A DNA stretch of 64,000 nucleotides, taken from Bacteroidota bacterium (GTDB lineage: Bacteria; Bacteroidota; Bacteroidia; Cytophagales; Cyclobacteriaceae). A program made the position numbers and the translations under genes. Positions 1-64,000 of this stretch are shown one piece after another. Under the pieces are notes generated by a model. The model did not search any database. It was not told the origin of the DNA and was given only the letters and a program-made list of their open reading frames with translations. The stretch is from contig VGMW01000005.1 in assembly GCA_016866235.1 (NCBI GenBank), positions 62,001-126,000 of the forward strand. Reading direction: 5' to 3'. Each line of letters starts with the position of its first letter. Positions within the stretch are counted from its first letter, which is position 1.

Positions 1-375
1 GCCATAAACAGGCAACACAGTGAATTCAACCTGCTCGGGATTGCTTTCAGACCTCACTTCAAAAACCGGGAGGCTTCTTTCTTCCGCCTTCTTCTTATAC
101 TCTTCAGCTATGTTGATTTTTTCAGCTTCTACCCCGTCCTTAATGTTTCCATTGAAATCAATAACGTAGGCTTTGATCCGCTTGGCATAGATGGCTTCAA
201 CATTTGCATTCTCTTCCAGGGTGATGACCGTGGAAAGAATGTTCATTTTCTTCTCCCTTGCTATGTTGGCTTCCTGTTTATCTTTTAAACTGATGGAAGC
301 GAACGCCAGTGTTAGTGCACACGCTACGGTGAGCACAGCGGCGTATAGGATGATGTAGTTGTTAGACTGTCGCAC
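1..375 (-). CDS. nqrC: Na+-translocating NADH:quinone reductase subunit C (partial, C-terminus beyond window)
   Basis: NqrC is a membrane-anchored subunit of the sodium-pumping NADH:quinone reductase and carries a covalently bound FMN on the outer face. The first 125 residues are visible. They open with MRQSNNYIILYAAVLTVACA, an N-terminal membrane anchor of about 20 residues, and reach the conserved LPVYG segment at the window edge. The FMN-attachment threonine lies outside the window. I chose the GTG at 373-375 because it immediately precedes the anchor; it overlaps the end of nqrB by 14 bp, which fits translational coupling. nqrD, nqrE and nqrF are expected next, outside the window. Confidence 0.9.
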   Translation of the reverse strand, partial: MRQSNNYIILYAAVLTVACALTLAFASISLKDKQEANIAREKKMNILSTVITLEENANVEAIYAKRIKAYVIDFNGNIKDGVEAEKINIAEEYKKKAEERSLPVFEVRSESNPEQVEFTVLPVYG

Positions 376-1555
376 GTTTTAATCTTCTGTTTTTGTTGGC
401 ATTAAGAACAAAATAATCGATCAGCGGAGCAAAGACATTCATCAGGAGAATGGCAAGCATGATGCCCTCCGGATAGGCCGGATTGAAAACCCTGATCAAT
501 ACTGTGAATACCCCAATTAAAAATCCATAAATCCATTTGCCTGTACCGGTATGGGTGGCCGTGACCGGATCGGTTGCCATAAATACCGCACCAAAAGCGA
601 GTCCGCCGATAACTAGATGATAATGTGCCGGCATTTCCATAAAAGGATTTCCGCCAATAACATTTAACAACAACCCCATGGCGTAGGCACCTGCGAAAAC
701 GCTTACAATAATTCTTCCGCTTCCTACTCCGGTGATAATCAGAATGGCTGCGCCAACGAGGCACATCAGAGTTGACGTCTCCCCAACGGAACCAGGTCGA
801 ATACCAAGGAAAAGGTTGTTAAGGCTGTAGATACCCTCTGCCCAACCGCTACCAAACTGAGCGAAATCATTCATGACATTGCCAGTGGAGGCTGCTGCTA
901 CGGCGAGTGGCGTTGCGCCTGAATAACCTTGTACGGTTTTTACGCCTTCACCCAACAGCGTCCACACTTCTCCGGAGATCTGTGAAGGATATGCAAAGTA
1001 GAGGAATGCGCGCGCGGTGAGGGCAATGTTCACCACATTCATGCCGGTGCCTCCAAAAGCTTCCTTTCCGATGACAACGGCGAAGGCTGTGGCAACTGCA
1101 ACCTGCCAAAGTGGAATGTCTGGAGGCATCACCAACGGAATAAGCATACCGGTTACCAGGTAGCCTTCGTTTACAGGGTGCTTGCGCATGATGGCAAACA
1201 CAAATTCAATGCCCAGACCTACACCATAGGAAACGATAATCAAAGGAACAACCTGACCCAGTCCGAGTAAAATCTTTTCTCCGAATGTGCCGGTTTGACC
1301 TAAAGCCAGAAAATGCTGGTGACCGATGTTCCAGGTTCCAAAAAGCAAACATGGAACCATGGCCAAAATCACGGTCATCATCAGGCGCTTTAAATCGATG
1401 GCATCTCTTACATGCACGCCCTTGCCATGGGTGGTGGTGTTGGGAGCGAATAGAAAAGTTTCGAAAGCCTCGTAGGCGTAATAGTACTTTTCTAGTTTAC
1501 CACCCTTCTCAAAGTTGTGCTTAACCTTATCAAGCTGATTTCTGAGGAATTTCAT
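362..1555 (-). CDS. nqrB: Na+-translocating NADH:quinone reductase subunit B
   Basis: NqrB is the large polytopic subunit of Na+-NQR and takes part in sodium translocation and quinone reduction in the inner membrane. The 397 residues match family length. The covalent FMN-attachment motif SGAT is present, with the flavin-carrying threonine at about residue 215 (GYSGATPLAVA). There are about ten hydrophobic segments, and a conserved charged N-terminus (MKFLRNQLDKVKHNF) precedes the first. The start is 42 bp after the nqrA stop, and the end overlaps nqrC, so nqrABC is one transcript. Confidence 0.96.
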   Translation of the reverse strand: MKFLRNQLDKVKHNFEKGGKLEKYYYAYEAFETFLFAPNTTTHGKGVHVRDAIDLKRLMMTVILAMVPCLLFGTWNIGHQHFLALGQTGTFGEKILLGLGQVVPLIIVSYGVGLGIEFVFAIMRKHPVNEGYLVTGMLIPLVMPPDIPLWQVAVATAFAVVIGKEAFGGTGMNVVNIALTARAFLYFAYPSQISGEVWTLLGEGVKTVQGYSGATPLAVAAASTGNVMNDFAQFGSGWAEGIYSLNNLFLGIRPGSVGETSTLMCLVGAAILIITGVGSGRIIVSVFAGAYAMGLLLNVIGGNPFMEMPAHYHLVIGGLAFGAVFMATDPVTATHTGTGKWIYGFLIGVFTVLIRVFNPAYPEGIMLAILLMNVFAPLIDYFVLNANKNRRLKRATV

Positions 1556-1597
1556 TTGCTTCTTTTAATCTTCTGCTGTTGAAAATCTTTTTATGAA

Positions 1598-2962
1598 TTA
1601 GCTGGTTCTCATCATCTCAAGTCCATCCCTGAGAATTTCCTGAACGTTATGTTTGGAAACGTCAACGAATTCGCAAAGCGCCAGGTCCTCTTCGATCACT
1701 TCATAAATACCCAGCGCCTCCATCTCATCAACATCATTTGCCATGATGGCTTTTAACAGATGAACCGGATAGATATCCATTGGTGTCACCTTTTCAAAGA
1801 CTCCTGACTGAACAAATGATCTCTCTTCACCATGGGTATTGGTATCGAGCTTGTATTCTTTCGATGGATTCAGGAACGATAACAAACCAAACGCTCTTGA
1901 GAAACTTAGTTTATTAACGGTGGGGAGGATCCAACCAAGGAATTCATAGTAGTCGCCCTCTGTGAGTACGGTAACCTGATGATCGAAATACCCCAGATGG
2001 CCTTCCTTGCCAATCTGTGTTCCAGTGAGCACATTACCAGAAATAACCCTGCAGTGATCCGAATTTAGATTTCCAGCCAATAGTTTTTTTACCGATGCGC
2101 CCTGTACGGTGCGGTAGTACTGTGGATTTTTAACTTCTGGTCCTGTGAGGGCAACAATTTTAGTTGCATCATAGACACCATTCAGGAAAAGCTTACCAAT
2201 CTGAATGACGCCTGCAGGATTGATCGTCCATACAATTTCGCCTTTGTTGATGGCGTCGAGGTGATGAATCTGAACGCCAACACATCCTGCTGGGTGTTTC
2301 CCGTGAAATTTATTGACTTGTGCACCCTTAACCTGAGAGAAGAGGGTAGAAATCTCAAGTGTTGAAATGGTGTTAATGTGAATGGTGCCTTCTGTAAAAC
2401 GCTTCAAAACATCAACGCCTGCCTGAAAGAAATGATCTTGTCCCTTGAATAAAATGGAATAATCTGGTGCACATGGAGATGAATCGAAAGCAGAAATGTG
2501 AATGGCTTTTGGTTTTACATTCGGATCTGCAATAATTCCGAAAGGTCTTTGAATGAGCTGGGTCCAAACTCCGGACTCCAGCATTTGACTGCGAAGCTCG
2601 CTTACCGGTAGCGTGGACAGATCAGAAACAGAAACTTTTCGAAAAGCCTTATGTTCTGTTTTACGGTCTGCAAGGATTCGTATCTCCAAAAGTTTTCTCT
2701 TTTCACCACGAACAACTTCAACCACTTCTCCGCTAACTGGAGAGGTGAATGAAATATCCGTGAACTGTTTGTCGTGAAAAAGGGGAGTGCCAGCCTGTAC
2801 GGTGTCACCCTGGTTAACCAGGACTTTAGGCATGTATAAGCCCTGAAAATCAGTTGGCTTCACCGAAACCGTGTCTGGCATTTCCAGGTCAAAAACCTGA
2901 GCCGATGGTTTGCCCTTTAATTTGATGTCAAAACCTTTGCTGAGTCTTACGAATTTGCCCAT
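1598..2962 (-). CDS. nqrA: Na+-translocating NADH:quinone reductase subunit A
   Basis: NqrA is the peripheral cytoplasmic subunit of Na+-NQR and has been linked to quinone binding. The 454-residue protein begins MGKFVRLSKGFDIKLKGKP, typical of the family. Its N-terminal barrel-sandwich region (VLVNQGDTVQAGTPLF) and long central domain are intact, and there is no membrane segment. It is the first gene of the nqr operon. A 95-bp gap separates it from cmk upstream and should hold the operon promoter, although I see no exact TAnnTTTG box there. Confidence 0.96.
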   Translation of the reverse strand: MGKFVRLSKGFDIKLKGKPSAQVFDLEMPDTVSVKPTDFQGLYMPKVLVNQGDTVQAGTPLFHDKQFTDISFTSPVSGEVVEVVRGEKRKLLEIRILADRKTEHKAFRKVSVSDLSTLPVSELRSQMLESGVWTQLIQRPFGIIADPNVKPKAIHISAFDSSPCAPDYSILFKGQDHFFQAGVDVLKRFTEGTIHINTISTLEISTLFSQVKGAQVNKFHGKHPAGCVGVQIHHLDAINKGEIVWTINPAGVIQIGKLFLNGVYDATKIVALTGPEVKNPQYYRTVQGASVKKLLAGNLNSDHCRVISGNVLTGTQIGKEGHLGYFDHQVTVLTEGDYYEFLGWILPTVNKLSFSRAFGLLSFLNPSKEYKLDTNTHGEERSFVQSGVFEKVTPMDIYPVHLLKAIMANDVDEMEALGIYEVIEEDLALCEFVDVSKHNVQEILRDGLEMMRTS

Positions 2963-3012
2963 GAAAAACGGCTATTTTTTGCGGGCGCAAATTAGCAATA
3001 AATAGCTTTATC

Positions 3013-3032
3013 AAAAGGATCTTGAACCTTTT
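3013..3032 (-). terminator. Possible weak terminator after cmk
   Basis: In the gap between cmk and nqrA, arms AAAAGG (3013-3018) and CCTTTT (3027-3032) can form a short hairpin with an 8-nt loop on the minus-strand transcript. The stem is A/T-rich and the following U-tract is short, so it may be only a weak stop. Confidence 0.3.
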
Positions 3033-3057
3033 TGGGGTAACTGGAACCCACTGATCA

Positions 3058-3738
3058 TCAGGCGCTCGCAATGATTTTATTCGCGAGTCCCACCACCTGT
3101 GATACCTGCTGCTCAATTGTGATATCTGAGGTGTCGATTTCCACTGCGCCTTCGGCTTTTTTCAGGGGACTTTCAGCCCTGGTGGAATCGGCGTGGTCCC
3201 GGTCACTCAGGTTCGATTCGATGTCCCCGAGCACGACGTCCTTGCCACTGGCCGCCAGCTCTGCCTGCCTGCGTTTTGCCCTTACTTCCAGACTGGCGGT
3301 CAGAAAAATTTTCAACTCTGCATCGGGGTAGACCACCGTTCCGATATCCCGGCCATCCATAACAATTCCACGGTCCGAACCCATCTTCCTCTGTAAGGCA
3401 ACCATCGCCCGCCTAATGGCTGGCACGGTGCTTACCTTACTCACATGGTCGGAAACCCTCATATCACGGATCGATCCTTCTACATTTTTTCCGTTAAGGA
3501 AGGTTTCTGATCGACCATTGGTCCCTACCTGAAACCCGATATCAATTTTTTCAAGAGCAGTGTTGACTTGTTCTGAATTAAGGTGATCAATGCCATGATC
3601 CAGAAAATAAAGTGCCACCGACCTGTACATGGCCCCGGAATCGACGTATGCATAACCCAACCTTCGCGCAACCTCTTTCGCGGTGGTGCTTTTACCGCAC
3701 CCTGAGTTACCGTCGATGGCTATGATTATTTTTTTCAA
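3058..3738 (-). CDS. cmk: Cytidylate kinase
   Basis: Cmk phosphorylates CMP and dCMP to the diphosphates in pyrimidine nucleotide salvage and synthesis. The P-loop is at residues 10-18 (GNSGCGKST). The family motifs DSGAMYR, MDGRDIGTVV and RAKRRQAEL (lid arginines) all follow in order. At 226 residues it has normal length and is cytoplasmic. It starts 3 bp after the stop of a 39-residue lipoprotein gene, so the two are very likely cotranscribed in the ettA-DUF486-sixA-cmk run. Confidence 0.96.
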   Translation of the reverse strand: MKKIIIAIDGNSGCGKSTTAKEVARRLGYAYVDSGAMYRSVALYFLDHGIDHLNSEQVNTALEKIDIGFQVGTNGRSETFLNGKNVEGSIRDMRVSDHVSKVSTVPAIRRAMVALQRKMGSDRGIVMDGRDIGTVVYPDAELKIFLTASLEVRAKRRQAELAASGKDVVLGDIESNLSDRDHADSTRAESPLKKAEGAVEIDTSDITIEQQVSQVVGLANKIIASA

Positions 3739-3741
3739 GGG

Positions 3742-3861
3742 TCAGCAGTCTTTTTGCGGACAAGGAATTTTTTTCCTGGGATCTATTTTTCCATGGGGCT
3801 TTTGTGAAGCACAGGCCATAATCAATCCAAACATGGCTACCACCAAAAGGTACTTCCTCAT
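3742..3861 (-). CDS. Tiny lipoprotein, 39 residues, unknown function
   Basis: This small reading frame has a clear lipoprotein signal: MRKYLLVVAMFGLIMAC, with the lipobox LIMAC and the modified cysteine at residue 17. A 22-residue hydrophilic tail follows, rich in lysine and proline, with two further cysteines (IPCPQKDC end). It begins 25 bp after the sixA-like gene and ends 3 bp before cmk, all on the same strand. The mature peptide is too short for a folded domain; a membrane-anchored charged tail or a translational coupling role is possible. I do not recognise a family. The signal sequence and tight spacing support a real gene. Confidence 0.65.
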   Translation of the reverse strand: MRKYLLVVAMFGLIMACASQKPHGKIDPRKKIPCPQKDC

Positions 3862-3885
3862 ACCGAGGCAAATTGGTTATCTTTT

Positions 3886-4392
3886 TTAATCCTTCCGAAT
3901 CAGGCGCTTCGGAAAATCAAAAAATTTGAGTTTCCCTGCTCCAAACCGGATTAAATCCCAGTCTTTCAGCTTGAAGGCTATGGCCACCACGCCGCATGTG
4001 GGCACATTCAAAATGTTTTCACCGGTAAGTTTATTGGCCAAGCTGGTAAGCCCTGGATTGTGTCCGAACAGGAATAGATGATCTGCTTTTCCTCCTTTTT
4101 CCTGAATTACCTTCAAGATTGTTTCGGAATCGGCATGGTAAAGTCGCTCCTCCACTTCAATTATGGTCTTTGGGCAATTCAATACTTCGGCAAAAATTTT
4201 ACATGTCTTTATCGCACGCTTTGCATAACTGGACAGCATCAGGCTGGGTGTAATTTCCCTCTCCTTAATTCTCCTGGCCATTTTTGGCGCATCCTTTTTA
4301 CCCCTTTCATTCAGCGGTCTTTCCACATCTCTCCAATCAGGGTTGTCCCAGGATGATTTGGCATGTCGAACAAGATATAAATGCCTGGTCAC
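3886..4392 (-). CDS. SixA-like histidine phosphatase family protein
   Basis: This is a small member of the histidine phosphatase (phosphoglycerate mutase-like) superfamily, closest to the phosphohistidine phosphatase SixA. The catalytic RHA motif appears at once (LYLVRHAKSSWDNPDW), and the second catalytic histidine is in FGHNPGL. The 168 residues include no signal peptide. In SixA the substrate is a phosphorylated histidine of a phosphorelay or PTS protein; the substrate here is not known. The gene sits 25 bp after the DUF486 gene. Confidence 0.85.
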   Translation of the reverse strand: MTRHLYLVRHAKSSWDNPDWRDVERPLNERGKKDAPKMARRIKEREITPSLMLSSYAKRAIKTCKIFAEVLNCPKTIIEVEERLYHADSETILKVIQEKGGKADHLFLFGHNPGLTSLANKLTGENILNVPTCGVVAIAFKLKDWDLIRFGAGKLKFFDFPKRLIRKD

Positions 4393-4417
4393 AGTCCTTT
4401 GGGTGAAATGAATGGAT

Positions 4418-4786
4418 CTATTTTTTGAAAATGAAAAATACTGCCAGAATTAGAAATACAAAACCAATCAAATGGTTAAGCCTTAGGGTCTCATTTTTAA
4501 AAAACACAGTAGAGAACAGTACAAACACTGTAAGGGTAATAACCTCCTGAATCACCTTGAGCTCGACCAGTGTGAAGGGTCCGCCATGTTCACGATAACC
4601 GATGCGGTTTGCCGGCACCTGTAAGGCATACTCAAAGAGCGCAATGCCCCAGCTAATCAGAATGGCGGCCGTTAGTCCAAGATTCTTGGACCACTCCATT
4701 TCCTTGAATTTAAGATGCCCGTACCACGCAAACGTCATAAAGGCATTTGAGCAGATCAACAGGAGGATGGTATAAAATCCCCTCAT
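4418..4786 (-). CDS. DUF486 (DMT-family) small integral membrane protein
   Basis: This 122-residue protein has four predicted membrane helices (about residues 4-20, 36-54, 76-96 and 102-120) and the DUF486 layout, including the conserved HLKF and FEYALQVPANRIGY segments. The family is distantly related to small multidrug-resistance and drug/metabolite transporters. No substrate is established. It lies 5 bp downstream of ettA and 25 bp upstream of the sixA-like gene, so it is likely cotranscribed. Confidence 0.85.
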   Translation of the reverse strand: MRGFYTILLLICSNAFMTFAWYGHLKFKEMEWSKNLGLTAAILISWGIALFEYALQVPANRIGYREHGGPFTLVELKVIQEVITLTVFVLFSTVFFKNETLRLNHLIGFVFLILAVFFIFKK

Positions 4787-4791
4787 GGCGG

Positions 4792-6474
4792 TTATTTCAC
4801 AAGCTTCTTATATCGGATGCGTTTTGGTAATTCGTCTCCAAGTCTTTTTCTCTTGTTTTCTTCGTATTCACTGAACGTGCCTTCGAACCAGAAAACCTGA
4901 GAATCGCCTTCAAAGGCAAGGATGTGTGTACATACTCTGTCTAAGAACCAACGATCGTGTGAAATGATTACCGCACAACCACCAAAGTTTTCCAACGCCT
5001 CCTCTAAAGCACGAAGGGTGTTAACATCCAAATCGTTGGTGGGTTCATCGAGCAGCAAAAGATTTCCACCCTGCTTGAGTGCGATGGCGAGATGGGCCCG
5101 GTTGCGCATTCCGCCAGATAATTCCTTTACCTTTTTTTGTTGATCGGTTCCGCTGAAGTTGAACTTACTGACGTAGGCTCTTGAGTTTAATTGTTTCCCA
5201 CCGATTTCAATCAATTCATTTCCACCCGTGATGGCCTCCCAAACGCTTTGTTCAGGTTTTAGGTCGTCATGCTCCTGGTCTACGTAGGCAATTTTGACGG
5301 TCTCACCGATTTCAAATGTTCCATTGTTGGGCTTCTCCTTGCCGGTGATCATTTTAAATAAGGTGGTTTTACCGGCGCCGTTTGGTCCGATTATTCCCAC
5401 GATACCTGCAGGAGGAAGAGAGAAGGTCAGGTTTTCATACAATAGGGTTTCACCAAAACCTTTAGAAACGCCATGTGCCTCAATAACCTTGTTTCCAAGA
5501 CGTGGACCGGGTGGAATAAATAGTTCGAGCTTTTCTTCCTTCTCCTTAGTTTCCTGACCGAGGAGCTTTTCATAGTTACTCAAACGTGCTTTTCCTTTTG
5601 CCTGTCTGCCTTTCGGATTCATCCGAACCCACTCCAGCTCCCGCTCAAGTGCCTTTTGTCGTTTAGATTCTGTCTTCTCCTCTTGCGCCAAACGTTTTTG
5701 CTTCTGATCCAGCCAGGAAGAATAGTTCCCTTTCCAAGGAATACCCTCACCTCTGTCCAGTTCAAGGATCCATCCCGCTACATTATCCAGAAAGTAACGG
5801 TCGTGCGTAACGGCGATGATGGTTCCTTTATATTGACGTAAATGCTCTTCCAGCCAGTGCACGGATTCTGCATCGAGGTGGTTGGTTGGCTCGTCAAGCA
5901 GCAATACGTCCGGTTCTTTAAGGAGCAATCTGCACAAAGCGACCCTGCGTTTTTCTCCTCCGGAAAGATGTTCGACTTTAGAATCGGGCGGAGGGCACCG
6001 TAGCGCATCCATGGCACGCTCAAGTTTGTGATCAAGTTCCCATGCGCCACAGGCATCCAGTTTTTCCTGTATTTCACCCTGTTTGGCAATCAACTTTTCC
6101 ATCCCATCCGGGTCTTCCATAACGGCGGGATCAGCAAATTTTTCATTGATGGCCTCGAACTCCTTGAGCAGGTCTGAAATTTCTTTTACGCCTTCTTCGA
6201 CAATCTCTCGAACGGTTTTGGTTTTATCCAGCTCAGGTTCCTGTTCCAACAATCCGACGGAATAACCCAGATCCGAAACCACTTCGCCCTGGTATTCCTT
6301 ATCGATACCCGCAATAATGCGCAGCAGTGATGATTTTCCTGAACCATTTAAACCAAGTACCCCGATTTTGGCTCCGTAGAAAAAGGAGAGGTAGATGTTT
6401 TTGAGGACTTGTTTGTTTGGAGGGTAAATTTTATTGACCCCCGCCATTGAGAATATGATCTTTTCGTCAGCCAT
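4792..6474 (-). CDS. ettA: Energy-dependent translational throttle protein EttA (ABC-F)
   Basis: EttA is a soluble ABC-F ATPase that binds the ribosomal E site and gates entry into elongation according to ATP/ADP level. Two nucleotide-binding domains are complete. The first has Walker A GLNGSGKSS, signature LSGGEKRRVALCR and Walker B LLLDEPTNHLD. The second has GPNGAGKTT, LSGGMRNRAHLA and LLLDEPTNDLD. A charged linker (about residues 245-310) joins them, and there are no membrane segments. I chose the ATG giving MADEKIIFSMAGVNKIYPPN (560 residues), as in homologues, rather than one six codons upstream. Confidence 0.93.
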   Translation of the reverse strand: MADEKIIFSMAGVNKIYPPNKQVLKNIYLSFFYGAKIGVLGLNGSGKSSLLRIIAGIDKEYQGEVVSDLGYSVGLLEQEPELDKTKTVREIVEEGVKEISDLLKEFEAINEKFADPAVMEDPDGMEKLIAKQGEIQEKLDACGAWELDHKLERAMDALRCPPPDSKVEHLSGGEKRRVALCRLLLKEPDVLLLDEPTNHLDAESVHWLEEHLRQYKGTIIAVTHDRYFLDNVAGWILELDRGEGIPWKGNYSSWLDQKQKRLAQEEKTESKRQKALERELEWVRMNPKGRQAKGKARLSNYEKLLGQETKEKEEKLELFIPPGPRLGNKVIEAHGVSKGFGETLLYENLTFSLPPAGIVGIIGPNGAGKTTLFKMITGKEKPNNGTFEIGETVKIAYVDQEHDDLKPEQSVWEAITGGNELIEIGGKQLNSRAYVSKFNFSGTDQQKKVKELSGGMRNRAHLAIALKQGGNLLLLDEPTNDLDVNTLRALEEALENFGGCAVIISHDRWFLDRVCTHILAFEGDSQVFWFEGTFSEYEENKRKRLGDELPKRIRYKKLVK

Positions 6475-6595
6475 GATTAAAACTTTCGGCAAATATGAAT
6501 CTTTAAGTTAGGACTCTCACCCCAATAACACCAAACCGTTGCCCTTTGTTCATGGGGTTATCCGAATAAGGGTTTTTTCAACGTTTTTTTGATAC

Positions 6596-6625
6596 TTGAC
6601 AAAGGTGTTTTTAATCCTATTTTTG
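6596..6625 (+). promoter_or_regulatory. Bacteroidota-type promoter of the DUF2795 gene
   Basis: TTG at 6596-6598 and TATTTTTG at 6618-6625 match the Bacteroidota -33 (TTG) and -7 (TAnnTTTG) elements with a 19-nt spacer. Transcription would start near 6632, leaving a leader of about 17 nt before the ATG at 6649. Confidence 0.7.
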
Positions 6626-6648
6626 CGAAAAATTAAAGGCCAACCACT

Positions 6649-6870
6649 ATGTACTGGACACTTGAACTTGCTTCCTATTTGGAAGATGCGCCGTGGCCGG
6701 CAACCAAGGAAGAATTGATCGATTACGCTATCAGGACCGGTGCTCCCCTCGAAGTGGTGGAGAATCTGCAGGAACTGGAAGACGATGGTCAACCATTCGA
6801 AAATATTGAAGAGATCTGGCCCGACTATCCGACCAAAGAAGACTTCTTTTTCAACGAAGACGAATATTAA
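6649..6870 (+). CDS. DUF2795 domain small acidic protein
   Basis: This is a 73-residue soluble, strongly acidic protein starting MYWTLELASYLEDAPWPATK. The pattern LxxxLEDxxWPATKEELIDYAxRxGAPxEVVENLxxLEDDxxPF is that of the DUF2795 family, which is widespread in Bacteroidota and has no established function. The tail (FFFNEDEY) is acidic. It has its own consensus promoter and is convergent with ispD. Length and promoter both support a complete gene. Confidence 0.88.
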   Translation: MYWTLELASYLEDAPWPATKEELIDYAIRTGAPLEVVENLQELEDDGQPFENIEEIWPDYPTKEDFFFNEDEY

Positions 6871-6875
6871 TTATT

Positions 6876-6893
6876 GAAAGGTTTTAACCTTTC
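6876..6893. terminator. Short palindrome between convergent DUF2795 gene and ispD
   Basis: GAAAGGTT at 6876-6883 and AACCTTTC at 6886-6893 form a perfect 8-bp inverted repeat with a 2-nt spacer, overlapping the ispD stop codon. It may act as a bidirectional end between the two convergent genes. The stem is A/T-rich and there is no long T-run. Confidence 0.4.
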
Positions 6894-7567
6894 CTTCGTG
6901 AAGTAAACAACGCCTGGGCGACCACAAGGTCCTCAGGCGTTGTTATTTTGAGGTTTTCGTAACTGCCTTCAAACAAAGAGATAATATGCCCGGAATATTC
7001 GGCTACGCTGGCATCATCGGTCATGCTTGGTTGCTCTTTTACCAGGTATGCCTTTTTGATCATGCCAGCATTAAAGGTCTGCGGGGTTTGGATCAACCTG
7101 AACCGCGAACGGTCCATGGCCTTGGTGTTGTCCTGGTCGGTCATTCGGATCGATTCCTTTAACCGCACGGCTGCGACAGCAGATCCGTGTACGGCTGCGA
7201 GCCGGTAAGAGGCTCCAATTATATCCGAGCTGACCAACGGCCTGACGCCGTCATGAATGGCCACCAGGCAATCATCGGGTACTTGCTCCAATCCGTTTTT
7301 TACTGACCGAAAGCGTGATTCACCACCGGTAACCACATTGATGTTTGCTTTGAACTGATGTTTGGCGCATAAATCTGACCATAACTTCAGATCATCCGCT
7401 GGCAGAACGACAACGATTCCGGTTTCCGGTGAATAATCCTGGAAAGCCTGAATGGTGTGCATCAATACTGGTTTGCCATCCAGTTCCAAAAACTGTTTGG
7501 GTACAGCACTTTTTATCCGGGTCCCTTTACCGCCGGCTACGATGATGGCAAACTCCCGGGTTTTCAC
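6884..7567 (-). CDS. ispD: 2-C-methyl-D-erythritol 4-phosphate cytidylyltransferase
   Basis: IspD transfers CMP from CTP to methylerythritol phosphate, the third step of the non-mevalonate isoprenoid pathway. The N-terminal nucleotide-binding signature VAGGKGTRI and PKQFLELDGKPVLMHTI are present. So are the conserved HDGVRPLVS and the C-terminal ITTPEDLVVAQ segments. The 227 residues are of family length, and the protein is cytoplasmic. It ends convergently against the DUF2795 gene and follows queA by about 25 bp on the same strand, so the two may share a transcript. Confidence 0.95.
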   Translation of the reverse strand: MKTREFAIIVAGGKGTRIKSAVPKQFLELDGKPVLMHTIQAFQDYSPETGIVVVLPADDLKLWSDLCAKHQFKANINVVTGGESRFRSVKNGLEQVPDDCLVAIHDGVRPLVSSDIIGASYRLAAVHGSAVAAVRLKESIRMTDQDNTKAMDRSRFRLIQTPQTFNAGMIKKAYLVKEQPSMTDDASVAEYSGHIISLFEGSYENLKITTPEDLVVAQALFTSRRKG

Positions 7568-7592
7568 AATCTGCTAAACTGTTTTGACCAGA

Positions 7593-8639
7593 TCAGATGA
7601 TCAACATGGCATCGCCGTAGCTGAGGAACTTATACTTTTCCTTCTTGGCAGTTTGATAGGCCTGCATCACGAGATCATATCCCCCGAATGCGCAACCCAT
7701 CATGAGCAACGTGGATTCCGGTTGTTGGAAATTGGTTACCATGGCGTTGCAAATCTTGAAGTCGTATGGCGGGAAGATAAATTTATCGGTCCAGCCTTCT
7801 CTTTCCTTTAATCGGTTGTTGGCTGAAACAGCAGACTCAAGGGCGCGCATAGCTGTGGTTCCGATGGCGCAAACCCTGTTTTTATTTTCGAGTGCCTGGT
7901 TTACCAGTTTCACTGCATCTGTTCCCACGCTAAAATTTTCAGAGTCCATTTTATGCTTGGTCAGATCCTCTACATCCACGGCTCTGAAAGTTCCCAGTCC
8001 AATGTGAAGGGTTACAAATCCAATGTCCACACCCTTTAGCTGAAGACGCTTCATCAGTTGTTTGGTGAAGTGTAAGCCTGCAGTAGGCGCACTTACTGCT
8101 CCTTTATTTTTTGCAAAAATGGTTTGAAACCTATCCTTGTCAGCGGCTTCAACTTTTCGCTTGATGTACTTTGGGAGTGGTGTTTCACCCAATTGTTCAA
8201 TGACCTTATTAAAGGCTTCACCATCCCCGTCAAATAAGAAACGAATGGTTCTTCCGCGGGAGGTGGTGTTGTCGATTACCTCTGCAACCAGATCGCCGTC
8301 ACCAAAATAAAGTTTGTTGCCTACGCGAATTTTTCTCGCCGGATCCACCAGCACATCCCACAGGTGCATGTCGGCGTTAAGTTCACGAAGAAGAAACACT
8401 TCAATTTTAGCTCCGGTTTTCTCTTTGCGGCCATAAAGTCTTGCGGGGAAAACCATGGTATCGTTTCCGATCATGACATCACCTTCACCAAAATAATTAA
8501 CAATGTCTTTGAAAACTTTATGTTCAATTTTTCCGGTTTCGCGGTGAACGACCATCAGTCTGCTCTCATCCCTGTTATCGGCAGGGTGTGAAGCGATCAG
8601 GCTGTTGGGTAAATCGAATTTGAATTCAGATAGTTTCAT
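7593..8639 (-). CDS. queA: S-adenosylmethionine:tRNA ribosyltransferase-isomerase
   Basis: QueA transfers and isomerises the ribose of S-adenosylmethionine onto preQ1 at the tRNA wobble base, giving epoxyqueuosine. The 348-residue sequence carries family motifs from end to end: the N-terminal [21 protein letters not shown], then [28 protein letters not shown] and [14 protein letters not shown]. It is cytoplasmic and of normal length. It is preceded by a long leader region with a consensus -7 box and followed by ispD. Confidence 0.96.
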
Positions 8640-8861
8640 GAATAATGGTTTGAACGGTTAATGTGGAAGAAACCTAAGGCGTGCCGACAAATCTGAGGGG
8701 TAGCCGGGGAATCCGGGCTTGCTGAAAATCTGCATAGCTTACGGGCTTTGCCTCTGAATTAAAGGTTACGGCCTTAAATTTCAGGCGCAAAAGTACACTT
8801 TGTGAGAATAAAAGGTGCTTTTTCATGTCCGAATTACTTTTTTATACGTTAAAATGCCCTT
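8640..8861. other. Divergent intergenic region queA / permease
   Basis: These 222 bp separate two divergent genes. The half next to queA contains a G+C-rich stretch (about 8690-8760) that can fold as GCC-C-GG / CC-C-GGC around 8702-8718, and the queA -7 box lies beyond it. No reading frame or tRNA is visible. Confidence 0.5.
8788..8795 (-). promoter_or_regulatory. -7 box of putative queA promoter
   Basis: On the minus strand this octamer reads TACTTTTG, an exact TAnnTTTG match. No good TTG is found at the -33 position. If used, it gives queA a leader of about 140 nt. Confidence 0.4.
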
Positions 8862-10124
8862 ATGCATACCATTAGACTGATTTTAGAGAGTTTTCGCTTC
8901 GCTGCCCGCGCGCTTAAATCCAATATTCTTCGGACTATTTTGTCACTACTGGGTGTGACCATCGGCATATTCTCCATCATTTTTGTTTTTACCATAGTCG
9001 ATTCACTGGAGAACAACATCCGAAACAGCCTTAATGTGCTGGGCTCCAACGTAATTTATCTGGGAAAATGGCCATTTGTGCCCGAGGGTAACGGACCGTT
9101 CAAATGGTGGGAGTATTGGCGTCGCCCAAATCCATCCTACAACGAGTACAGATACCTTCAGGCCAACATGATGAATGCAGCGAGTGTTTCGATTGTTGCT
9201 GAAAAGAACAACGTCAACATCAAAAGGGAAAACAACAGTATAGGTGAATCGAATTTGATGGGGGTCAGTTACCATGCCCTTGACGTGTACAACTTTGATA
9301 TCATTAATGGCCGTTACTTTACACAAGATGAAACGGAGGGTTCAAGAAATGTGGCCATCATAGGCCATAAGATTGCAGAGGCATTATTTCCTAATGGACA
9401 AGACCCTTTAGGTGAGGAGGTTAAATTTCGAAGCAATCAATACAAAGTCATTGGAGTGCTTAAGGAAGAGGGCCAGGGTCTATTTGGTGGCTCCGGAAAT
9501 GACAACAACGTTATTATACCTTATCAATCCTTCAGAAAAATTTTCCAAACCGGTTCTGGTCGCTGGGATGAGTTAAACTCAGAGATTGGTATCAAAGGGT
9601 TTGAAAAAGATTTTGGTCTTGTTGAAGCTGAAAATGAGCTTCGGGGTTCCATACGCTCCAGAAGAGGATTAAGACCAGACGAAAAAGACAACTTCGCCAT
9701 CAACCGTCCTGAAGCCATTGCCAAGGCCATTGGAGGTATTTTCGACATCATTGGAATTGCTGGCTGGATCATCGGAGGATTTTCCATTCTGGTGGGTGGC
9801 TTCGGTATTGCCAACATCATGTTTGTATCGGTGAAGGAGCGAACGAGTATTATAGGGTTGCAGAAATCACTGGGTGCCAAGAACTTTTTTATTCTTTTCC
9901 AGTTTCTTTTTGAAGCCATATTCCTGAGTTTAATCGGCGGACTGGCGGGCTTGTTGCTGGTCTATGGTTGCACATTCATTCCATTGGGAAGTCTTGAGGT
10001 TACGCTAAGCATCAAGAACATTGTCCTTGGTTTGGGTGTCTCGTCGGTTATAGGAATGGTTGCAGGAATTGTCCCTGCTGCTGTTGCCGCACGCCTTGAT
10101 CCTGTTGCTGCCATCAGGCAGTGA
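8862..10124 (+). CDS. ABC transporter permease, MacB/FtsX type
   Basis: This is the membrane subunit of a MacB-type ABC exporter or lipoprotein-handling complex. Residues 1-20 are cytoplasmic, the first membrane helix is at about 25-47, and a periplasmic MacB_PCD domain extends to about 280. Three helices at about 290-320, 345-370 and 380-410 form the FtsX domain, with the conserved FGIANIMFVSVKERTxIIG and the terminal PAxxAARLDPVAAIR. The 420 residues are complete. No ATPase gene is adjacent, so its partner must be encoded elsewhere. Substrate unknown. Confidence 0.9.
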   Translation: MHTIRLILESFRFAARALKSNILRTILSLLGVTIGIFSIIFVFTIVDSLENNIRNSLNVLGSNVIYLGKWPFVPEGNGPFKWWEYWRRPNPSYNEYRYLQANMMNAASVSIVAEKNNVNIKRENNSIGESNLMGVSYHALDVYNFDIINGRYFTQDETEGSRNVAIIGHKIAEALFPNGQDPLGEEVKFRSNQYKVIGVLKEEGQGLFGGSGNDNNVIIPYQSFRKIFQTGSGRWDELNSEIGIKGFEKDFGLVEAENELRGSIRSRRGLRPDEKDNFAINRPEAIAKAIGGIFDIIGIAGWIIGGFSILVGGFGIANIMFVSVKERTSIIGLQKSLGAKNFFILFQFLFEAIFLSLIGGLAGLLLVYGCTFIPLGSLEVTLSIKNIVLGLGVSSVIGMVAGIVPAAVAARLDPVAAIRQ

Positions 10125-10327
10125 TGTCGTTGATCGGATTCTTTTGATTTAGAGGTAGTGAAATTTTTTATAAGTCCTTAAGGGCATATTATCCGTTCCA
10201 ATCAAATTGAATTTTGGAACTTGAATTTTACAGGAAACCGACGCTGTTCAAATCGGGACTACCTAATACAATGGCTATTCCGAAGCTATTCCGACCACAG
10301 ATAGCGTAATCTCTTGCACCAACCAGC

Positions 10328-10360
10328 AAAAAAAAGCGGGTCTTGATAACCCGCTTTTTT
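10328..10360. terminator. Bidirectional intrinsic terminator between permease and recA
   Basis: AGCGGGT and ACCCGCT form a G+C-rich stem with a 7-nt loop, flanked by a run of A on the left and T on the right. It therefore works for both convergent genes. recA ends about 20 bp away. Confidence 0.9.
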
Positions 10361-10378
10361 AATTGAAGTGAATTGAAA

Positions 10379-11392
10379 CTATTTCTGTTCTGGTTCCGGT
10401 GTGGCGATCTTTTCCTTGATCTTTTTCTCCAGCTGATCCATCAGCTCCGGGTTGTCCTCGATGAGTTGCTTTGCTGCATCGCGTCCCTGTGCCAACTTGT
10501 TTCCATCATAGGAAAACCATGACCCTGACTTCTGAATCACATTCAGCTCAGAACCCAAATCAATGATCTCCCCTGATTTTGAAATTCCTTTTCCGTACAT
10601 AATGTCAAACTCAACAACCTTGAATGGTGGCGCAACCTTGTTCTTAACCACTTTCACCCGAACTCTGTTGCCGGTGACATCATCTGCTGCTTCCTTGATC
10701 TGACCAATCCTTCGGATGTCAAGTCGGACCGAGGCGTAAAATTTCAAAGCGTTACCGCCGGTGGTGGTTTCAGGGTTGCCAAACATTACACCAATCTTTT
10801 CGCGGAGCTGGTTAATAAAAATACAGGCACAACCTGTTTTGCTGATGGTTCCTGTAAGCTTCCTGAGTGCCTGTGACATCAGTCGGGCCTGCAGACCCAT
10901 CTTACTTTCACCCATTTCACCTTCCAGTTCACCTTTTGGAACCAGTGCTGCCACCGAGTCTATTACGATGATGTCAATGGCGCCTGATCGGATAAGATGG
11001 TCGGCTATTTCCAGTGCTTGCTCACCGTTGTCAGGCTGACTGATCAGAAGGTTTTCGGTATCAATACCAAGCTTTTCCGCATAACCTTTGTCGAATGCGT
11101 GTTCCGCATCAATAAAAGCAGCCAATCCACCTTTCTTTTGTGCCTCGGCGATGCAGTGCATCGTAAGAGTGGTTTTTCCGGATGATTCCGGGCCATAGAT
11201 TTCTGTCACCCTTCCTCTGGGAATACCACCGATGCCCAGTGCCAGGTCAAGTCCTAAAGAACCGGTGCTAATGGCCGGTACATCCATTACCCGTTCGTCG
11301 CTTAGTTTCATAACGGCTCCCTTGCCGTAGGTTTTCTCTAGCTTATCAATGGTTAGTTGAAGTGCCTTTAGTTTTTCTTTTGCGTCGCTCAT
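10379..11392 (-). CDS. recA: Recombinase RecA
   Basis: RecA forms ATP-dependent filaments on single-stranded DNA for homologous recombination and SOS signalling. The Walker A motif GPESSGKTT is at residues 67-75, Walker B is [12 protein letters not shown], and loop L2 appears as [27 protein letters not shown]. The 337 residues are slightly shorter than the E. coli protein because of a short C-terminus, which is common. It is a single-gene unit closed by the strong terminator at 10328-10360. Confidence 0.98.
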
Positions 11393-11525
11393 GTGATTAA
11401 TTAATTATTGATCTGTTTAGAAAATTATTTGGTTCAGATTGATTTTAGGAATTGTTGCCTCAACACCCTGCCTGCAAAACCGGGGGTCAAATTACCAATT
11501 GATTGCTAATTTGCGTTTCCACCCA

Positions 11526-12647
11526 ATGAAAAAAGTCCTGTTTTTAATCTTCTCGCTCACGTGGTTTTCACCCCTGCAGGCGCAGTTAAACAACGCAATG
11601 TTTGAAGACCGCGTGAAAGTTTTACCTGAAGACACTGGTCGACTGGTCTTGGGAATCAATGCTATGGGCTTTTCCAAGGACAACGAATACTTCGGGACTA
11701 TTGTCGATGGTTACACGCTTTATGGATTTCAATTTGCGCCTGAACTCCGGTACCAAATTGCACCTCATTGGCGCATCAATGCAGGCCTCTGGACGCAAAA
11801 GGATTTTGGTAATGCTAAGTTCTCAACCGTCGCACCGCTTTTCAGTATCAAATTTCAGAAAGACGATTTCACCACCATTTTCGGTAATCTGGAAGGAAGT
11901 TTGAACCACCGCCTCATCGAGCCTTTATACGACTTTGAAAGGGTTTTACTTGAAACGCGGCTTGAGCATGGAGGCCAGATCATCGTGAACAAAGAGAATT
12001 TTTTTCTCGACGGCTGGGTCAATTGGCAACTCATGCAATACCTCAACGATCCACGACAGGAGGAAATGACCGGTGGTCTTTCGGCTGAGAAGAAGCTCGG
12101 CATCTGGCGCGGAGCCAAGGTATCCTTGCCATTTCAAGCAGTGGTGAAACACAAAGGCGGACAACTCGATGTCAATCCAGATCCATTGATCACCATTTGG
12201 AACAGTGCCACCGGCCTTCAGCTTGAAAAGGACGGAAAGGGTAGAATCAAAAACTGGAGACTGAGTGGTTGGTATTTATACTATAAGGATATGAGCTTTA
12301 AAAAGAGACAGGAATTTTTGAATGGTTCCGGCTTGTACCTCAACCTCAATCTAAAATTTTCTGATAAACTGGAGTCCATGGTATCCTATTGGAAAGGCCA
12401 TGAGTTTCAGACCGTCGAAGGGGGCAAAATTTATCCCTCCGTTGGTGTTCTGGATCCTTCGCTGATCAGACCAGATCGTGAATTGTTGATCTGGCGGCTG
12501 CTTTTTTCTGAAAAGGTAAATGATGCATTTTCTGTTGGTGGCCGGCTTGAACCTTACTACGACTTTAACTTTGGAGGCTTTCAGTGGAGCTTTGGAATTT
12601 ATCTTGTTTACCACGATAATTTTTTCTTAGGAAGACCAAAGCGTTAA
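11526..12647 (+). CDS. Predicted outer-membrane beta-barrel protein, function unknown
   Basis: The protein begins with a Sec signal peptide (MKKVLFLIFSLTWFSPLQAQ) with a predicted cut after AQ. I chose this ATG because upstream in-frame codons would bury the signal. The 353-residue mature part is rich in alternating aromatic and polar residues (WRINAGLWTQKDFG, WRLSGWYLYYKDMSF, FQWSFGIYLVYHDNFF). It ends in a hydrophobic strand, as expected for an integral outer-membrane barrel. No family is recognised. The stop is 3 bp before the putative aminopeptidase gene, so they are translationally linked and may work together at the envelope. Confidence 0.75.
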   Translation: MKKVLFLIFSLTWFSPLQAQLNNAMFEDRVKVLPEDTGRLVLGINAMGFSKDNEYFGTIVDGYTLYGFQFAPELRYQIAPHWRINAGLWTQKDFGNAKFSTVAPLFSIKFQKDDFTTIFGNLEGSLNHRLIEPLYDFERVLLETRLEHGGQIIVNKENFFLDGWVNWQLMQYLNDPRQEEMTGGLSAEKKLGIWRGAKVSLPFQAVVKHKGGQLDVNPDPLITIWNSATGLQLEKDGKGRIKNWRLSGWYLYYKDMSFKKRQEFLNGSGLYLNLNLKFSDKLESMVSYWKGHEFQTVEGGKIYPSVGVLDPSLIRPDRELLIWRLLFSEKVNDAFSVGGRLEPYYDFNFGGFQWSFGIYLVYHDNFFLGRPKR

Positions 12648-12650
12648 TCC

Positions 12651-13679
12651 TTGAGACGGAAAGTATTTTTTTCGGGATTGCTGTTGGCTGCAGCAGGATT
12701 GGGTTTGTACCACCTTCAACTTATTACCTATGGTGTTAAGCAAGGAATAGGTCAGCTCAACCTTGTTATAAAGGCCAAACCTGTGGAGGAAGTGATCTTC
12801 CATCCTAATACTCCTGATTCAGTTAAAAGCAAATTGCAGTTTCTATCAAAAGTCAGGGAGTTTGCCATGCAAGAAATTGGATTGGACGATACCAAAAATT
12901 ATACAACCTATTATGATCAGCAGGGAAAGGAAGTTTTGTGGGTGGTAACGGCATGTGAGGAATTCAAATTAAAAGAGTTTACGTGGTCGTTTCCGGTCGT
13001 TGGGAGCGTTCCCTATAAAGGATTTTTCAATCGAGCAGAAGCTGTCGAGGAAGCTGGTGAATTAAAATCGATGGGACTTGACGTAAGTGTCCGAAATCCC
13101 GGTGGTTGGTCCACTTTAGGCTGGTTTCGTGATCCGATCCTTAGCGGCATGCTCGAGCGGAGCGATGGACAACTGGCCAGTCTGATCATTCATGAAATGG
13201 TCCATGCAACCATTTTTGTCAAGGACAGTGTTCAGTTTAATGAGAACATGGCATCCTTTATTGGTGACCAGGGGGCCTTAATGTTTATGGAGCGGTTTTA
13301 CGGAATCAATTCACCACAATGGATGGCATTGAAAAATGAATTTGAGGAAGAAGACCGATGGAATTCCCATATGCTCCGTGGTGCAAAGCATTTGGATAGT
13401 TTGTACCAATCTTTTCAAGGTCGGCCCAACGAATCAATCCGTGCGATGAAACATGAGGCCATCAAAAACATTTTTCTTCAAACCGATACCCTTCGGTTAT
13501 CAAATAAATATCCAAGGCCTGAGGCATGGATGAAAAGATTACCGGACAATACTTTTTTCATGAATTACATACGGTATCAGGCAGGTCAGCGCGACTTAAA
13601 GCAGATTTATGATGTTGATCACCGGGGTAACCTTAAAAACTTTGTTGATGTCTTCCGACAACGGTTTCCTTATCTTTAA
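12651..13679 (+). CDS. Putative zinc aminopeptidase (PF10023-like, COG4324)
   Basis: The 342-residue protein has an N-terminal membrane anchor or signal (about residues 5-22). It then has a gluzincin-like site HEMVHAT at 181-187 with a likely third ligand E198 (NENMA). This layout and length fit the putative aminopeptidase family COG4324, whose substrates are not established. It uses a TTG start, the only start codon positioned ahead of the hydrophobic anchor, 3 bp after the barrel gene stop. It probably acts in the periplasm on peptides. Confidence 0.75.
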   Translation: MRRKVFFSGLLLAAAGLGLYHLQLITYGVKQGIGQLNLVIKAKPVEEVIFHPNTPDSVKSKLQFLSKVREFAMQEIGLDDTKNYTTYYDQQGKEVLWVVTACEEFKLKEFTWSFPVVGSVPYKGFFNRAEAVEEAGELKSMGLDVSVRNPGGWSTLGWFRDPILSGMLERSDGQLASLIIHEMVHATIFVKDSVQFNENMASFIGDQGALMFMERFYGINSPQWMALKNEFEEEDRWNSHMLRGAKHLDSLYQSFQGRPNESIRAMKHEAIKNIFLQTDTLRLSNKYPRPEAWMKRLPDNTFFMNYIRYQAGQRDLKQIYDVDHRGNLKNFVDVFRQRFPYL

Positions 13680-13762
13680 TCGCGCTTTGTTAAGAATTTG
13701 TTAAATAGATTTTAGCCATAGTTTAAGATCCCGATAAACGACAAATTTGCATACCCTGACCT

Positions 13763-14449
13763 ATGGCTCAAGCTGTCTTTAAAATATTAGCTGTTGATGA
13801 CGACGATTCGATTCTTGAGTTGTTGAAGTACAACCTTGATAAGGCTGGTTATGAGGTGAAGACTGCCTCTGATGGAATGGAGGCACTAGAGGTTGCCAAA
13901 CGGTTTCGTCCCAATCTTGTTCTGCTGGACATTATGATGCCTAAAATGGATGGCGTTGAAACCTGCCGTAACCTGCGCGCCATGCCTGAGCTCGCGGGTG
14001 CTTTCATTGTATTTCTTACAGCCAGAGCTGAAGAATACTCTGAGGTGGCGGCCTTTGATGTGGGCGCTGATGACTACATCAACAAACCAATTAAACCACG
14101 GGCACTCCTGAGTAGGATACAAGCCATCCTCAGGAGAGGGGGAAAAGAAAATTCCAAGCCTGAAGTACTGACCTTTGGTCCTTTGCAAATCGATCGGACC
14201 AGTTATACCGTTAAGCTTGGCAGCAAAGCAATTGATTTACCCAAAAAGGAATTCGAGCTTTTATATTTTCTGGCTCAGCACCCCAACCAGGTTTTTGGCC
14301 GCGACGATCTGCTCCATCATATATGGGGATCCGATGTTTATGTGTTGGCCAGAACGGTTGATGTTCACGTCCGTAAGGTGCGGGAGAAGATTGGTGATGA
14401 TTATATTGCTACCGTAAAAGGCGTCGGCTACAAGTTCAATGCGGTTTAA
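13763..14449 (+). CDS. PhoB/OmpR-family response regulator
   Basis: The receiver domain (residues 5-120) has the acidic pocket (D12-D14), the phosphorylation site D56 (LLDIMMP) and the switch lysine in INKPIKP. A winged-helix DNA-binding domain (about 135-228) carries the typical KEFELLYFLAQHPNQVFGRDDLL and RTVDVHVRKVREKIG. It overlaps the downstream sensor kinase by 11 bp. The pairing resembles PhoB-PhoR, but phosphate control is not shown here because no pst or pho genes are near. It could serve another envelope signal. Confidence 0.92.
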   Translation: MAQAVFKILAVDDDDSILELLKYNLDKAGYEVKTASDGMEALEVAKRFRPNLVLLDIMMPKMDGVETCRNLRAMPELAGAFIVFLTARAEEYSEVAAFDVGADDYINKPIKPRALLSRIQAILRRGGKENSKPEVLTFGPLQIDRTSYTVKLGSKAIDLPKKEFELLYFLAQHPNQVFGRDDLLHHIWGSDVYVLARTVDVHVRKVREKIGDDYIATVKGVGYKFNAV

Positions 14450-15509
14450 ATCAGGATTTTTCGACGGCTGGCTTTTGGCCTTGTTTGTCGCTGTCCTGGT
14501 GTCGCTATCCACCATTTTCATTTTAAGCAAAACCCACGATTTTTCCCGTGAAGCCTTGCTTCCGGCAGGTGTTACAGTATTCTGGTCCTCCTTTGTTGTG
14601 GTCATGATATTCATGGAACTCGTTGTGATGCGCGAGGCAAAGAAAATCATTCAGCTTACCAGCAAAAAAGGAAAGAAGAAGGATGCTGATAACGAGGTGC
14701 TGGTGGTGGAGCGTCCTGGTTTGTTCAATCCGATGCGCCGGATGTATGAAGAGGTTTTTTCTTTTACGACCACCAAAGAGCAGGAAATTGAGGATTTGCA
14801 GAAAGCTGAAAATTTCAGAAAGGAATTTGTAGCCAACGTATCCCATGAGCTTAAAACACCATTGTTTGCAGCGCAGGGATTCATCCACACCTTGATTGAT
14901 GGAGCCGATAAGGACGAAAAGTTTCGTAAAAATTTCTTATCCAAAGCCGCAAAATCGCTGGATGATCTTGAGGCACTGGTTCAGGACATTCTTAAACTGT
15001 CACAGATTGAGTCCGGTGCGATTAGCATGAAAAAGGAAACTGTTGATCTGGTAGCGCTTGCCGAATCAATAGTGGAAAAATTTACGCCCATTGCTGCCAA
15101 AAAAAATATCTCCCTGGAAGTCAAGAAATCTAAAATACCCTCAGTGGTGACCGCCGATGAAAAGTGGATTGGCCAGGTTTTGCTTAACCTGGTCTCCAAT
15201 GCGGTGAATTACACATCACCCGGCGGAAGGGTGGAGGTGCGGCTGCAGAATACCAAGAAATTTGTTGTTGCATCAGTTTCTGACAATGGTGAAGGCATTC
15301 CAAAAGTCCACCAGGGCCGAATTTTTGAGCGATTCTATCGCGTTGATAAAAGCCGAAGTAAAGAGTCCGGAGGTACCGGTCTTGGGCTGGCCATTGTAAA
15401 GCACATCCTTGAGGTACACGGCACCCGTTGTGAGGTCGAAAGTGAGCAGGGCAAGGGTTCGGTGTTCAGTTTCCGTTTACCTAGAATCAAGGAAGGCGAT
15501 CAGGAATGA
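14439..15509 (+). CDS. PhoR-like sensor histidine kinase
   Basis: Two membrane helices (about residues 10-30 and 43-63) are followed by a short linker. The dimerisation and phosphoacceptor domain has H136 in VSHELKTP. The catalytic domain shows N box LNLVSNAVNYT, G1 DNGEGIP and G2 GTGLGLAI. There is almost no periplasmic region (about 12 residues), so it probably senses within the membrane or through partners. The 356-residue protein overlaps the response regulator upstream and the pseudouridine synthase downstream (4 bp), so the three genes form one operon. Confidence 0.92.
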   Translation: MRFKSGFFDGWLLALFVAVLVSLSTIFILSKTHDFSREALLPAGVTVFWSSFVVVMIFMELVVMREAKKIIQLTSKKGKKKDADNEVLVVERPGLFNPMRRMYEEVFSFTTTKEQEIEDLQKAENFRKEFVANVSHELKTPLFAAQGFIHTLIDGADKDEKFRKNFLSKAAKSLDDLEALVQDILKLSQIESGAISMKKETVDLVALAESIVEKFTPIAAKKNISLEVKKSKIPSVVTADEKWIGQVLLNLVSNAVNYTSPGGRVEVRLQNTKKFVVASVSDNGEGIPKVHQGRIFERFYRVDKSRSKESGGTGLGLAIVKHILEVHGTRCEVESEQGKGSVFSFRLPRIKEGDQE

Positions 15510-16219
15510 AAAAGTTCAACTTGAGTGATCTTGTACTCTTTGAGAACAACGATTATCTAATCATTGACAAGCCGGCTGGGATTTCGACGTTAAGCGACCG
15601 CAAGGAAGAGATCCATCTCCTTAAGCTCATTCGAGAATTCTGGCCTGGGGCTATAACAGGCCATCGTTTGGATAAGGATACTTCCGGGGTGCTGGCAGTA
15701 GCAAAGAATGAGGAGTCTTATCGTTGGCTCAGCATCCAGTTTGAGCATCGGAAAGTTGAGAAGTTTTACCATGCCCTGGTGTGTGGCATGCCGGCATATT
15801 CCAATACGGAGGTAAATGCACCCATCGAAAAGAAGGATGATGGTACCGTCAGGATCAGTAAAAGGGGCAAACAGGCTCAGACTTTTTTTACAACCCTGGA
15901 TCATTTTACTAAGCATTCCCTGGTCGAAGCCAGGCCGGTTACCGGTCGGACCCACCAGATTCGAATCCATTTAAGTTTGCTTGGAACCCCCATTTTGGGC
16001 GATGTTTTGTACGGGGGTGAACAGCTTTTTCTTTCCTCCATAAAAAGGGGCTATAAACCCGGAAAGGGACAGGAGGAGAGGCCTGTAAGTGAAAAAATGG
16101 CGTTGCATTCAAAAAAATTAAGGTTTTTGGATCAGAATGGCCATCCTATTATGGCAGAAGCACCTTACCCAAAGGACTTTAAAGCATTACTTAATCAATT
16201 GACCCGCAACCGGTCCTGA
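15506..16219 (+). CDS. RluA-family 23S rRNA/tRNA pseudouridine synthase
   Basis: Enzymes of this family isomerise uridine to pseudouridine in structured RNA. The catalytic motif HRLDKDTSG is at residues 53-61, with the nucleophile D56. The conserved RTHQIRIHLSLLGTPILGD follows. At 237 residues there is no S4 domain, so this resembles RluA or a TruC-like form rather than RluC or RluD, and the exact site is not predictable. It overlaps the kinase stop by 4 bp and is closed by a hairpin at 16220-16243. Confidence 0.9.
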   Translation: MKKFNLSDLVLFENNDYLIIDKPAGISTLSDRKEEIHLLKLIREFWPGAITGHRLDKDTSGVLAVAKNEESYRWLSIQFEHRKVEKFYHALVCGMPAYSNTEVNAPIEKKDDGTVRISKRGKQAQTFFTTLDHFTKHSLVEARPVTGRTHQIRIHLSLLGTPILGDVLYGGEQLFLSSIKRGYKPGKGQEERPVSEKMALHSKKLRFLDQNGHPIMAEAPYPKDFKALLNQLTRNRS

Positions 16220-16243
16220 AAATCCGGTCACGGATTTGTTTTT
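16220..16243 (+). terminator. Intrinsic terminator after the pseudouridine synthase gene
   Basis: AAATCCG, tetraloop GTCA, CGGATTT, then GTTTTTC, directly after the stop codon. The stem is 7 bp with a U-tract. Confidence 0.7.
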
Positions 16244-16265
16244 CAGGTTTTTGAGTCTACTTTTG
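16235..16265 (+). promoter_or_regulatory. Promoter of the rplM-rpsI-rpsB-tsf operon
   Basis: TTTG at 16235-16238 and TACTTTTG at 16258-16265 match the Bacteroidota -33 and -7 boxes with a 19-nt spacer. Transcription would begin near 16272, giving a leader of about 43 nt. The -33 box overlaps the upstream terminator stem. Confidence 0.65.
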
Positions 16266-16314
16266 TGTCCCTTTTTAAAAAGGGGCATTATTTGCTCAAA
16301 AAACAATAAGAACT

Positions 16315-16758
16315 GTGGATCACAATAGTTACAAAACAGCCCACACCAACAAGGCCAACGCCAAAAAGGATTGGGTTATCGTGGATGCAAAGGATCAGGT
16401 ACTCGGAAGAGTTGCTAGCCAGATCGCAATGGTTATTCGCGGAAAGCATAAGCCTGGATTTTCACCAAATGTAGATTGCGGAGACAACGTGGTTGTCATC
16501 AATGCAGCCTTGGTTAAAATGACAGGTAAAAAGTGGACCAAGCGGGTAATCTTTACCCACTCAGGTTATAACGGCGGACAGAAAGAGCACACGCCCACCA
16601 TGATCAGAGAAAAACACCCTGAGCGCCTCATCGAGCACGCAGTGCGTGGAATGCTTCCAGGCAACCGTATAGGAAGAAAGTTGTTCACCAACCTTCATGT
16701 CTATGCCGGTGCAGAACATCCGCACGAGGCTCAACAACCCAAAGCCATCAAGTTTTAA
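16315..16758 (+). CDS. rplM: 50S ribosomal protein L13
   Basis: L13 is an early-assembling protein of the large ribosomal subunit. The 147-residue sequence includes WVIVDAKDQVLGRVAS, the KMTGKKW segment and the conserved MLPGNRIGRKLFTNLHVYAG. It uses a GTG start (MDHNSYKT); no in-frame ATG is suitably placed. rpsI follows after 12 bp, which is the standard L13-S9 pairing. Confidence 0.97.
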   Translation: MDHNSYKTAHTNKANAKKDWVIVDAKDQVLGRVASQIAMVIRGKHKPGFSPNVDCGDNVVVINAALVKMTGKKWTKRVIFTHSGYNGGQKEHTPTMIREKHPERLIEHAVRGMLPGNRIGRKLFTNLHVYAGAEHPHEAQQPKAIKF

Positions 16759-16770
16759 TTCAACCATAGA

Positions 16771-17157
16771 ATGCAAGTCACCAATACCATAGGAAGACGG
16801 AAGACCTCGATTGCAAGGGTTTATATGACCCCTGGAAAAGGTACCATCGTCGTGAACAACCGAGAGTTCAAAGATTACTTCAAATCAGAGATTCACCAGA
16901 TTCTTGTTAACCAGCCTTTTGCCATTACGCAACAGGAGGGTCACTTCGATGTCAGCATCGTTGTAGAAGGTGGTGGTGTAAGGGGACAGGCCGAAGCCGT
17001 AAGGTTGGGTATTGCCCGTGCACTGGTTGAAGCCAATGCAGAAACCAAACCTGCTCTTAAGAAAGAAGGATTCCTTACCCGTGACAGCCGTATGGTTGAA
17101 CGTAAGAAATTCGGTCGCAGGAAAGCAAGAAGAAGATTCCAGTTCAGCAAGCGTTAA
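16771..17157 (+). CDS. rpsI: 30S ribosomal protein S9
   Basis: S9 is a small-subunit head protein whose basic C-terminal tail reaches the P-site tRNA. The 128 residues show TIGRRKTSIARVYMTPGKG at the N-terminus, the central GGGVRGQAEAVRLGIARALV and the diagnostic basic end RRKARRRFQFSKR. It sits between rplM and rpsB in the same operon, 13 bp ahead of rpsB. Confidence 0.97.
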   Translation: MQVTNTIGRRKTSIARVYMTPGKGTIVVNNREFKDYFKSEIHQILVNQPFAITQQEGHFDVSIVVEGGGVRGQAEAVRLGIARALVEANAETKPALKKEGFLTRDSRMVERKKFGRRKARRRFQFSKR

Positions 17158-17170
17158 CAGAGAAAACAAC

Positions 17171-17944
17171 ATGGCAGAAAAACTGACTATAGAGCAATTG
17201 ATGGATGCAGGTGTCCACTTCGGTCACCTTACCAGAAAGTGGAACCCTAAGATGGCTGAGTACATCTTTATGGAGAACAACGGCATCCACCTTATTGACC
17301 TTAACAAGACGCTTGGCATGCTAGACCATGCTGCGGCTTCTGTAAAGAACATTGTTCGCAGAGGCGGCAAGATTATGTTCGTGGCCACCAAGAAGCAGGC
17401 GAAGGACATTGTGGAGCAGGAAGCAACACGCCTGAATATGCCCTACGTTACCGAGCGCTGGTTGGGCGGTATGCTCACCAATTTCATCACGATCCGCAAA
17501 TCGCTCAAAAAGCTTTCCGGTATCGAGAAGATGATGAAGGATGAGGCATTCGATAACATTACCAAGAAAGAAAAGCTTACCCTCACAAGGGAAAAAGCAA
17601 AGCTTCAAAAGCAATTGGGTGGAATTTCAGACCTGAATCGTACACCGGCGGCGCTTTTCGTAATTGATGTAAAGCGCGAGCACATTGCCATCGCAGAAGC
17701 GCAGAAGCTTAACATTCCTGTGTTCGCTATGGTGGACACCAACTCTGATCCATCAAATGTGGATTTCCCTATCCCTGCAAACGACGATGCTTTCAAGTCA
17801 ATCAGCATTATTACCGGCTACATCGGTAGGGCAATTGAAGAAGCATTGAACGAAAGAAAGAAGGACAAGGAAGAGGCTGGCCAGAAGAAGGAGGAAGCCG
17901 AGAAACGAAAGATGGACGAGGCCGTTCAGGAGCAGGAAGCTTAA
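17171..17944 (+). CDS. rpsB: 30S ribosomal protein S2
   Basis: S2 binds the small subunit late and is needed for S1 docking. The start MAEKLTIEQLMDAGVHFGHL is the family start; in-frame codons further upstream lie inside rpsI and are rejected. The 257 residues include KWNPKMAEYIFMENNGIHLIDL and TERWLGGMLTNFITIRKS. A C-terminal extension of about 30 residues is rich in K and E. It is followed by a hairpin and then tsf. Confidence 0.97.
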   Translation: MAEKLTIEQLMDAGVHFGHLTRKWNPKMAEYIFMENNGIHLIDLNKTLGMLDHAAASVKNIVRRGGKIMFVATKKQAKDIVEQEATRLNMPYVTERWLGGMLTNFITIRKSLKKLSGIEKMMKDEAFDNITKKEKLTLTREKAKLQKQLGGISDLNRTPAALFVIDVKREHIAIAEAQKLNIPVFAMVDTNSDPSNVDFPIPANDDAFKSISIITGYIGRAIEEALNERKKDKEEAGQKKEEAEKRKMDEAVQEQEA

Positions 17945-17963
17945 ATCGATAGAAAACAAATCA

Positions 17964-18005
17964 ATCGTCCTGCTCATCTTCACAGATTGGCAGGACGATC
18001 TTTTT
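17964..18005 (+). terminator. Strong hairpin with U-tract between rpsB and tsf (terminator or attenuator)
   Basis: ATCGTCCTGC (17964-17973) and GCAGGACGAT (17990-17999) are perfect 10-bp arms with a 16-nt loop, followed at once by C and TTTTT. It is a convincing intrinsic terminator placed inside an otherwise continuous operon, so it probably lowers tsf readthrough relative to rpsB. Confidence 0.85.
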
Positions 18006-18049
18006 AAAACAGTACCAACAAACAACTACAACCCGTAAAAGCACAGCAT

Positions 18050-18883
18050 ATGTCAGAAATTTCAGCTCAGGATGTTAATAAGTTGCGTCAGATGACCGGC
18101 GCAGGAATGATGGATTGCAAAAAGGCGCTTACCGAAGCCGGTGGTGATTATGAAAAGGCAATCGAGATTCTAAGAAAAAAAGGTCAGAAGGTATCAGCTT
18201 CCCGTTCCGATAAGGATGCGAAGGAAGGTTCTGTTTTTGTGCGTACCAGTTCAGACCATAAGCGTGCAGTTTTGATTGCCCTCAATTGTGAAACTGACTT
18301 TGTGGCCAAGAACGATGAGTTTCAAAATCTCGGCAAATTGATTGCGGACACGGCGTTTGAAAAGAACAGCCCAGGTAAAGATGCATTGCTTTCTGAAAAA
18401 GCCGGTGGCCTCACCCTTCAGGAGAAAATCACTGAGCTCGTCGGAAAAATTGGTGAAAAGGTTGAAGTGAGCGAATATGTATCCATGGAGGGAGAGGCTA
18501 TTGTGCCTTATATCCATGCCGGAAGTAAGCTCGGTGTATTGGTATCGCTAAAAAATGTCGGCGGTGCTAATGTTGCTGATGCTGGCAAGGATGTGGGAAT
18601 GCAAATCGCGGCCATGAACCCTGTGGCGGTGGATGAGAAGTCGGTGGATACGACCGTAATTGAAAAGGAATTGGAGATTGCTAAGGCTCAGATTTTAGCT
18701 GAGGGCAAACCTGAAAATATGGTTGAGAAGATTGCGCAGGGCAAATTGCAGCGCTTTTTCAAGGACAATACCCTTGTTCACCAGGCTTTTGTAAAAGACA
18801 ACAGTAAAACAGTGGCGCAGTACCTGGACTCTGTTTCCAAGGGTCTGGCGGTGGATGCTTTCCGTCGCGTGACCATTGGTTAA
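18050..18883 (+). CDS. tsf: Elongation factor Ts
   Basis: EF-Ts is the nucleotide exchange factor for EF-Tu. The 277-residue protein has the N-terminal UBA-like segment VNKLRQMTGAGMMDCKKAL. It also has the core signature ALNCETDFVAKNDEF and the coiled C-terminal module, with the usual PENMVEKIAQGKLQRFFKD. It follows rpsB as is usual, but after a strong hairpin; no separate consensus promoter is visible in the 105-bp gap. The gene is closed by a long terminator. Confidence 0.97.
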   Translation: MSEISAQDVNKLRQMTGAGMMDCKKALTEAGGDYEKAIEILRKKGQKVSASRSDKDAKEGSVFVRTSSDHKRAVLIALNCETDFVAKNDEFQNLGKLIADTAFEKNSPGKDALLSEKAGGLTLQEKITELVGKIGEKVEVSEYVSMEGEAIVPYIHAGSKLGVLVSLKNVGGANVADAGKDVGMQIAAMNPVAVDEKSVDTTVIEKELEIAKAQILAEGKPENMVEKIAQGKLQRFFKDNTLVHQAFVKDNSKTVAQYLDSVSKGLAVDAFRRVTIG

Positions 18884-19215
18884 TGATTTTCTTTAAATAA
18901 ATTTGTTAAACTCTTTGCTTGCAAATAGCCGGGGGAATTTTCCTCCGGTTATTTTTTTATGGTTACTCCAAAGCCTTATTGTAAAAGTTTCATCGTTGTA
19001 CACGAGCCTTGACAACAAATTTTAATGAATCGAATTCAATTTGAAGATGTTTTCAAAGTGGCGCTAAATTGAATGGTTAAATCTTTTTTAGGATTTAACT
19101 CAAAAACTTTTGATACATGATTGAATCTTTAAACCTATTGTTTGAAAAACAGGATAATTTATTCATTTGCCGGGACAGGGATGAAGTAGGGATTTTTATG
19201 GTATCCTGATTTAAG
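18884..19215. other. Intergenic region between tsf and toxin gene
   Basis: Apart from the tsf terminator at 18924-18958, these 332 bp are A/T-rich. I see no reading frame, tRNA or clear repeat. It separates the housekeeping operon from the toxin-antitoxin pair. Confidence 0.5.
18924..18958 (+). terminator. tsf: Intrinsic terminator of the ribosomal operon
   Basis: A 14-bp stem (AATAGCCGGGGGAA against TTCCTCCGGTTATT, with two G-U pairs) is followed by a run of seven T. Confidence 0.9.
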
Positions 19216-19560
19216 TTATTCAAAATTATTTTTTATTCTAACTCTATCCTCAGCTGCCTTGTCACTTTTATGATACAGTTCAACAAAGATTATTTTTTTG
19301 GAATCGGTATAGTATGCATAGACAAGCCTTAGTCCGGAGTTTACGCCTTGTCCTTTAAGCGCCCTGCAAGCAATTTTTTTTACCTTGATAATGCAGGTTT
19401 TAATTCCTAGGTCTGCGATTCGATAACTGAATGGTGGTCTCTCGTCCGGATTAACTTCAAGAACCCGACGAACAATAGACAGATCATCATTTAATGTTCT
19501 GTAGCGTTTCAGGAGTTTTTTTAAATCCTTCCTGAATTCCGCCAATTCCTCAAAATTCAT
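19216..19560 (-). CDS. RelE/HigB-like toxin of a type II toxin-antitoxin pair
   Basis: This 114-residue basic protein has the RelE/ParE-like fold pattern. N-terminal helices (FRKDLKKLLKRYRTLNDDLSIVRRVL) are followed by beta strands, including RIADLGIKTCIIKVKKIACRALKG, GLRLVYAYYTD and the terminal KKIIFVELYHKSDKAAEDRVRI. The YHKSDK end is typical of the group. Members often cleave mRNA on the ribosome, though the target here is not shown. Its start overlaps the stop of the XRE-Panacea gene by 4 bp, antitoxin first, as in a two-gene toxin-antitoxin operon. Confidence 0.8.
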   Translation of the reverse strand: MNFEELAEFRKDLKKLLKRYRTLNDDLSIVRRVLEVNPDERPPFSYRIADLGIKTCIIKVKKIACRALKGQGVNSGLRLVYAYYTDSKKIIFVELYHKSDKAAEDRVRIKNNFE

Positions 19561-20363
19561 TCAGATTCCATTTCATTACCATAGCTCCGTACTGAGAATG
19601 GAGCTTCCCTGTAAAAAACCAATTCGTAATTTATCTCTTCTCCATCTTTAGTGGCCACCCAGGGCATGTCTTTATGAGAGTAATTGCTAATGGCTGATGC
19701 AGACCAATCACTCATTTGTTCAATAACATGATCGATGGCCTCTTTTTCACTCGCCTTCAACTGGGTGAGATCGACCATTTCAAGCGGTAGATAGCGCGTT
19801 TGAGGATAGTCGTGATAAATGGTTTTTATTCTTTGTATTTGTTTTGCATCAATCATTTGGTTCAAAATGGTTTCGATTGATTTTGGAACAGGACCGTAAG
19901 GAAGTTTCCGATAGCTGATGCCGGTTAGATGCTCTTCATAGAGCTCATAATAGTTGAAGTCAGAAAAGTAGAGAAGTTTATATAAAACAGTTTCACCTAC
20001 GTTTGGTTTCCCGGCACACTTTGAGAGAATATACAGTAATACATTCTTAAACTTTTTACTTTGAAATTTAGGTTTTGAAATACGTTCACTTAGATCCTGT
20101 TTCTTATCTGGTTCAATATTTTCTTGTAAAAATTCTGTTGCGGTAAAGTCTTTACTGATGAATTTATCCAAAGAAAAGCCCAATCCTAATGCGAGATTTT
20201 GTAATTCTAAAAGATCAACACCTCGTTTTCCTAGTTCAATTTGCGTTATAGATGAGCGGGAAATATTTATTATTCTGGCTAGATCTTCCTGCGATAGACC
20301 CTTGCGTTTGCGTAGTGCTGCCAATCTTTGTCCGATTTCACTTTGTGTTAATTTAAAGCTCAT
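19557..20363 (-). CDS. XRE-family HTH plus Panacea (DUF4065) domain antitoxin
   Basis: Residues 8-65 form a Cro/C1-type helix-turn-helix (LRKRKGLSQEDLARIINISRSSITQIELGKR, shown here only as RSSITQIELGKRG for the recognition region). After a linker, residues about 100-255 form a Panacea/DUF4065 domain, recognisable from KLLYFSDFNYYELYEEHLTG and YRKLPYGPVPKSIETIL. Panacea is a known antitoxin domain that neutralises many unrelated toxins. The HTH should repress the operon. The 268-residue gene overlaps the downstream RelE-like toxin gene by 4 bp. SocA/GepA-like proteins share the domain, but the toxin partner makes an antitoxin role most likely. Confidence 0.85.
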   Translation of the reverse strand: MSFKLTQSEIGQRLAALRKRKGLSQEDLARIINISRSSITQIELGKRGVDLLELQNLALGLGFSLDKFISKDFTATEFLQENIEPDKKQDLSERISKPKFQSKKFKNVLLYILSKCAGKPNVGETVLYKLLYFSDFNYYELYEEHLTGISYRKLPYGPVPKSIETILNQMIDAKQIQRIKTIYHDYPQTRYLPLEMVDLTQLKASEKEAIDHVIEQMSDWSASAISNYSHKDMPWVATKDGEEINYELVFYREAPFSVRSYGNEMESE

Positions 20364-20382
20364 CTTTTGATTCTTTTAACGG

Positions 20383-20413
20383 CAAAAGTATGCTATGTTC
20401 AAAAATCAAACAA
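20383..20413 (-). promoter_or_regulatory. Promoter of the toxin-antitoxin operon
   Basis: On the minus strand TTG (20413-20411) and TACTTTTG (20390-20383) are spaced by 20 nt. Transcription would begin near 20376, about 13 nt before the antitoxin start. Confidence 0.65.
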
Positions 20414-20440
20414 AAATAAGTTTTAAAATAGAACAGATAG
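20393..20440. promoter_or_regulatory. Possible operator half-sites for the XRE antitoxin
   Basis: CTATGTTC (20393-20400, between the promoter boxes) and GAACAGATAG (20431-20440, upstream of the -33 box) are imperfect inverted copies sharing TGTTC/GAACA. Their position suits autorepression by the HTH protein. The match is short. Confidence 0.35.
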
Positions 20441-20581
20441 TTGTATATTGTTAATGAGTTTCAATTAAGGCTGATTTCAAGCACATAGCGGTCTTAAGGG
20501 GTTGTGTGTAAGATCCAATGGGCGGTCAAGGCCTGGTTAAAGCCCTAGGTTTAAGTTGATTTAAAGAGTAAATAAATTTTT

Positions 20582-20794
20582 ATGAAAAAGGATGTAACTG
20601 ATTTGCTGCTGAGGGAGGAGGTTTTCTTGTACCACTACTTTGAGGAAGTAATGGTTCGTGTTGACACGGATTTTAATTTTTATGCTAAGTGGCCAGGTAA
20701 ATTAGAATTTAAAATTAATGCCACCTCCGATTTGGCTCTTCAAGCACTGATGGGGGAAGATCTTCGGACAAAAGAAGAGTATTATGGATTTTAA
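20582..20794 (+). CDS. Small hypothetical protein, 70 residues
   Basis: The protein starts MKKDVTDLLLREEVFLYHYF and ends TKEEYYGF. It is acidic, soluble and rich in aromatic residues, with no signal or membrane segment and no family that I recognise. An A/T-rich region precedes the ATG, as is usual for Bacteroidota ribosome entry. The residue mix looks like genuine coding sequence. It lies between the toxin-antitoxin pair and the sulfatase-modifying-factor-like gene, 27 bp before the latter. Confidence 0.55.
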   Translation: MKKDVTDLLLREEVFLYHYFEEVMVRVDTDFNFYAKWPGKLEFKINATSDLALQALMGEDLRTKEEYYGF

Positions 20795-20821
20795 GACCAC
20801 AGCATTCTCCACTAAGTCATA

Positions 20822-21745
20822 ATGGTTGTGAATTATAAGTTACTGTTCTGCTGTGCTTATGTTCTGATGGGCATACGACTAAAAGCACAGGATTTTAAAT
20901 CCTACGACCAATCCATTCCCGGGACGGGTCTTTCATTTAAAATGATTCCTATTGCTGGTGGAAAATTTACCATCGGAAGTCCAGGCAGTGAGCAGGGTAG
21001 GGATAGCGATGAAAATCAGGAGCAAAGGGAAATTAGTGCCTTTTGGATGGCTTCTACAGAAGTTACCTTCGCTGAATGGGATGCTTACTTCAAGGACAGC
21101 AACCTGCCTCAAAGTAAAACCATCGACGGCGTTACACGTGCCACACCACAATACATCGATCTCACCTGGGGCATGGGTCGAGACTTCAAACATCCGACCA
21201 ACAGCATGAGTCAGCTTGCTGCAGTGATGTATTGTAAATGGCTTTGGTCTAAAACCGGTGTCTTCTACCGTCCCCCCACCGAAGCTGAATGGGAATATGC
21301 TTGTAAAAAGGGTCAGACCGAAAAATCCGGTATTGAGGTTGCCGGCTGGTTTCGTCAAAATGCAGGAGGAAAATACCATAAGGTGGCGACCAAACAGCCC
21401 AACGCACTTGGCATATACGATATGCTTGGTAATCTAAGTGAGTGGACCCTTGATCAATATGATGCTTCTGGATATACCGCGCTTTCCTACCGAGATCCAA
21501 TCGCTGCCCCTGTTTCGAAATATCCCCGTGTTGTACGAGGCGGCGCCTTCACCGATGAACCTTCCCAGCTGCGTTGCGCCAACCGCATCCCGTCCTCCGC
21601 GAACTGGAATCAGCGCGATCCGCAGATTCCTAAAAGTAAATGGTGGCTCACCGACGGCATGTTTGTCGGTATTCGCGTAGTACGTCCCCTTCGTCAGCCC
21701 TCCGATGCTGAAGTCGAGGCATTTTACGACCGCTATCTTCGTTAG
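20822..21745 (+). CDS. Secreted formylglycine-generating-enzyme-like (SUMF1/C-lectin fold) protein lacking catalytic cysteines
   Basis: A signal peptide (about residues 1-22, ending KAQ) is followed by an FGE-sulfatase domain spanning nearly the whole 307-residue protein. It is seen from MIPIAGGKFTIGS, EVTFAEWDAYF, RPPTEAEWEYACKKG, YDMLGNLSEWTLDQYD and VVRGGAFTDEP to GMFVGIRVVRPL. The active-site cysteine pair expected after RGG in true formylglycine-generating enzymes is absent (GGAFTDEPSQLRCANR). A binding or structural role, like that of the GldK/GldJ relatives in gliding bacteria, is therefore more likely than sulfatase activation. No sulfatase gene is nearby. Confidence 0.8.
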   Translation: MVVNYKLLFCCAYVLMGIRLKAQDFKSYDQSIPGTGLSFKMIPIAGGKFTIGSPGSEQGRDSDENQEQREISAFWMASTEVTFAEWDAYFKDSNLPQSKTIDGVTRATPQYIDLTWGMGRDFKHPTNSMSQLAAVMYCKWLWSKTGVFYRPPTEAEWEYACKKGQTEKSGIEVAGWFRQNAGGKYHKVATKQPNALGIYDMLGNLSEWTLDQYDASGYTALSYRDPIAAPVSKYPRVVRGGAFTDEPSQLRCANRIPSSANWNQRDPQIPKSKWWLTDGMFVGIRVVRPLRQPSDAEVEAFYDRYLR

Positions 21746-21859
21746 CTGTTTCAATTTTTTTATGGGTTTTGGATTATCCATCAGGCGGATGATCCAAACG
21801 CTTTTTGGATGAGGAAACGACCGGTTCGGCGCTTATTTCGTGTCATAAACGTCACCGCC

Positions 21860-22285
21860 ATGCTGTCACCCATCCGAATTGCTGTAGTGGATAACAATGC
21901 TGTTTTCCGCTCTGTTTTTTGTCGCCGCATTACCGAAGAAAGCTGTGGAAACATAGAGGTCATTCTTCAGGCCGGTAACGGTGCTGAGTTGCTCTACCAA
22001 CTCAACGGCGCGCTCCCCGATCTGATCCTCATGGACCTTGACATGCCCGTTATGGATGGTATTGAAACTGCCCGGTATCTTCGAATCCTTTTTCCTGAGA
22101 TTACCCTTGTCGCCTTTTCCCGACAACTTCCTGCCGAACTACGTCCTGTCCTTTATGGAAGAGGAATGAGGTCTTTTTTGAGGAAGGATGAAGACATCTA
22201 TTCTATTGTTAGAACCATTCGTCAGATTAGCCGCGGCAGTGAATATTGGTCTTCTGAAGCTGTTTCGGGGGTATTGGCCGCGTAA
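21860..22285 (+). CDS. Orphan response-regulator receiver domain, output domain missing
   Basis: The ATG at 21860 gives MLSPIRIAVVDNNAVFRSVF, the normal start of a NarL-type receiver. An upstream in-frame start would add an unlikely basic stretch. The phosphorylation aspartate is in LILMDLDMPVMDG, and the lysine is in SFLRKDED. The sequence runs into the usual linker (GSEYWSSEAVSG) and stops just where a LuxR-type DNA-binding domain would begin. I see no remnant of that domain downstream in another frame. It may work by protein contacts, or it may be a truncated regulator. Confidence 0.75.
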   Translation: MLSPIRIAVVDNNAVFRSVFCRRITEESCGNIEVILQAGNGAELLYQLNGALPDLILMDLDMPVMDGIETARYLRILFPEITLVAFSRQLPAELRPVLYGRGMRSFLRKDEDIYSIVRTIRQISRGSEYWSSEAVSGVLAA

Positions 22286-22294
22286 TGCTAAAAA

Positions 22295-22323
22295 ATTTAG
22301 TATAATCGCAGGTTATACTAAAT
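22295..22323. promoter_or_regulatory. Perfect 11-bp palindrome in front of the dinB-type gene
   Basis: ATTTAGTATAA (22295-22305) and TTATACTAAAT (22313-22323) are separated by 7 nt. There is no T-run as in a terminator. The palindrome ends 3 bp before the TTG start of the polymerase gene. A repressor dimer site, perhaps for DNA-damage control, is plausible. Confidence 0.55.
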
Positions 22324-22326
22324 AAG

Positions 22327-23493
22327 TTGGTTAAAGGGGCTTTAGACAATCATATTCTTCATTTCGATCTGGATGCCTTTTTTGTTTCGGTGGAGTGCAA
22401 GAACAACCCGAGGCTTAAAGGCCGGCCACTGATTGTTGGCGGCAGCAGTCGGAGGGGGGTGGTAGCCGCCTGCAGTTACGAGGCCCGCCGCTTTGGGGTC
22501 CATTCGGCCATGCCCATGCACCTGGCGTTGCAGCTTTGTCCGGACGCCACGGTTATTTCCGGAGACATGGAATCCTACAGCCGTCATTCTCAACTGGTGG
22601 CCGATGTTATCGCTGAGCAGGCGCCTCTTTTTGAGCGTGCATCGATTGATGAGTTCTACATTGATGCCAGCGGAATGGATCGGTTTGTCGGTGCTTTCCG
22701 TTGGGCCCGTGAACTTCGAAAGAAGATTATCTATGAGAGTGGCTTGCCGATATCAATGGCGATGTCGGTGAACAAAATGGTCTCAAAAGTTGCTACGGGT
22801 GAATTCAAGCCTGATGCAGAAAAACAAATTCCCACGGGGGAGGAAAAAGATTTTCTTGCCCCACTGGCTGTTGAGAAGATTCCGATGATTGGGAAACAGA
22901 CGGCGCTGCTGCTGCACGACATGGGTGTGCGTACCGTGGCCACGTTGCGTGAAATGCCGGTGCGGTTGCTCACGCGTGTCTTCGGTAAAAATGGGCAGTT
23001 GTTGTGGAACAGAGCACACGGTATCGATGATTCTCCTGTTGTACCATATGTTGAACAAAAATCCATTTCTGCGGAGAATACTTTCAATAAAGACACCATA
23101 GATGTCAGATGGCTGCGGTCTGTGCTCATCGGCATGGTGGAGAAAACTGCTTTTGAGCTTCGTTCACAGGGTAAACTCACCTCCTGTGTCACAGTTAAAA
23201 TTCGTTATGCAAATTTTGACACCGAGACCCGACAAATGCAGATTCCCTACACTTCATCAGATCACCATTTGCTGGCGGTGGTTCACGATCTATTTGAAAA
23301 GCTTTACCACCGTCGGATGCTGATCCGTCTCGTGGGCGTTCGTTTAAGCGGGCTGGTTCATGGGAGTCCGCAGATCAGTTTATTTGAAGACACTGGTGAG
23401 CAGACAAGTCTTTACAGTGCACTTGACCGCATCCGTCAACGCCATGGTCTGGAGAAGGTTATTCGCGCCGCTGGATTAAAAACAAAATCCTAG
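22327..23493 (+). CDS. dinB: DNA polymerase IV (Y-family, DinB)
   Basis: This is an error-prone lesion-bypass polymerase. Metal ligands are in HFDLDAFFVSVE (D14) and in the catalytic SIDEFYID pair. The fingers motif AACSYEARRFGVHSAMPM, the thumb helix-hairpin-helix (VEKIPMIGKQTALLLHDMGV) and the little-finger region to residue 388 are complete. A TTG start is inferred from homologue alignment, since no ATG is available before the catalytic block. The palindrome directly upstream suggests repressor control. No clamp-binding peptide is obvious at the C-terminus (KVIRAAGLKTKS), although SLFED at about 360 resembles one. Confidence 0.92.
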   Translation: MVKGALDNHILHFDLDAFFVSVECKNNPRLKGRPLIVGGSSRRGVVAACSYEARRFGVHSAMPMHLALQLCPDATVISGDMESYSRHSQLVADVIAEQAPLFERASIDEFYIDASGMDRFVGAFRWARELRKKIIYESGLPISMAMSVNKMVSKVATGEFKPDAEKQIPTGEEKDFLAPLAVEKIPMIGKQTALLLHDMGVRTVATLREMPVRLLTRVFGKNGQLLWNRAHGIDDSPVVPYVEQKSISAENTFNKDTIDVRWLRSVLIGMVEKTAFELRSQGKLTSCVTVKIRYANFDTETRQMQIPYTSSDHHLLAVVHDLFEKLYHRRMLIRLVGVRLSGLVHGSPQISLFEDTGEQTSLYSALDRIRQRHGLEKVIRAAGLKTKS

Positions 23494-23565
23494 AACAGCA
23501 CTTTTGTCTTATTGATATTCTGCTGAATAAGCCATCTTTTAAAAAAGTCCTTGGATTAGAATTAT

Positions 23566-24735
23566 TCAGTTGCCAATCACCCCTGAGCCAAGAAGCTCTT
23601 CTTCCTCATACCACGCCGCAAACTGTCCTGGTGTAATTCCGCGCTGTGGCCGGTCAAATACCATATAAAGTCCTTCAACAGCCCTCACCAGTTCGCAAGC
23701 CTCCAAGGGTTGTCGGTAGCGTATCCTTGCCATCAATTTTCTTCGCTCCCCAACTTTCATCGATGCATCTGGTCTAACCCAATGAACATCGCTTTCTGGT
23801 ACAAACAATCCCTTTCTGTACAATCCAGGGTGACTTTCGCCCATGCCCATATAAATAATATTCTCCACCGTGTCGGTACCAATCACAAAAACTGGCTCCG
23901 GAAATCCCCCCATATTCAATCCCTTGCGCTGTCCAATGGTATAGTAATGCGCTCCTCGATGTTCACCGGAAAATTTACCGCTCCCTTCATTATAACGGTA
24001 GGGTCCTGTCATGGATTTTAAATCAACATCAGGTCTATTAAATACTGGTGATGAGGAATCGACCACAATGACCTTCCCTTTTTTTGGCTTTAGCTGTTGT
24101 TGAAGAAAATCGGGCAGATGAACCTTACCAATGAAACACAATCCCTGTGAATCCTTTTTCTCCGCAGTGGCCAATCCTATTTTCGAAGCTATGGTGCGAA
24201 CCTCACTTTTCTTTAATTCTCCAATTGGAAACAACGCCTTGCTTAACTGCTCCTGCGTTAATTGACATAGAAAATAGCTTTGATCTTTGTTGCTGTCTTT
24301 TCCTGCCATCAACCGAAAAATCTTTTTGTCATTCAATTCAATTTCAGCCTTACGCGCATAGTGCCCGGTAGCAACGAAATCCGCACCCAGTTTTAGTGCA
24401 GCTTGCAGGAAAATATCAAATTTGATTTCACGGTTGCACAATACATCTGGATTCGGTGTCCGTCCGCGTTCGTACTCGCGAAACATATAATCCACAATTC
24501 TCGTTTTGTACTCGGCGCTCAAATCCAGGGTTTGAAATGGAATACCCAATTGTTGAGCTACAATCATGGCGTCGTTGCTGTCGTCCAACCATGGACACTC
24601 ATTGCTAATGGTTACGGAATCGTCGTGCCAGTTTTTCATGAACATACCGATCACTTCGTACCCCTGTTCTTTTAATAGATACGCTGCAACGCTGGAGTCC
24701 ACTCCACCCGAAAGCCCGACAACAACACGTTTCAT
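23566..24735 (-). CDS. mnmA: tRNA-specific 2-thiouridylase MnmA
   Basis: MnmA inserts sulfur at position 2 of the wobble uridine in tRNA-Lys, -Glu and -Gln. The PP-loop SGGVDSS is at residues 9-15. The catalytic cysteine C100 is in [12 protein letters not shown], and the persulfide cysteine C200 is in SQGLCFIG. The 389 residues are slightly longer than usual. The N-terminal [11 protein letters not shown] region is the form common in Bacteroidota. It is a minus-strand gene, convergent with dinB. Confidence 0.96.
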
Positions 24736-24759
24736 AGCTGAGCCAAATTTTTCCTTTCC

Positions 24760-25986
24760 TTATTCAGAGAGCAGATCCCTTATGGTGTCGTTAAATTCCT
24801 GAACAAATTGATCGTAGTATTTTTGAGTGCCAGGCCCGGAAAAACCAGTGTGGATTTTTTTGACTTTTCCATCCTTGCCAATAAAAATCATGGTGGGAAA
24901 AGCTACGAGTTCACGAAGTGCTGGCAATGCTTCAGCAGCTTTCTTCTTATCCTTATTGCCAGCAATTAAAACCGGATAGTCTACACCGATTTTATTTTTC
25001 ATTTTTTGCACCCGCTCCGAAGCATACGTAAACTCATCCTTAGCTTCAAAAGCAAGTCCAACAACCTCTACCCCCAAAGCATTGTTCCTTCGGTACCAAT
25101 CTGATAAAAATCTGGTTTCATCCATACAATTGGGGCACCAGGTTCCTAAAATCTGGATGACGACAGGCTTGTTCTTAAAACGATCATCATTGGATGATAA
25201 AATATTGCCGGCCTCATCGGGAAATGAAAATTCAATTTTTTCATATCCATCTTTAAGCCCGGTAAGACTATTGGGATTGGGCATTTGGGCCTCCGGATTT
25301 AGTTTCCCGGTCCAGGTTTGATGCCATGCACGACCGGAATAATAATCACCCGTCAAGGTCCCATCAGCATTTTTAATAGCTGAGAAAATGAAAGCATGGT
25401 TGCCATCCAGAACTGAAAGCATAAGCTTATTGCTGACGACATTGCCTTCCAGCCATCGGTAATCACCCAAGGGTGTCAAAAAGGTTCCGGTAACCTTGCT
25501 GCCAATTTGTTGGAATATACCCACCGCCTGGGTAGTGTCCTGGTCATTTACGAAGGTTACCTCGTAAGTCCCTGAGAAATCAACCCCCGGACTTTCATCG
25601 GCCGACTCGAATCTGAATTCCTGCCCTGCCGCTGCACGAAAGGGAAGCCGATAATTCTTCTCATAATTTTTATTAAAAAAGCCCCGCATCGAATCACCAT
25701 CAATTTTGGCTCTGAGCTCTGCATCAAAAATGTGCATGGTCATCACCACGCTGTCTTGTTCTGTTCGGATTTCATCCAGCAACAATTGCTCTTCTCCATT
25801 TCTGATGCGTGCCTGATAACCTTGCTCTAAGGAATCTATGGTAAAGTTGAAAGGAAGCCCCATTCCCTGCATCCGAATTACCCCTCGCCAGGTTCCGGGC
25901 TTTAATCTTGAATCTGTTTGGTTGCATCCTGCGGAAAGCAACAAGACGAGCCCCATTCCGATAAGTGTTATTTTTTTCACCATCAC
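24760..25986 (-). CDS. Thioredoxin-like (TlpA/AhpC-TSA) lipoprotein with N-terminal beta domain
   Basis: A lipoprotein signal (LLLSAGC, modified cysteine about residue 21) is followed by about 240 residues of beta-rich sequence of unknown role. A C-terminal TlpA-like thioredoxin domain has the active site WCPNC near residue 290 and the cis-proline segment VAFPTMIFI. It probably faces the periplasm and handles thiol-disulfide exchange or peroxide reduction. Homologues with DUF4369-like N-termini are common in Bacteroidota. It ends 24 bp before mnmA and is divergent from the CoA transferase gene. Confidence 0.85.
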   Translation of the reverse strand: MMVKKITLIGMGLVLLLSAGCNQTDSRLKPGTWRGVIRMQGMGLPFNFTIDSLEQGYQARIRNGEEQLLLDEIRTEQDSVVMTMHIFDAELRAKIDGDSMRGFFNKNYEKNYRLPFRAAAGQEFRFESADESPGVDFSGTYEVTFVNDQDTTQAVGIFQQIGSKVTGTFLTPLGDYRWLEGNVVSNKLMLSVLDGNHAFIFSAIKNADGTLTGDYYSGRAWHQTWTGKLNPEAQMPNPNSLTGLKDGYEKIEFSFPDEAGNILSSNDDRFKNKPVVIQILGTWCPNCMDETRFLSDWYRRNNALGVEVVGLAFEAKDEFTYASERVQKMKNKIGVDYPVLIAGNKDKKKAAEALPALRELVAFPTMIFIGKDGKVKKIHTGFSGPGTQKYYDQFVQEFNDTIRDLLSE

Positions 25987-26044
25987 TCGATTTTAAAGTG
26001 CAAAAATGCACCAAATGATCATTCCTGCCGCCTATCTTTCAGCA

Positions 26045-27175
26045 ATGTTTAACAATTTAAAAGTCGTTGAACTGGCTTCAGTCTTAGCTGGGCCTCTAAC
26101 GGGTCAGTTTTTCGCAGAGTTGGGTGCCCAGGTCATTAAAATAGAAAATCCAGTTACCGGCGGTGATGTGACGCGCTCCTGGAAAGCTCCCGGTGAAAAT
26201 TCTGATGATCGATCAGCTTATTTCACTTCCTGCAATTGGGGTAAGAAATCTGTTGCACTTGATTTAACCTCTGCAGATGACTATGCGCTATTAATCAATA
26301 TTGTTCGGGATGCTGATGTGGTCATAACCAGTTATAAATCTGGAGATGCAAAAAAATTGCAGGTCGATTATGAAACGTTATCGAAATTAAACCCATGCTT
26401 AATTTACGGTGAGATAACAGGATATGGACCCACTTCCGATCGGGTGGGATATGATGCAGTAGTTCAGGCAGAGTCAGGTTTCATGGATATGAATGGGCCC
26501 TCGGAGGGTGATCCTGTTAAAATGCCAGTGGCGCTCATTGATGTGCTTGCTGCCCATCATCTGAAGGAGGGATTGCTGCTTGCACTTATTCAACGCCTCA
26601 CTACCGGAAAGGGAAATAGGGTGACGGTTAGTCTGATGGAAGCTGCGCTCGCCTCGTTGGTAAATCAGGCAACCAACTGGTTGGTGGGAGGGAAGATCCC
26701 GGGTCGCAAGGGCTCAGCTCATCCAAACATTGCTCCCTACGGTGACTTCTTTAATTGTGCGGATGGAAAGAAAATTCTTTTGGCGATCGGAAGCGACAGA
26801 CAGTTTCGAGATCTTCTGGAGGTTCTTGGAATTAATGGGTTGAATGCTAATACTGATCTTCAAAAGTTCAATTCAAATACGCTTAGGGTTCAAAATCGAA
26901 TAGCCCTGAATGAGTTCCTATCAAGTAAAATTGCGCGATTTCATTCGGAAGAATTATTTCTGAAGCTTAAATCCAAAAACGTTCCTTCTGGACTTATAAA
27001 AAATATAAAAGAGGTTTTTGAAGATCCTGGGGCCGCGTCGATGTTGTTGAACGCTGCCGATCGAGTAGCACCAAGGACATTTGTTGCCCCTGATTTTATT
27101 CAGAAAAGAAATTTATCAGGGCCTCCAAAATTGGGCGAGCACACCGAAGAAATCACGGGTAAACTAATTCGATAA
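26045..27175 (+). CDS. CaiB/BaiF-family CoA transferase
   Basis: Class III CoA transferases move CoA between carboxylic acids through an aspartyl-CoA intermediate. The protein begins MFNNLKVVELASVLAGPLTGQFFAELGA, a typical family start, so 26045 is preferred over the in-frame ATG at 26006. The likely catalytic aspartate is in VGYDAVVQAESG. The later motifs HPNIAPYGDFF and PPKLGEHTEEI are present. The 376 residues are complete. The substrate is unknown. It is transcribed towards the NhaC-type gene and is not in an operon. Confidence 0.9.
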   Translation: MFNNLKVVELASVLAGPLTGQFFAELGAQVIKIENPVTGGDVTRSWKAPGENSDDRSAYFTSCNWGKKSVALDLTSADDYALLINIVRDADVVITSYKSGDAKKLQVDYETLSKLNPCLIYGEITGYGPTSDRVGYDAVVQAESGFMDMNGPSEGDPVKMPVALIDVLAAHHLKEGLLLALIQRLTTGKGNRVTVSLMEAALASLVNQATNWLVGGKIPGRKGSAHPNIAPYGDFFNCADGKKILLAIGSDRQFRDLLEVLGINGLNANTDLQKFNSNTLRVQNRIALNEFLSSKIARFHSEELFLKLKSKNVPSGLIKNIKEVFEDPGAASMLLNAADRVAPRTFVAPDFIQKRNLSGPPKLGEHTEEITGKLIR

Positions 27176-27180
27176 CAGGA

Positions 27181-28539
27181 TTAGATCAAAAACCCCATCA
27201 CCAGGTAAACCACGGTGGTCGCAAACAATGTGATCACCATATAGGGAAACTGAGTGATGGCATGGGTCATCGTTGGACAGTTAGCGGAGGTGGCCGATAA
27301 AATGGTTGAGTCACTAAAAAATCCTGCCTGTGAACCAAATGCACCTGCACAAACTACGGTGCTTACCGCCATCCATAAATTAGCATCCATACTTTGCGCC
27401 AACGGAATAACAATCGGGATAGCTATGATGTAAAGATCCCATGAAGACCCTGTCATGAAAGCAATTAGCGCGAGGGTAAAAAAGGCAACGGCTGGTAGTA
27501 ATTCTTTTGTCATATAGGGCGAAACATGTCCTATGACATACTGAACCAGGTGCAAATCGTCATTGACAAGTTTCAGTGCTAATGCCAGGATCACCAAAAT
27601 GATCGGGAATAGAATGGTGTTAAAACCTGAGAGCAGCGCCGATGATAGTTGTTTAAGGCTCATTACCCTACTCGCCGCAAAATAAATAAAGGTGATAAAG
27701 TTCGTAATCATTACACCTTTCAGTGCGTCATTGTTAAACCAAAGGGTCGATCCGATCAGTATCAACAACGGTAAAAAGAAGTAGTAAATTTTACCTTCAT
27801 GCGCTGGGTGGTGATCCTCTTCATCTTCCAGGGTATGTCCTCCCTCTGGAATGGTTTTACCAGTAGCGGCCCTGGCCATTGCCTCTTTCATTTTTCCTAT
27901 CGCCGGAATAATGCCGAAAATGACCAGCAGCACTATTATTAGTCCAGTGAAGCTGAAAAAAAGATAGGGGATGAGGTTGATGTAGGTATTTAAACCTTGT
28001 CCTTCTGCTGCAAGTTTGTTATCCTCCAAAACTCTGCTGATAAAAACAGACCAGGTAGAAAATGGTAATAAAATACACAATGGTGCTGAGGTGGCGTGTA
28101 CTACGTAAGCCAGCATTTCCCGGGGTATTTGAAATTTGTCTGTGACTCTTTTCATCGCCGTTCCAACAGCAAGTGAATGAAGATAATCATCCACCGAAAT
28201 CAGAAGCCCCACAACCCAGGTGGAGAGGAGCGCAGATTTCCCCGATTGAACGTAACGCAACAAATAATTTCCAAAAGCTTTTGTTCCACCGCTTCGAATC
28301 ATCATGGTGATCAGGGAGCCGTAAAGCATGCAAACCAGAATCACCCAGCCGCTATCTTCATCGGTCAGTGCAGTGGTGAGGTGAGCGATAAATTTGTCTA
28401 AGAAATCCCATTGGTAGGCGATGACACAACCACTCAGCAAGCCTATCACCAGTGGCTCGAATGAACTTCGTGTGATGGTGGCAAGGACAATAACCAGCAA
28501 AACCGGTAGTAACGTAAGTAAGCCGTATCCGTTTTCCAT
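27181..28539 (-). CDS. NhaC-family Na+/H+ antiporter-like transporter
   Basis: This 452-residue protein has about eleven to twelve membrane helices and the Na_H_antiporter/NhaC family pattern. The pattern includes ISVDDYLHSLAVGTAMKRVTDKF, TSAPLCILLPFSTWSVFISR, TGSSWDLYIIAIPIVIPLA and GAFGSQAGFFSDSTILSATSANC. Members exchange Na+ for protons or organic ions. It is the last gene of the minus-strand amine-catabolic run and begins 15 bp after the dehydrogenase, so it may import the substrate or export a product rather than only regulate sodium. Confidence 0.88.
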   Translation of the reverse strand: MENGYGLLTLLPVLLVIVLATITRSSFEPLVIGLLSGCVIAYQWDFLDKFIAHLTTALTDEDSGWVILVCMLYGSLITMMIRSGGTKAFGNYLLRYVQSGKSALLSTWVVGLLISVDDYLHSLAVGTAMKRVTDKFQIPREMLAYVVHATSAPLCILLPFSTWSVFISRVLEDNKLAAEGQGLNTYINLIPYLFFSFTGLIIVLLVIFGIIPAIGKMKEAMARAATGKTIPEGGHTLEDEEDHHPAHEGKIYYFFLPLLILIGSTLWFNNDALKGVMITNFITFIYFAASRVMSLKQLSSALLSGFNTILFPIILVILALALKLVNDDLHLVQYVIGHVSPYMTKELLPAVAFFTLALIAFMTGSSWDLYIIAIPIVIPLAQSMDANLWMAVSTVVCAGAFGSQAGFFSDSTILSATSANCPTMTHAITQFPYMVITLFATTVVYLVMGFLI

Positions 28540-28554
28540 GGTTTAAATAACAGA

Positions 28555-30009
28555 TCAGACTCCGCCGATGCTGATCAGTTTTTTTTCTGTGTATTCAGTC
28601 AATCCTTCGGGGCCACATTCGTAGCCAAGACCGCTTTGTTTCCATCCACCAAATGGTGCTTCATAAGCCTGAGGATACCACTCGTTAATTCCAACCATTC
28701 CGAATTCTAATTTCTCTGATGCGTGAACAGAAGTTTTCAGGTCGTTGGTAAAAACATAGGAAGCCAAGCCATACGGTGTTTGGTTGGCAAGCATAAGGCC
28801 TTCCTCCAGGGTATGGAAGGTGATCACCGGCATTACCGGGCCAAAGATTTCTTGTTGAAAACATGGATTGTCTGCCTGATTTATTCGCAGTAGGGTAGGT
28901 TCAAAGAAAAATCCTTTTGAACCTGGACCTTTGTGCCCGCCGAATTGGACTTCGGCTCCGGCTGCGAGCGAATTTTTAACAATACGATCGATATTTTCTC
29001 GCTGAACCTCTCTGATGAGCGGTCCCATTTCAGTCTTAGGATCCAATCCATTACCTGAAATGATGCTTTGCATTTTCTTTTTTACGGCTTGAAGGAATCG
29101 TTCGGCGATCTCCTCATGTACGATGTAGCGCTGGGGTGCAATACAAACCTGTCCGGCGTTACGGAGTTTTGCCGTCACGGATTCAGCTGCAATCTGGTCT
29201 ACATCAACATCAGGAAAAACCAGCACTGGGGCGCTTCCACCCAATTCAAGCGAAAGCCTAGTATGGGTAACCGATGCGCCATCCATTAGGATTTTACCAA
29301 CCCTTGTGCTTCCGGTGAAACTTATTTTCCGAACTGAAGGGCTCTGCAACATAACCTGACCAATAACGGCGGGGTCGCCGGTGATCAGATTCATAACACC
29401 ATCGGGTATACCGGCATCATGCAGGCATCCTGCTATGAGCATAGCTGTCAACGGAGTCAATTCACTCGGTTTTGCAACAACACTGCAGCCTGCACCCAGT
29501 GCTGCTGCCCAGCATCTGGCGGGATTGTAGGCAGGAAAATTCCATGCTGTAATGGCCCCAACGACGCCCATCGGTTGTTGTATGACCGACATGCGTTTAT
29601 TGTTGCGACTTGCGGGGATAACCCGACCGTAGTTTCTTTTTCCTTCCTCAGCATACCATTCAAAAAAATTGGCTGCAACTTTCCATTCTCCAATTGCTTC
29701 AGTCAGTGGTTTTCCGCTTTCTAAAACGGTGATTTTTGCATATTCATCCAGTCGCTCATGCATCAATGCAGCTGCTCTCTTCAGGATGAGTGCTCTATCA
29801 AACGGATTAACATTTCGCCAAACCATAAAACCCTTTTCAGCCGCAGCAATGCCCTCCAAACAACTATCCTTATCCCCAAAAGGAATATCGGTCACTACAT
29901 CCTCCGTAGCTGGATTGATAACCGAATAGGTTTGGTTCGCAGCGATTTTTAATCTCCTGCCTCCGATAAATTGACTGAAATCCTGGTGGTCTGTGCGGTC
30001 TGGTTTCAT
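28555..30009 (-). CDS. NAD(P)-dependent succinate-semialdehyde dehydrogenase family protein
   Basis: An aldehyde dehydrogenase of the GabD type that oxidises succinate semialdehyde (or a near homologue) to the acid. The catalytic cysteine is C289 (NAGQVCIAPQRY) and the general base is E255 (LELGGSAPV). The cofactor-binding segments TAWNFPAYNPARC and FTGSTRVGK are present. The 484 residues are complete. It lies between the YtcJ-type amidohydrolase and the antiporter, in the same direction as two class III aminotransferases, and so supplies the last step of the proposed pathway. Confidence 0.9.
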   Translation of the reverse strand: MKPDRTDHQDFSQFIGGRRLKIAANQTYSVINPATEDVVTDIPFGDKDSCLEGIAAAEKGFMVWRNVNPFDRALILKRAAALMHERLDEYAKITVLESGKPLTEAIGEWKVAANFFEWYAEEGKRNYGRVIPASRNNKRMSVIQQPMGVVGAITAWNFPAYNPARCWAAALGAGCSVVAKPSELTPLTAMLIAGCLHDAGIPDGVMNLITGDPAVIGQVMLQSPSVRKISFTGSTRVGKILMDGASVTHTRLSLELGGSAPVLVFPDVDVDQIAAESVTAKLRNAGQVCIAPQRYIVHEEIAERFLQAVKKKMQSIISGNGLDPKTEMGPLIREVQRENIDRIVKNSLAAGAEVQFGGHKGPGSKGFFFEPTLLRINQADNPCFQQEIFGPVMPVITFHTLEEGLMLANQTPYGLASYVFTNDLKTSVHASEKLEFGMVGINEWYPQAYEAPFGGWKQSGLGYECGPEGLTEYTEKKLISIGGV

Positions 30010-30015
30010 CTATGC

Positions 30016-31575
30016 TTAAAGTTCAAATACTTTATTTCCTCCAGTGTAAACGGCTGTGGCCTGAATGCTTTCCAGCTCATTCAAATCAACCGAGAATGGA
30101 TCACGATCTAAAATGGTAAAGTCTGCCAATTTACCAGCTGAGATGGAGCCCTTACTGTTTTCCTTCTCCTCAGCATAAGCACTTCCCATGGTCATGGCAT
30201 ACAATGCATCGGTAAGGCTAATTTTTTCCTGAGGGGAAATTACCTTTTCTGATTGGGTTTTACGGGTAATGGCAGTCTGAATATTTTTCCAAGGATTTAT
30301 ATTTTTTACCACCGGTGCATCGGTGGATAATGCAAAGGGTATGTTTTTATTCAAAAGGGTTTGGATTGGATAGCAGCGCTGCAGGTATTGATCATCCAGG
30401 CTTGATATAAAATTATCACCGAGTTCATACAAAAAGATCGGCTGAGGTACCACAACAGTGCCAGTTTTAATGACTTGTTCAAGAGCTTCGTCCGTAGGTA
30501 GTCCAAAATGTTCAATTCGGTTTCGGCTCATTCCAAAACGTTGGTTCAGGTTGGAGTAGGTCTGGAGCACCATAGCAATGGCCCTGTCACCAATGGCATG
30601 CGTTGCAACATTGTATCCTTTTTGTTTAGCCGATGAAGCAAGTTCAAGAAATTGATCAGGTTTTATTCTTAAAATTCCCTGATCTGAAGTGTTTTTGTAA
30701 GGTCTGTTTAGTGCAGCAGTTTGACCACTCAACCCGCCGTCTGAAAAAAGTTTAGTCCAACGGATCTGAAGAAAGTCACCTTCGACACATGGAGGAAGTT
30801 CGAGTGGTTCTGATTCGCCGTCTTGTAAGAGAATGGGGATCAGATTTAATCTGATGGGCAAATCACCCAATTGAAAATAGGCATCTGAAAGTGCGGGGTG
30901 TACTGCGGGATCGGTAATGCTGGTCACGCCAAACGGAAGTAGCTTTTTAACACCACTTAAAATCATATCGGAATAATCTGAGGTGCTTGGAGACGGCAGG
31001 TGTTTGGTTGCCAATCCCAGGGCGGTTTCATACAGTCTGCCGGTAACGGTTTCCCCGGATTTGCCAATGGTACCACCTTCGGGCGCAACGGTATTTTCAT
31101 CAATCCCGCATCGTTTCATTCCGAGGGAATTAAGAACGGCTATGTGTGCGCAGGTTCTTAAAAGGTATACCGGATTTTCAGGTGCAAAAGTATCCAGCTG
31201 CGATGCTTGAGGGATGGTTCCTTCAATCAGTTTACTTTCATTGAAGCCTCTTCCTATGATCCACTCGCCAGGTTTTTTCTTCGCGGAAGCTTTTGAAATT
31301 GCTTTTCCGATATCCTCTAAACATGTTGCATCCCGTAAATCGAGAATAAAGTCACCAAGCTGTCCTACTTTCCAAAGGTGTATATGTGCATCGTTGAATC
31401 CCGGAAGGACGGTTTTACCCTGGAGATTAATTTTCTGGATGCCCGAGATATTGAAATCAATATTTCTTCCAACAGCGATGAATCGTCCATCTTCTACCAG
31501 AAAAGCTTCGGCTCTGCTGTTTAGCTTTTTGTCTTGAGTCAGGACGTTTCCGTTATGATACAGTACCCTGCTCAT
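30016..31575 (-). CDS. YtcJ-type metal-dependent amidohydrolase
   Basis: This is an amidohydrolase-superfamily protein of 519 residues. The metal-binding motif is seen as PGFNDAHIHLW at about residues 58-68. Further expected ligands lie in NVATHAIGDRA and RIEHFGLPTD, and the last aspartate is in PFALSTDAPV. No signal peptide is seen, so it is cytoplasmic. YtcJ-like enzymes are poorly assigned; some act on N-acyl or cyclic amides. Tight packing (6 bp before the dehydrogenase, 10 bp after the aminotransferase) points to a role in making an amine substrate available. Confidence 0.87.
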   Translation of the reverse strand: MSRVLYHNGNVLTQDKKLNSRAEAFLVEDGRFIAVGRNIDFNISGIQKINLQGKTVLPGFNDAHIHLWKVGQLGDFILDLRDATCLEDIGKAISKASAKKKPGEWIIGRGFNESKLIEGTIPQASQLDTFAPENPVYLLRTCAHIAVLNSLGMKRCGIDENTVAPEGGTIGKSGETVTGRLYETALGLATKHLPSPSTSDYSDMILSGVKKLLPFGVTSITDPAVHPALSDAYFQLGDLPIRLNLIPILLQDGESEPLELPPCVEGDFLQIRWTKLFSDGGLSGQTAALNRPYKNTSDQGILRIKPDQFLELASSAKQKGYNVATHAIGDRAIAMVLQTYSNLNQRFGMSRNRIEHFGLPTDEALEQVIKTGTVVVPQPIFLYELGDNFISSLDDQYLQRCYPIQTLLNKNIPFALSTDAPVVKNINPWKNIQTAITRKTQSEKVISPQEKISLTDALYAMTMGSAYAEEKENSKGSISAGKLADFTILDRDPFSVDLNELESIQATAVYTGGNKVFEL

Positions 31576-31584
31576 TTGAAAAAT

Positions 31585-32910
31585 TTAAGCCCTGGCAATG
31601 GCACCCTCCAAAACATCCAGCCCCTCATTCAGCTGATCTTCTGTAATGACCAGTGGTGGTAAAAGTCTGATGCAGTTGCTAAACAATCCCGCGCGAATTA
31701 AAATAATTCCTTTGGAAACGGCGTCACGGATGATCTTGAGCGTCAGATCAGGATCAGGCGTTTTGGTTTCGCGGTCCTTCACAAATTCAACCAATCTCAT
31801 TGGGCCAAGTCCTCTGACATCTCCAATGATGCTGTATTTTTCTTTCCAATGGTTAAGTCTGTCTTCGATAATGGCACCAACTTTTTCAGCCTGAGCTTTG
31901 AAGGCTGGTGTTCGCATTTCTTTGATGACTTCCAACGCTGCGGCGCACGTTACCGGAGAACCACCGTAAGTTCCACCAACGCCGCCAAGATGTACAGCAT
32001 CCATTATTTCTGATCTTCCGGTTGTGGCTGAAATGGGTAACCCGGCACCGAGTGATTTGGCAGACGTAATCATATCCGGGACCACGCCATAATGTTCGCT
32101 GGCGAAGAATTTTCCTGTACGGAAAAAGCCACTCTGGATTTCATCGCAAACCATTACAGCTCCTGTTTCATTACAGATTTTCCTTATCTCTTCCAGGTAG
32201 GCTTGAGGGATAGGAATAAATCCACCTTCGCCTTGCACTGGTTCAATTAAAATAGCTGCCAGATCAGAAGGATCAACCTGACTGATTAATGCATTTCGAA
32301 GCTGAAGAATTGACCAGTCAATAAAATCCTTTTCAGACATGCCTGCAGGTCTGCGATAAACATTAGGGCTCGGAAGGCGATAAATATCACCACCAAACGG
32401 ACCAAAACCTTTTTTAAAGAGTCCGTGTTTGGAGGTAAGACTAAGCGTGAGTAATGTTCTTCCATGGTAGCCGCCTTCAAAACAGATGACGCCTTTGCGC
32501 TTGGTGTAATATCTGGCGATGTTGATCGCGTTCTCCACCGCCTCGCTACCTGAACCAGCCAACAAGGTTTTTTTTGCATGTTGACCTGGTGTAATTTCAT
32601 TCAGAGCCTCACACAATTGCACCATGGGTTCAAAGGTTGTCACCAATGCACACGTATGAATGTATTTTTCTGCCTGAGCTTTAATGGCCTCCACCACTTT
32701 AGGTGCACAGTGTCCAATGTTCATGACGCCGATAGCGCCTGCAAAATCAAGTAAAGTATTTCCGTCAACATCCTGTACAACCGCACCTTTCGCGTCGGCT
32801 ACCACTACATCGGTGGACTTCGCCAAACCTGCTGGCATGGACTTTAATCTTCTTTCAAGAATGGCTTGACTTTTAGGTCCGGGAATAGCTGTTTTAAGCT
32901 GTATGGTCAT
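31585..32910 (-). CDS. Class III (GabT-like) omega-amino acid aminotransferase, first copy
   Basis: This PLP enzyme transfers the terminal amino group of GABA or a similar omega-amino acid to 2-oxoglutarate. The PLP lysine is K285 (SAKSLGAGLP) and the aspartate D256 is in CDEIQSGFFRTGK. The GSGSEAVENAIN segment binds phosphate. The 441 residues are complete. A second, clearly related copy lies at 33599-34930 with the GNAT gene between them. The motif set fits 4-aminobutyrate aminotransferase, but substrate length is not decided by sequence alone. Confidence 0.9.
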   Translation of the reverse strand: MTIQLKTAIPGPKSQAILERRLKSMPAGLAKSTDVVVADAKGAVVQDVDGNTLLDFAGAIGVMNIGHCAPKVVEAIKAQAEKYIHTCALVTTFEPMVQLCEALNEITPGQHAKKTLLAGSGSEAVENAINIARYYTKRKGVICFEGGYHGRTLLTLSLTSKHGLFKKGFGPFGGDIYRLPSPNVYRRPAGMSEKDFIDWSILQLRNALISQVDPSDLAAILIEPVQGEGGFIPIPQAYLEEIRKICNETGAVMVCDEIQSGFFRTGKFFASEHYGVVPDMITSAKSLGAGLPISATTGRSEIMDAVHLGGVGGTYGGSPVTCAAALEVIKEMRTPAFKAQAEKVGAIIEDRLNHWKEKYSIIGDVRGLGPMRLVEFVKDRETKTPDPDLTLKIIRDAVSKGIILIRAGLFSNCIRLLPPLVITEDQLNEGLDVLEGAIARA

Positions 32911-32948
32911 GACTTAAAATGAAAGATTAAATGTAAGAATTCAGGTCC

Positions 32949-33599
32949 TTATGACCTGAACTTTTTATTGCGACGGACCAGCAGAACACAATACCCATCG
33001 CAAACTGGGTCATCGACATAATCTTGCACCAGCTTTATGGCTTCAAATCCAAAGGCGATCTGACGACTTACGGTTGGATCTTTAAGCTTTCCTGAGGTTA
33101 CTTGTTCGTAATAACTTTCTGCTGAAAGCGCTGCTTTCAAAGCCCCGTATCCCGTTAGCATCCCGTAGGTATACTGCCCTTTTAAATTGAGTTGCTCCAC
33201 CAGTTTTTGCCTGCTTTCATACAACGCGGAAGCAATTCCTTTAGCCCTCCAATGGGGATGGGTGCCTATATCCAGCCCGTACAACCAATCACCATCGGGT
33301 TGGTGCGTGTTCAGGAAGCCGCCATCAAGAATATCATTGAAGGAGTGCTGGTTATTTCCATCAAGATGATAGCGTATCGTGGTGGTCATCCCGACGACAA
33401 TCTCATTCACCAATGCAACAAATTGACCTTCTGGAAAAACTTTTAGATGGTGCAGGTAATGCTCAGTTTTGAATAATGATGACTCTGAAAGAGTAGGGAA
33501 CACAAGCTTTTGAAGTTGCTCAAGTTGTTGAGCATGTACAACCGAGGTTGGTACTATCCTGAAAGATTCTGTTTGACCGTGTTCAACGGACGTGGTCAT
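32949..33599 (-). CDS. GNAT-family N-acetyltransferase
   Basis: This 216-residue acyl-CoA-dependent N-acyltransferase shows beta strands FVALVNEIVVGMTTTIRY and WLYGLDIGTHPHWRAKGIASALYE. The RAKGIA stretch is the acetyl-CoA pyrophosphate-binding loop. The C-terminus (YGMLTGYGALKA, ...VCDGYCVLLVRRNKKF) resembles acetyltransferases linked to nitrogen-compound metabolism. It overlaps the stop of the upstream aminotransferase by 1 bp and precedes the first copy by 38 bp. It may acetylate the amine or amino acid handled by the pathway. Confidence 0.82.
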   Translation of the reverse strand: MTTSVEHGQTESFRIVPTSVVHAQQLEQLQKLVFPTLSESSLFKTEHYLHHLKVFPEGQFVALVNEIVVGMTTTIRYHLDGNNQHSFNDILDGGFLNTHQPDGDWLYGLDIGTHPHWRAKGIASALYESRQKLVEQLNLKGQYTYGMLTGYGALKAALSAESYYEQVTSGKLKDPTVSRQIAFGFEAIKLVQDYVDDPVCDGYCVLLVRRNKKFRS

Positions 33600-34930
33600 T
33601 ATTTAGCGCCTTTTCTTTTGACCTTGGGTTTCTCATGGGTGAGCGCAAGCAGCTCCTCTCGAATGATGTTTAGGCCCTGCATGAGCTCCTTTCTGGAAAT
33701 AACCAGTGGACTCAATACCCTGATTACATTTCCATGGATACCGGCACTAATAATGAGTAGTCCCCGCTTCGAACATTTTTCTATAAGTGCTTTTGCCAGA
33801 TCGCCGTCAGGTTGATTGGGATCTTGATTTTTAACGAGTTCAAAAGCAACCATTGCGCCCAAACCACGGACATCCCCAATGGCACTGATCTCCCTTTTCA
33901 GCTTCCTGAAAAAATTCGTCACCGATTTACCAACCTTCTCTCCCTTGGAGCAAATGTCAATCTCCTCCATGTAATTTATCGTAGCCAAGGAGGCTGCGCA
34001 TGCAACTGGATTGCCGGGATAGGTTCCTCCAAGCGTTCCTTTGTTGGTGCGGTCCATTACCTCCGCCTTTCCTATTACAGCACCGATGGGCATCCCGGAT
34101 CCCATCGACTTTGCCCAGGTTGAAATATCGGGCACAACGCCAAAGTGTTCATACGATGCCCATTTTCCAGTGCGCCCAAAACCGGTTTGTACCTCGTCAA
34201 TGATCAAAAGAATCCCAAACTGTTTGCATATGGATTGAATGGCTTTCAGATATGCTTCAGGCACAACATTGAAACCGCCTTCACCTTGAACGATTTCAAT
34301 TAAAACGGCTGCAATCTGGTTTGGATCGGCAGTGTGTTGAAAAAAATCCTTAAACGCTCTGATCTCACGATCAATAAAATCCTCTTTTGTTAAGCCATCA
34401 TGCCTCTTGTAAAAATCCGGAAACGGAATCCGATAGATTTCCGGAGCAAAAGGACCACACCCAACCTTATAACCTGTCTTTGAAGTAAGGGTCATGCCGA
34501 GAAGTGTTCTACCATGAAAAGCACCGCTAAAGCAGATTATCCCCGGCCTCCCAGTGGCCTGCCTCGCAATTTTCACTGCATTTTCAATCGCTTCTGCGCC
34601 GGTGGAAGTGAGCATGACTTTGGTTGACTTTCCATGTGGGAACACCGAAGCTAATTTTTCACACAATGCAACATAAGGTTCATAAATAGCCACCGGGAAA
34701 CAGGCATGAATAAGTTGTCGCGATTGTCTGATGATGGCATCCACCACAGGTTTGGGGCAATGTCCGGCATTCAGAACACCAATACCACCTGCAAAATCAA
34801 TATAGGATCTCCCATCTACGTCAATGAGGCGTGCGCCTTTGGCGGCTGTAACCGTCAGCGGGCTGAACATTCCCATGCCGTTGGGCACTATGGCATTACG
34901 TCGGGCAACCAGTTTTTCTGATTTTTTCAT
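33599..34930 (-). CDS. Class III (GabT-like) omega-amino acid aminotransferase, second copy
   Basis: The start MKKSEKLVARRNAIVPNGMG at 34930 matches the family; an in-frame upstream codon would add 25 unlikely residues. The PLP lysine is K274 (TWAKSMGSGMP) and the aspartate is in IIDEVQTGFGRTGK. The 443-residue protein is related to the copy at 31585-32910 along its whole length, but differs enough (for example VGCGPFAPEIYRIPFPDFYK) that the two may prefer different amines. The C-terminus is basic (KPKVKRKGAK). It follows the amine oxidase gene by 19 bp. Confidence 0.88.
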   Translation of the reverse strand: MKKSEKLVARRNAIVPNGMGMFSPLTVTAAKGARLIDVDGRSYIDFAGGIGVLNAGHCPKPVVDAIIRQSRQLIHACFPVAIYEPYVALCEKLASVFPHGKSTKVMLTSTGAEAIENAVKIARQATGRPGIICFSGAFHGRTLLGMTLTSKTGYKVGCGPFAPEIYRIPFPDFYKRHDGLTKEDFIDREIRAFKDFFQHTADPNQIAAVLIEIVQGEGGFNVVPEAYLKAIQSICKQFGILLIIDEVQTGFGRTGKWASYEHFGVVPDISTWAKSMGSGMPIGAVIGKAEVMDRTNKGTLGGTYPGNPVACAASLATINYMEEIDICSKGEKVGKSVTNFFRKLKREISAIGDVRGLGAMVAFELVKNQDPNQPDGDLAKALIEKCSKRGLLIISAGIHGNVIRVLSPLVISRKELMQGLNIIREELLALTHEKPKVKRKGAK

Positions 34931-34949
34931 TTTTCGTAAGGAATAAATT

Positions 34950-36452
34950 TTAAAGAAGACTGATGATGGCCTCAGCAGCCAATCGACCTGACTCCAGTGC
35001 ACCATTCATATACCCTTGATGCTCCACACTACAATGTTCGCCGGCAAAGAAAATATTTTCGAATGGCTCTGATTCAACACCTGAAAATTCACTCCACTGA
35101 CCGGTTCGGTAACTGGTGTAGCTTCCGCCTGAAAGTGGATTCATGCCCCAACAGATTTTAGAAATTTTTTGGTTGTAACTTTTTTCGAGTCCAGGGTAAA
35201 CTTTATCAGCCCCGCTCAGCCATTTGTTTTCAAAATCCCGGTAAGACATACTGAAGGCATCATCTGCATCTTTCCCAGCTGTTACAAACGTTAATGATCC
35301 TTGTTCAATTTCAATTCCTTGGGAGCTGTCCCAGAGTACGGTGTTGTTTAATTCGGAAAAAGTGTATCCCTGGTGACCCTGATTTCTCCAGGCCCTCAAA
35401 TTGAAACCAAGGGCAGTTTTGCAGGTGTTACCAAATCCCGCCATTTTAATTGAGCGTTCTTTACGTTCGGGAAAACTAAAATCACGTTTAATGTTTCTCA
35501 GTACAGGAAACGGAACGGCAATAAGAATCAGATCTGTATACGCCTCCTGAATACCACCGGGCGTTTCAAATTCGAGCATGTACCCGTTCTCTTTTTTTCG
35601 TATACTTTTTAGGGTGTGTTCGAGTCTGATGTTTTTGGTTGTCTTATTGGTCAGTGCCTCAGATAATTTCTGGTTTCCACCTTTCAATTTCAATACCTCA
35701 TGATGATTACCAAAAAGATCATAGGTAACATCATTGGGATCAGGTATGGTGAGCATACCAAGCATATTGATGCACGACTGCTCAGAAGCGCTCATACCAT
35801 ACTCAGCAGCCATCACCAATTCGATAAGATTTTTAAGCCATCCACTCATGCCTACCTTGGTCAGGTAATCAGGGATAGACAGGAAGTCAAGATTTCGGAA
35901 TAGATCAGCATTTTTATAATGCAATTCCCTGGGAAGGCTGTTGATATCCATCGCAATGGCAGGGGCAAAAGGATCTATAGCTTTCCGAATGTCCGGCTCT
36001 GTGAGTATTCGGCCCTCGAAGTAGAAGGTTTTTGGATGTAACGGATCGGCCCGCAGATCAACAAGTTCCAGATCAAATTCTTTTATTAAAGACAGAACTT
36101 CCTGATGGGTAGTGTCTATAAATTCAGCACCAAAGTCCACGTAGGAGCCATCAACGACCGCATTCTCAACGGTTAAAACCCTGCCGCCTGTTCTTCCACT
36201 TGCCTCGTAAAGCACATGGTCTTTTCCTGCACTGTCCAGAATTTGTGATGCCCTTAGACCAGCTAGCCCACCACCAATGATGCTGATGATTGGATTTTTA
36301 GTGCTGCATTGCCAGGTAGGTAGGGCCAGTGCGGCAGCCGCCAATGCACTCTTTTTGATAAAGGATCTTCGGGAGGAATTTTTACCGGCCTCGGTTTGAT
36401 GAAAGGCGTTCCTTAATAAACTGCCGGCGATGGTTCTGGTCATAAGTTGCAA
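34950..36452 (-). CDS. Exported flavin-containing amine oxidase
   Basis: The N-terminus carries a twin-arginine signal (SSRRSFIKKSALAAAALALP) ending in a lipobox-like TWQC, so the enzyme is probably exported folded and lipid-anchored. The FAD dinucleotide fold appears as ISIIGGGLAGLRASQIL with EASGRTGGR, and the C-terminal flavin motif is FFAGEHCSVEHQGYMNGALESG. The 500 residues are complete. The family oxidises primary or secondary amines to aldehydes, releasing ammonia and H2O2. It is placed directly after susCD (26 bp after susD), suggesting oxidation of the imported amine in the periplasm. Confidence 0.88.
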   Translation of the reverse strand: MQLMTRTIAGSLLRNAFHQTEAGKNSSRRSFIKKSALAAAALALPTWQCSTKNPIISIIGGGLAGLRASQILDSAGKDHVLYEASGRTGGRVLTVENAVVDGSYVDFGAEFIDTTHQEVLSLIKEFDLELVDLRADPLHPKTFYFEGRILTEPDIRKAIDPFAPAIAMDINSLPRELHYKNADLFRNLDFLSIPDYLTKVGMSGWLKNLIELVMAAEYGMSASEQSCINMLGMLTIPDPNDVTYDLFGNHHEVLKLKGGNQKLSEALTNKTTKNIRLEHTLKSIRKKENGYMLEFETPGGIQEAYTDLILIAVPFPVLRNIKRDFSFPERKERSIKMAGFGNTCKTALGFNLRAWRNQGHQGYTFSELNNTVLWDSSQGIEIEQGSLTFVTAGKDADDAFSMSYRDFENKWLSGADKVYPGLEKSYNQKISKICWGMNPLSGGSYTSYRTGQWSEFSGVESEPFENIFFAGEHCSVEHQGYMNGALESGRLAAEAIISLL

Positions 36453-36478
36453 TGTTAGGGAAAAATCCCTCTGTCCTG

Positions 36479-37861
36479 TTAATCCGGATAACCAGGATTT
36501 TGCTTTATGACGCCCCGGGTCGCAATAATTTCTCTTAAGGGAATTGGAAAAATACGTTGATATGCTTCGATCCCTAAAACATCTGTAGAGCGGCCCGTTC
36601 TGGCCAGATCAAACATCCTGCTTCCCTCGAAGTTTAATTCCGCCTTACGTTCATCCAAAAGAGCATCGATAAATTCCTCTGCACCACCAAGGTCAGAAGA
36701 TTTAAGTTCCTCCAATCCTCTGCTGGTCCGAACTGCATTAAGGTCTGCAAGTCCACCGGCCAATCCTTTTGCCTCAGCACGGATTAAGTATACCTCTGCC
36801 AATCGGATAATGTAAGCAGGGTTATCCCGGGTTTCTTCTCCACGGTATTTTAATGATCGGCCATCCGGAAGGATGCTTTCGTCGTTATTTTCAAAATCCA
36901 AAAATTCTGAACGAACATCGCCGGGTCGATCAGCAAAAAAAGAATTCAAAGAGTTTTCAGCTAAAAATAAAACTTCCGTTCTCAGTGCATTGGTTCGGCT
37001 AAAGGTCGCAGCATTATAGGCACTTCGGTTTTGAATGTCGAAAGTGAGTTCAAACAACGATTCAGATGCCCGGTAAGGGGAAGTATAAATTTTTTCGATG
37101 CTTCCCGCATCAAGCAATTCATATTGGCCATCTTCTATTACCTCAGTTGCAAGGCTTGCCGCAGCAGTTTTGTTTCCGCGGTAAAGTTGAACCCTGGAAG
37201 CGAGCGCTTTGATGGCGACCACATTCATAAATTCGGTTGATCGTTCATCTCCATCCACGAGTGTTGCGGCAGCGGTTAAATCAGCAAGGATGGCATCGTA
37301 AACAGCGGAAACGCCACTGCGCGCTACAACGTCACTGGCTTTTTGAATTTTAGTCACCACCGGTATTCCAAAGGCTGAGGAGCTGTTCCAATGCTCTCCG
37401 AACATCCTGAGCAAATCAAAATGCGCCAGTGCCCGTATGGCTAAAGCCTGCCCTTTGATATGGTCCTTTTCAGTCTGCGTAAACCCGGGATCTGAAACCA
37501 AACCGACACGCTCTACAATGGCGTTGGCGCCAGCGATGGTTCCATAAATTGAAAGCCATATGTTCTCAGTAATAATGTTGGCAGTGGTAACGTCGAGGAT
37601 ATTTATTTCATCCAAGGCAACATTGTCGAATCCACCCGCTGTTCCGATGTCGCTGTACAAATCTGCAACCAGTGGATAATAGCCGCCATAATAATCTCTT
37701 GATTGCATCGAGCTGTACAAACCAATCAGGGCCGCATTGGCGCCATCTTCAGAGTCAAATACGCTGCCGTCGGCAACATCATTCGGTGAAACCTGGTCTA
37801 GAACATTACAGGATAAAACCGACAGCGCCAGAAATAGATATTTGATTGTTTTCATGGTCAT
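36479..37861 (-). CDS. SusD/RagB-family outer-membrane substrate-binding lipoprotein
   Basis: The lipoprotein signal LFLALSVLSC is followed by the SusD N-terminal pattern (DQVSPNDVADGSVFDSEDGANAALIGLYSSM). TPR-like helices (IKGQALAIRALAHFDLLRMFGEHW) follow, as does the C-terminal RagB region (RLAEVYLIRAEAKGLAGG, ERKAELNFEGSRMFDLARTG). It ends NPGYPD, as usual. The 460 residues are complete. SusD lids the paired SusC barrel and captures the ligand at the cell surface. No glycan enzymes are near, so the ligand is probably not a polysaccharide. Confidence 0.94.
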   Translation of the reverse strand: MTMKTIKYLFLALSVLSCNVLDQVSPNDVADGSVFDSEDGANAALIGLYSSMQSRDYYGGYYPLVADLYSDIGTAGGFDNVALDEINILDVTTANIITENIWLSIYGTIAGANAIVERVGLVSDPGFTQTEKDHIKGQALAIRALAHFDLLRMFGEHWNSSSAFGIPVVTKIQKASDVVARSGVSAVYDAILADLTAAATLVDGDERSTEFMNVVAIKALASRVQLYRGNKTAAASLATEVIEDGQYELLDAGSIEKIYTSPYRASESLFELTFDIQNRSAYNAATFSRTNALRTEVLFLAENSLNSFFADRPGDVRSEFLDFENNDESILPDGRSLKYRGEETRDNPAYIIRLAEVYLIRAEAKGLAGGLADLNAVRTSRGLEELKSSDLGGAEEFIDALLDERKAELNFEGSRMFDLARTGRSTDVLGIEAYQRIFPIPLREIIATRGVIKQNPGYPD

Positions 37862-37866
37862 TCGGT

Positions 37867-40800
37867 TTAAAAGGAAAGGTTAAATCCGATCATATAGGTA
37901 CGTGGTTGCGGATACGCCGCGTAATCAATTCCTGAGACCCGTTGGTCTGAGGAACCTGTTGAGCTCACTTCCGGATCGAAGCCAGAGTATTTGGTGAATA
38001 CATGAAGGTTTTGAACCTGAGCGTAAACCCTTAAGCTGTTGAAGAAACCACCTTGTTTAGGCTTGAAGGTATAACCTCCCGACAGGGTTCTAATGCGAAA
38101 GAAGGAACCGTCTTCAATAAACTGCGTGCTGTTTTCAACATAATTCTGATTGATAAAAGATGCTCTTGGAACCGAGGTCTTGTCGCCAGGCTTTTTCCAT
38201 CTTTTTTCGACTTCAACCGAATTGTTGGCGTAAACCTGATCCAAACCTCCTTCATTTGACCAGCCCATGTTGAGGTAGGTTGCTTTAATTAGGTTGTAGA
38301 TGCTGTTGCCTACATTAAACTGTGTTGCAATAAGGAAATCAAAATTTCCAACCTGAAGGGTATTGTTTAGTCCGCCGAAATAATCCGGAATGGCTTTTCC
38401 TGCGATCTGTGCATCATCAGTTGAGACTTCAGCGGCTGGAACCTTATCGCCATCCACGTTGTAGAAAAGTGCGTCACCAGTTTGCGGATCTACCCCCGCG
38501 TATTTTACAGCCCAAAATGTTCCAAGCGATTCACCTGTTTTAAGGATGTGCGTAGGAGAGAGGTCTGAGTAAGCATTGAGTAGAAGTCCATCATTGCTTA
38601 AATCCTTGATTTCATTTTTTATAAAGGAAATATTGACGGAGGTATTCCAGCGAATACGATCGTTGCTCACATTAACACTGTTGAGTGAAAATTCCCAGCC
38701 TCTATTTTCAATCTCACCTTTGTTGCGGGTGATCGTTGCAAACCCCGTAGTGGCTGGAATAATATCGTTTGATAGAAGGTTAAATTTATTCGACTTGAAA
38801 TAGTCGACAGATCCGCTCAGCCTTCCTTTGAATAGTTCAAAATCTATTCCGGCATTTATTGATTTATTGGTTTGCCAGGTGAGGTTTGGATCTGCAATAT
38901 TTCGTGGCCTAAGGCCTGACTGCCCAACGTATCGAGCCGGTTGCCAAAAGGAAACGTTCTGGAAATTTCCAATCTCCTGGTCACCAGTGACGCCATAACT
39001 CGCCCTTAGTTTTAGTTCGTTAAGCCAGTCACGCTCGCCAAAAAATGCTTCCCTCGACAGTCTCCAGCCTCCGGAAACGGAAGGAAAAAATCCATAGCGG
39101 TCATTTTGAGAGAAACGCGAAGATCCGTCTGCTCTGATCGTTGCAGACAGTAGGTACTTTGAATCAAGCTCGTAGTTCACTCTTCCCAGATAGGAAACCA
39201 GACCAAACGAGGTGCTATTTCCTGTTCCCTTGGTTAATAGGGCAGCACTGGATAGATTTTCCAGTCCGCTAACGCTTGGAAATCCTTGTCCGCTCAGGGA
39301 GGTAAAGCGCGATGAGGTTTCCTGCATGGTGTAGCCTGCTATCGCATTGATCGAACTTTTTCCAACCGATTTATTGAACGTAAAAATATTTTCGCTGAGC
39401 CATGTGGTTTGTTGAAAATCAGAGGTATAGGCCTTTCCACCCACTGCCGAGGCATCGGCGGTGATGGGTGAAAAAAATTGGTCATCCGTAACACCGTTGA
39501 AATCTGCAGACCAGCTGCTTCGGAATTTTAGATTTTCATGGAGTTTGATTTCTCCAAACACTGATCCGATTAATCTGTTGCTTTTGGTCCATGCCCTGAT
39601 TTCATTGGCCGATAGAACAGGATTGTCGGAGAGCCAATTGACCTGGTATAAGGTATAGTCAGCATAGTTGCCATCCTCATCTTTAACCGGCATCAAAGGT
39701 GAAGCGCCCAGTGCATTGGTAATAATTCCTGTATAGGTATTGTCATTGAAGCTTCGGCGGTTAGACGAGTTAGAGGCACTGAAATTCACACCAATCGATA
39801 CCCGGTCGGTTGCCTGGTGATCAAGGTTAAGCCTGGTGCTCAACCGTCGATAACCCGAATTGATGACAATTCCATCCTGATCAAAATAAGTTCCACCGGC
39901 AAAAAACTTTGTTTTCTCATTTCCACCCGAAGCCGAAACTTCATAGTTCCTGATTGCGGCATTTTTTAAAACCTCATCAAGCCATACTGTGTTGGTGCCA
40001 TCTTCACTATAGTTCAATGGATCGGTTAAGACACTTGAATCGAAATCCTCGCCGAAAATAGAATTGTCATCATTGTATAGGGCCAAATCATTGGCTCTTG
40101 CCTCTTGAATCAGATCCAGAAACTTTTTACTGTTTAAAAACTCAATTTTTCTGGCCGGTTGTTGAATTCCTGTATAATGATTGAAATTGAATTTGGTCTT
40201 ACCTGATTTTCCTCTTTTGGTGGTGATCAGAATAACGCCATTCGCAGCACGAGCACCGTAAATGGCTGCGGCCGAAGCATCCTTTAAAACTTCCACCGAT
40301 TCAATATCATTAGGATTGATGTCTGAAATTGAACTGATATTTTGTCCGCTACCCACAACATTGCCTTCCGTATCGAACGATGTAGCAATTGATGAGTTGC
40401 TTTCACTAAGCATCGGCACACCATCTACCACATACAATGGATTGGCTGCGCCACGGATGCTTACCAAAAGTCCGGCACCCGGCGTACCCGACGCGGAGGT
40501 AATGTTTACCCCTGACATTTTGCCTTGAAGATTACCGGCAACATTTACGAGCGGCTGATCTTTAAAATCTTTGTTGTTCACTGAGGAAATAGCCCCTGTT
40601 ACATCCCGTTTTTCTATAGTTCCGTAACCGATGACCACAACATCGGTAAGGGTTACATTGTCCGGTTGAAGGATGATTTGTAATGAGGTTTGGGTTCCAA
40701 CGACCACCTCTTGTGCTGAGTATCCTATGAAGGACACCGTAAGGCTGGCTCCAGGACCGACCGAGATTGAAAAATTTCCATTAAGGTCGGTGGAAGTACC

Positions 40801-40944
40801 ATTGTTGGTTCCCTTTTCAAGAATGTTTACGCCAGGCAATGGACTGCCATCGGATGAATCGGTTACCTTACCGGTTAGGGTTATTTTCTGCGCGAAGACC
40901 AGGATGGTTCCCAGACAGAAAAGGAGGGTAAATAGTTTTCTCAT
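37867..40944 (-). CDS. SusC/RagA-family TonB-dependent outer-membrane transporter
   Basis: This 1025-residue barrel protein starts with a signal peptide (MRKLFTLLFCLGTILVFAQ). It then has a carboxypeptidase-regulatory-like domain (GKVTDSSDGSPLPGVNILEKG) and the SusC plug (TDVVVIGYGTIEKRDVTGAIS). Characteristic SusC motifs follow (PLYVVDGVPM, VEVLKDASAAAIYGARAANGV), and the C-terminal strand ends in aromatic F (MIGFNLSF). It imports ligand with TonB energy, together with the SusD 5 bp downstream. No extra N-terminal signalling domain and no sigma/anti-sigma genes are adjacent, so control is by other means. Confidence 0.95.
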   Translation of the reverse strand: MRKLFTLLFCLGTILVFAQKITLTGKVTDSSDGSPLPGVNILEKGTNNGTSTDLNGNFSISVGPGASLTVSFIGYSAQEVVVGTQTSLQIILQPDNVTLTDVVVIGYGTIEKRDVTGAISSVNNKDFKDQPLVNVAGNLQGKMSGVNITSASGTPGAGLLVSIRGAANPLYVVDGVPMLSESNSSIATSFDTEGNVVGSGQNISSISDINPNDIESVEVLKDASAAAIYGARAANGVILITTKRGKSGKTKFNFNHYTGIQQPARKIEFLNSKKFLDLIQEARANDLALYNDDNSIFGEDFDSSVLTDPLNYSEDGTNTVWLDEVLKNAAIRNYEVSASGGNEKTKFFAGGTYFDQDGIVINSGYRRLSTRLNLDHQATDRVSIGVNFSASNSSNRRSFNDNTYTGIITNALGASPLMPVKDEDGNYADYTLYQVNWLSDNPVLSANEIRAWTKSNRLIGSVFGEIKLHENLKFRSSWSADFNGVTDDQFFSPITADASAVGGKAYTSDFQQTTWLSENIFTFNKSVGKSSINAIAGYTMQETSSRFTSLSGQGFPSVSGLENLSSAALLTKGTGNSTSFGLVSYLGRVNYELDSKYLLSATIRADGSSRFSQNDRYGFFPSVSGGWRLSREAFFGERDWLNELKLRASYGVTGDQEIGNFQNVSFWQPARYVGQSGLRPRNIADPNLTWQTNKSINAGIDFELFKGRLSGSVDYFKSNKFNLLSNDIIPATTGFATITRNKGEIENRGWEFSLNSVNVSNDRIRWNTSVNISFIKNEIKDLSNDGLLLNAYSDLSPTHILKTGESLGTFWAVKYAGVDPQTGDALFYNVDGDKVPAAEVSTDDAQIAGKAIPDYFGGLNNTLQVGNFDFLIATQFNVGNSIYNLIKATYLNMGWSNEGGLDQVYANNSVEVEKRWKKPGDKTSVPRASFINQNYVENSTQFIEDGSFFRIRTLSGGYTFKPKQGGFFNSLRVYAQVQNLHVFTKYSGFDPEVSSTGSSDQRVSGIDYAAYPQPRTYMIGFNLSF

Positions 40945-41351
40945 TTCATGGGTTTTGTGAAAGGGCAGGGGTACGTTTAGACGAACAGAAAAGTAAATTA
41001 ATATTTTGATTGTTTTAAACTAAGACTGTCGCCACCTAAATTTTAATGTTCCGCTCAACTTTTTGGATTGTGTCGTTTTTGATGATGGGGAATGGATTTT
41101 GGTTCTACTTAGGGTTGGTCAAAGAAATTGAGGATTGACTGATTTTGTCATTTTTTAGAGGCGATCATGTGTTTAAATAATGAGGCTTGAGTTGTCCCAA
41201 GCCGTGGGCCGGAGTTATTTATAAATCGGAAAGATTACCTTCGATTTATGGAACGCTTATGGCTAAACCAAAAATGGTTATGCTTTTGCTGAATTCCTGA
41301 AATAAAGATTAAATGGGTGATGGCTGTCGTTGAAAACTAAAGCTCAATAGC
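40945..41351. other. Divergent intergenic region susC / SDR
   Basis: These 407 bp should hold the susC promoter; a near-consensus TACTTTTC lies on the minus strand about 45 bp before the start. Two inverted repeats are present: GGCTTG/CAAGCC (41184-41203) and ATAAATCG/CGATTTAT (41221-41249). I see no convincing reading frame. Confidence 0.55.
41221..41249. promoter_or_regulatory. Inverted repeat upstream of susC and SDR gene
   Basis: The arms ATAAATCG (41221-41228) and CGATTTAT (41242-41249) are perfect, with a 13-nt spacer. Possible operator or hairpin; no T-run follows. Confidence 0.35.
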
Positions 41352-42047
41352 ATGAAAAATATCCTGGTTACTGGTGCAAGTGGAAACCTTGGAAGTGCTC
41401 TGCTCAAACGTTTTTCTCAAGAAGGTTACAAAATAGTTGCCCTCGATCAGAAAGAAAACGGGAATCACTTAACCAAAGTTAACTTCATAAAAATTGATCT
41501 TCAAAATGAAATTGAAGTTGCTGATACGGTGAAGCAATGCCACAAAGATCTTGGTTCTATTCAGGTAGGTTGTTTATTGGTTGGTGGATTTGAGTCCGGT
41601 GATTTATCCCAAACCACCAGTGCGCAATTAAGGAGAATGATAGCGCTCAATTTTGAAACTGCTTACCACGTTCTGAAACCTCTGGTTCAGTTGATGAAAA
41701 CTCAATCCGATGGAGGGCAAATTTTTTTGATCGGTGCACGCCCTGCGCTTCTGGCTAAAGTTGGTAAGGATTACCTCGCATATAGCTTATCCAAATCCCT
41801 GTTATTCACATTAGCCGATATGATCAATGCAGATGGATCGAACGTCAGGGTGAAAGTAATTGTTCCTGGCACCATCGATACACCCATCAACCGGTCCTAT
41901 AACCCTGGGGGTGATTTTTCTGAATGGGTTACCCTCGACGAAATTGGAAATATCCTGATCAAACATTTACAGCCATCTGAATTAAATGCAGACTCGGTTA
42001 TCAAATTGTACCCGCCCCACTTTATGCCAGCGCCAAAGAAAATCTGA
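41352..42047 (+). CDS. Short-chain dehydrogenase/reductase (SDR)
   Basis: The Rossmann start ILVTGASGNLGSALLKRF binds NAD(P). The catalytic tyrosine and lysine are in YLAYSLSKSLL. The 231 residues make a classical short SDR, and the extended substrate loop is short. Substrate unknown. It is transcribed away from susC and followed after 68 bp by the gene with an IF-2-like N-terminus. Confidence 0.88.
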   Translation: MKNILVTGASGNLGSALLKRFSQEGYKIVALDQKENGNHLTKVNFIKIDLQNEIEVADTVKQCHKDLGSIQVGCLLVGGFESGDLSQTTSAQLRRMIALNFETAYHVLKPLVQLMKTQSDGGQIFLIGARPALLAKVGKDYLAYSLSKSLLFTLADMINADGSNVRVKVIVPGTIDTPINRSYNPGGDFSEWVTLDEIGNILIKHLQPSELNADSVIKLYPPHFMPAPKKI

Positions 42048-42115
42048 TCCTGGGAAAATTCACGCTGTCGATCAGTCTTCTCATTTTATATTTGTAGTCC
42101 TTACCTTTTGAACCC

Positions 42116-42808
42116 ATGAGACTTGGTCAACTAGCCCGAAAATTGGACATCAGTCCAGGTGATATAGAAGATTTTCTTGAAAAATATGATCTATTAACGG
42201 ATGGCGGTACCAATGCAAGGCTTTCGGATGACTTGGTAAGAAAGGTTGTAGCAACATTGGCTCCACATCGCCTGTCAGATTTTTCTGGCGATTTGGAAAA
42301 GGATGAACCTTTACCACCCCCCGCTCCCTCAATCGATCGGCCTGTTGAAATTGAATCGAGCCCTGCTGAGCCGGTCACCCCTGAGCTTCCAGATACGATT
42401 AAGGCCCCTAAAATTGATCTTCCTGGACTTAAAATTCTTGGAAAAATTGAATTGCCTGAGCCTCCAAAAAAACCTGAGAAAGAGATTCAACCAGCCGAGC
42501 AGTTAAGCGTCGAAGGTCATAGAAAATCCTACAGGGACAGACCTCGTGAGCAGCGACCATGGAGAAATCCAATGGAAGAAAAACGTAAGCGTGAAGCAAA
42601 GGAATTGGAGCGGCAAAAGCAGGAGGAGCTCCGGCTTAAAAAAGAGCAACGAACGATGGCTTACTTCAACAAGCAGAGCAAGCCTAAGTCTTCAGAGAAA
42701 CCTCGAAAAAAGCAAAAGTCTGAGGCAACCTCCATCTCAGCTCCGCCCAAACCTCCAAAAACTGTTTTTGGGAAAATTTGGAGGTGGCTGACCCAGGCAG
42801 ACGCCTGA
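42116..42808 (+). CDS. Protein with IF-2 N-terminal-like module and basic low-complexity tail
   Basis: The first about 50 residues (MRLGQLARKLDISPGDIEDF ... LSDDLVRKVVATLAP) look like the small helical module found at the N-terminus of initiation factor IF-2 and in other RNA- or DNA-associated proteins. A proline-rich acidic section and a strongly basic, coiled-coil-like section (residues about 150-205, many K, R and E) follow. The end is FGKIWRWLTQ, an amphipathic helix with three aromatic residues. No enzyme domain is seen. The 230-residue architecture suggests nucleic-acid or ribosome association, with membrane contact by the tail. Function unknown. Confidence 0.65.
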   Translation: MRLGQLARKLDISPGDIEDFLEKYDLLTDGGTNARLSDDLVRKVVATLAPHRLSDFSGDLEKDEPLPPPAPSIDRPVEIESSPAEPVTPELPDTIKAPKIDLPGLKILGKIELPEPPKKPEKEIQPAEQLSVEGHRKSYRDRPREQRPWRNPMEEKRKREAKELERQKQEELRLKKEQRTMAYFNKQSKPKSSEKPRKKQKSEATSISAPPKPPKTVFGKIWRWLTQADA

Positions 42809-44284
42809 TTACTTTTTAAAATTTCTGTAGTCCAATGGAGGCTTACGGTCGCCAATCATGGATTTGTACTTGAAGTCTGGTCCAAGTTTTTGATTCAGTT
42901 CAGCGCGTGCCTGTTTGGCCAGGTCAGGATTGTTGATGATATCCACACCGGTCATGGCAATCGCTTTTGCTGCATTGGCCATCGCCTTGTACCCAATATT
43001 GGTTCCGCCTGCGGCTACAGCCTGCCAGGAGTGTGCAGGAGTTCCCGGAACCCAGGTAGCTGTACCTAATCCAGTGCTGGGCACTACCCATGTGATGTCA
43101 CCAACATCGGTGGAAGCATAAAAGAATCCATCGGTTTTAAAATTTTCAATTTTTTGGGCCTGACCGATATCAGGCACTTTTCCAGTCAATGTTTTTTGAA
43201 TCTCGTTGGCAAAAGCTAGATCCTCTTTGGAGTAAATCACACCTCCAACTTGCTCCAGATTTTTATGCATGGCTCTTGCCAGTACCTCGTTGCGCATGAG
43301 ATTGTAGGATCCTGAAATGATTTCAGTTTCAACACTTGTTTCAGTCCCATTTGCTGCTCCATCGGCACATTTGGCCAGACGGGTCCAGAGTTCATCCACC
43401 ACCCGGGCATCTGGATGTCGGACCATGTACTCCACTTCCGCAAAATCAGGAATAACGTTCGGTGCGAGTCCTCCGTTTTTAATGACATAATGAATCCGTG
43501 TTTCCTGTGGCACATGTTCACGCATTAGGTTTGCCATATGATTCATGGCTTCGACACCATCGAGCGCTGATCGGCCGGCGTAGGGTGCAGCTGCAGCATG
43601 GGCCGACCGTCCACGGAATCGAAAAATTCCTTGTTTGATGGCAAGGCAAGTTTCAGGACTTGCATCGTTTGCATCAGAAGGGTGCCAGTGCAACACTGCA
43701 TCAACACCATTAAACAAACCATCACGAACCATATAAACCTTTGCGCCTCCACCTTCCTCTGCAGGTGTGCCAAAAAGTTTTATGGTTCCGGATTTTCCAG
43801 TTTGTGCAAGCCAGTTTTTAAGGGATGCCGCTGCCGCCACACTGGCTGTGCCAAACAAATGGTGACCACATCCGTGTCCACCGGCTCCTTCAATAATTGG
43901 TTTCTTGACAAAGGCTGTATCCTGAGAAAGCCCCGGCAGTGCATCAAATTCAGCAAGTATCCCGATAACGGGGCCGCCGCTGCCATAGGTGGCGACAAAG
44001 GCAGTTGGCATTCCGGATACTCCAGCTTCAACCGTGAAGCCTTCCTTCTTTAAAACATCCTGAAGCAATGCTGAACTTTTATTTTCCAGGTAACCCAATT
44101 CAGCATTGGCCCAGATCTCCCTGGCAACTTTTTTATACCCGGAACTTTTTAAATCAATTTCAGACTTGACGAATTGTTTGTCCTTATCCTGTTTTACACG
44201 TGGATTCAACTCCTTTTGTGCACTAGTCTGGAAACAAATCAGAAGGGTTAATGCTGTCGCGAAAATTGATCTGAGGAAATTCAT
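42809..44284 (-). CDS. Secreted M20-family amidohydrolase, AbgB-like
   Basis: A Sec signal peptide (residues 1-22, ending QTSAQ) is followed by an M20D peptidase/amidohydrolase domain. It has the metal-site segment GAGGHGCGHHLFG, ILAEFDALPGLSQ and the dimerisation domain (RFRGRSAHAAAAPYAGRSALDGVEAMNHM, cited by its core GRSAHAAAAPY). The 491 residues match p-aminobenzoyl-glutamate hydrolase subunit B and related enzymes that cut N-acyl amino acids. The export signal places it in the periplasm. It lies 21 bp after the sterol desaturase gene. Confidence 0.88.
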   Translation of the reverse strand: MNFLRSIFATALTLLICFQTSAQKELNPRVKQDKDKQFVKSEIDLKSSGYKKVAREIWANAELGYLENKSSALLQDVLKKEGFTVEAGVSGMPTAFVATYGSGGPVIGILAEFDALPGLSQDTAFVKKPIIEGAGGHGCGHHLFGTASVAAAASLKNWLAQTGKSGTIKLFGTPAEEGGGAKVYMVRDGLFNGVDAVLHWHPSDANDASPETCLAIKQGIFRFRGRSAHAAAAPYAGRSALDGVEAMNHMANLMREHVPQETRIHYVIKNGGLAPNVIPDFAEVEYMVRHPDARVVDELWTRLAKCADGAANGTETSVETEIISGSYNLMRNEVLARAMHKNLEQVGGVIYSKEDLAFANEIQKTLTGKVPDIGQAQKIENFKTDGFFYASTDVGDITWVVPSTGLGTATWVPGTPAHSWQAVAAGGTNIGYKAMANAAKAIAMTGVDIINNPDLAKQARAELNQKLGPDFKYKSMIGDRKPPLDYRNFKK

Positions 44285-44305
44285 TTGTTTTTATTTTTCT
44301 TAAAA

Positions 44306-45487
44306 TTATCGACTACCTGCGAACTGTTTGATTAATCTGTCTCGGCTGGTTTCACCAAGCTGCTCTTTGCCCTTAAGAAAATCCTGACGTATCCATGCAG
44401 CGGTTTTCACCTGACTTTCAGGCGCCCAACCCGGCGGCTTGATGCAAAAAAGAAGTTTGTTTTTAAACCCCTTCGCATTTTTTACATCGTTGAATAAACC
44501 AATGCATTCACCAAAATAAAAATCAATCCAATCTGATGTGTCAACAGGTCGGGTGATTCCGTATTCCAATGGTACCTCTTTTCGTTCGGGTTGAAGGGTC
44601 CCAAAAAGCCAATCCCAAAAAGGCAACAACACGCAAAAATTGGTATCGATGTACAATGGATTTCTAGCGTGATGCGCCCTGTGATGGGAGGGTGTGATCA
44701 ACAAATGCTGAAGGAAACCAAACTTACCATTTTTGAAGGCCCGCTCACCAGCATGGATGAAGGTACCCCATGTTCCGTCGATGACTAAAATGATGGCAAC
44801 CATTTCAGGTCGTACTCCTAAGAACATCAACAGGGGAACCTGGATAAAAGCTGTGTAGTACCCTTCTGCAAAAAAATGTACCCAGGCAACCGTAAGGTTC
44901 ATTTCCGACGGTGTATGATGTGGCGCATGGAGACACCAAAATAACCTTATCCGGTGGGCAGCGTAATGCCAGATCCAATAGGTAAGCTCCCACATTAGGT
45001 ACGCATACAGCCACCAGTACCAAGTGTTGCCGGCCTTGAAAAGTGCAAACTTTTCGAAGTAGGGCATCCACAGGAGGTACACAAAAATCACCACTGCCTT
45101 CGACAGATATTCATTGAATGCCCTGGAAAGAAAATTTGACTTGTACTTAAACTTCACATCCGTTACCAACTGACTCCATTTTTCGGAAAAGGATTTTTCG
45201 GGTGATTCCCTCCAAATCGAATACGTTAGAACAATTAACTCCACCAGAATAAAAAAGGTGGTCAAAATGGATAAGACTGCAAGAATGCTTTTATAGAACT
45301 CTTTATTTTCGATCGGTTCTGAAATATCCTGTGCGAAACCCATGCCCATCAGGCTTGTCCAGGTTGATTGGGAAAATGCACTGATTAAACCGTAAAGCAC
45401 GGTGACGAACACAAGAACAAATACTGCATTCTCTAGAAATTTCCAGAGGCGATAAGCGGGGGAGTGATTGGTTGTTGCGGTGTTCAT
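44306..45487 (-). CDS. Fatty acid hydroxylase / sterol desaturase family membrane protein
   Basis: This integral membrane di-iron enzyme of 393 residues has at least four membrane helices. The histidine clusters of the family are present: HYAAH (HxxxH), HAPHH (HxxHH) and the later HRAHH with HAGER upstream. Members hydroxylate or desaturate lipids, sterols or carotenoids; the substrate is not predictable. The start overlaps the saccharopine dehydrogenase-family stop by 4 bp, an unexpected pairing that suggests a shared pathway or simple coupling. Confidence 0.87.
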   Translation of the reverse strand: MNTATTNHSPAYRLWKFLENAVFVLVFVTVLYGLISAFSQSTWTSLMGMGFAQDISEPIENKEFYKSILAVLSILTTFFILVELIVLTYSIWRESPEKSFSEKWSQLVTDVKFKYKSNFLSRAFNEYLSKAVVIFVYLLWMPYFEKFALFKAGNTWYWWLYAYLMWELTYWIWHYAAHRIRLFWCLHAPHHTPSEMNLTVAWVHFFAEGYYTAFIQVPLLMFLGVRPEMVAIILVIDGTWGTFIHAGERAFKNGKFGFLQHLLITPSHHRAHHARNPLYIDTNFCVLLPFWDWLFGTLQPERKEVPLEYGITRPVDTSDWIDFYFGECIGLFNDVKNAKGFKNKLLFCIKPPGWAPESQVKTAAWIRQDFLKGKEQLGETSRDRLIKQFAGSR

Positions 45488-46818
45488 CGAATGTGATTCT
45501 CACTCAAAGTAATTCCATTTATGGATAATTCAGCAAGAATTGGTTCATAGAATTCTCTTTGTACCGGAATCTGTACCCCGCGCAACGTCAGTTTCCCTTC
45601 AAGCAAAAGTTTAGCTGCAATGCCCAATGGGAGTCCCACAGTTTTTGCCATCGCTGTAGGTTCCCCGGTAACACCTTCAACCACAAGATTGCTTTGAATT
45701 TCCTTTTCTTTTCCATCCAGTTCATAGATGAATTGATGCCACATAACAATCATATCCAAGTCACCTGACTTCATTCTCCATTTTTTATTTAAAATAAATT
45801 CGGTGGCTTCAGCAGCCGTTTTGGATGTCGCACCTATAGCCTCCTTACTGAAAAAACCAGACCATTCCAGTAGGTCAAGTCGCTGATCATTTGAATTAAT
45901 CCCTAGGTAAAGCGCAACCCTCGTTCTTAAATCACCGGAACCAGGCGGAAGAAACTTTTCAATTAAATCACCACAGCTTTGATTTTCATTTGTAACACAT
46001 TCAGAATGGTCATCGCAAATTCCCAGTTGAACCAGTAGGTTCCATGCCTGACAAAAACCAGTATACCGTAATGTGCCCCTCAGCAACGTAGGTATTTTTT
46101 CTAATCCATAAATTTTCCGGTACTGCAGCGAATCCCTATTCGCATAGCCATCAAACTTTCCAAGACCGGCTACTTCAATTGGAAATAACCTCGTGAATAG
46201 TTTTTGATAAGGAATCCTCCGCTCTGTTCCGTCTTCCAGGTAGGTGGCTACACCTTGGCCCGCTGTCACAACATTTCTTGCATTCCAGGTAAATAAATAG
46301 CGCCATGGATTTCCGGGAGCGGTTTCAGGTGAAATGAGTCCACCTGTAAATGATCTGAAGGCCTTTAAGGTTCCGCCTTTACTTTTTATAGAATCAATTA
46401 CCTGCATGGCGCTCATGTGGTCGATGCCGGGGTCCAGTCCACACTCGTTTAGAAACAACAATCCGAATTCCTTAGCATCCCTATCGAGGGATTTCATGGA
46501 TTCACTCACATAGCTTGCGGTTAAAAAATGCTTCTTATGCAATAAACACATCCTTGCGGCTTCAGGATGTAAATGAGGTGGCAACAATGAAATGACAACT
46601 TCTGCCTTTAAAATTTCTTCTGACGCCTTAAAGGAATCCGAAAGATCAAATTGGATGGCGCGAATCTGATTATTTCCTTTTACTGCTTTTTGTGCTGCTT
46701 CCTCCGAAAGATCACCCAGCGTCAAGGTCCACCCATGGCTTGCTGCTGCCCGGCCAAGGTAATCTATCAAAGCTGCGGAGGACCGCCCTGCACCCAAGAG
46801 AAGTATATGATTCTTCAC
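45484..46818 (-). CDS. Saccharopine dehydrogenase family protein
   Basis: An N-terminal Rossmann fold (ILLLGAGRSSAALIDYLGRA) is followed by VVISLLPPHLHPEAA, NECGLDPGIDHMSAM and FRSFTGGLISPETAPGNPWRY, the signature of saccharopine reductase or lysine-related dehydrogenases. The 444 residues match the C-terminal half of the bifunctional eukaryotic lysine-degradation enzyme. No separate lysine-ketoglutarate reductase gene is next to it. A role in lysine breakdown would fit the amine-handling genes to the left, but this is inference. Confidence 0.87.
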   Translation of the reverse strand: MKNHILLLGAGRSSAALIDYLGRAAASHGWTLTLGDLSEEAAQKAVKGNNQIRAIQFDLSDSFKASEEILKAEVVISLLPPHLHPEAARMCLLHKKHFLTASYVSESMKSLDRDAKEFGLLFLNECGLDPGIDHMSAMQVIDSIKSKGGTLKAFRSFTGGLISPETAPGNPWRYLFTWNARNVVTAGQGVATYLEDGTERRIPYQKLFTRLFPIEVAGLGKFDGYANRDSLQYRKIYGLEKIPTLLRGTLRYTGFCQAWNLLVQLGICDDHSECVTNENQSCGDLIEKFLPPGSGDLRTRVALYLGINSNDQRLDLLEWSGFFSKEAIGATSKTAAEATEFILNKKWRMKSGDLDMIVMWHQFIYELDGKEKEIQSNLVVEGVTGEPTAMAKTVGLPLGIAAKLLLEGKLTLRGVQIPVQREFYEPILAELSINGITLSENHIR

Positions 46819-46916
46819 CGTTGATGGTTCCTTTTTGTCTGAGGTCCTGATTTGATCACCAAAAGGTTAAATTTAAATTTCTACCTTCAAACAGCCAATT
46901 AAGGAGATATTTAGTT

Positions 46917-47405
46917 GTGTTTTTGAATCCAAAGCCTGTTATGAGTGATTACCTGACATTCGACGCTGCTGAATCCCTGGATAGGGAAAGCAGGTATCTG
47001 ATTAATAAGGCCAAGGAGGCTACAAGCCATTCATACTCGCCTTATTCAAAATTCAAGGTAGGTGCCGCATTGATCCTTGATGATGGTACTGTGGTTCCTG
47101 GCTCGAATCAGGAAAATGCATCCTATCCATTGTGCATGTGTGCTGAAAGAGTGGTTTTGTATGCCGCTTCAGCCATTTATCCCGGTCACAAGATTCATGG
47201 ACTGGCAGTGGTAGCGCAGCGTGCGAAGGAAAAAGACCTAGTGCCTGCAACTCCCTGTGGCGCATGTCGACAAGTCTTGTTTGAGTTTGAAGAGCGTCAA
47301 AAAAAACCGATTCGAATTGTTTTGTTTGGTCCTGGCAAAAAATGGTTTCAGTTTCCCTCTGCAGCAAGCCTGCTGCCGTTGGCTTTCGATAAAAATAGTC
47401 TTTGA
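46917..47405 (+). CDS. cdd: Cytidine deaminase
   Basis: The enzyme deaminates cytidine and deoxycytidine to uridine forms in pyrimidine salvage. The substrate segment YSKFKVGAALILDDG and NQENASYPLCMCAERVVLY carry the catalytic glutamate, and the zinc cysteines complete in PCGACRQVLFEF. The GTG at 46917 follows an AAGGAG about 10 nt upstream and gives 162 residues. The ATG at 46941 (MSDYLTFDAAESLD) would give 154 residues and is also plausible. Confidence 0.93.
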   Translation: MFLNPKPVMSDYLTFDAAESLDRESRYLINKAKEATSHSYSPYSKFKVGAALILDDGTVVPGSNQENASYPLCMCAERVVLYAASAIYPGHKIHGLAVVAQRAKEKDLVPATPCGACRQVLFEFEERQKKPIRIVLFGPGKKWFQFPSAASLLPLAFDKNSL

Positions 47406-47446
47406 AAGGTCCGATGTTGAGACTTAAGAATCTCCTGTTGTCGGTA

Positions 47447-47454
47447 TATCTTTG
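47447..47454 (+). promoter_or_regulatory. Possible -7 box ahead of the ABC transporter gene
   Basis: TATCTTTG matches TAnnTTTG exactly, but it lies only 7 nt before the ATG and lacks a well-placed TTG. If used, the transcript would be nearly leaderless. Confidence 0.3.
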
Positions 47455-47461
47455 AGTTCCC

Positions 47462-50400
47462 ATGAGTCAGGAAATTTTAAAGGCCCTAACGCAACTTTTT
47501 GCCATCATTTCGAAGCAGGATGAAGGGGCCACAGCAACGGAAAGAAACTTTGTTCAGGGGTTTTTCAGACAGGAGTTGGATCAGGCTGCCGTTGGCGCCT
47601 ACATGGCACTTTACGACAAGTTGTCTGGTTATGCTGGTTCTTCCGATTCAGAAGGCACACTGGCAAGTGTTAAGGACACGGTCCAAACCCTGAACATTTG
47701 TAAAACCATAAATAAGACGCTAACCAGGAAGCAAAAAATTGTTGTGGTGGTTAAGTTGTTGGAGTTGGTGGGATCTGATCACCACTTCACGCCCAACCGA
47801 ATGGAGATCATCTCAACGGTTGCCTCTGTTTTTAATATTGAACCGCTGGAATTTAAGTTACTTGAGATGCTGGTTACGGCCATCAAAGCCGAAAACCTCA
47901 ATCATCCCAATGCCTTAATTTTTACCCATAAGAATTATCAACCCTCCTCGCTCCAAAAGTTTATTCCTACCGGGGCAGGTGGCTTTTTTGCCTTCGTACG
48001 AATTGCCAGCATCGATTCACAATTTGTGAAGTATGAAGGAGAGGAGCTTAACACACTTAACGGACAGGCACTGCTCAGGGGGCGGGTTTATCTTTTTTCG
48101 CCGGGGAGCATTATTAAGACCACCTCCGGAGATGTTATCTACTATTCCGATGTTGTTGCAGCGTTTAACGACAGCATCAAAACTACCCGGTTGTCTTATC
48201 AGGCTATAATCAATGAATACCGTTTTCCCAATGGTGCCGTCGGATTAAGAAACATTCAGATTGCGGAAGGCCCTGGAAAACTCATCGGAATTATGGGCGC
48301 CAGTGGTGCTGGCAAAACCACACTTTTAAATGTTTTGGCCGGGATCGAAAAGCCAACCACTGGTTCTATCAAAATAAATGGGTTTGATCTCAACGAGCAT
48401 CCTGAGGAACTTGAGGGTGTTGTAGGTTATGTTTCGCAAGATGATTTGCTTATTGAAGAGCTGACCGTTTATGAAAATTTATACTACAACGCCAGATTGT
48501 GTTTCGATGGTTTGTCTGAGCCAGCACTCAGGAAAAAAGTTGATGAGGTTCTGGAAGACCTGGGGCTGGATTCAAGAAAGGATTTGAAAGTTGGCAGTGT
48601 GTTAGATAAGGTCATTAGTGGTGGCCAACGTAAAAGATTAAATATTGCTTTGGAGCTAATTCGTGAGCCGGCAGTTCTTTTCCTCGATGAACCAACCTCG
48701 GGACTTTCTTCTAGGGATTCAGAGAATGTGATTGATTTGCTCAAGGAGCTATCACTTAAGGGTAAACTGGTTTTTGTTGTCATACACCAGCCTTCGTCGG
48801 ACATCTATAAGATGTTTGATAAAATGATCATCATGGATTTCGGAGGCTATCCGGTGTATTCGGGTGCGCCGGTAGAGGCCATTACGTGGTTTAAACAAGC
48901 CGCTCATCAGGTCGATAGTCATCGAGGGCAGTGTGAAACCTGCGGCAATGTCAACCCGGAACAAATATTCTCAATCATTGAGGCCAAGGTGGTGGATGAA
49001 TTCGGACAAATAACAGCCAAGCGTAAAGTCAATCCTTCTCAGTGGTACGACCATTTTAGAAATTCTTTCATTTCTCCAAAGATTCAATCCATCAGCGATC
49101 CACCGGTTTCAGGTCTCAGGATCCCGGGACGCATCAAGCAAGCATGGATTTTTTTATCACGGGATCTCAAATCCAAAATCAGCAATAAGCAATACCTGTT
49201 AATTAACTTTTTGGAGGCCCCTGTCCTGGCATTCCTTCTTTCCTTCATTATTAAGTATTTGAACACAGCCAAGGGCACTGCATACGCCTTGCGGTTTAAC
49301 GAGAATCTACCTGCCTTTTTTTTGATGGCTGTGATTGTTGCGTTGTTCATGGGGTTGACCGTTAGCGCTGAGGAAATCATTCGTGATCGCAAAATCCTTA
49401 AGCGTGAATCCTTTCTGAACCTTAGTCGAAACAGTTATTTGTCTTCTAAGGTTTTATTGCTGTTTGGTCTTTCAGCCATCCAAACACTAACCTTCGTTTT
49501 GATTGGAAACTATATCCTCGAAATCAAAGAGATGAACTTAGCGATGTGGGCTGTTTTATTTTCTGCTTCCTGCTTTGCCAATGTTCTGGGATTAAACATT
49601 TCCGACTCTTTTAACTCGGCGGTAACCGTATACATTCTTATCCCACTTTTGCTCATTCCACAAATGGTTTTGAGTGGGGTGTTGTTCAGCTTTGACAAGC
49701 TTAATCCGTATTTATCCTCTAAAGGTAAAGTACCGGTTATTGCGGATCTGATGGTTTCAAGATGGTCTTATGAAGCACTGGCTGTCTATCAGTACAAGGA
49801 GAACCCCTATATGACTCCTTTTTATGAATACGAAAAGGCAAAGGCTGATGCAGACTACAACGCCAGGTGGCTCTCGGATGAATTGAGGGAGAGGGTGGAA
49901 GTATTGGATAAATATCTTGATGCGCCAAGTGAGCAAGCCAGGCAGCGTGCTTCGGAATCACTTCAGGTAATTAACCGATGGCTAGGTGATCTCGAATTTG
50001 GAGGTAAACCAAAATTGTCAGATGATCTGTCGGATCTTTCACGGTTAAATTTGGAGCAGCTGGATGTCTTTTTAACCACCTACGAAAACAGGTATCAGGA
50101 TGAATACAATAAAGCATCCGCGTTGCTTGAAAAGAAAATGGATTTTATTCGTAGGAAGTACCGTACCGATTTATTGAGCGAGCAGAATACCTTCTTCAAT
50201 CAAAGCATGGCTGACCTGGTTCGAAATGTTAAAACTCCAGAACCGGTAACACAGTCCGGCGATAAGCTTATCCGGCAAGCCAATCCTATATTTATGGATC
50301 ATCAGCCGTCAGGCTTGCTGGATTACCGGGCGCCATTTTATGTCCCATTCAAAAGTTGGCTAGGAATTCAATTTTCTACCCTTCAATTCAATCTTTTGGC

Positions 50401-50497
50401 TATTTGGTTACTCTCTGCTACCATGTACTTTTCCCTTTATTTCAGGTGGTTTCATAAGGTTATTGCCTTCTTTGGAAGACCAGTACCCCAAGACTAG
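47462..50497 (+). CDS. Large ABCG-type ABC transporter with TerB-like N-terminal domain
   Basis: This 1011-residue protein joins several parts. Residues about 1-150 resemble a helical TerB-like domain, and about 155-260 hold a beta-rich region. The ATPase domain follows, with Walker A GIMGASGAGKTTL near 277-289, signature SGGQRKRLNIA and Walker B VLFLDEPTSGL. A short CETCGN pair is near residue 495. An ABC2 membrane domain of six helices starts near 575, with a large hydrophilic insertion of about 190 residues before the final helix. ABCG-type fusions export lipids or hydrophobic compounds. The substrate is unknown. The downstream lipoprotein overlaps in sequence context and may be a partner. 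Confidence 0.87.
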   Translation: MSQEILKALTQLFAIISKQDEGATATERNFVQGFFRQELDQAAVGAYMALYDKLSGYAGSSDSEGTLASVKDTVQTLNICKTINKTLTRKQKIVVVVKLLELVGSDHHFTPNRMEIISTVASVFNIEPLEFKLLEMLVTAIKAENLNHPNALIFTHKNYQPSSLQKFIPTGAGGFFAFVRIASIDSQFVKYEGEELNTLNGQALLRGRVYLFSPGSIIKTTSGDVIYYSDVVAAFNDSIKTTRLSYQAIINEYRFPNGAVGLRNIQIAEGPGKLIGIMGASGAGKTTLLNVLAGIEKPTTGSIKINGFDLNEHPEELEGVVGYVSQDDLLIEELTVYENLYYNARLCFDGLSEPALRKKVDEVLEDLGLDSRKDLKVGSVLDKVISGGQRKRLNIALELIREPAVLFLDEPTSGLSSRDSENVIDLLKELSLKGKLVFVVIHQPSSDIYKMFDKMIIMDFGGYPVYSGAPVEAITWFKQAAHQVDSHRGQCETCGNVNPEQIFSIIEAKVVDEFGQITAKRKVNPSQWYDHFRNSFISPKIQSISDPPVSGLRIPGRIKQAWIFLSRDLKSKISNKQYLLINFLEAPVLAFLLSFIIKYLNTAKGTAYALRFNENLPAFFLMAVIVALFMGLTVSAEEIIRDRKILKRESFLNLSRNSYLSSKVLLLFGLSAIQTLTFVLIGNYILEIKEMNLAMWAVLFSASCFANVLGLNISDSFNSAVTVYILIPLLLIPQMVLSGVLFSFDKLNPYLSSKGKVPVIADLMVSRWSYEALAVYQYKENPYMTPFYEYEKAKADADYNARWLSDELRERVEVLDKYLDAPSEQARQRASESLQVINRWLGDLEFGGKPKLSDDLSDLSRLNLEQLDVFLTTYENRYQDEYNKASALLEKKMDFIRRKYRTDLLSEQNTFFNQSMADLVRNVKTPEPVTQSGDKLIRQANPIFMDHQPSGLLDYRAPFYVPFKSWLGIQFSTLQFNLLAIWLLSATMYFSLYFRWFHKVIAFFGRPVPQD

Positions 50498-50564
50498 CAG
50501 GGTTCTGGCAGGGAATTTGATTAAAGCATTGTCCGTTGTATTTTTACGACCGAATGATGAACCT

Positions 50565-51464
50565 ATGAGGATAGCCTTGCTGGCCCTCCCTTTACTGATT
50601 TTTGCCTGCTCTCCTTCACCCAAAAGTGATGACCAGGAATTTAGAGACAGCCTAAATGTGGACTCTTTGGGGACTTTGGTTCCCGGGATCAACGACCAAT
50701 TCGTTGAGGGTATTCTTCAGCAAATTCCAAGCCCTGTTGAAGTGTCTTCGCTTCTAAAGACCTCAGGCATGCAATACGAAAAGGACCTGTTAAATGCCCC
50801 TGAAAATATTTCTAAATACAATACGGTTTTCAGCAAAGCACTGAATGTTGGAGTTTATGGATCTGATCTTTATTACACCAACATTTATGGAAAGAATAAA
50901 GATGCCATTGGATTGTTAACCAGTATCAAACAGTTGGCCAACGACCTGGATATCGGTCAATTCTTTGATATGGAAGTGATTTCCAGGCTAGCGGGAAACA
51001 GCGACGACATAGATTCGCTGCTGCTCATTTCAACACAAAATTTCAACAACATAAATCTCTACTTACAGGAGCGGAAACGCTCTGAGTTAAGTGTTGTCAT
51101 GCTTACCGGGGGTTGGATTGAGGCCATGAACGTCCTGTGTCAGGCTTACCTCCATAACCCTAACCATCCTGAAATCAGGGAAAACATTGGAAGTCAGAAG
51201 ACAGTATTGGAAAAGCTTTTGCTACTCTATCCATTTTACCAATCCGATAAACACATTTTTGAGTTGGAAGAAGATATGAAAGAGTTAGAGCAGGCCTATT
51301 CAGAGGTACTGATCAGTGGTGTTTATGAAAAGCCTACCATAGAGGTGGTTAACGGAGTCGGAATTATTCGTGACAACAGTAAAGAGACGGTTACGATTAC
51401 GGATGAACAGGTTCGAAGCATTGCGCTGATTACTGCTCAAATCAGAGAAAAGATTGTTAATTAA
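50565..51464 (+). CDS. Lipoprotein of unknown function
   Basis: The ATG at 50565 gives MRIALLALPLLIFACSPSPK, a clear lipoprotein signal (lipobox IFAC). Earlier in-frame starts lie in the transporter gene or before the signal. The 299-residue protein is mostly alpha-helical, acidic and without recognised domains. It starts 67 bp after the ABC transporter gene on the same strand and precedes another exported protein by 7 bp, so these three may form an operon handling envelope transport. Confidence 0.7.
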   Translation: MRIALLALPLLIFACSPSPKSDDQEFRDSLNVDSLGTLVPGINDQFVEGILQQIPSPVEVSSLLKTSGMQYEKDLLNAPENISKYNTVFSKALNVGVYGSDLYYTNIYGKNKDAIGLLTSIKQLANDLDIGQFFDMEVISRLAGNSDDIDSLLLISTQNFNNINLYLQERKRSELSVVMLTGGWIEAMNVLCQAYLHNPNHPEIRENIGSQKTVLEKLLLLYPFYQSDKHIFELEEDMKELEQAYSEVLISGVYEKPTIEVVNGVGIIRDNSKETVTITDEQVRSIALITAQIREKIVN

Positions 51465-51471
51465 GCCAGCC

Positions 51472-51900
51472 ATGAAACGCCTTCTATTTTTATTCTTTTT
51501 CATAGTGGCTTTGTCCTCCAGCTCAGAATTAAAAGCCCAATGTAATGCTGATAGTTACTCCGCAGCATGTCTTGCCAAGCTCACCGATGGATTCAAATTC
51601 TTAAAGAACTACAAGATTGATGGCCAGGCAGGGCAAAGAGCCAAAGTGGAATATTCATACGTTTTTACGAAAGGAACTAAATACCGTATCCTGATTTGCA
51701 CAGAAGGCGCAGGTCCAGATGGTATTGTCCTAAACATCTTCGATCAGAACAGAAATCCTATTGGTGGAAATAAGGTCAGTGGACAAATTCTTTCATCCGT
51801 CGAACTACAGGCTGGAGCCACAGGTATCTACTACTTGCAATATACCTTCGAAGGCTCTAAGGGACATTGTGCTTCTAGTACGATCGGATTTAAAAACTAA
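51472..51900 (+). CDS. Small secreted protein of unknown function
   Basis: The start is MKRLLFLFFFIVALSSSSELKAQ, a Sec signal cleaved after KAQ. The mature 119 residues contain four cysteines (CNADSYSAACLAK at the start, CTEG inside, GHCASS at the end) and a beta-rich body, IYYLQYTFEGSKGHC. The fold suggests a small disulfide-stabilised beta-sandwich, but no family is recognised. It follows the lipoprotein gene by 7 bp and is convergent with an SDR gene. Confidence 0.65.
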   Translation: MKRLLFLFFFIVALSSSSELKAQCNADSYSAACLAKLTDGFKFLKNYKIDGQAGQRAKVEYSYVFTKGTKYRILICTEGAGPDGIVLNIFDQNRNPIGGNKVSGQILSSVELQAGATGIYYLQYTFEGSKGHCASSTIGFKN

Positions 51901-51901
51901 T

Positions 51902-52669
51902 TCAGCTATTTTTTCTTAAGACAGTGGTGCTTGAGGCCTGAGCGGTTGGAAATATAACCAGGTCAGCAAGTTGCACATGTGCCGGCCGGGTGATTGCGAA
52001 AAGTATAACATCCGCGACATCCTCTCCATACAGCGGTGACATTCCCTCATAAACCTTATCAGCTTTTTCCTTATCCCCCTTGAACCTCACTTTTGAAAAT
52101 TCAGTATTAACCAGCCCCGGATGGATTCCTGTGACCTTAATTCCGTGCGCATTGAGGTCAATCCTCATGCCTTGCGTAATGGCGTCTACAGCGAATTTAC
52201 TGGCACAATAAACATTTCCTTTGGCGTAAACCTCCTTTCCAGCAATGGAGCCAATGTTTATGATGTGTCCTGAATTTTGGGCAGTCATTCCTGGTAGAAT
52301 TTCTTTCGATACATTCAGAAGGCCCTTCACATTAATGTCCAACATGGCATCCCAATCGTCCTGGTCTCCATCCTGGATCATGGAAAGCCCATGGGCATTT
52401 CCTGCATTGTTGATCAGTACGTCGATTGATTGCCATGTGGATGGCAGAGAGGCAATTGCAGTCTTTACATCCTGGCGATTACGTACATCAAAAGAAAGTG
52501 CCAGGATTTCGGTTTTTGAGGAGAGCTCCTGTTTTAAATTTTCCAATCTTTCTTTACGTCTTCCGCAAATAATTAACCGAAAATTATGCTCAGAAAGGAG
52601 GCGTGCAGTAGCAAGTCCAATTCCTGAAGTGGCGCCTGTAATGAAAACGGTTTTTTGATTGTTGCCCAT
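51902..52669 (-). CDS. SDR oxidoreductase, YdfG-like
   Basis: Rossmann motif ITGATSGIGLATARLL, the structural NNAG in VLINNAGNAHG and the catalytic YCASKFAVDAITQGM are present. The 255-residue length and the VTGIHPGLVNTEFSKVRF segment resemble 3-hydroxy acid dehydrogenase YdfG (serine and 3-hydroxypropionate oxidation). The match is by motif only, so the substrate stays open. It lies 2 bp after the porT stop on the same strand. Confidence 0.85.
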   Translation of the reverse strand: MGNNQKTVFITGATSGIGLATARLLSEHNFRLIICGRRKERLENLKQELSSKTEILALSFDVRNRQDVKTAIASLPSTWQSIDVLINNAGNAHGLSMIQDGDQDDWDAMLDINVKGLLNVSKEILPGMTAQNSGHIINIGSIAGKEVYAKGNVYCASKFAVDAITQGMRIDLNAHGIKVTGIHPGLVNTEFSKVRFKGDKEKADKVYEGMSPLYGEDVADVILFAITRPAHVQLADLVIFPTAQASSTTVLRKNS

Positions 52670-52671
52670 GT

Positions 52672-53397
52672 TTATTGGAAAATCAGGTAAATGGAAATGG
52701 TGTTGGTGGAGATGTTGTTCAGACTTTTTCTGAAGATGTTCACGTCAGCCGGATCCTCGACAGGTCGAAGAATGTTCCTAAGACCCCGACTGTAACGTAT
52801 TTCAGGAGAGAATTTGAAGAGCGGGAAATAAAGATCAAATCCCATACCGCCGTCAATGGAAACATTGGTTTTTTTTATCTGGATCTGATCGCTATCGTCG
52901 GTAACAAATTCCTTACCGGATGCCTCGATGCCTGGGGTAAACCCGCCAACCATATACATCCTAACATTTCCTCTTCTGGCTGATTTATATTTTAATAACG
53001 TGGGAAACTCTACCATAGTGGTTTCTATCTGGATGCTTTTAGAAGTTCGGTCTGTATAGTTATACACCAACTCATGATCGTAGAATCCAGCTTTGGGCAT
53101 CAGGCGCAGGTCAAAATTTTCATTGAATCTCCGGTTTACCAAAAATCCAAGTGAAAAGCCTTTCTTGAACCTTGGCATAACGGAATGCAACTCATCCAAG
53201 GATTTCACAAATTCCTCTGAATATCGAATCTGATACGCTGAGTTATGAATTCCGATCGAAAAGCCATAGCTTATTTTCCTTCGGTCGTATTCAGGATTGT
53301 TTCTCCTGGCCCAGGTCAAAAACTGTGCTTCAGCGCTGAGCATCATAACGATGCCTAGTCCGGTTAATATGGTTTCTCTGCTGAATAGAATGCACAT
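52672..53397 (-). CDS. porT: PorT-family outer-membrane protein of type IX secretion
   Basis: PorT is an outer-membrane barrel protein needed for type IX secretion and gliding-related export. The protein has a signal sequence ending in SAEAQ. Its PorT-type barrel runs from FLTWARRNNPEYDRRKISYGF through SYGFSIGIHNSAY to the final strand TISIYLIFQ. The 241 residues fit the family. The gene overlaps the menG stop by 34 bp; the menG-porT neighbourhood is common in Bacteroidota. Confidence 0.85.
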   Translation of the reverse strand: MCILFSRETILTGLGIVMMLSAEAQFLTWARRNNPEYDRRKISYGFSIGIHNSAYQIRYSEEFVKSLDELHSVMPRFKKGFSLGFLVNRRFNENFDLRLMPKAGFYDHELVYNYTDRTSKSIQIETTMVEFPTLLKYKSARRGNVRMYMVGGFTPGIEASGKEFVTDDSDQIQIKKTNVSIDGGMGFDLYFPLFKFSPEIRYSRGLRNILRPVEDPADVNIFRKSLNNISTNTISIYLIFQ

Positions 53398-54089
53398 ATG
53401 CCAAAGGTCAGTCTTTCCCAGGTTGCTTGTTCAAAGCCACAATTCGCCAGTCGATTAAGAAATGCTTTTCCCTTCGGGAAAGCTGAAACCGATTCGGGTA
53501 AGTAGGTGTATGCATGGCTGTCACCCGAAATTATTTTCCCCGTGATCGGTAGTATTCGTTTGAAATAAAAGTCAAAGAGTTGTTTCCAGGGGAATTTGTC
53601 GGGTTCTGATATTTCCAACACCACCAGCCTTCCGCCCGGCTTCAAAACGCGATTGATCTCTTTTAGTCCCTTATCCAAATCCTCAAAATTTCTTACTCCA
53701 AAGGCAACGATGACAGCATCAAAATAATTGTCCTCGAATTGTAAATTTTCTGAATCGCCATTTTCCAGTCTTACCCTTTCAGTAAGCCCTAAACGTTGAA
53801 TTTTCTTTCTTCCGGCCTCCAGCATTCCTTCTGAAATGTCGACTCCGATAACTGAGCTTTGATCAATCTTCGAGGCTTGGATGGCAAAATCCCCTGTACC
53901 CGTAGCCACATCTAAAATTCTTGATGGCTTGAAACGTTCCAGGTGGCGGATCGCTTTTTTTCTCCACAGTTTGTCAATGCCGAGGCTTAACAGATGGTTG
54001 AGCTGGTCGTACCGACCACTGATGTTATCAAACATCCGTGCTACCTGCTCTTTTTTTCCTTCGTTAAGATCTTTGTAGGGAACTACCAT
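53364..54089 (-). CDS. menG: Demethylmenaquinone methyltransferase
   Basis: MenG/UbiE methylates demethylmenaquinone in the last step of menaquinone synthesis. The S-adenosylmethionine site ILDVATGTGDFAI, DISEGMLEAGRKK and the C-terminal motif ISGDSHAYTYLPESVSAFP are present. The 241 residues begin MVVPYKDLNEGKKEQVARMF. I chose the ATG at 54089 over an adjoining TTG. The menaquinone pathway is consistent with the Na+-NQR operon in the same window. It overlaps porT. Confidence 0.94.
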   Translation of the reverse strand: MVVPYKDLNEGKKEQVARMFDNISGRYDQLNHLLSLGIDKLWRKKAIRHLERFKPSRILDVATGTGDFAIQASKIDQSSVIGVDISEGMLEAGRKKIQRLGLTERVRLENGDSENLQFEDNYFDAVIVAFGVRNFEDLDKGLKEINRVLKPGGRLVVLEISEPDKFPWKQLFDFYFKRILPITGKIISGDSHAYTYLPESVSAFPKGKAFLNRLANCGFEQATWERLTFGICAFYSAEKPY

Positions 54090-54127
54090 CAATGCAAAAT
54101 TGTGGCAAAGATGGTATAAAAAGGTGA

Positions 54128-56293
54128 TTATTGACGGATCCTGAATTCAACCCTGCGGTTGATTTCCCGTCCATCCCTTTCATCGTCGTTGGATACCAGT
54201 GGTCTTGATTCACCGAATCCGTCGGAGGTGATCCGACTGGCACCAATACCTTTCCCGATCAGATATTGCTGTACCGCAACTGCCCGCTTTTTGGATAAGG
54301 CAAGATTGAAATTTGCAGGACCATAGTTATCGGTATGACCAACAATTTCAATTCTGGCAGCGGCATTGGTTTTCATAAGTTGTACCAATTGTTCAAGCTC
54401 TGAAGCGGATTCGCTGGTTAAAACATCTGAACCGAATCCAAAGAATATATGCCTAAGTGTTCCGGAAGATCCGTCTCTTACGCGTTGAAGGTTTACAGTG
54501 CGTGTGGCTGTAGTACCCGGGGTGAGTTTAAGGCTTAAATTTTGGAATAGGTAACCTGGTTTTTCAATAGCAAGGCGGTACTCACTTGGTGATGCCAGAT
54601 TAAATTCAGTGTTGTAATCGCCTCCGGCTCCAGAAAATTTAGCCACTGGTTTTCCATCATTGCCTAGCAAACTGACCGTTGCGTCAACCTTTTGTCCTGT
54701 ACTGCCATCCACCACAGCGACCCTGACCGTCGATTTAACCGTGGCGGGAGTTGCCTCTTTTTCCCGGATTGGTTGGACTGTTGATTTAGGCTGTGTTTCT
54801 TTTGTCTTCGCGTCCTGTCCATTCACTACGGTTGGAACAACTTCCGTTTGGGTTGGCTTTACTGGAGTGGTAGTGGTTTCAGGTTTTGGTTGCTCAGTAG
54901 ATTTGGCTTGTTCCGCCACTTTATTTTGCTCTTCTGATTTAAATTCAGGAATAGAAATACGATACAGATCCAGGTAACCCAAACCGCCCGGTCTCACAGA
55001 GGCATAATATCCGTTTTTACCGTCTTTAGTTGCTGTGAAGTAGAGGTCATTGTAGGCAGTGTTGATTGGGTAGCCGAGGTTTTCCGGTTCGGTCCACTTG
55101 TTTTCTTTATAGCTGATCATGCCTGAACGGAAAATGTCGTATTCACCCATGGTCTTTTTTCCCTTAGAGCTGAAATAAAGAATCCTTCCTGTGTAATCGA
55201 TGTAGGGCCCTTCTTCATCATACGCTGAATTGATGACTGGTCCAAGATTTCGAACGTTAATCCAATTACCGTCTTTGTCTTTGTAGGCAGTATAGATATC
55301 AAATCCGCCATATCCTCCGGGTCGATTGGAGGCGAAGTATAATGTTTTTCCATCGCGCGATACCGTGATGCTCGATTCAACCGAATCAGAGTTCACGGGG
55401 TCGGGCATTACAATGGGATCGGACCATGTACCATCCGGCTTTGAATCAGAATAATAGATGTCCCCGTATTGATAGGAGTACAGTGTTTTACCATCTGGAG
55501 AAAAAGCCAGATTGGCATTGTTTTCGAGAATGTTTACCGGCGGGCCAATGTTTGCCGCCCGTGACCATTTACCATCAGTTTTTTTTGAAAAGTAAATGTC
55601 TTCATAAGGCTTATTATCTTTTTCATAAACCTTATCGTTCAGGTTTCCATCGCTTCTTCTTGAAGTAAAAATGACTAAATCTTCTTCCAGGCTAACCGAT
55701 GGACCATAATCATCAAATTCAGAATTGATTTCAGGCCCCAGGTTTTCAATTTTAAAATCCTTGGGGAATGCCATGAATTCCAATCCGTTTTTACACTCCT
55801 GAATTCTTTTATCAATCTCTGCTAGGGTGATTCTCCCGCGATAGGCAGTGCGGCCCTGAGCAACTTTGTTTCTAAAAAGGTAGTAGTACTCGATGGCTCT
55901 GTCAAGTTTGAGTCCATATTGAAGGCTATGTCCTATATAATACTCGAGGTCTGACCGGTAAGTTGGACGCTGACGGTAAATTCGCATCAGATAAATTTCC
56001 GCCCGGTCCCGATCGATGGTGCTCAGGTGGTACCACGCGGCATCAAAATTAGCTTCAAGGTTGGTGGTGTCGAGATTCGCAGCCTGGACCATAATCTCGC
56101 GGATGTCGTTTGGGGCTAGTGAAGCTTTGCGCATCTCTTTGGCCATGTTCAACAGTTCAAGTGCCTGTGCAGGATCCTGATCCTGGGCAAAGGTTAACCT
56201 TGTGGATCCGAGGAAAATAAAGAAAACGATAGCCGGGATAAGCCGGAACCGTGTGTGGTGATTCGGGGCGATCAGGGAAAAAATGAGCCTCAT
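54128..56293 (-). CDS. PorE-like OmpA family protein (TPR, beta-propeller, regulatory domain, OmpA)
   Basis: A signal peptide ending in FAQ is followed by TPR-like helices (about residues 30-150). A PD40/WD40-like propeller (about 175-440) has repeats such as VSRDGKTLYFASNRPGGYGGFDIY. A T/P/K-rich linker, a carboxypeptidase-regulatory-like domain (about 510-590) and a C-terminal OmpA domain with IVGHTDNYGPANFNLALSKKR complete the protein. This order is that of PorE, the peptidoglycan-linked outer-membrane protein of type IX secretion. The start at 56293 (MRLIFSLIAPNHH) was preferred over a TTG three codons before. The neighbouring porT supports the role, although several OmpA-propeller paralogues exist in this phylum. 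Confidence 0.85.
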   Translation of the reverse strand: MRLIFSLIAPNHHTRFRLIPAIVFFIFLGSTRLTFAQDQDPAQALELLNMAKEMRKASLAPNDIREIMVQAANLDTTNLEANFDAAWYHLSTIDRDRAEIYLMRIYRQRPTYRSDLEYYIGHSLQYGLKLDRAIEYYYLFRNKVAQGRTAYRGRITLAEIDKRIQECKNGLEFMAFPKDFKIENLGPEINSEFDDYGPSVSLEEDLVIFTSRRSDGNLNDKVYEKDNKPYEDIYFSKKTDGKWSRAANIGPPVNILENNANLAFSPDGKTLYSYQYGDIYYSDSKPDGTWSDPIVMPDPVNSDSVESSITVSRDGKTLYFASNRPGGYGGFDIYTAYKDKDGNWINVRNLGPVINSAYDEEGPYIDYTGRILYFSSKGKKTMGEYDIFRSGMISYKENKWTEPENLGYPINTAYNDLYFTATKDGKNGYYASVRPGGLGYLDLYRISIPEFKSEEQNKVAEQAKSTEQPKPETTTTPVKPTQTEVVPTVVNGQDAKTKETQPKSTVQPIREKEATPATVKSTVRVAVVDGSTGQKVDATVSLLGNDGKPVAKFSGAGGDYNTEFNLASPSEYRLAIEKPGYLFQNLSLKLTPGTTATRTVNLQRVRDGSSGTLRHIFFGFGSDVLTSESASELEQLVQLMKTNAAARIEIVGHTDNYGPANFNLALSKKRAVAVQQYLIGKGIGASRITSDGFGESRPLVSNDDERDGREINRRVEFRIRQ

Positions 56294-56397
56294 TGATGCC
56301 AAAGGGCTAAATTTAACGAAAAAAGTTGACCTCCTTACCTTGTGCTAAGCCTAATCGTCTGGTTTAAAAGGGTTTGGATTTCCAATTCAATTAGGGG

Positions 56398-56991
56398 ATG
56401 AAAATATCAAGCGCAGAATTCGTTAAGAGTAGTGCAAAACCAGGACAGTGTCCAACAGATCGGTTTCCGGAGTTTGCCTTTATCGGGCGTTCCAACGTTG
56501 GAAAGTCCTCACTCATCAACATGATTGTTGGTATTTCCAATCTCGCCAAAATATCATCCACGCCAGGAAAGACAAGGTTGATTAATCATTATTTGATCAA
56601 TCGATCCTGGTATCTGGTTGACTTACCCGGCTATGGTTTTGCGTCCGTTTCTAAGTCAGAAAAGGAGCTTTTTTCAAAAATGATAAGCGTTTATTTATCA
56701 GAGCGGGAAGTGCTCCTAAATACATTTGTCTTGATTGATTCCCGATTAAAGCCGCAGGCCCAGGACTTGCAGTTTATTGAATGGATGGGTCAGGCTGGTC
56801 TGCCATTCACTTTGGTTTTTACCAAAGCCGATAAGCTAACCAGACAACAACTTCAAAAAAATTTGAAACACTACGAGGGTGTTCTGCTTGAATTCTGGGA
56901 AGAGCTTCCGCCAATGGTGGTCACGTCCTCCAAAACAAAAAACGGGAGAGGGGAGATTCTTGAATCGATCCAGAAACTTGTAAAGCCTTAG
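56398..56991 (+). CDS. engB: Ribosome biogenesis GTPase EngB (YihA/YsxC)
   Basis: EngB is a small essential GTPase for assembly of the large ribosomal subunit. G1 is GRSNVGKSSLIN, G3 is DLPGYG, G4 is TKAD and G5 is TSSKT. The 197 residues include the family loop ISSTPGKTRLINHY. It lacks the circular order of RsgA and is cytoplasmic. The ATG at 56398 matches the family start. Confidence 0.95.
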   Translation: MKISSAEFVKSSAKPGQCPTDRFPEFAFIGRSNVGKSSLINMIVGISNLAKISSTPGKTRLINHYLINRSWYLVDLPGYGFASVSKSEKELFSKMISVYLSEREVLLNTFVLIDSRLKPQAQDLQFIEWMGQAGLPFTLVFTKADKLTRQQLQKNLKHYEGVLLEFWEELPPMVVTSSKTKNGRGEILESIQKLVKP

Positions 56992-57008
56992 GAGAAATTA
57001 ATATTGTT

Positions 57009-57016
57009 TAAGTTTG
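57009..57016 (+). promoter_or_regulatory. -7 box of the DUF5606 gene
   Basis: TAAGTTTG matches TAnnTTTG exactly and lies 15 nt before the ATG. No TTG sits at the normal -33 distance. Confidence 0.4.
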
Positions 57017-57031
57017 CCGCTCTAAAAATTT

Positions 57032-57433
57032 ATGGAATTAAAAGACATCGCCGCCGTATCAGGTAAAAGTGGGCTCTTCAAAATTATCAGTCCAACCCGT
57101 ACGGGTTTTTTGCTGGAGTCCATGGACGAATCAAAAGCAAAACTTGCTGTACCCGCCAATCAAAAAATTTCTGTTCTGGAGGAAATATCCATTTATGTCA
57201 ACACTGCTGAAGGAACCACTCCATTAAAAGACGTCTTGGTTGCTGTTCACAAAAAATTTGGTGACGCGCTACCGATTACCCACGATGCGGATCCTAAAGA
57301 TCTGAGAAATTTCATGATGCAGGTCCTGCCTGAGTATGATGAGTCGAGGGTGTATAACTCAGATATTAAAAAGCTAATTCGCTGGTACCTGGTTATCAGC
57401 AAACAAGCTCCTGAAATTCTGACTGCTGGTTGA
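57032..57433 (+). CDS. DUF5606 family protein
   Basis: This 133-residue soluble protein begins MELKDIAAVSGKSGLFKIIS and continues with SPTRTGFLLESMDESKAKLAV. The family is confined largely to Bacteroidota and has no assigned function. Two parts are visible: an N-terminal beta-rich half with an SH3-like look, and a C-terminal helical half (DLRNFMMQVLPEYDESRVYNSDIKKLIRWYLVI, cited by its end KKLIRWYLVI). It sits 40 bp after engB and is convergent with the aminoacylase-like gene. Confidence 0.85.
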   Translation: MELKDIAAVSGKSGLFKIISPTRTGFLLESMDESKAKLAVPANQKISVLEEISIYVNTAEGTTPLKDVLVAVHKKFGDALPITHDADPKDLRNFMMQVLPEYDESRVYNSDIKKLIRWYLVISKQAPEILTAG

Positions 57434-57436
57434 GGT

Positions 57437-59113
57437 TTATTGTCCAGCTCTTGCTGGTTGAATTACTCTTTTGGAAGCAAGGTTTTGTTTCCAGCCAGCG
57501 CCTCTGATGGCTCTTCCTGGAAATTTTCCTGTGTGTTCTCCGTTGTCCAAAACCTGGACCCCATTTACAAACACATGTTCCACCCCGCTGGCATAGGCGT
57601 GAGAATTTGAAAAGGTAGCGTTATCCCTTATGTTTTCCTGATCAAAAATTACGACGTCTGCATAGTGACCGGTTTTCAGAAGTCCACGCTTTTCAATTTG
57701 AAGGTTTGCTGCCGGAAGAGAAGTCATTCTTCTAATGGCTTCTTCAAGCGACATAATCTTTTCTTCCCGAACGTATTTACCGAGAAGTCTGGCAAAGCTA
57801 CCGTAGGCTCTGGGGTGGGTAGGGGATTCATTTTTAGGAGCTTCATTGGCAATACTTGCGGCATCGGAGCAAATGGATACGAATGGAAGTTTAAGCATCC
57901 GTTTCACATTGTCTTCTGAAATCAAAAAAAAGATGCAGGGAATTGGAAAAGAGGACTGATCTGCAATTATTAGACCTAGCATGGTCTCATCCGGGTTTTT
58001 TCCATGCAATCTTGAAATTTCATCCAACCTTTTATTCTGGTACAGTTCATTCAGGGAGTCTTTATGAAATGCAAGAATCAGTACGTCTCGTGGATCTGAA
58101 TTTTTTTGTGGGATTCCTAGTTCCAGATCTTTTAAAACTCGTTTTCTGATTTCAGGATCCTTTAAGCGTTTGCGCATGGCCGACATGCCTCCTTCTTGCA
58201 CCCAGGTTGGCAGCCTGGCAGTAAGGCCGGTGCCACTGGCATTATACGTGTACATGTTTGCGGTAATTTTTAATCCTGCTTTTTGTGCACTGTCTATCCG
58301 GTTAATAACTGTGTCAATTTTATTCCAGTTGCGTTCGTGGTTTATCTTAAGGTGATAGATCTCTGTTTTTATTTTAGCCTCATGGGCAATTCTGAAAGTT
58401 TCGGTCAACGCCGCCATTATTCGGTCACTCTCACTTCGCATGTGGGTAATGTACATACCGCCGTAAGAGGAGGCTACCTTTGCCAATTCGGTGAGTTCGC
58501 TGGTGGAGGCGTAGTCTGCAGGTGCATAAATTAAGGATGAGCCAAGACCGAATGCGCCTTCTTGCATGGCTTGCCGCACCAGATTTTTCATTTGCGTCAA
58601 TTCAGTTGGATTGGGAGCACGGTTTTCAGCGTTCAGGACGTACATCCTAACCTGGGTAGCGCCGACAAAAGATGCAATGTTTGGCGTCACACCTTTTTTT
58701 TCGGCATAGGTTAGGTACTGACCAAGGGTGGCCCAGCGCGTATCTTTTTTTCTCGGTTTGCGTGGGCCAGGAGACCAGCCTTCTCCGAAAATTTCTAGTG
58801 TGACACCTTGCTTGATGTCACTCATAGAGCGCCCGTCCTCCAGTAAAGCCTGGTCGGCCCAGCTAAGCATGTTAATAAAACCGGGCGAAATGGTTTTCCC
58901 CGATGCGTTAATCTCTTTTTTGGCAGATGTGTTCCTTAAATCACCAATGGCGGCGATGGTATCGCCTGATATGGCCAGGTCTGCCTTGAATCCCTCCGTT
59001 CCACTACCGTCAACAATGGTTCCGTTTTTTATGAGGATGTCATAAGTTGTTTGACCATGGCAGCTGCAAAGGATGAAAAGACAGACTATTGAAAGCGGGA
59101 TTTTTTTTCTCAC
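57437..59113 (-). CDS. D-aminoacylase-family lipoprotein with altered metal site
   Basis: A lipoprotein signal (ILCSC, cysteine at residue 18) is followed by an amidohydrolase-superfamily domain of the N-acyl-D-amino-acid deacylase group (558 residues). Histidines in MYITHMRSESD and EIYHLKINHE and the aspartate in SICSDAAS align with the zinc ligands and catalytic aspartate. The usual HxH motif is replaced by PGFINMLSWADQ. The GNCG cysteine segment is replaced by FGEGWS. The enzyme may bind a single metal or use a different site. The export signal puts it on the envelope. Confidence 0.85.
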   Translation of the reverse strand: MRKKIPLSIVCLFILCSCHGQTTYDILIKNGTIVDGSGTEGFKADLAISGDTIAAIGDLRNTSAKKEINASGKTISPGFINMLSWADQALLEDGRSMSDIKQGVTLEIFGEGWSPGPRKPRKKDTRWATLGQYLTYAEKKGVTPNIASFVGATQVRMYVLNAENRAPNPTELTQMKNLVRQAMQEGAFGLGSSLIYAPADYASTSELTELAKVASSYGGMYITHMRSESDRIMAALTETFRIAHEAKIKTEIYHLKINHERNWNKIDTVINRIDSAQKAGLKITANMYTYNASGTGLTARLPTWVQEGGMSAMRKRLKDPEIRKRVLKDLELGIPQKNSDPRDVLILAFHKDSLNELYQNKRLDEISRLHGKNPDETMLGLIIADQSSFPIPCIFFLISEDNVKRMLKLPFVSICSDAASIANEAPKNESPTHPRAYGSFARLLGKYVREEKIMSLEEAIRRMTSLPAANLQIEKRGLLKTGHYADVVIFDQENIRDNATFSNSHAYASGVEHVFVNGVQVLDNGEHTGKFPGRAIRGAGWKQNLASKRVIQPARAGQ

Positions 59114-59162
59114 GGGTTATTTAAGTTCAAAAGAATCATCAATCGAGCTTAAAAATAAACTC

Positions 59163-59185
59163 TTTCAGAAAATTTCTTTCTGAAA
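59163..59185. repeat. 9-bp inverted repeat
   Basis: TTTCAGAAA (59163-59171) and TTTCTGAAA (59177-59185) have a 5-nt spacer. They lie in the 255-bp gap between the aminoacylase start and the transposase end. This may be a regulatory site or a hairpin linked to the transposase. Confidence 0.45.
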
Positions 59186-59368
59186 AAGTGATTTAATGGT
59201 GAATATGTTGACTAAGGAACATGAAATGGTCTAAAATTCAGAGAAGTCTTTAGTCTGAATTGGAAACGTATAGAATTTTGGTAGGGGTATCAGTTTTGTT
59301 GATGGTTGTATAATTTGAAAATTTTGCTGTTGATCCTTTTTCCAAAATAATGATTAGGTATTTCGTGT

Positions 59369-59824
59369 TTAGGGATCAAACATGTATTTCTTATCGCGTT
59401 CTATTTTATCGGCATCAATAAATCTTTCATACTCAGTTTCCAAGGAATCCTTTCGATGGTGTTCTTCTTGTCTTGCTATATAGTTTATGATGGTTTTAAG
59501 GTTAGGGGCTCCGACCGAAAAGGCGCCATATCCTTTTTGCCACTCAAATCTCCCTTGAACCAACTTGTTTTCATTGATCCATCTTGATGAATTGGATTTA
59601 ATATCTCGGGCAATATCATCAATGCAGCAGGTAGTTTTGAGTCCTAATAGGATATGAATATGATTCGGCACTCCATTAATGATTATCATTTTCTGGTTTT
59701 TGTTGGTCACAATACCAGTGATGTATTTGTAAAGATCTGTTTTCCATTCCCTGTTAATAAGCGGAGCTCTATACTTGACAATGATCACCAGGTGCACATG
59801 AAGTTTTGAGTAAGTATTTGCCAT
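59369..59824 (-). CDS. IS200/IS605-like Y1 transposase, REP-associated type (RAYT)
   Basis: This single-strand transposase family acts on hairpins through one tyrosine. The HUH motif is H55-I-H57 (VPNHIHILLGL) and the likely nucleophile is Y115 (IINYIARQEEHHR). The N-terminus YSKLHVHLVIIVKYRAPL is typical. At 151 residues it is slightly longer than IS200 TnpA, and the C-terminus is charged. No TnpB is adjacent, and the upstream side is packed with palindromic repeats, which is the arrangement of REP-associated transposases rather than of an intact IS200. The gene appears complete. Confidence 0.87.
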   Translation of the reverse strand: MANTYSKLHVHLVIIVKYRAPLINREWKTDLYKYITGIVTNKNQKMIIINGVPNHIHILLGLKTTCCIDDIARDIKSNSSRWINENKLVQGRFEWQKGYGAFSVGAPNLKTIINYIARQEEHHRKDSLETEYERFIDADKIERDKKYMFDP

Positions 59825-60001
59825 ATCAGATTATATTTTTTCTTGAATGATTTCTGTTGTTCAACTTTCAAAGCTCAGTGCTATTCAGTGAAAATTGAGC
59901 TCTAGCTTATCCTTCAGATCATTACTTTAAGCCTACGACCTTGAAGATTATCACTTTAAAAGGTCTTATTACTTGTTTGACTCTAGCGGTGAGAACTTGA
60001 C

Positions 60002-60284
60002 GCTCCTGACGGAGCTCTTAGGGCTCTTTAGTGATATTAAGCTCCTGACGGAGCTCTTAGGGCTCTTTAGTGATATTAAGCTCCTGACGGAGCTCTTAGG
60101 GCTCTTAGTGATATAAAGCTCCTGACGGAGCTCTTAGGGCTCTTTAGTGTTATAAAGCTCCTGACGGAGCTCTTAGGGCTCTTAGTGATATAAAGCTTCT
60201 GACGGAGCTCTTATGGCTCTTTAGTGATATAAAGCTCCTGACGGAGCTCTCAGGGCTTTTTAGTGATATAAAGCTCCTGACGGT
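60002..60284. repeat. Tandem palindromic repeat array A (38-39 bp unit, seven copies and a partial)
   Basis: Units begin at 60002, 60041, 60080, 60118, 60157, 60195 and 60234, with a broken eighth at 60273. Each starts with the hairpin GCTCC-TGAC-GGAGC, then TCTTAGGGCTCTTTAGTG and a short A/T tail. Units at 60080 and 60157 lack one T. Copies differ at only a few positions, so the array is young or kept homogeneous. Confidence 0.92.
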
Positions 60285-60316
60285 GCCAATCTTGAATGGA
60301 GGCTTGTAGTTAATGG

Positions 60317-60514
60317 CACTTTCCTACTTCATGAGCGGCACCTTGGCGCTAGAGTATTGATTATCGCTTGGTTGGATTCAGCTCCGTCAGGAGCGGCACT
60401 TTGGCGCTAAAGTATTGGGTAGGGCCTGATTGGATTCAGCTCCGTCAGCAGCGGCACCTTGGTGCTAGAGTAGTGAGTAGTGCTTGGTTGGATTCAGCTC
60501 CGTCAGGAGCGGCA
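60317..60514. repeat. Tandem palindromic repeat array B (58-bp unit, inverted relative to A)
   Basis: Units begin at 60317 (first 16 bp degenerate), 60375, 60433 and 60491 (partial). Each carries the hairpin GCTCC-GTCA-GGAGC, the reverse complement of the array A core, followed by GGCACYTTGGYGCTARAGT. The array ends a few bases before the mnmE stop codon. Confidence 0.9.
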
Positions 60515-60521
60515 TATTTCC

Positions 60522-61886
60522 TCACTTTCCGATACAAAAACGACTGAATATCTGTTCGAGCAGGTCGTCTGAGGAAATGGTCCCGGTAAGCTCACCGAGG
60601 TGGTGTAAGGCCTCTCTTAAATCCTGTGCAAGTAAGTCACCGGAAACTTTTGTTTCCAAACCTTCTATGGCTCTTTGCAATGCGTCGCGGGTTGACCTTA
60701 ATCCTGCGTAATGTCGTGCGTTGGTCACCACAGTTTCACCTGGTCGTATGGTCATATCTCCAAAAAGCTCAACCACTCGATTCTTTAGGAGTTCAATGTT
60801 TAATCCCGATTTGGCTGAAATGCAGACAAAGCCCTTGCTTTCAAGCCATGCTAGGTTTTCCACCTTGGCCTGATCAGCTTTACTTCCAATCAATAAGACA
60901 GGAATCTTGTACGCTTTTGCTTCCTTGATCTCATTTTCAACGACCTGCAAATCTAAATTCGACGCATCCACCAGGTACAGAATCAATGAGGCCAGCTTCA
61001 TTTGCTCCTTGGTTCTGGAAACGCCAATGGCCTCAATGGGATCGTCCGTTTCCCGAAGTCCGGCAGTATCCATAAAGCGTAACGTGAGTCCACCCATATG
61101 AACCACGTCCTCAATGACATCGCGGGTTGTTCCGGGAATCTCTGAAACGATGGCACGTTCCTCATTGAGCAATGCATTGAGTAAAGTTGATTTTCCTGCA
61201 TTGGGTCTTCCCGCGATCACAGTTCTTACTCCGTTTCGGATCACATTACCGCGATCAAAGGAATCAATCAATGGCTCAATCTTTTGAAGCAAAGCCCTGA
61301 GCATATCTTTTAATACATCGCGACGAGCAAACTCAACATCCTCCTCACTAAAATCCAATTCCAGTTCAATCAAAGAAACAAAACTGATCAGTTGTTCTCT
61401 GAGAACTGCTAATTCTTTTGAAAATCCACCTTTAATCTGATTTAACGCTGTGAGTCTGGCGCTCTCATTTTCGGCATGAATTAAGTCTGCAACCCCTTCT
61501 GCCTGGGTGAGATCCAGTTTCCCATTTAAAAATGCTCGACGGGTAAATTCACCAGCCTGCGCGGGTCTGGCTCCTCTGCGGATAAGTGCCTTAATTATTC
61601 CGGTCGCAATAAGTGGTGATCCATGGCAGGATATTTCAATGGAATCTTCCCCAGTATAAGAATGAGGAGCACGAAACAAGGATACGAGCACCTCATCCAA
61701 TACGCTGTCTTTCTCGTAAAGTTTTCCGTAATGAATGGTATTTCCTGCCTCGCCACCCAACTCCTTTCCTCTAAACATTCCAGATACTATCGATATGGCA
61801 TCCGGACCTGAAAGTCTGACCACCGCCAGAGCACTGACACCTGTGGGTGTTGCTAAGGCTGTAATGGTGTCGTTATGATGGCTCAT
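60522..61886 (-). CDS. mnmE: tRNA modification GTPase MnmE
   Basis: With MnmG, MnmE installs the carboxymethylaminomethyl group on wobble uridine. An N-terminal folate-binding domain, a helical domain and the inserted G domain are seen, with G1 GRPNAGKSTLLN, G2/G3 PGTTRDVIED and DTAGLRETDD, G4 GSKAD and the conserved C-terminal FCIGK. The 454 residues are complete. Its start overlaps the DUF423 gene end by 14 bp. It works in the same wobble-uridine pathway as MnmA, encoded at 23566. Confidence 0.96.
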   Translation of the reverse strand: MSHHNDTITALATPTGVSALAVVRLSGPDAISIVSGMFRGKELGGEAGNTIHYGKLYEKDSVLDEVLVSLFRAPHSYTGEDSIEISCHGSPLIATGIIKALIRRGARPAQAGEFTRRAFLNGKLDLTQAEGVADLIHAENESARLTALNQIKGGFSKELAVLREQLISFVSLIELELDFSEEDVEFARRDVLKDMLRALLQKIEPLIDSFDRGNVIRNGVRTVIAGRPNAGKSTLLNALLNEERAIVSEIPGTTRDVIEDVVHMGGLTLRFMDTAGLRETDDPIEAIGVSRTKEQMKLASLILYLVDASNLDLQVVENEIKEAKAYKIPVLLIGSKADQAKVENLAWLESKGFVCISAKSGLNIELLKNRVVELFGDMTIRPGETVVTNARHYAGLRSTRDALQRAIEGLETKVSGDLLAQDLREALHHLGELTGTISSDDLLEQIFSRFCIGK

Positions 61887-62268
61887 TGCTTTTGTATTTT
61901 TTCAAAACAGCAATAAACAAGCATGCCCATCCCACGATAAGTAATCCTCCTCCAAGCGGCGTGATCAATACGAGGGGGAAAACAATCTCTGTGAGGCAGA
62001 TCATATATAGGCTTCCACTGAAACATAAGACACCTGCAGTGAGTGCTAAAGAACTAAAGTCAAACCATTTAATTTTTTTATCGGACAGCAATCCAATGAT
62101 TAATAAGCTTAGGCCATGGATCATCTGGTAATGAACAGCCAAATCCCAGGTATTGGCGCGGCCCCTGGCTTCAAGTAATTTTTCCAAGGCGTGAGCACCA
62201 AAAGCACCAAGTCCAACAGATAGTCCCATCAAAAATATTCCTGTTAGCAGTGTGGTGCTTTTGTTCAT
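61873..62268 (-). CDS. DUF423 family membrane protein (YgdD-like)
   Basis: This small integral membrane protein of 131 residues has four predicted helices and the DUF423 pattern: GLSVGLGAFGAHALE near the N-terminus, VHYQMIHGLSLLIIGLL in the centre and TPLGGGLLIVGWA later. No function is established. It overlaps mnmE at its end and the YggS gene at its start (4 bp), so the three share an operon. Confidence 0.88.
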   Translation of the reverse strand: MNKSTTLLTGIFLMGLSVGLGAFGAHALEKLLEARGRANTWDLAVHYQMIHGLSLLIIGLLSDKKIKWFDFSSLALTAGVLCFSGSLYMICLTEIVFPLVLITPLGGGLLIVGWACLFIAVLKKYKSNEPS

Positions 62269-62942
62269 TGGGGATTATTATAATTTCTGTTACCAAAAAT
62301 GGTGGTGCCAATCCTGATGAGGGTACTGCCTTCTTCCAGGGCTATTTTGTAGTCACCGCTCATACCCATGGATAATTCTTCCATTGCAATATTTCCGCTG
62401 CAATGGTCTTTTTTGAGTTCATTAAATATGGAACGCAGTTCCTGGAACTCTGATCTGACTTGGGCATGATCTTCTGTAAAAGTGGCCATCCCCATCAGGC
62501 CTTTGATTTGGATCCAGTTCATTTTATGGATGAAGGGGAGGGCATCAAGCAATTCCTTTCGGTCGAATCCAAACTTACTTTCCTCTTTTGCAATATGGAT
62601 TTGAAGCAGGCAAGGAATTTTTCGTTGAAATTTTTCGCCCTGTTTATTGATTTCTTCCAAAAGTCTAAGGCTATCCACGGAATGGATCAAAGAAACAAAG
62701 GGTGCAATAAACTTAACCTTATTGCGCTGCAGGTGACCGATCATATGCCATTGTATATCTTTTGGCAGTGCCTCAGCTTTATCGGTCAATTCCTGAACCT
62801 TATTTTCTCCAAAAATCCTTTGTCCGCAATCGTAGGCCTCCTGGATGGCTTCTGCAGGATGCGTTTTGCTAACGGCCACCAGGCGAGCGCGGTACGGAGC
62901 CAGTTCATTAGAAACCTCTGTTATTTTCGACGCGATTTGCAT
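62265..62942 (-). CDS. YggS-family PLP homeostasis protein
   Basis: This is a non-catalytic PLP-binding protein (PLPHP) implicated in vitamin B6 and amino acid balance. The PLP lysine is in LVAVSKTHP. The family segments CGQRIFGENKVQELTDK, IQWHMIGHLQRNKVKFI and LSMGMSGDYKIALEEGSTLIRIGTTIFG (cited by its core LSMGMSGDYKIA) are present. At 225 residues it is a single barrel domain. It is the first gene of the yggS-DUF423-mnmE run and is divergent from the GH3-family gene. Confidence 0.94.
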   Translation of the reverse strand: MQIASKITEVSNELAPYRARLVAVSKTHPAEAIQEAYDCGQRIFGENKVQELTDKAEALPKDIQWHMIGHLQRNKVKFIAPFVSLIHSVDSLRLLEEINKQGEKFQRKIPCLLQIHIAKEESKFGFDRKELLDALPFIHKMNWIQIKGLMGMATFTEDHAQVRSEFQELRSIFNELKKDHCSGNIAMEELSMGMSGDYKIALEEGSTLIRIGTTIFGNRNYNNPQ

Positions 62943-62990
62943 CCTATTATTAAAAATTCCGTTTAGGGTTCTGATTCGGATGGCGCAAAT

Positions 62991-64000
62991 ATGGCGATTT
63001 TAGGAACCCTTATAAAGAAAGGTCTCAAGCTAAGTCAAACTTTACGGGAAGAGTTTTCTTCACCATTTGATTTGCAAAAAAATGAGTTAAGGGGTCTACT
63101 CTTCGACGCACGAAACACTGATTTCGGTAAGTATTATCAATTTAAATCCTTATTAAAAACCTTTAAGGGAGATCATGCTAAATTCTATGAGGTGTGGAAG
63201 TCCTCCGTTCCGCTGTACGATTACCGAAAAATGCATCGCGAATGGTGGCAGCTTTCTCTGCAGGGTATAAAAAATGTTTCATGGCCTGGCAGGACTAAAT
63301 ATTTTGCCCTTAGCTCCGGTACCAGCGAATCATCGTCAAAATATATTCCCGTTACGAGGCAAATGACAAAAGCCATCCAGCGGACAAGTATCCGACAGAT
63401 TGTTAGTTTGTCACGTTACGATCTTCCATCTAATTTTTTTGAAGGAGGAATTCTGATGATAGGGGGAAGTACTCATCTTAACCGCAGGGGAAGTTATTTT
63501 GAGGGTGACCTGAGTGGTATTCAGGCCGCTCGGTTACCATTTTGGTTTCAGCATTTTTATAAACCAGGCAAGGAAATCGCCAGAAACAGAAATTGGGAAT
63601 CAAAGTTGTTGGACATTGCCAAAAAAGCAAAGGATTGGGATATAACAATTATTGTCGGGGTGCCCGCCTGGATTCAGATTTTAATGGAAAAAATTCTTGA
63701 GCACCATGGGGTCTCCAACATTCATAAAATATGGCCGAATCTTCAGGCATACGTTCACGGAGGTGTGTCTTTCGATCCTTATCGAAAAGGATTTGAAAAA
63801 TTATTGGGTAAACCCATTCACTATATTGAGACCTATCTTGCCTCTGAAGGATTTGTTGCCTATCAGGCCCGTCCAAACCGAAGGACGATGAAGATGGTTT
63901 TGGATAATGGAATCTTTTTTGAATTTATTCCTTTTGATGAAAGGAATTTTACGGATTCAGGCGAAGTAAAGGATTCTGCTGAAACCTTTATGGTTGATCA
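62991..64000 (+). CDS. GH3-family (auxin-responsive promoter family) acyl-adenylating protein, partial
   Basis: The reading frame runs off the right edge; 336 residues are visible. It begins MAILGTLIKKGLKLSQTLRE. The ATP-binding stretch FALSSGTSESSSKYIPVT and the later YLASEGFVAYQ (shared with GH3 acyl-acid-amido synthetases) are present. GH3 proteins in plants join jasmonate or auxin to amino acids through an acyl-adenylate; bacterial homologues are common in Bacteroidota with no settled substrate. I chose the ATG at 62991 because the one at 62980 is in another frame and stops early. Confidence 0.87.
   Translation, partial: MAILGTLIKKGLKLSQTLREEFSSPFDLQKNELRGLLFDARNTDFGKYYQFKSLLKTFKGDHAKFYEVWKSSVPLYDYRKMHREWWQLSLQGIKNVSWPGRTKYFALSSGTSESSSKYIPVTRQMTKAIQRTSIRQIVSLSRYDLPSNFFEGGILMIGGSTHLNRRGSYFEGDLSGIQAARLPFWFQHFYKPGKEIARNRNWESKLLDIAKKAKDWDITIIVGVPAWIQILMEKILEHHGVSNIHKIWPNLQAYVHGGVSFDPYRKGFEKLLGKPIHYIETYLASEGFVAYQARPNRRTMKMVLDNGIFFEFIPFDERNFTDSGEVKDSAETFMVD

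Follow-up and report, generated by a model that had tools for sequence, protein, structure and literature searches.

The window, meaning the whole 64,000-nucleotide stretch of Bacteroidota DNA that was analysed, carries a gene for a Y1 (HUH) transposase of 151 amino acids (P0001; 59369..59824, minus strand). Two host genes on the same strand lie on either side of it, an amidohydrolase-family gene (57437..59113) and mnmE (60522..61886, stop codon at 60522-60524), and mnmE borders a block of hairpins. P0001 matches Pfam PF01797 (E 2.7e-27) and has the catalytic residues H55 and H57, within N54-H-I-H57, and Y115, in agreement with the first-pass annotation, which had described a Y1 transposase with this motif and tyrosine and no TnpB; none of the six neighbouring ORFs scanned is TnpB-like. 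Judged by its motifs (NHIH, WQ and, at residues 115-123, YIARQEEHH), P0001 is a member of subclass 1.2 in the IS200-like class. It scores above the cut-off of the NCBIfam IS200/IS605 transposase model (73.1 bits, cut-off 55) and below that of the REP_Tyr_transpos model (21.4 bits, cut-off 80). The REP-associated (RAYT) identity first given to it does not hold: a classical RAYT is ruled out by the latter score, by the Y motif YxxxQxxHH, which is that of subclass 1.2, and by the lack of a GTAG foot.

The hairpin block (60002-60510) holds 11 hairpins, of which eight are exact copies of GCTCC-GTCA-GGAGC in either strand, two have one mismatch and one has two, so the earlier count of at least eleven copies, partials included, stands as eight exact and three degenerate. 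They form two arrays. The near array (60002..60286, minus strand) has eight hairpins (six exact, one with one mismatch and one with two) spaced 38-39 nt apart, and as a tandem repeat (60002-60283) it consists of a 39-nt unit in 7.3 copies with 94% matches; its loop reads GTCA on the transposase strand, and the 3' flank, which we call the tag side, faces the transposase, its flank sequence being diverged. The far array (60329..60514, plus strand) begins with a degenerate partial unit and has hairpins at 60381, 60439 and 60497, the middle one mismatched, with a period of 58 nt (3.2 copies, 85% matches). Its orientation is opposite to that of the near array, with the tag side facing mnmE, and the flank of its outermost hairpin, GGCATATTT (60511..60519, plus strand), ends 2 nt before the mnmE stop codon and is similar to flanks of GCTCC hairpins in relatives (GATATTATT, GACATGTTC and GGTATTTTA). 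All window copies are upstream of P0001, in both orientations. A single-stranded 39-nt unit folds to the hairpin alone at -5.2 kcal/mol, a value equalled by 3 of 200 shuffled sequences.

For the mnmE site we compared 30 genomes of the genus and kept 20 loci, our own and those of 19 relatives. Downstream of mnmE no copy of the transposase and no repeated hairpin turned up in any of the 19 (three of them have less than 400 nt of flank), and because both are missing there, the transposase gene and the hairpin block were probably acquired jointly. The mnmE genes of these relatives are only 56-59% identical to our own, too distant for the empty site to be read base by base; one border of the insertion, beside mnmE, is suggested. 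The same comparison bears on whether the hairpins act as RNA and have no part in DNA processing, being terminators or 3'-end stabilisers of mnmE or controlling translation of the transposase. Two observations are as this explanation would have them: the mnmE stop codon follows the end of the outermost hairpin by 11 nt, and three terminator-like sites were flagged where shuffled sequence gives 1.1 on average. Against it, three sites are few for a stretch with 11 hairpins, no repeated hairpin was seen beside mnmE in the 19 relatives, and Rfam gave no match at E <= 1 in 59000-61000, the result on which the window hairpins were rejected as an RNA element.

Relatives of the enzyme and their flanking hairpins

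A relative of P0001 is present in 125 of the 196 genomes of the family. For relatives in named genomes we used the best 80 of the 130 loci in the contig search, and these also bear the names Planctomycetota, Verrucomicrobiota, Chlamydiota and Acidobacteriota, some of which may be binning errors since many of the records are MAGs; none of the 80 is from Cyanobacteria. The 155 relatives have a median length of 153 aa, and 149 of them show the motif Y-x3-Q-x2-HH. In 48 aligned proteins, Y115, Q119, H122, H123 and E131 are invariant and F128, Y132 and L136 are conserved in at least 90%. All 48, P0001 among them, match the NCBIfam IS200/IS605 model at E <= 0.001, and 36 match REP_Tyr_transpos at the same threshold (best 1.3e-9), these being E-values and not cut-off bits.

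Most of these genes are flanked by repeated hairpins. Among loci with full flanks, 68 of 91 have at least three copies of one hairpin near the gene, and where far control windows were available the same was true of 30 of 43 near windows and of none of the 43 far ones. A second count, made within 1.5 kb by stem and loop length on full flanks, gave at least three copies at 92 of 130 loci, at least two at 121 and fewer than three at 38, the rows including extra ones for tandem genes, whose flanks overlap. The first-pass annotation had supposed that the Y1 enzyme and its palindromes belong together, a kind of pair on which little has been written for Bacteroidota, and the repeated flanking hairpins of the relatives bear this out. 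The nearest relative of the window enzyme (L012, 54% identical) also has GCTCC stems, with the loop AGA; on the protein tree, however, the two do not form a clade of their own.

Two loci carry tandem transposase copies with hairpins between them, three copies with a period of 916 bp at L144 (G172:C1:281253-283537) and two with a period of 878 bp at L170 (G146:C17:12942-14272); these are local amplifications of the whole unit.

Relatives are found in 2 of 72,556 plasmid records and in none of 50,697 phage records at E <= 1e-10. The two plasmid loci had no part in the other counts. One plasmid relative (L251) has four GTTGC hairpins with the loops AGC and AGA and TTTGTAG beside two of them; all four are upstream of the gene, and the tag of the nearest points away from it. 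The other (L252) has one ATGGGT hairpin per side, inverted, two copies only.

The first-pass annotation had also proposed to compare the distribution of the core hairpin with the presence of the transposase. The bare core GCTCC-N3-5-GGAGC occurs in 194 of the 196 family genomes and for that reason is a poor marker; as a marker of the enzyme it was discarded as useless. One of the positive genomes, G007, has no relative of P0001 at E <= 0.001 and three other Y1_Tnp matches; its 27 core places (control 5) are scattered, with mixed loops, and are perhaps terminators or chance (L218 and L220 included). In G088, whose enzyme is 52% identical, the core is clustered at C1:2051293-2051670 and C8:170662-171305, with three further isolated places without a tag.

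Stem, loop, tag and orientation

To compare the hairpins with the enzymes we placed the stem labels on a protein tree of 148 of the 155 proteins (extra tandem copies and odd lengths were dropped), with 100 loci labelled on the basis of at least three copies. These loci have 26 stem types, and the label changes 33 times on the tree, against a mean of 66.4 and a minimum of 61 in 200 shuffles. The stems broadly track the protein tree, although not for every stem group: GCCGC (five rows, five changes) and the two-row stems GCTCC, GATCC, GCGGC and TGGGC do not cluster beyond the shuffles.

While the stem varies, the loop is restricted. Among triloop copies, 514 of 522 fit R-N-M in either direction, compared with 67 of 134 chance hairpins, the loop counts again including extra rows for tandem genes with overlapping flanks. 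No clean rule could be upheld for tetraloops, since of 116 loops with four bases 53 are neither GNNA nor RNNM (L144, L150 and L065 among these). The GNA and GNNA loops resemble those of DNA mini-hairpins that are very stable. Read in the R-N-M orientation, 107 of 545 copies have the motif TTTRTAG on their 3' side at a distance of up to 22 nt, and two have it on the opposite side; it starts 5-8 nt from the hairpin foot and is present at 38 of 99 loci. The earlier suggestion that the loop and constant flanks are candidates for recognition is supported for the loop and one flank. Read on the opposite strand, the tag is 5' and the loop is K-N-Y. In the REP of Stenotrophomonas maltophilia, GTAG is 5' and the loop is GCT, and cleavage was reported to be severely affected when the loop was changed to AGC (PMC8266576); the polarity is the same as here, which suggests that the strand with the 5' tag and the K-N-Y loop may be the one that the enzyme reads.

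The copies also have a preferred direction. With extra tandem copies dropped and loops that are R-N-M in both directions scored as plus, the tag of the nearest upstream copy points towards the gene at 57 of 66 loci (5 opposite, 4 unclear) and that of the nearest downstream copy at 56 of 76 (14 opposite, 6 unclear); copies are present on both sides of the gene at 52 of 88 loci. Of the 66 loci that have an upstream copy, 20 have the nearest one no more than 30 nt from the start codon, where it could affect translation of the transposase. This proximity is again what the RNA explanation would have, whereas the gene-facing orientation and the co-variation with the protein are unexpected under it, and we regard it as very improbable. 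At one locus, L189:571-740 (G200), the hairpin is 11 nt before the transposase start codon, and an upstream copy retains a hairpin followed by an apparent remnant of the gene start.

Dispersal within genomes

The first-pass annotation had envisaged hairpins dispersed through the genomes that carry the transposase, and had named confinement to a single locus as a result that would refute its reading. For the window hairpin, confinement is what we found. GCTCC-N4-GGAGC has nine places in the 2.77-Mb genome, eight of them in the block (the reversed control pattern has four), and AGCTCCGTCAGGAGC with at most one mismatch has ten, all in the block. Since the places are concentrated there the block is not due to chance, and since all those with at most one mismatch are inside it the window hairpin is not a dispersed REP in its own genome. 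At two mismatches three places occur elsewhere, and at three mismatches there are many (37 places in total on one strand and 38 on the other, where the controls have 24 and 23); the idea that the window hairpin is dispersed was rejected, since no copies beyond chance were found. The block is best read as one expanded inverted pair, tags outward, confined to its birthplace.

The same genome carries a second Y1 enzyme, 41% identical to the first, and these two are its only Y1_Tnp matches. The second enzyme, on contig C6, is accompanied by a different hairpin, GGTCCC-N3-GGGACC, which has 48 copies in the genome against one for the control, in arrays on contigs C3, C6, C9 and C10; the highest count in the other 195 family genomes is three. 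From this distribution, set against the confinement of the window hairpin, a separate hairpin family goes with each enzyme, and one of these families has spread. The arrays on C3 and those at the two inner sites of C9 lie between ORFs of at least 90 aa, and the one on C10 overlaps a mechanical 117-aa ORF, so the idea that all of these arrays are intergenic held only in part. C6 ends and C9 begins in the same GGTCCC array (G000:C6:196653-196751 and G000:C9:1-273); as both contig ends are inside it, the repeats are probably where the assembly broke, and the two contigs may be neighbours. Another array on C9 (L177:7276-8480) has a higher-order period of about 228 nt with about three GGTCCC hairpins per period.

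We counted GGTGC-N3-4-GCACC in the genomes of 46 of the 80 named loci and then dropped ten with PVC, Acidobacteriota or Chlamydiota names, several of them GC-rich with high controls (among these, G220 had 68 places against 14 in the control, and G240 had 49 against 50). The median excess over the control is 12 in the 24 genomes with at least two GGTGC hairpins beside the enzyme and 3.5 in the 12 genomes with other stems (Mann-Whitney p 0.0025). Ten of the 24 have at least ten non-local copies and 14 have fewer; over all the genomes counted, the number of copies reaches 75. An excess of at least ten was found in 3 of the 12 other-stem genomes, two of which (L103 and L085) are inside the GGTGC clade. 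Dispersal as first envisaged therefore holds for the hairpins of some genomes and fails for that of the window.

In one genome, G200, the dispersed hairpins are paired. From the listed places we chose 12 stretches, and eight of these align as inverted pairs, on seven contigs, the elements being 144-183 bp long with differing outer flanks; the remaining four (L184, L189, L191 and L192) have other arrangements. Each element runs through a tag, a GGTGC hairpin, a spacer, a tag, a GCGGC hairpin and a spacer, and then the mirror image, with one inner hairpin incomplete at L188. This plan is REPIN-like.

The gene-free hairpins bear on a second explanation, in which P0001 is a decayed or ordinary IS200-type insertion sequence whose end hairpins were multiplied by replication slippage at one site, with no special repeat partner. 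It would fit the name that the IS200/IS605 model gives to P0001 and to all the aligned relatives, the confinement of the window hairpins, the head-to-tail arrays with their regular periods and the tandem transposase copies such as those at L144 and L170. It does not fit the single, diverged copies of the enzyme in its own genome, the hairpins dispersed without a gene, as pairs in G200 and as separate arrays in our genome, or the change of stem from enzyme to enzyme alongside a constant loop class and a recurrent, similar flank. We consider it unlikely.

Tagged sites and enzyme tend to occur together: 14 of the 15 family genomes with at least four tagged sites carry an enzyme (Fisher p 0.012), a figure that is not independent, since some of these genomes had supplied loci that were read before the tag pattern was chosen. 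The exception, G169, has 16 tagged sites and no Y1_Tnp (PF01797) match. Two of its tagged arrays enclose a pair of AbiEi/AbiEii-like genes (L213:2981-6496, at G169:C1:689980-693495; PADLOC 7e-88 and 1.6e-71), which are possibly cargo moved in trans. A defence pair in this position would also suit a third explanation, domestication, in which enzyme and arrays are kept for a gain to the host (gene regulation, handling of single-stranded DNA or defence) and the spread of hairpins is a by-product, as would the low copy number and the rarity of relatives in plasmid and phage records. The enzyme is, however, patchily present in the family and absent at the mnmE site in relatives, and the cargo case is a single one, seen outside any systematic search; we hold domestication to be extremely improbable.

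A probable RAYT-like pair outside the known RAYTs

We consider it likely that the enzyme, a TnpA_Y1 of subclass 1.2, and its cognate hairpins form a RAYT-like pair whose lineage is distinct from that of the known RAYTs. Observed directly are the anatomy, the association of hairpins with the gene, their orientation, the co-variation of stem and protein clade, the dispersal in some genomes and the joint absence at the mnmE site. Beyond these we infer binding, cleavage and copying, the strand used and dimerisation of the enzyme. The hairpin would fold when its strand is single, as in the lagging-strand template, and an enzyme dimer would recognise it by its short, perfectly paired stem, by the restricted loop and by the tag beside it. 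Y115 would then nick near the hairpin and rejoin the strands, by which hairpin units may be copied or moved, usually into arrays beside the gene and in some genomes to become dispersed paired (REPIN-like) units, while the transposase gene itself would remain at low copy number.

Several points count against this pair. The arrays could have grown by plain replication slippage, and the stems would follow the tree even if gene and flank were merely inherited together. The window hairpin is undispersed, 14 of the 24 GGTGC-type genomes have fewer than ten non-local copies, and the 38 loci with fewer than three hairpin copies, the unclustered stem groups, the presence of TTTRTAG at only 38 of the 99 loci and the tagged genome without a Y1_Tnp match also weigh against it. 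So do the window copies, upstream only and with a diverged near flank, and plasmid locus L251, where all copies are upstream and the nearest tag points away.

A broader proposal, to which we give an even chance, is that subclass 1.2 as a whole constitutes a separate RAYT-like lineage, placed within the Y1 family on the IS200 side, whose members pair with a REP/REPIN system of their own across Bacteroidota and, on the flanking hairpins alone, the PVC group. Recognition would be by a loop class that stays constant (R-N-M or R-N-N-M, with K-N-Y when the opposite strand is read) and a TTTRTAG-type tag, with the free stem giving each enzyme its specificity, and arrays may mobilise cargo in trans, for example the AbiE pair of G169. 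If these enzymes are REP-partnered, the Y1 family has given rise to RAYT-like pairs on more than one branch, and in phyla with few descriptions of them, and the IS200/IS605 transposase names on records from these phyla may mislead; what the data suggest is a family of transposases paired with repeats that has drawn little notice, and not an ordinary insertion sequence. Many natural enzyme-hairpin pairs have different stems, so partner swaps among them offer a way to test the recognition code of folded single-stranded DNA.

Among known systems, the enzyme agrees with subclass 1.2 in the Y---Q--HH motif, a length of about 150 aa, a conserved C-terminal stretch, low copy number and occurrence in Bacteroidetes (PMC6006769). 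In their treatment of the classes, Quentin et al. (2018) list subclass 1.2 without REP and generally without the typical terminal secondary structures of IS200, as an IS200-like group not sharing IS properties (PMC6006769), so its role was left open. The relatives described here mostly have repeated hairpins, which alters that description of the subclass but not membership in it. Class 3 TnpA_Y1 (Planctomycetes, Acidobacteria and Proteobacteria) shares atypical flanking hairpins and a Y----Q-type motif and differs in its hairpin foot, CnGA, and its 155-residue profile, with 24 proteins in the published set (PMC6006769). In titles and the beginnings of abstracts, a search that most subscription papers lie outside, we found no pairing of subclass 1.2 with hairpins. 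CGTC-tagged repeats have been reported in Bacteroidetes (PMC3733652), and RepRanger counted REPs in three Bacteroidota genomes, its main text naming no RAYT or transposase (PMC12306157).

IS200/IS605 elements (IS608, ISDra2) are closest to P0001 in fold and sequence class. The locus differs from them in that its genome lacks multiple near-identical IS copies, the hairpins are many and not one per end, and TnpB is missing from the six neighbouring ORFs. With the RAYT/REP/REPIN/BIME systems, as described by Nunvar (2010, PMC2817692) and Corneloup (2021, PMC8266576), the locus and its relatives share a Y1 enzyme, palindromes mostly facing the gene, one palindrome family per enzyme, co-variation and paired dispersed units, and the GCT triloop and 5' motif of the S. 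maltophilia REP (PMC8266576) match the K-N-Y loop and 5' tag in polarity. The locus differs from them in protein class and Y motif (YIARQEEHH in the window, whereas the class 2 motif ends in NP; PMC6006769, Table 1), and in the hairpins: read by eye, the 11 window copies and the locus consensi have no GTAG or GTGG at the 5' foot and show a flank such as AYATNTTTATAG in its place. Copy numbers here are in the tens where the hairpins are dispersed, which that of the window is not. In its anatomy the locus works like a RAYT pair, but by sequence it is not of the RAYT family, and it is best filed under subclass 1.2, with a newly seen hairpin partner.
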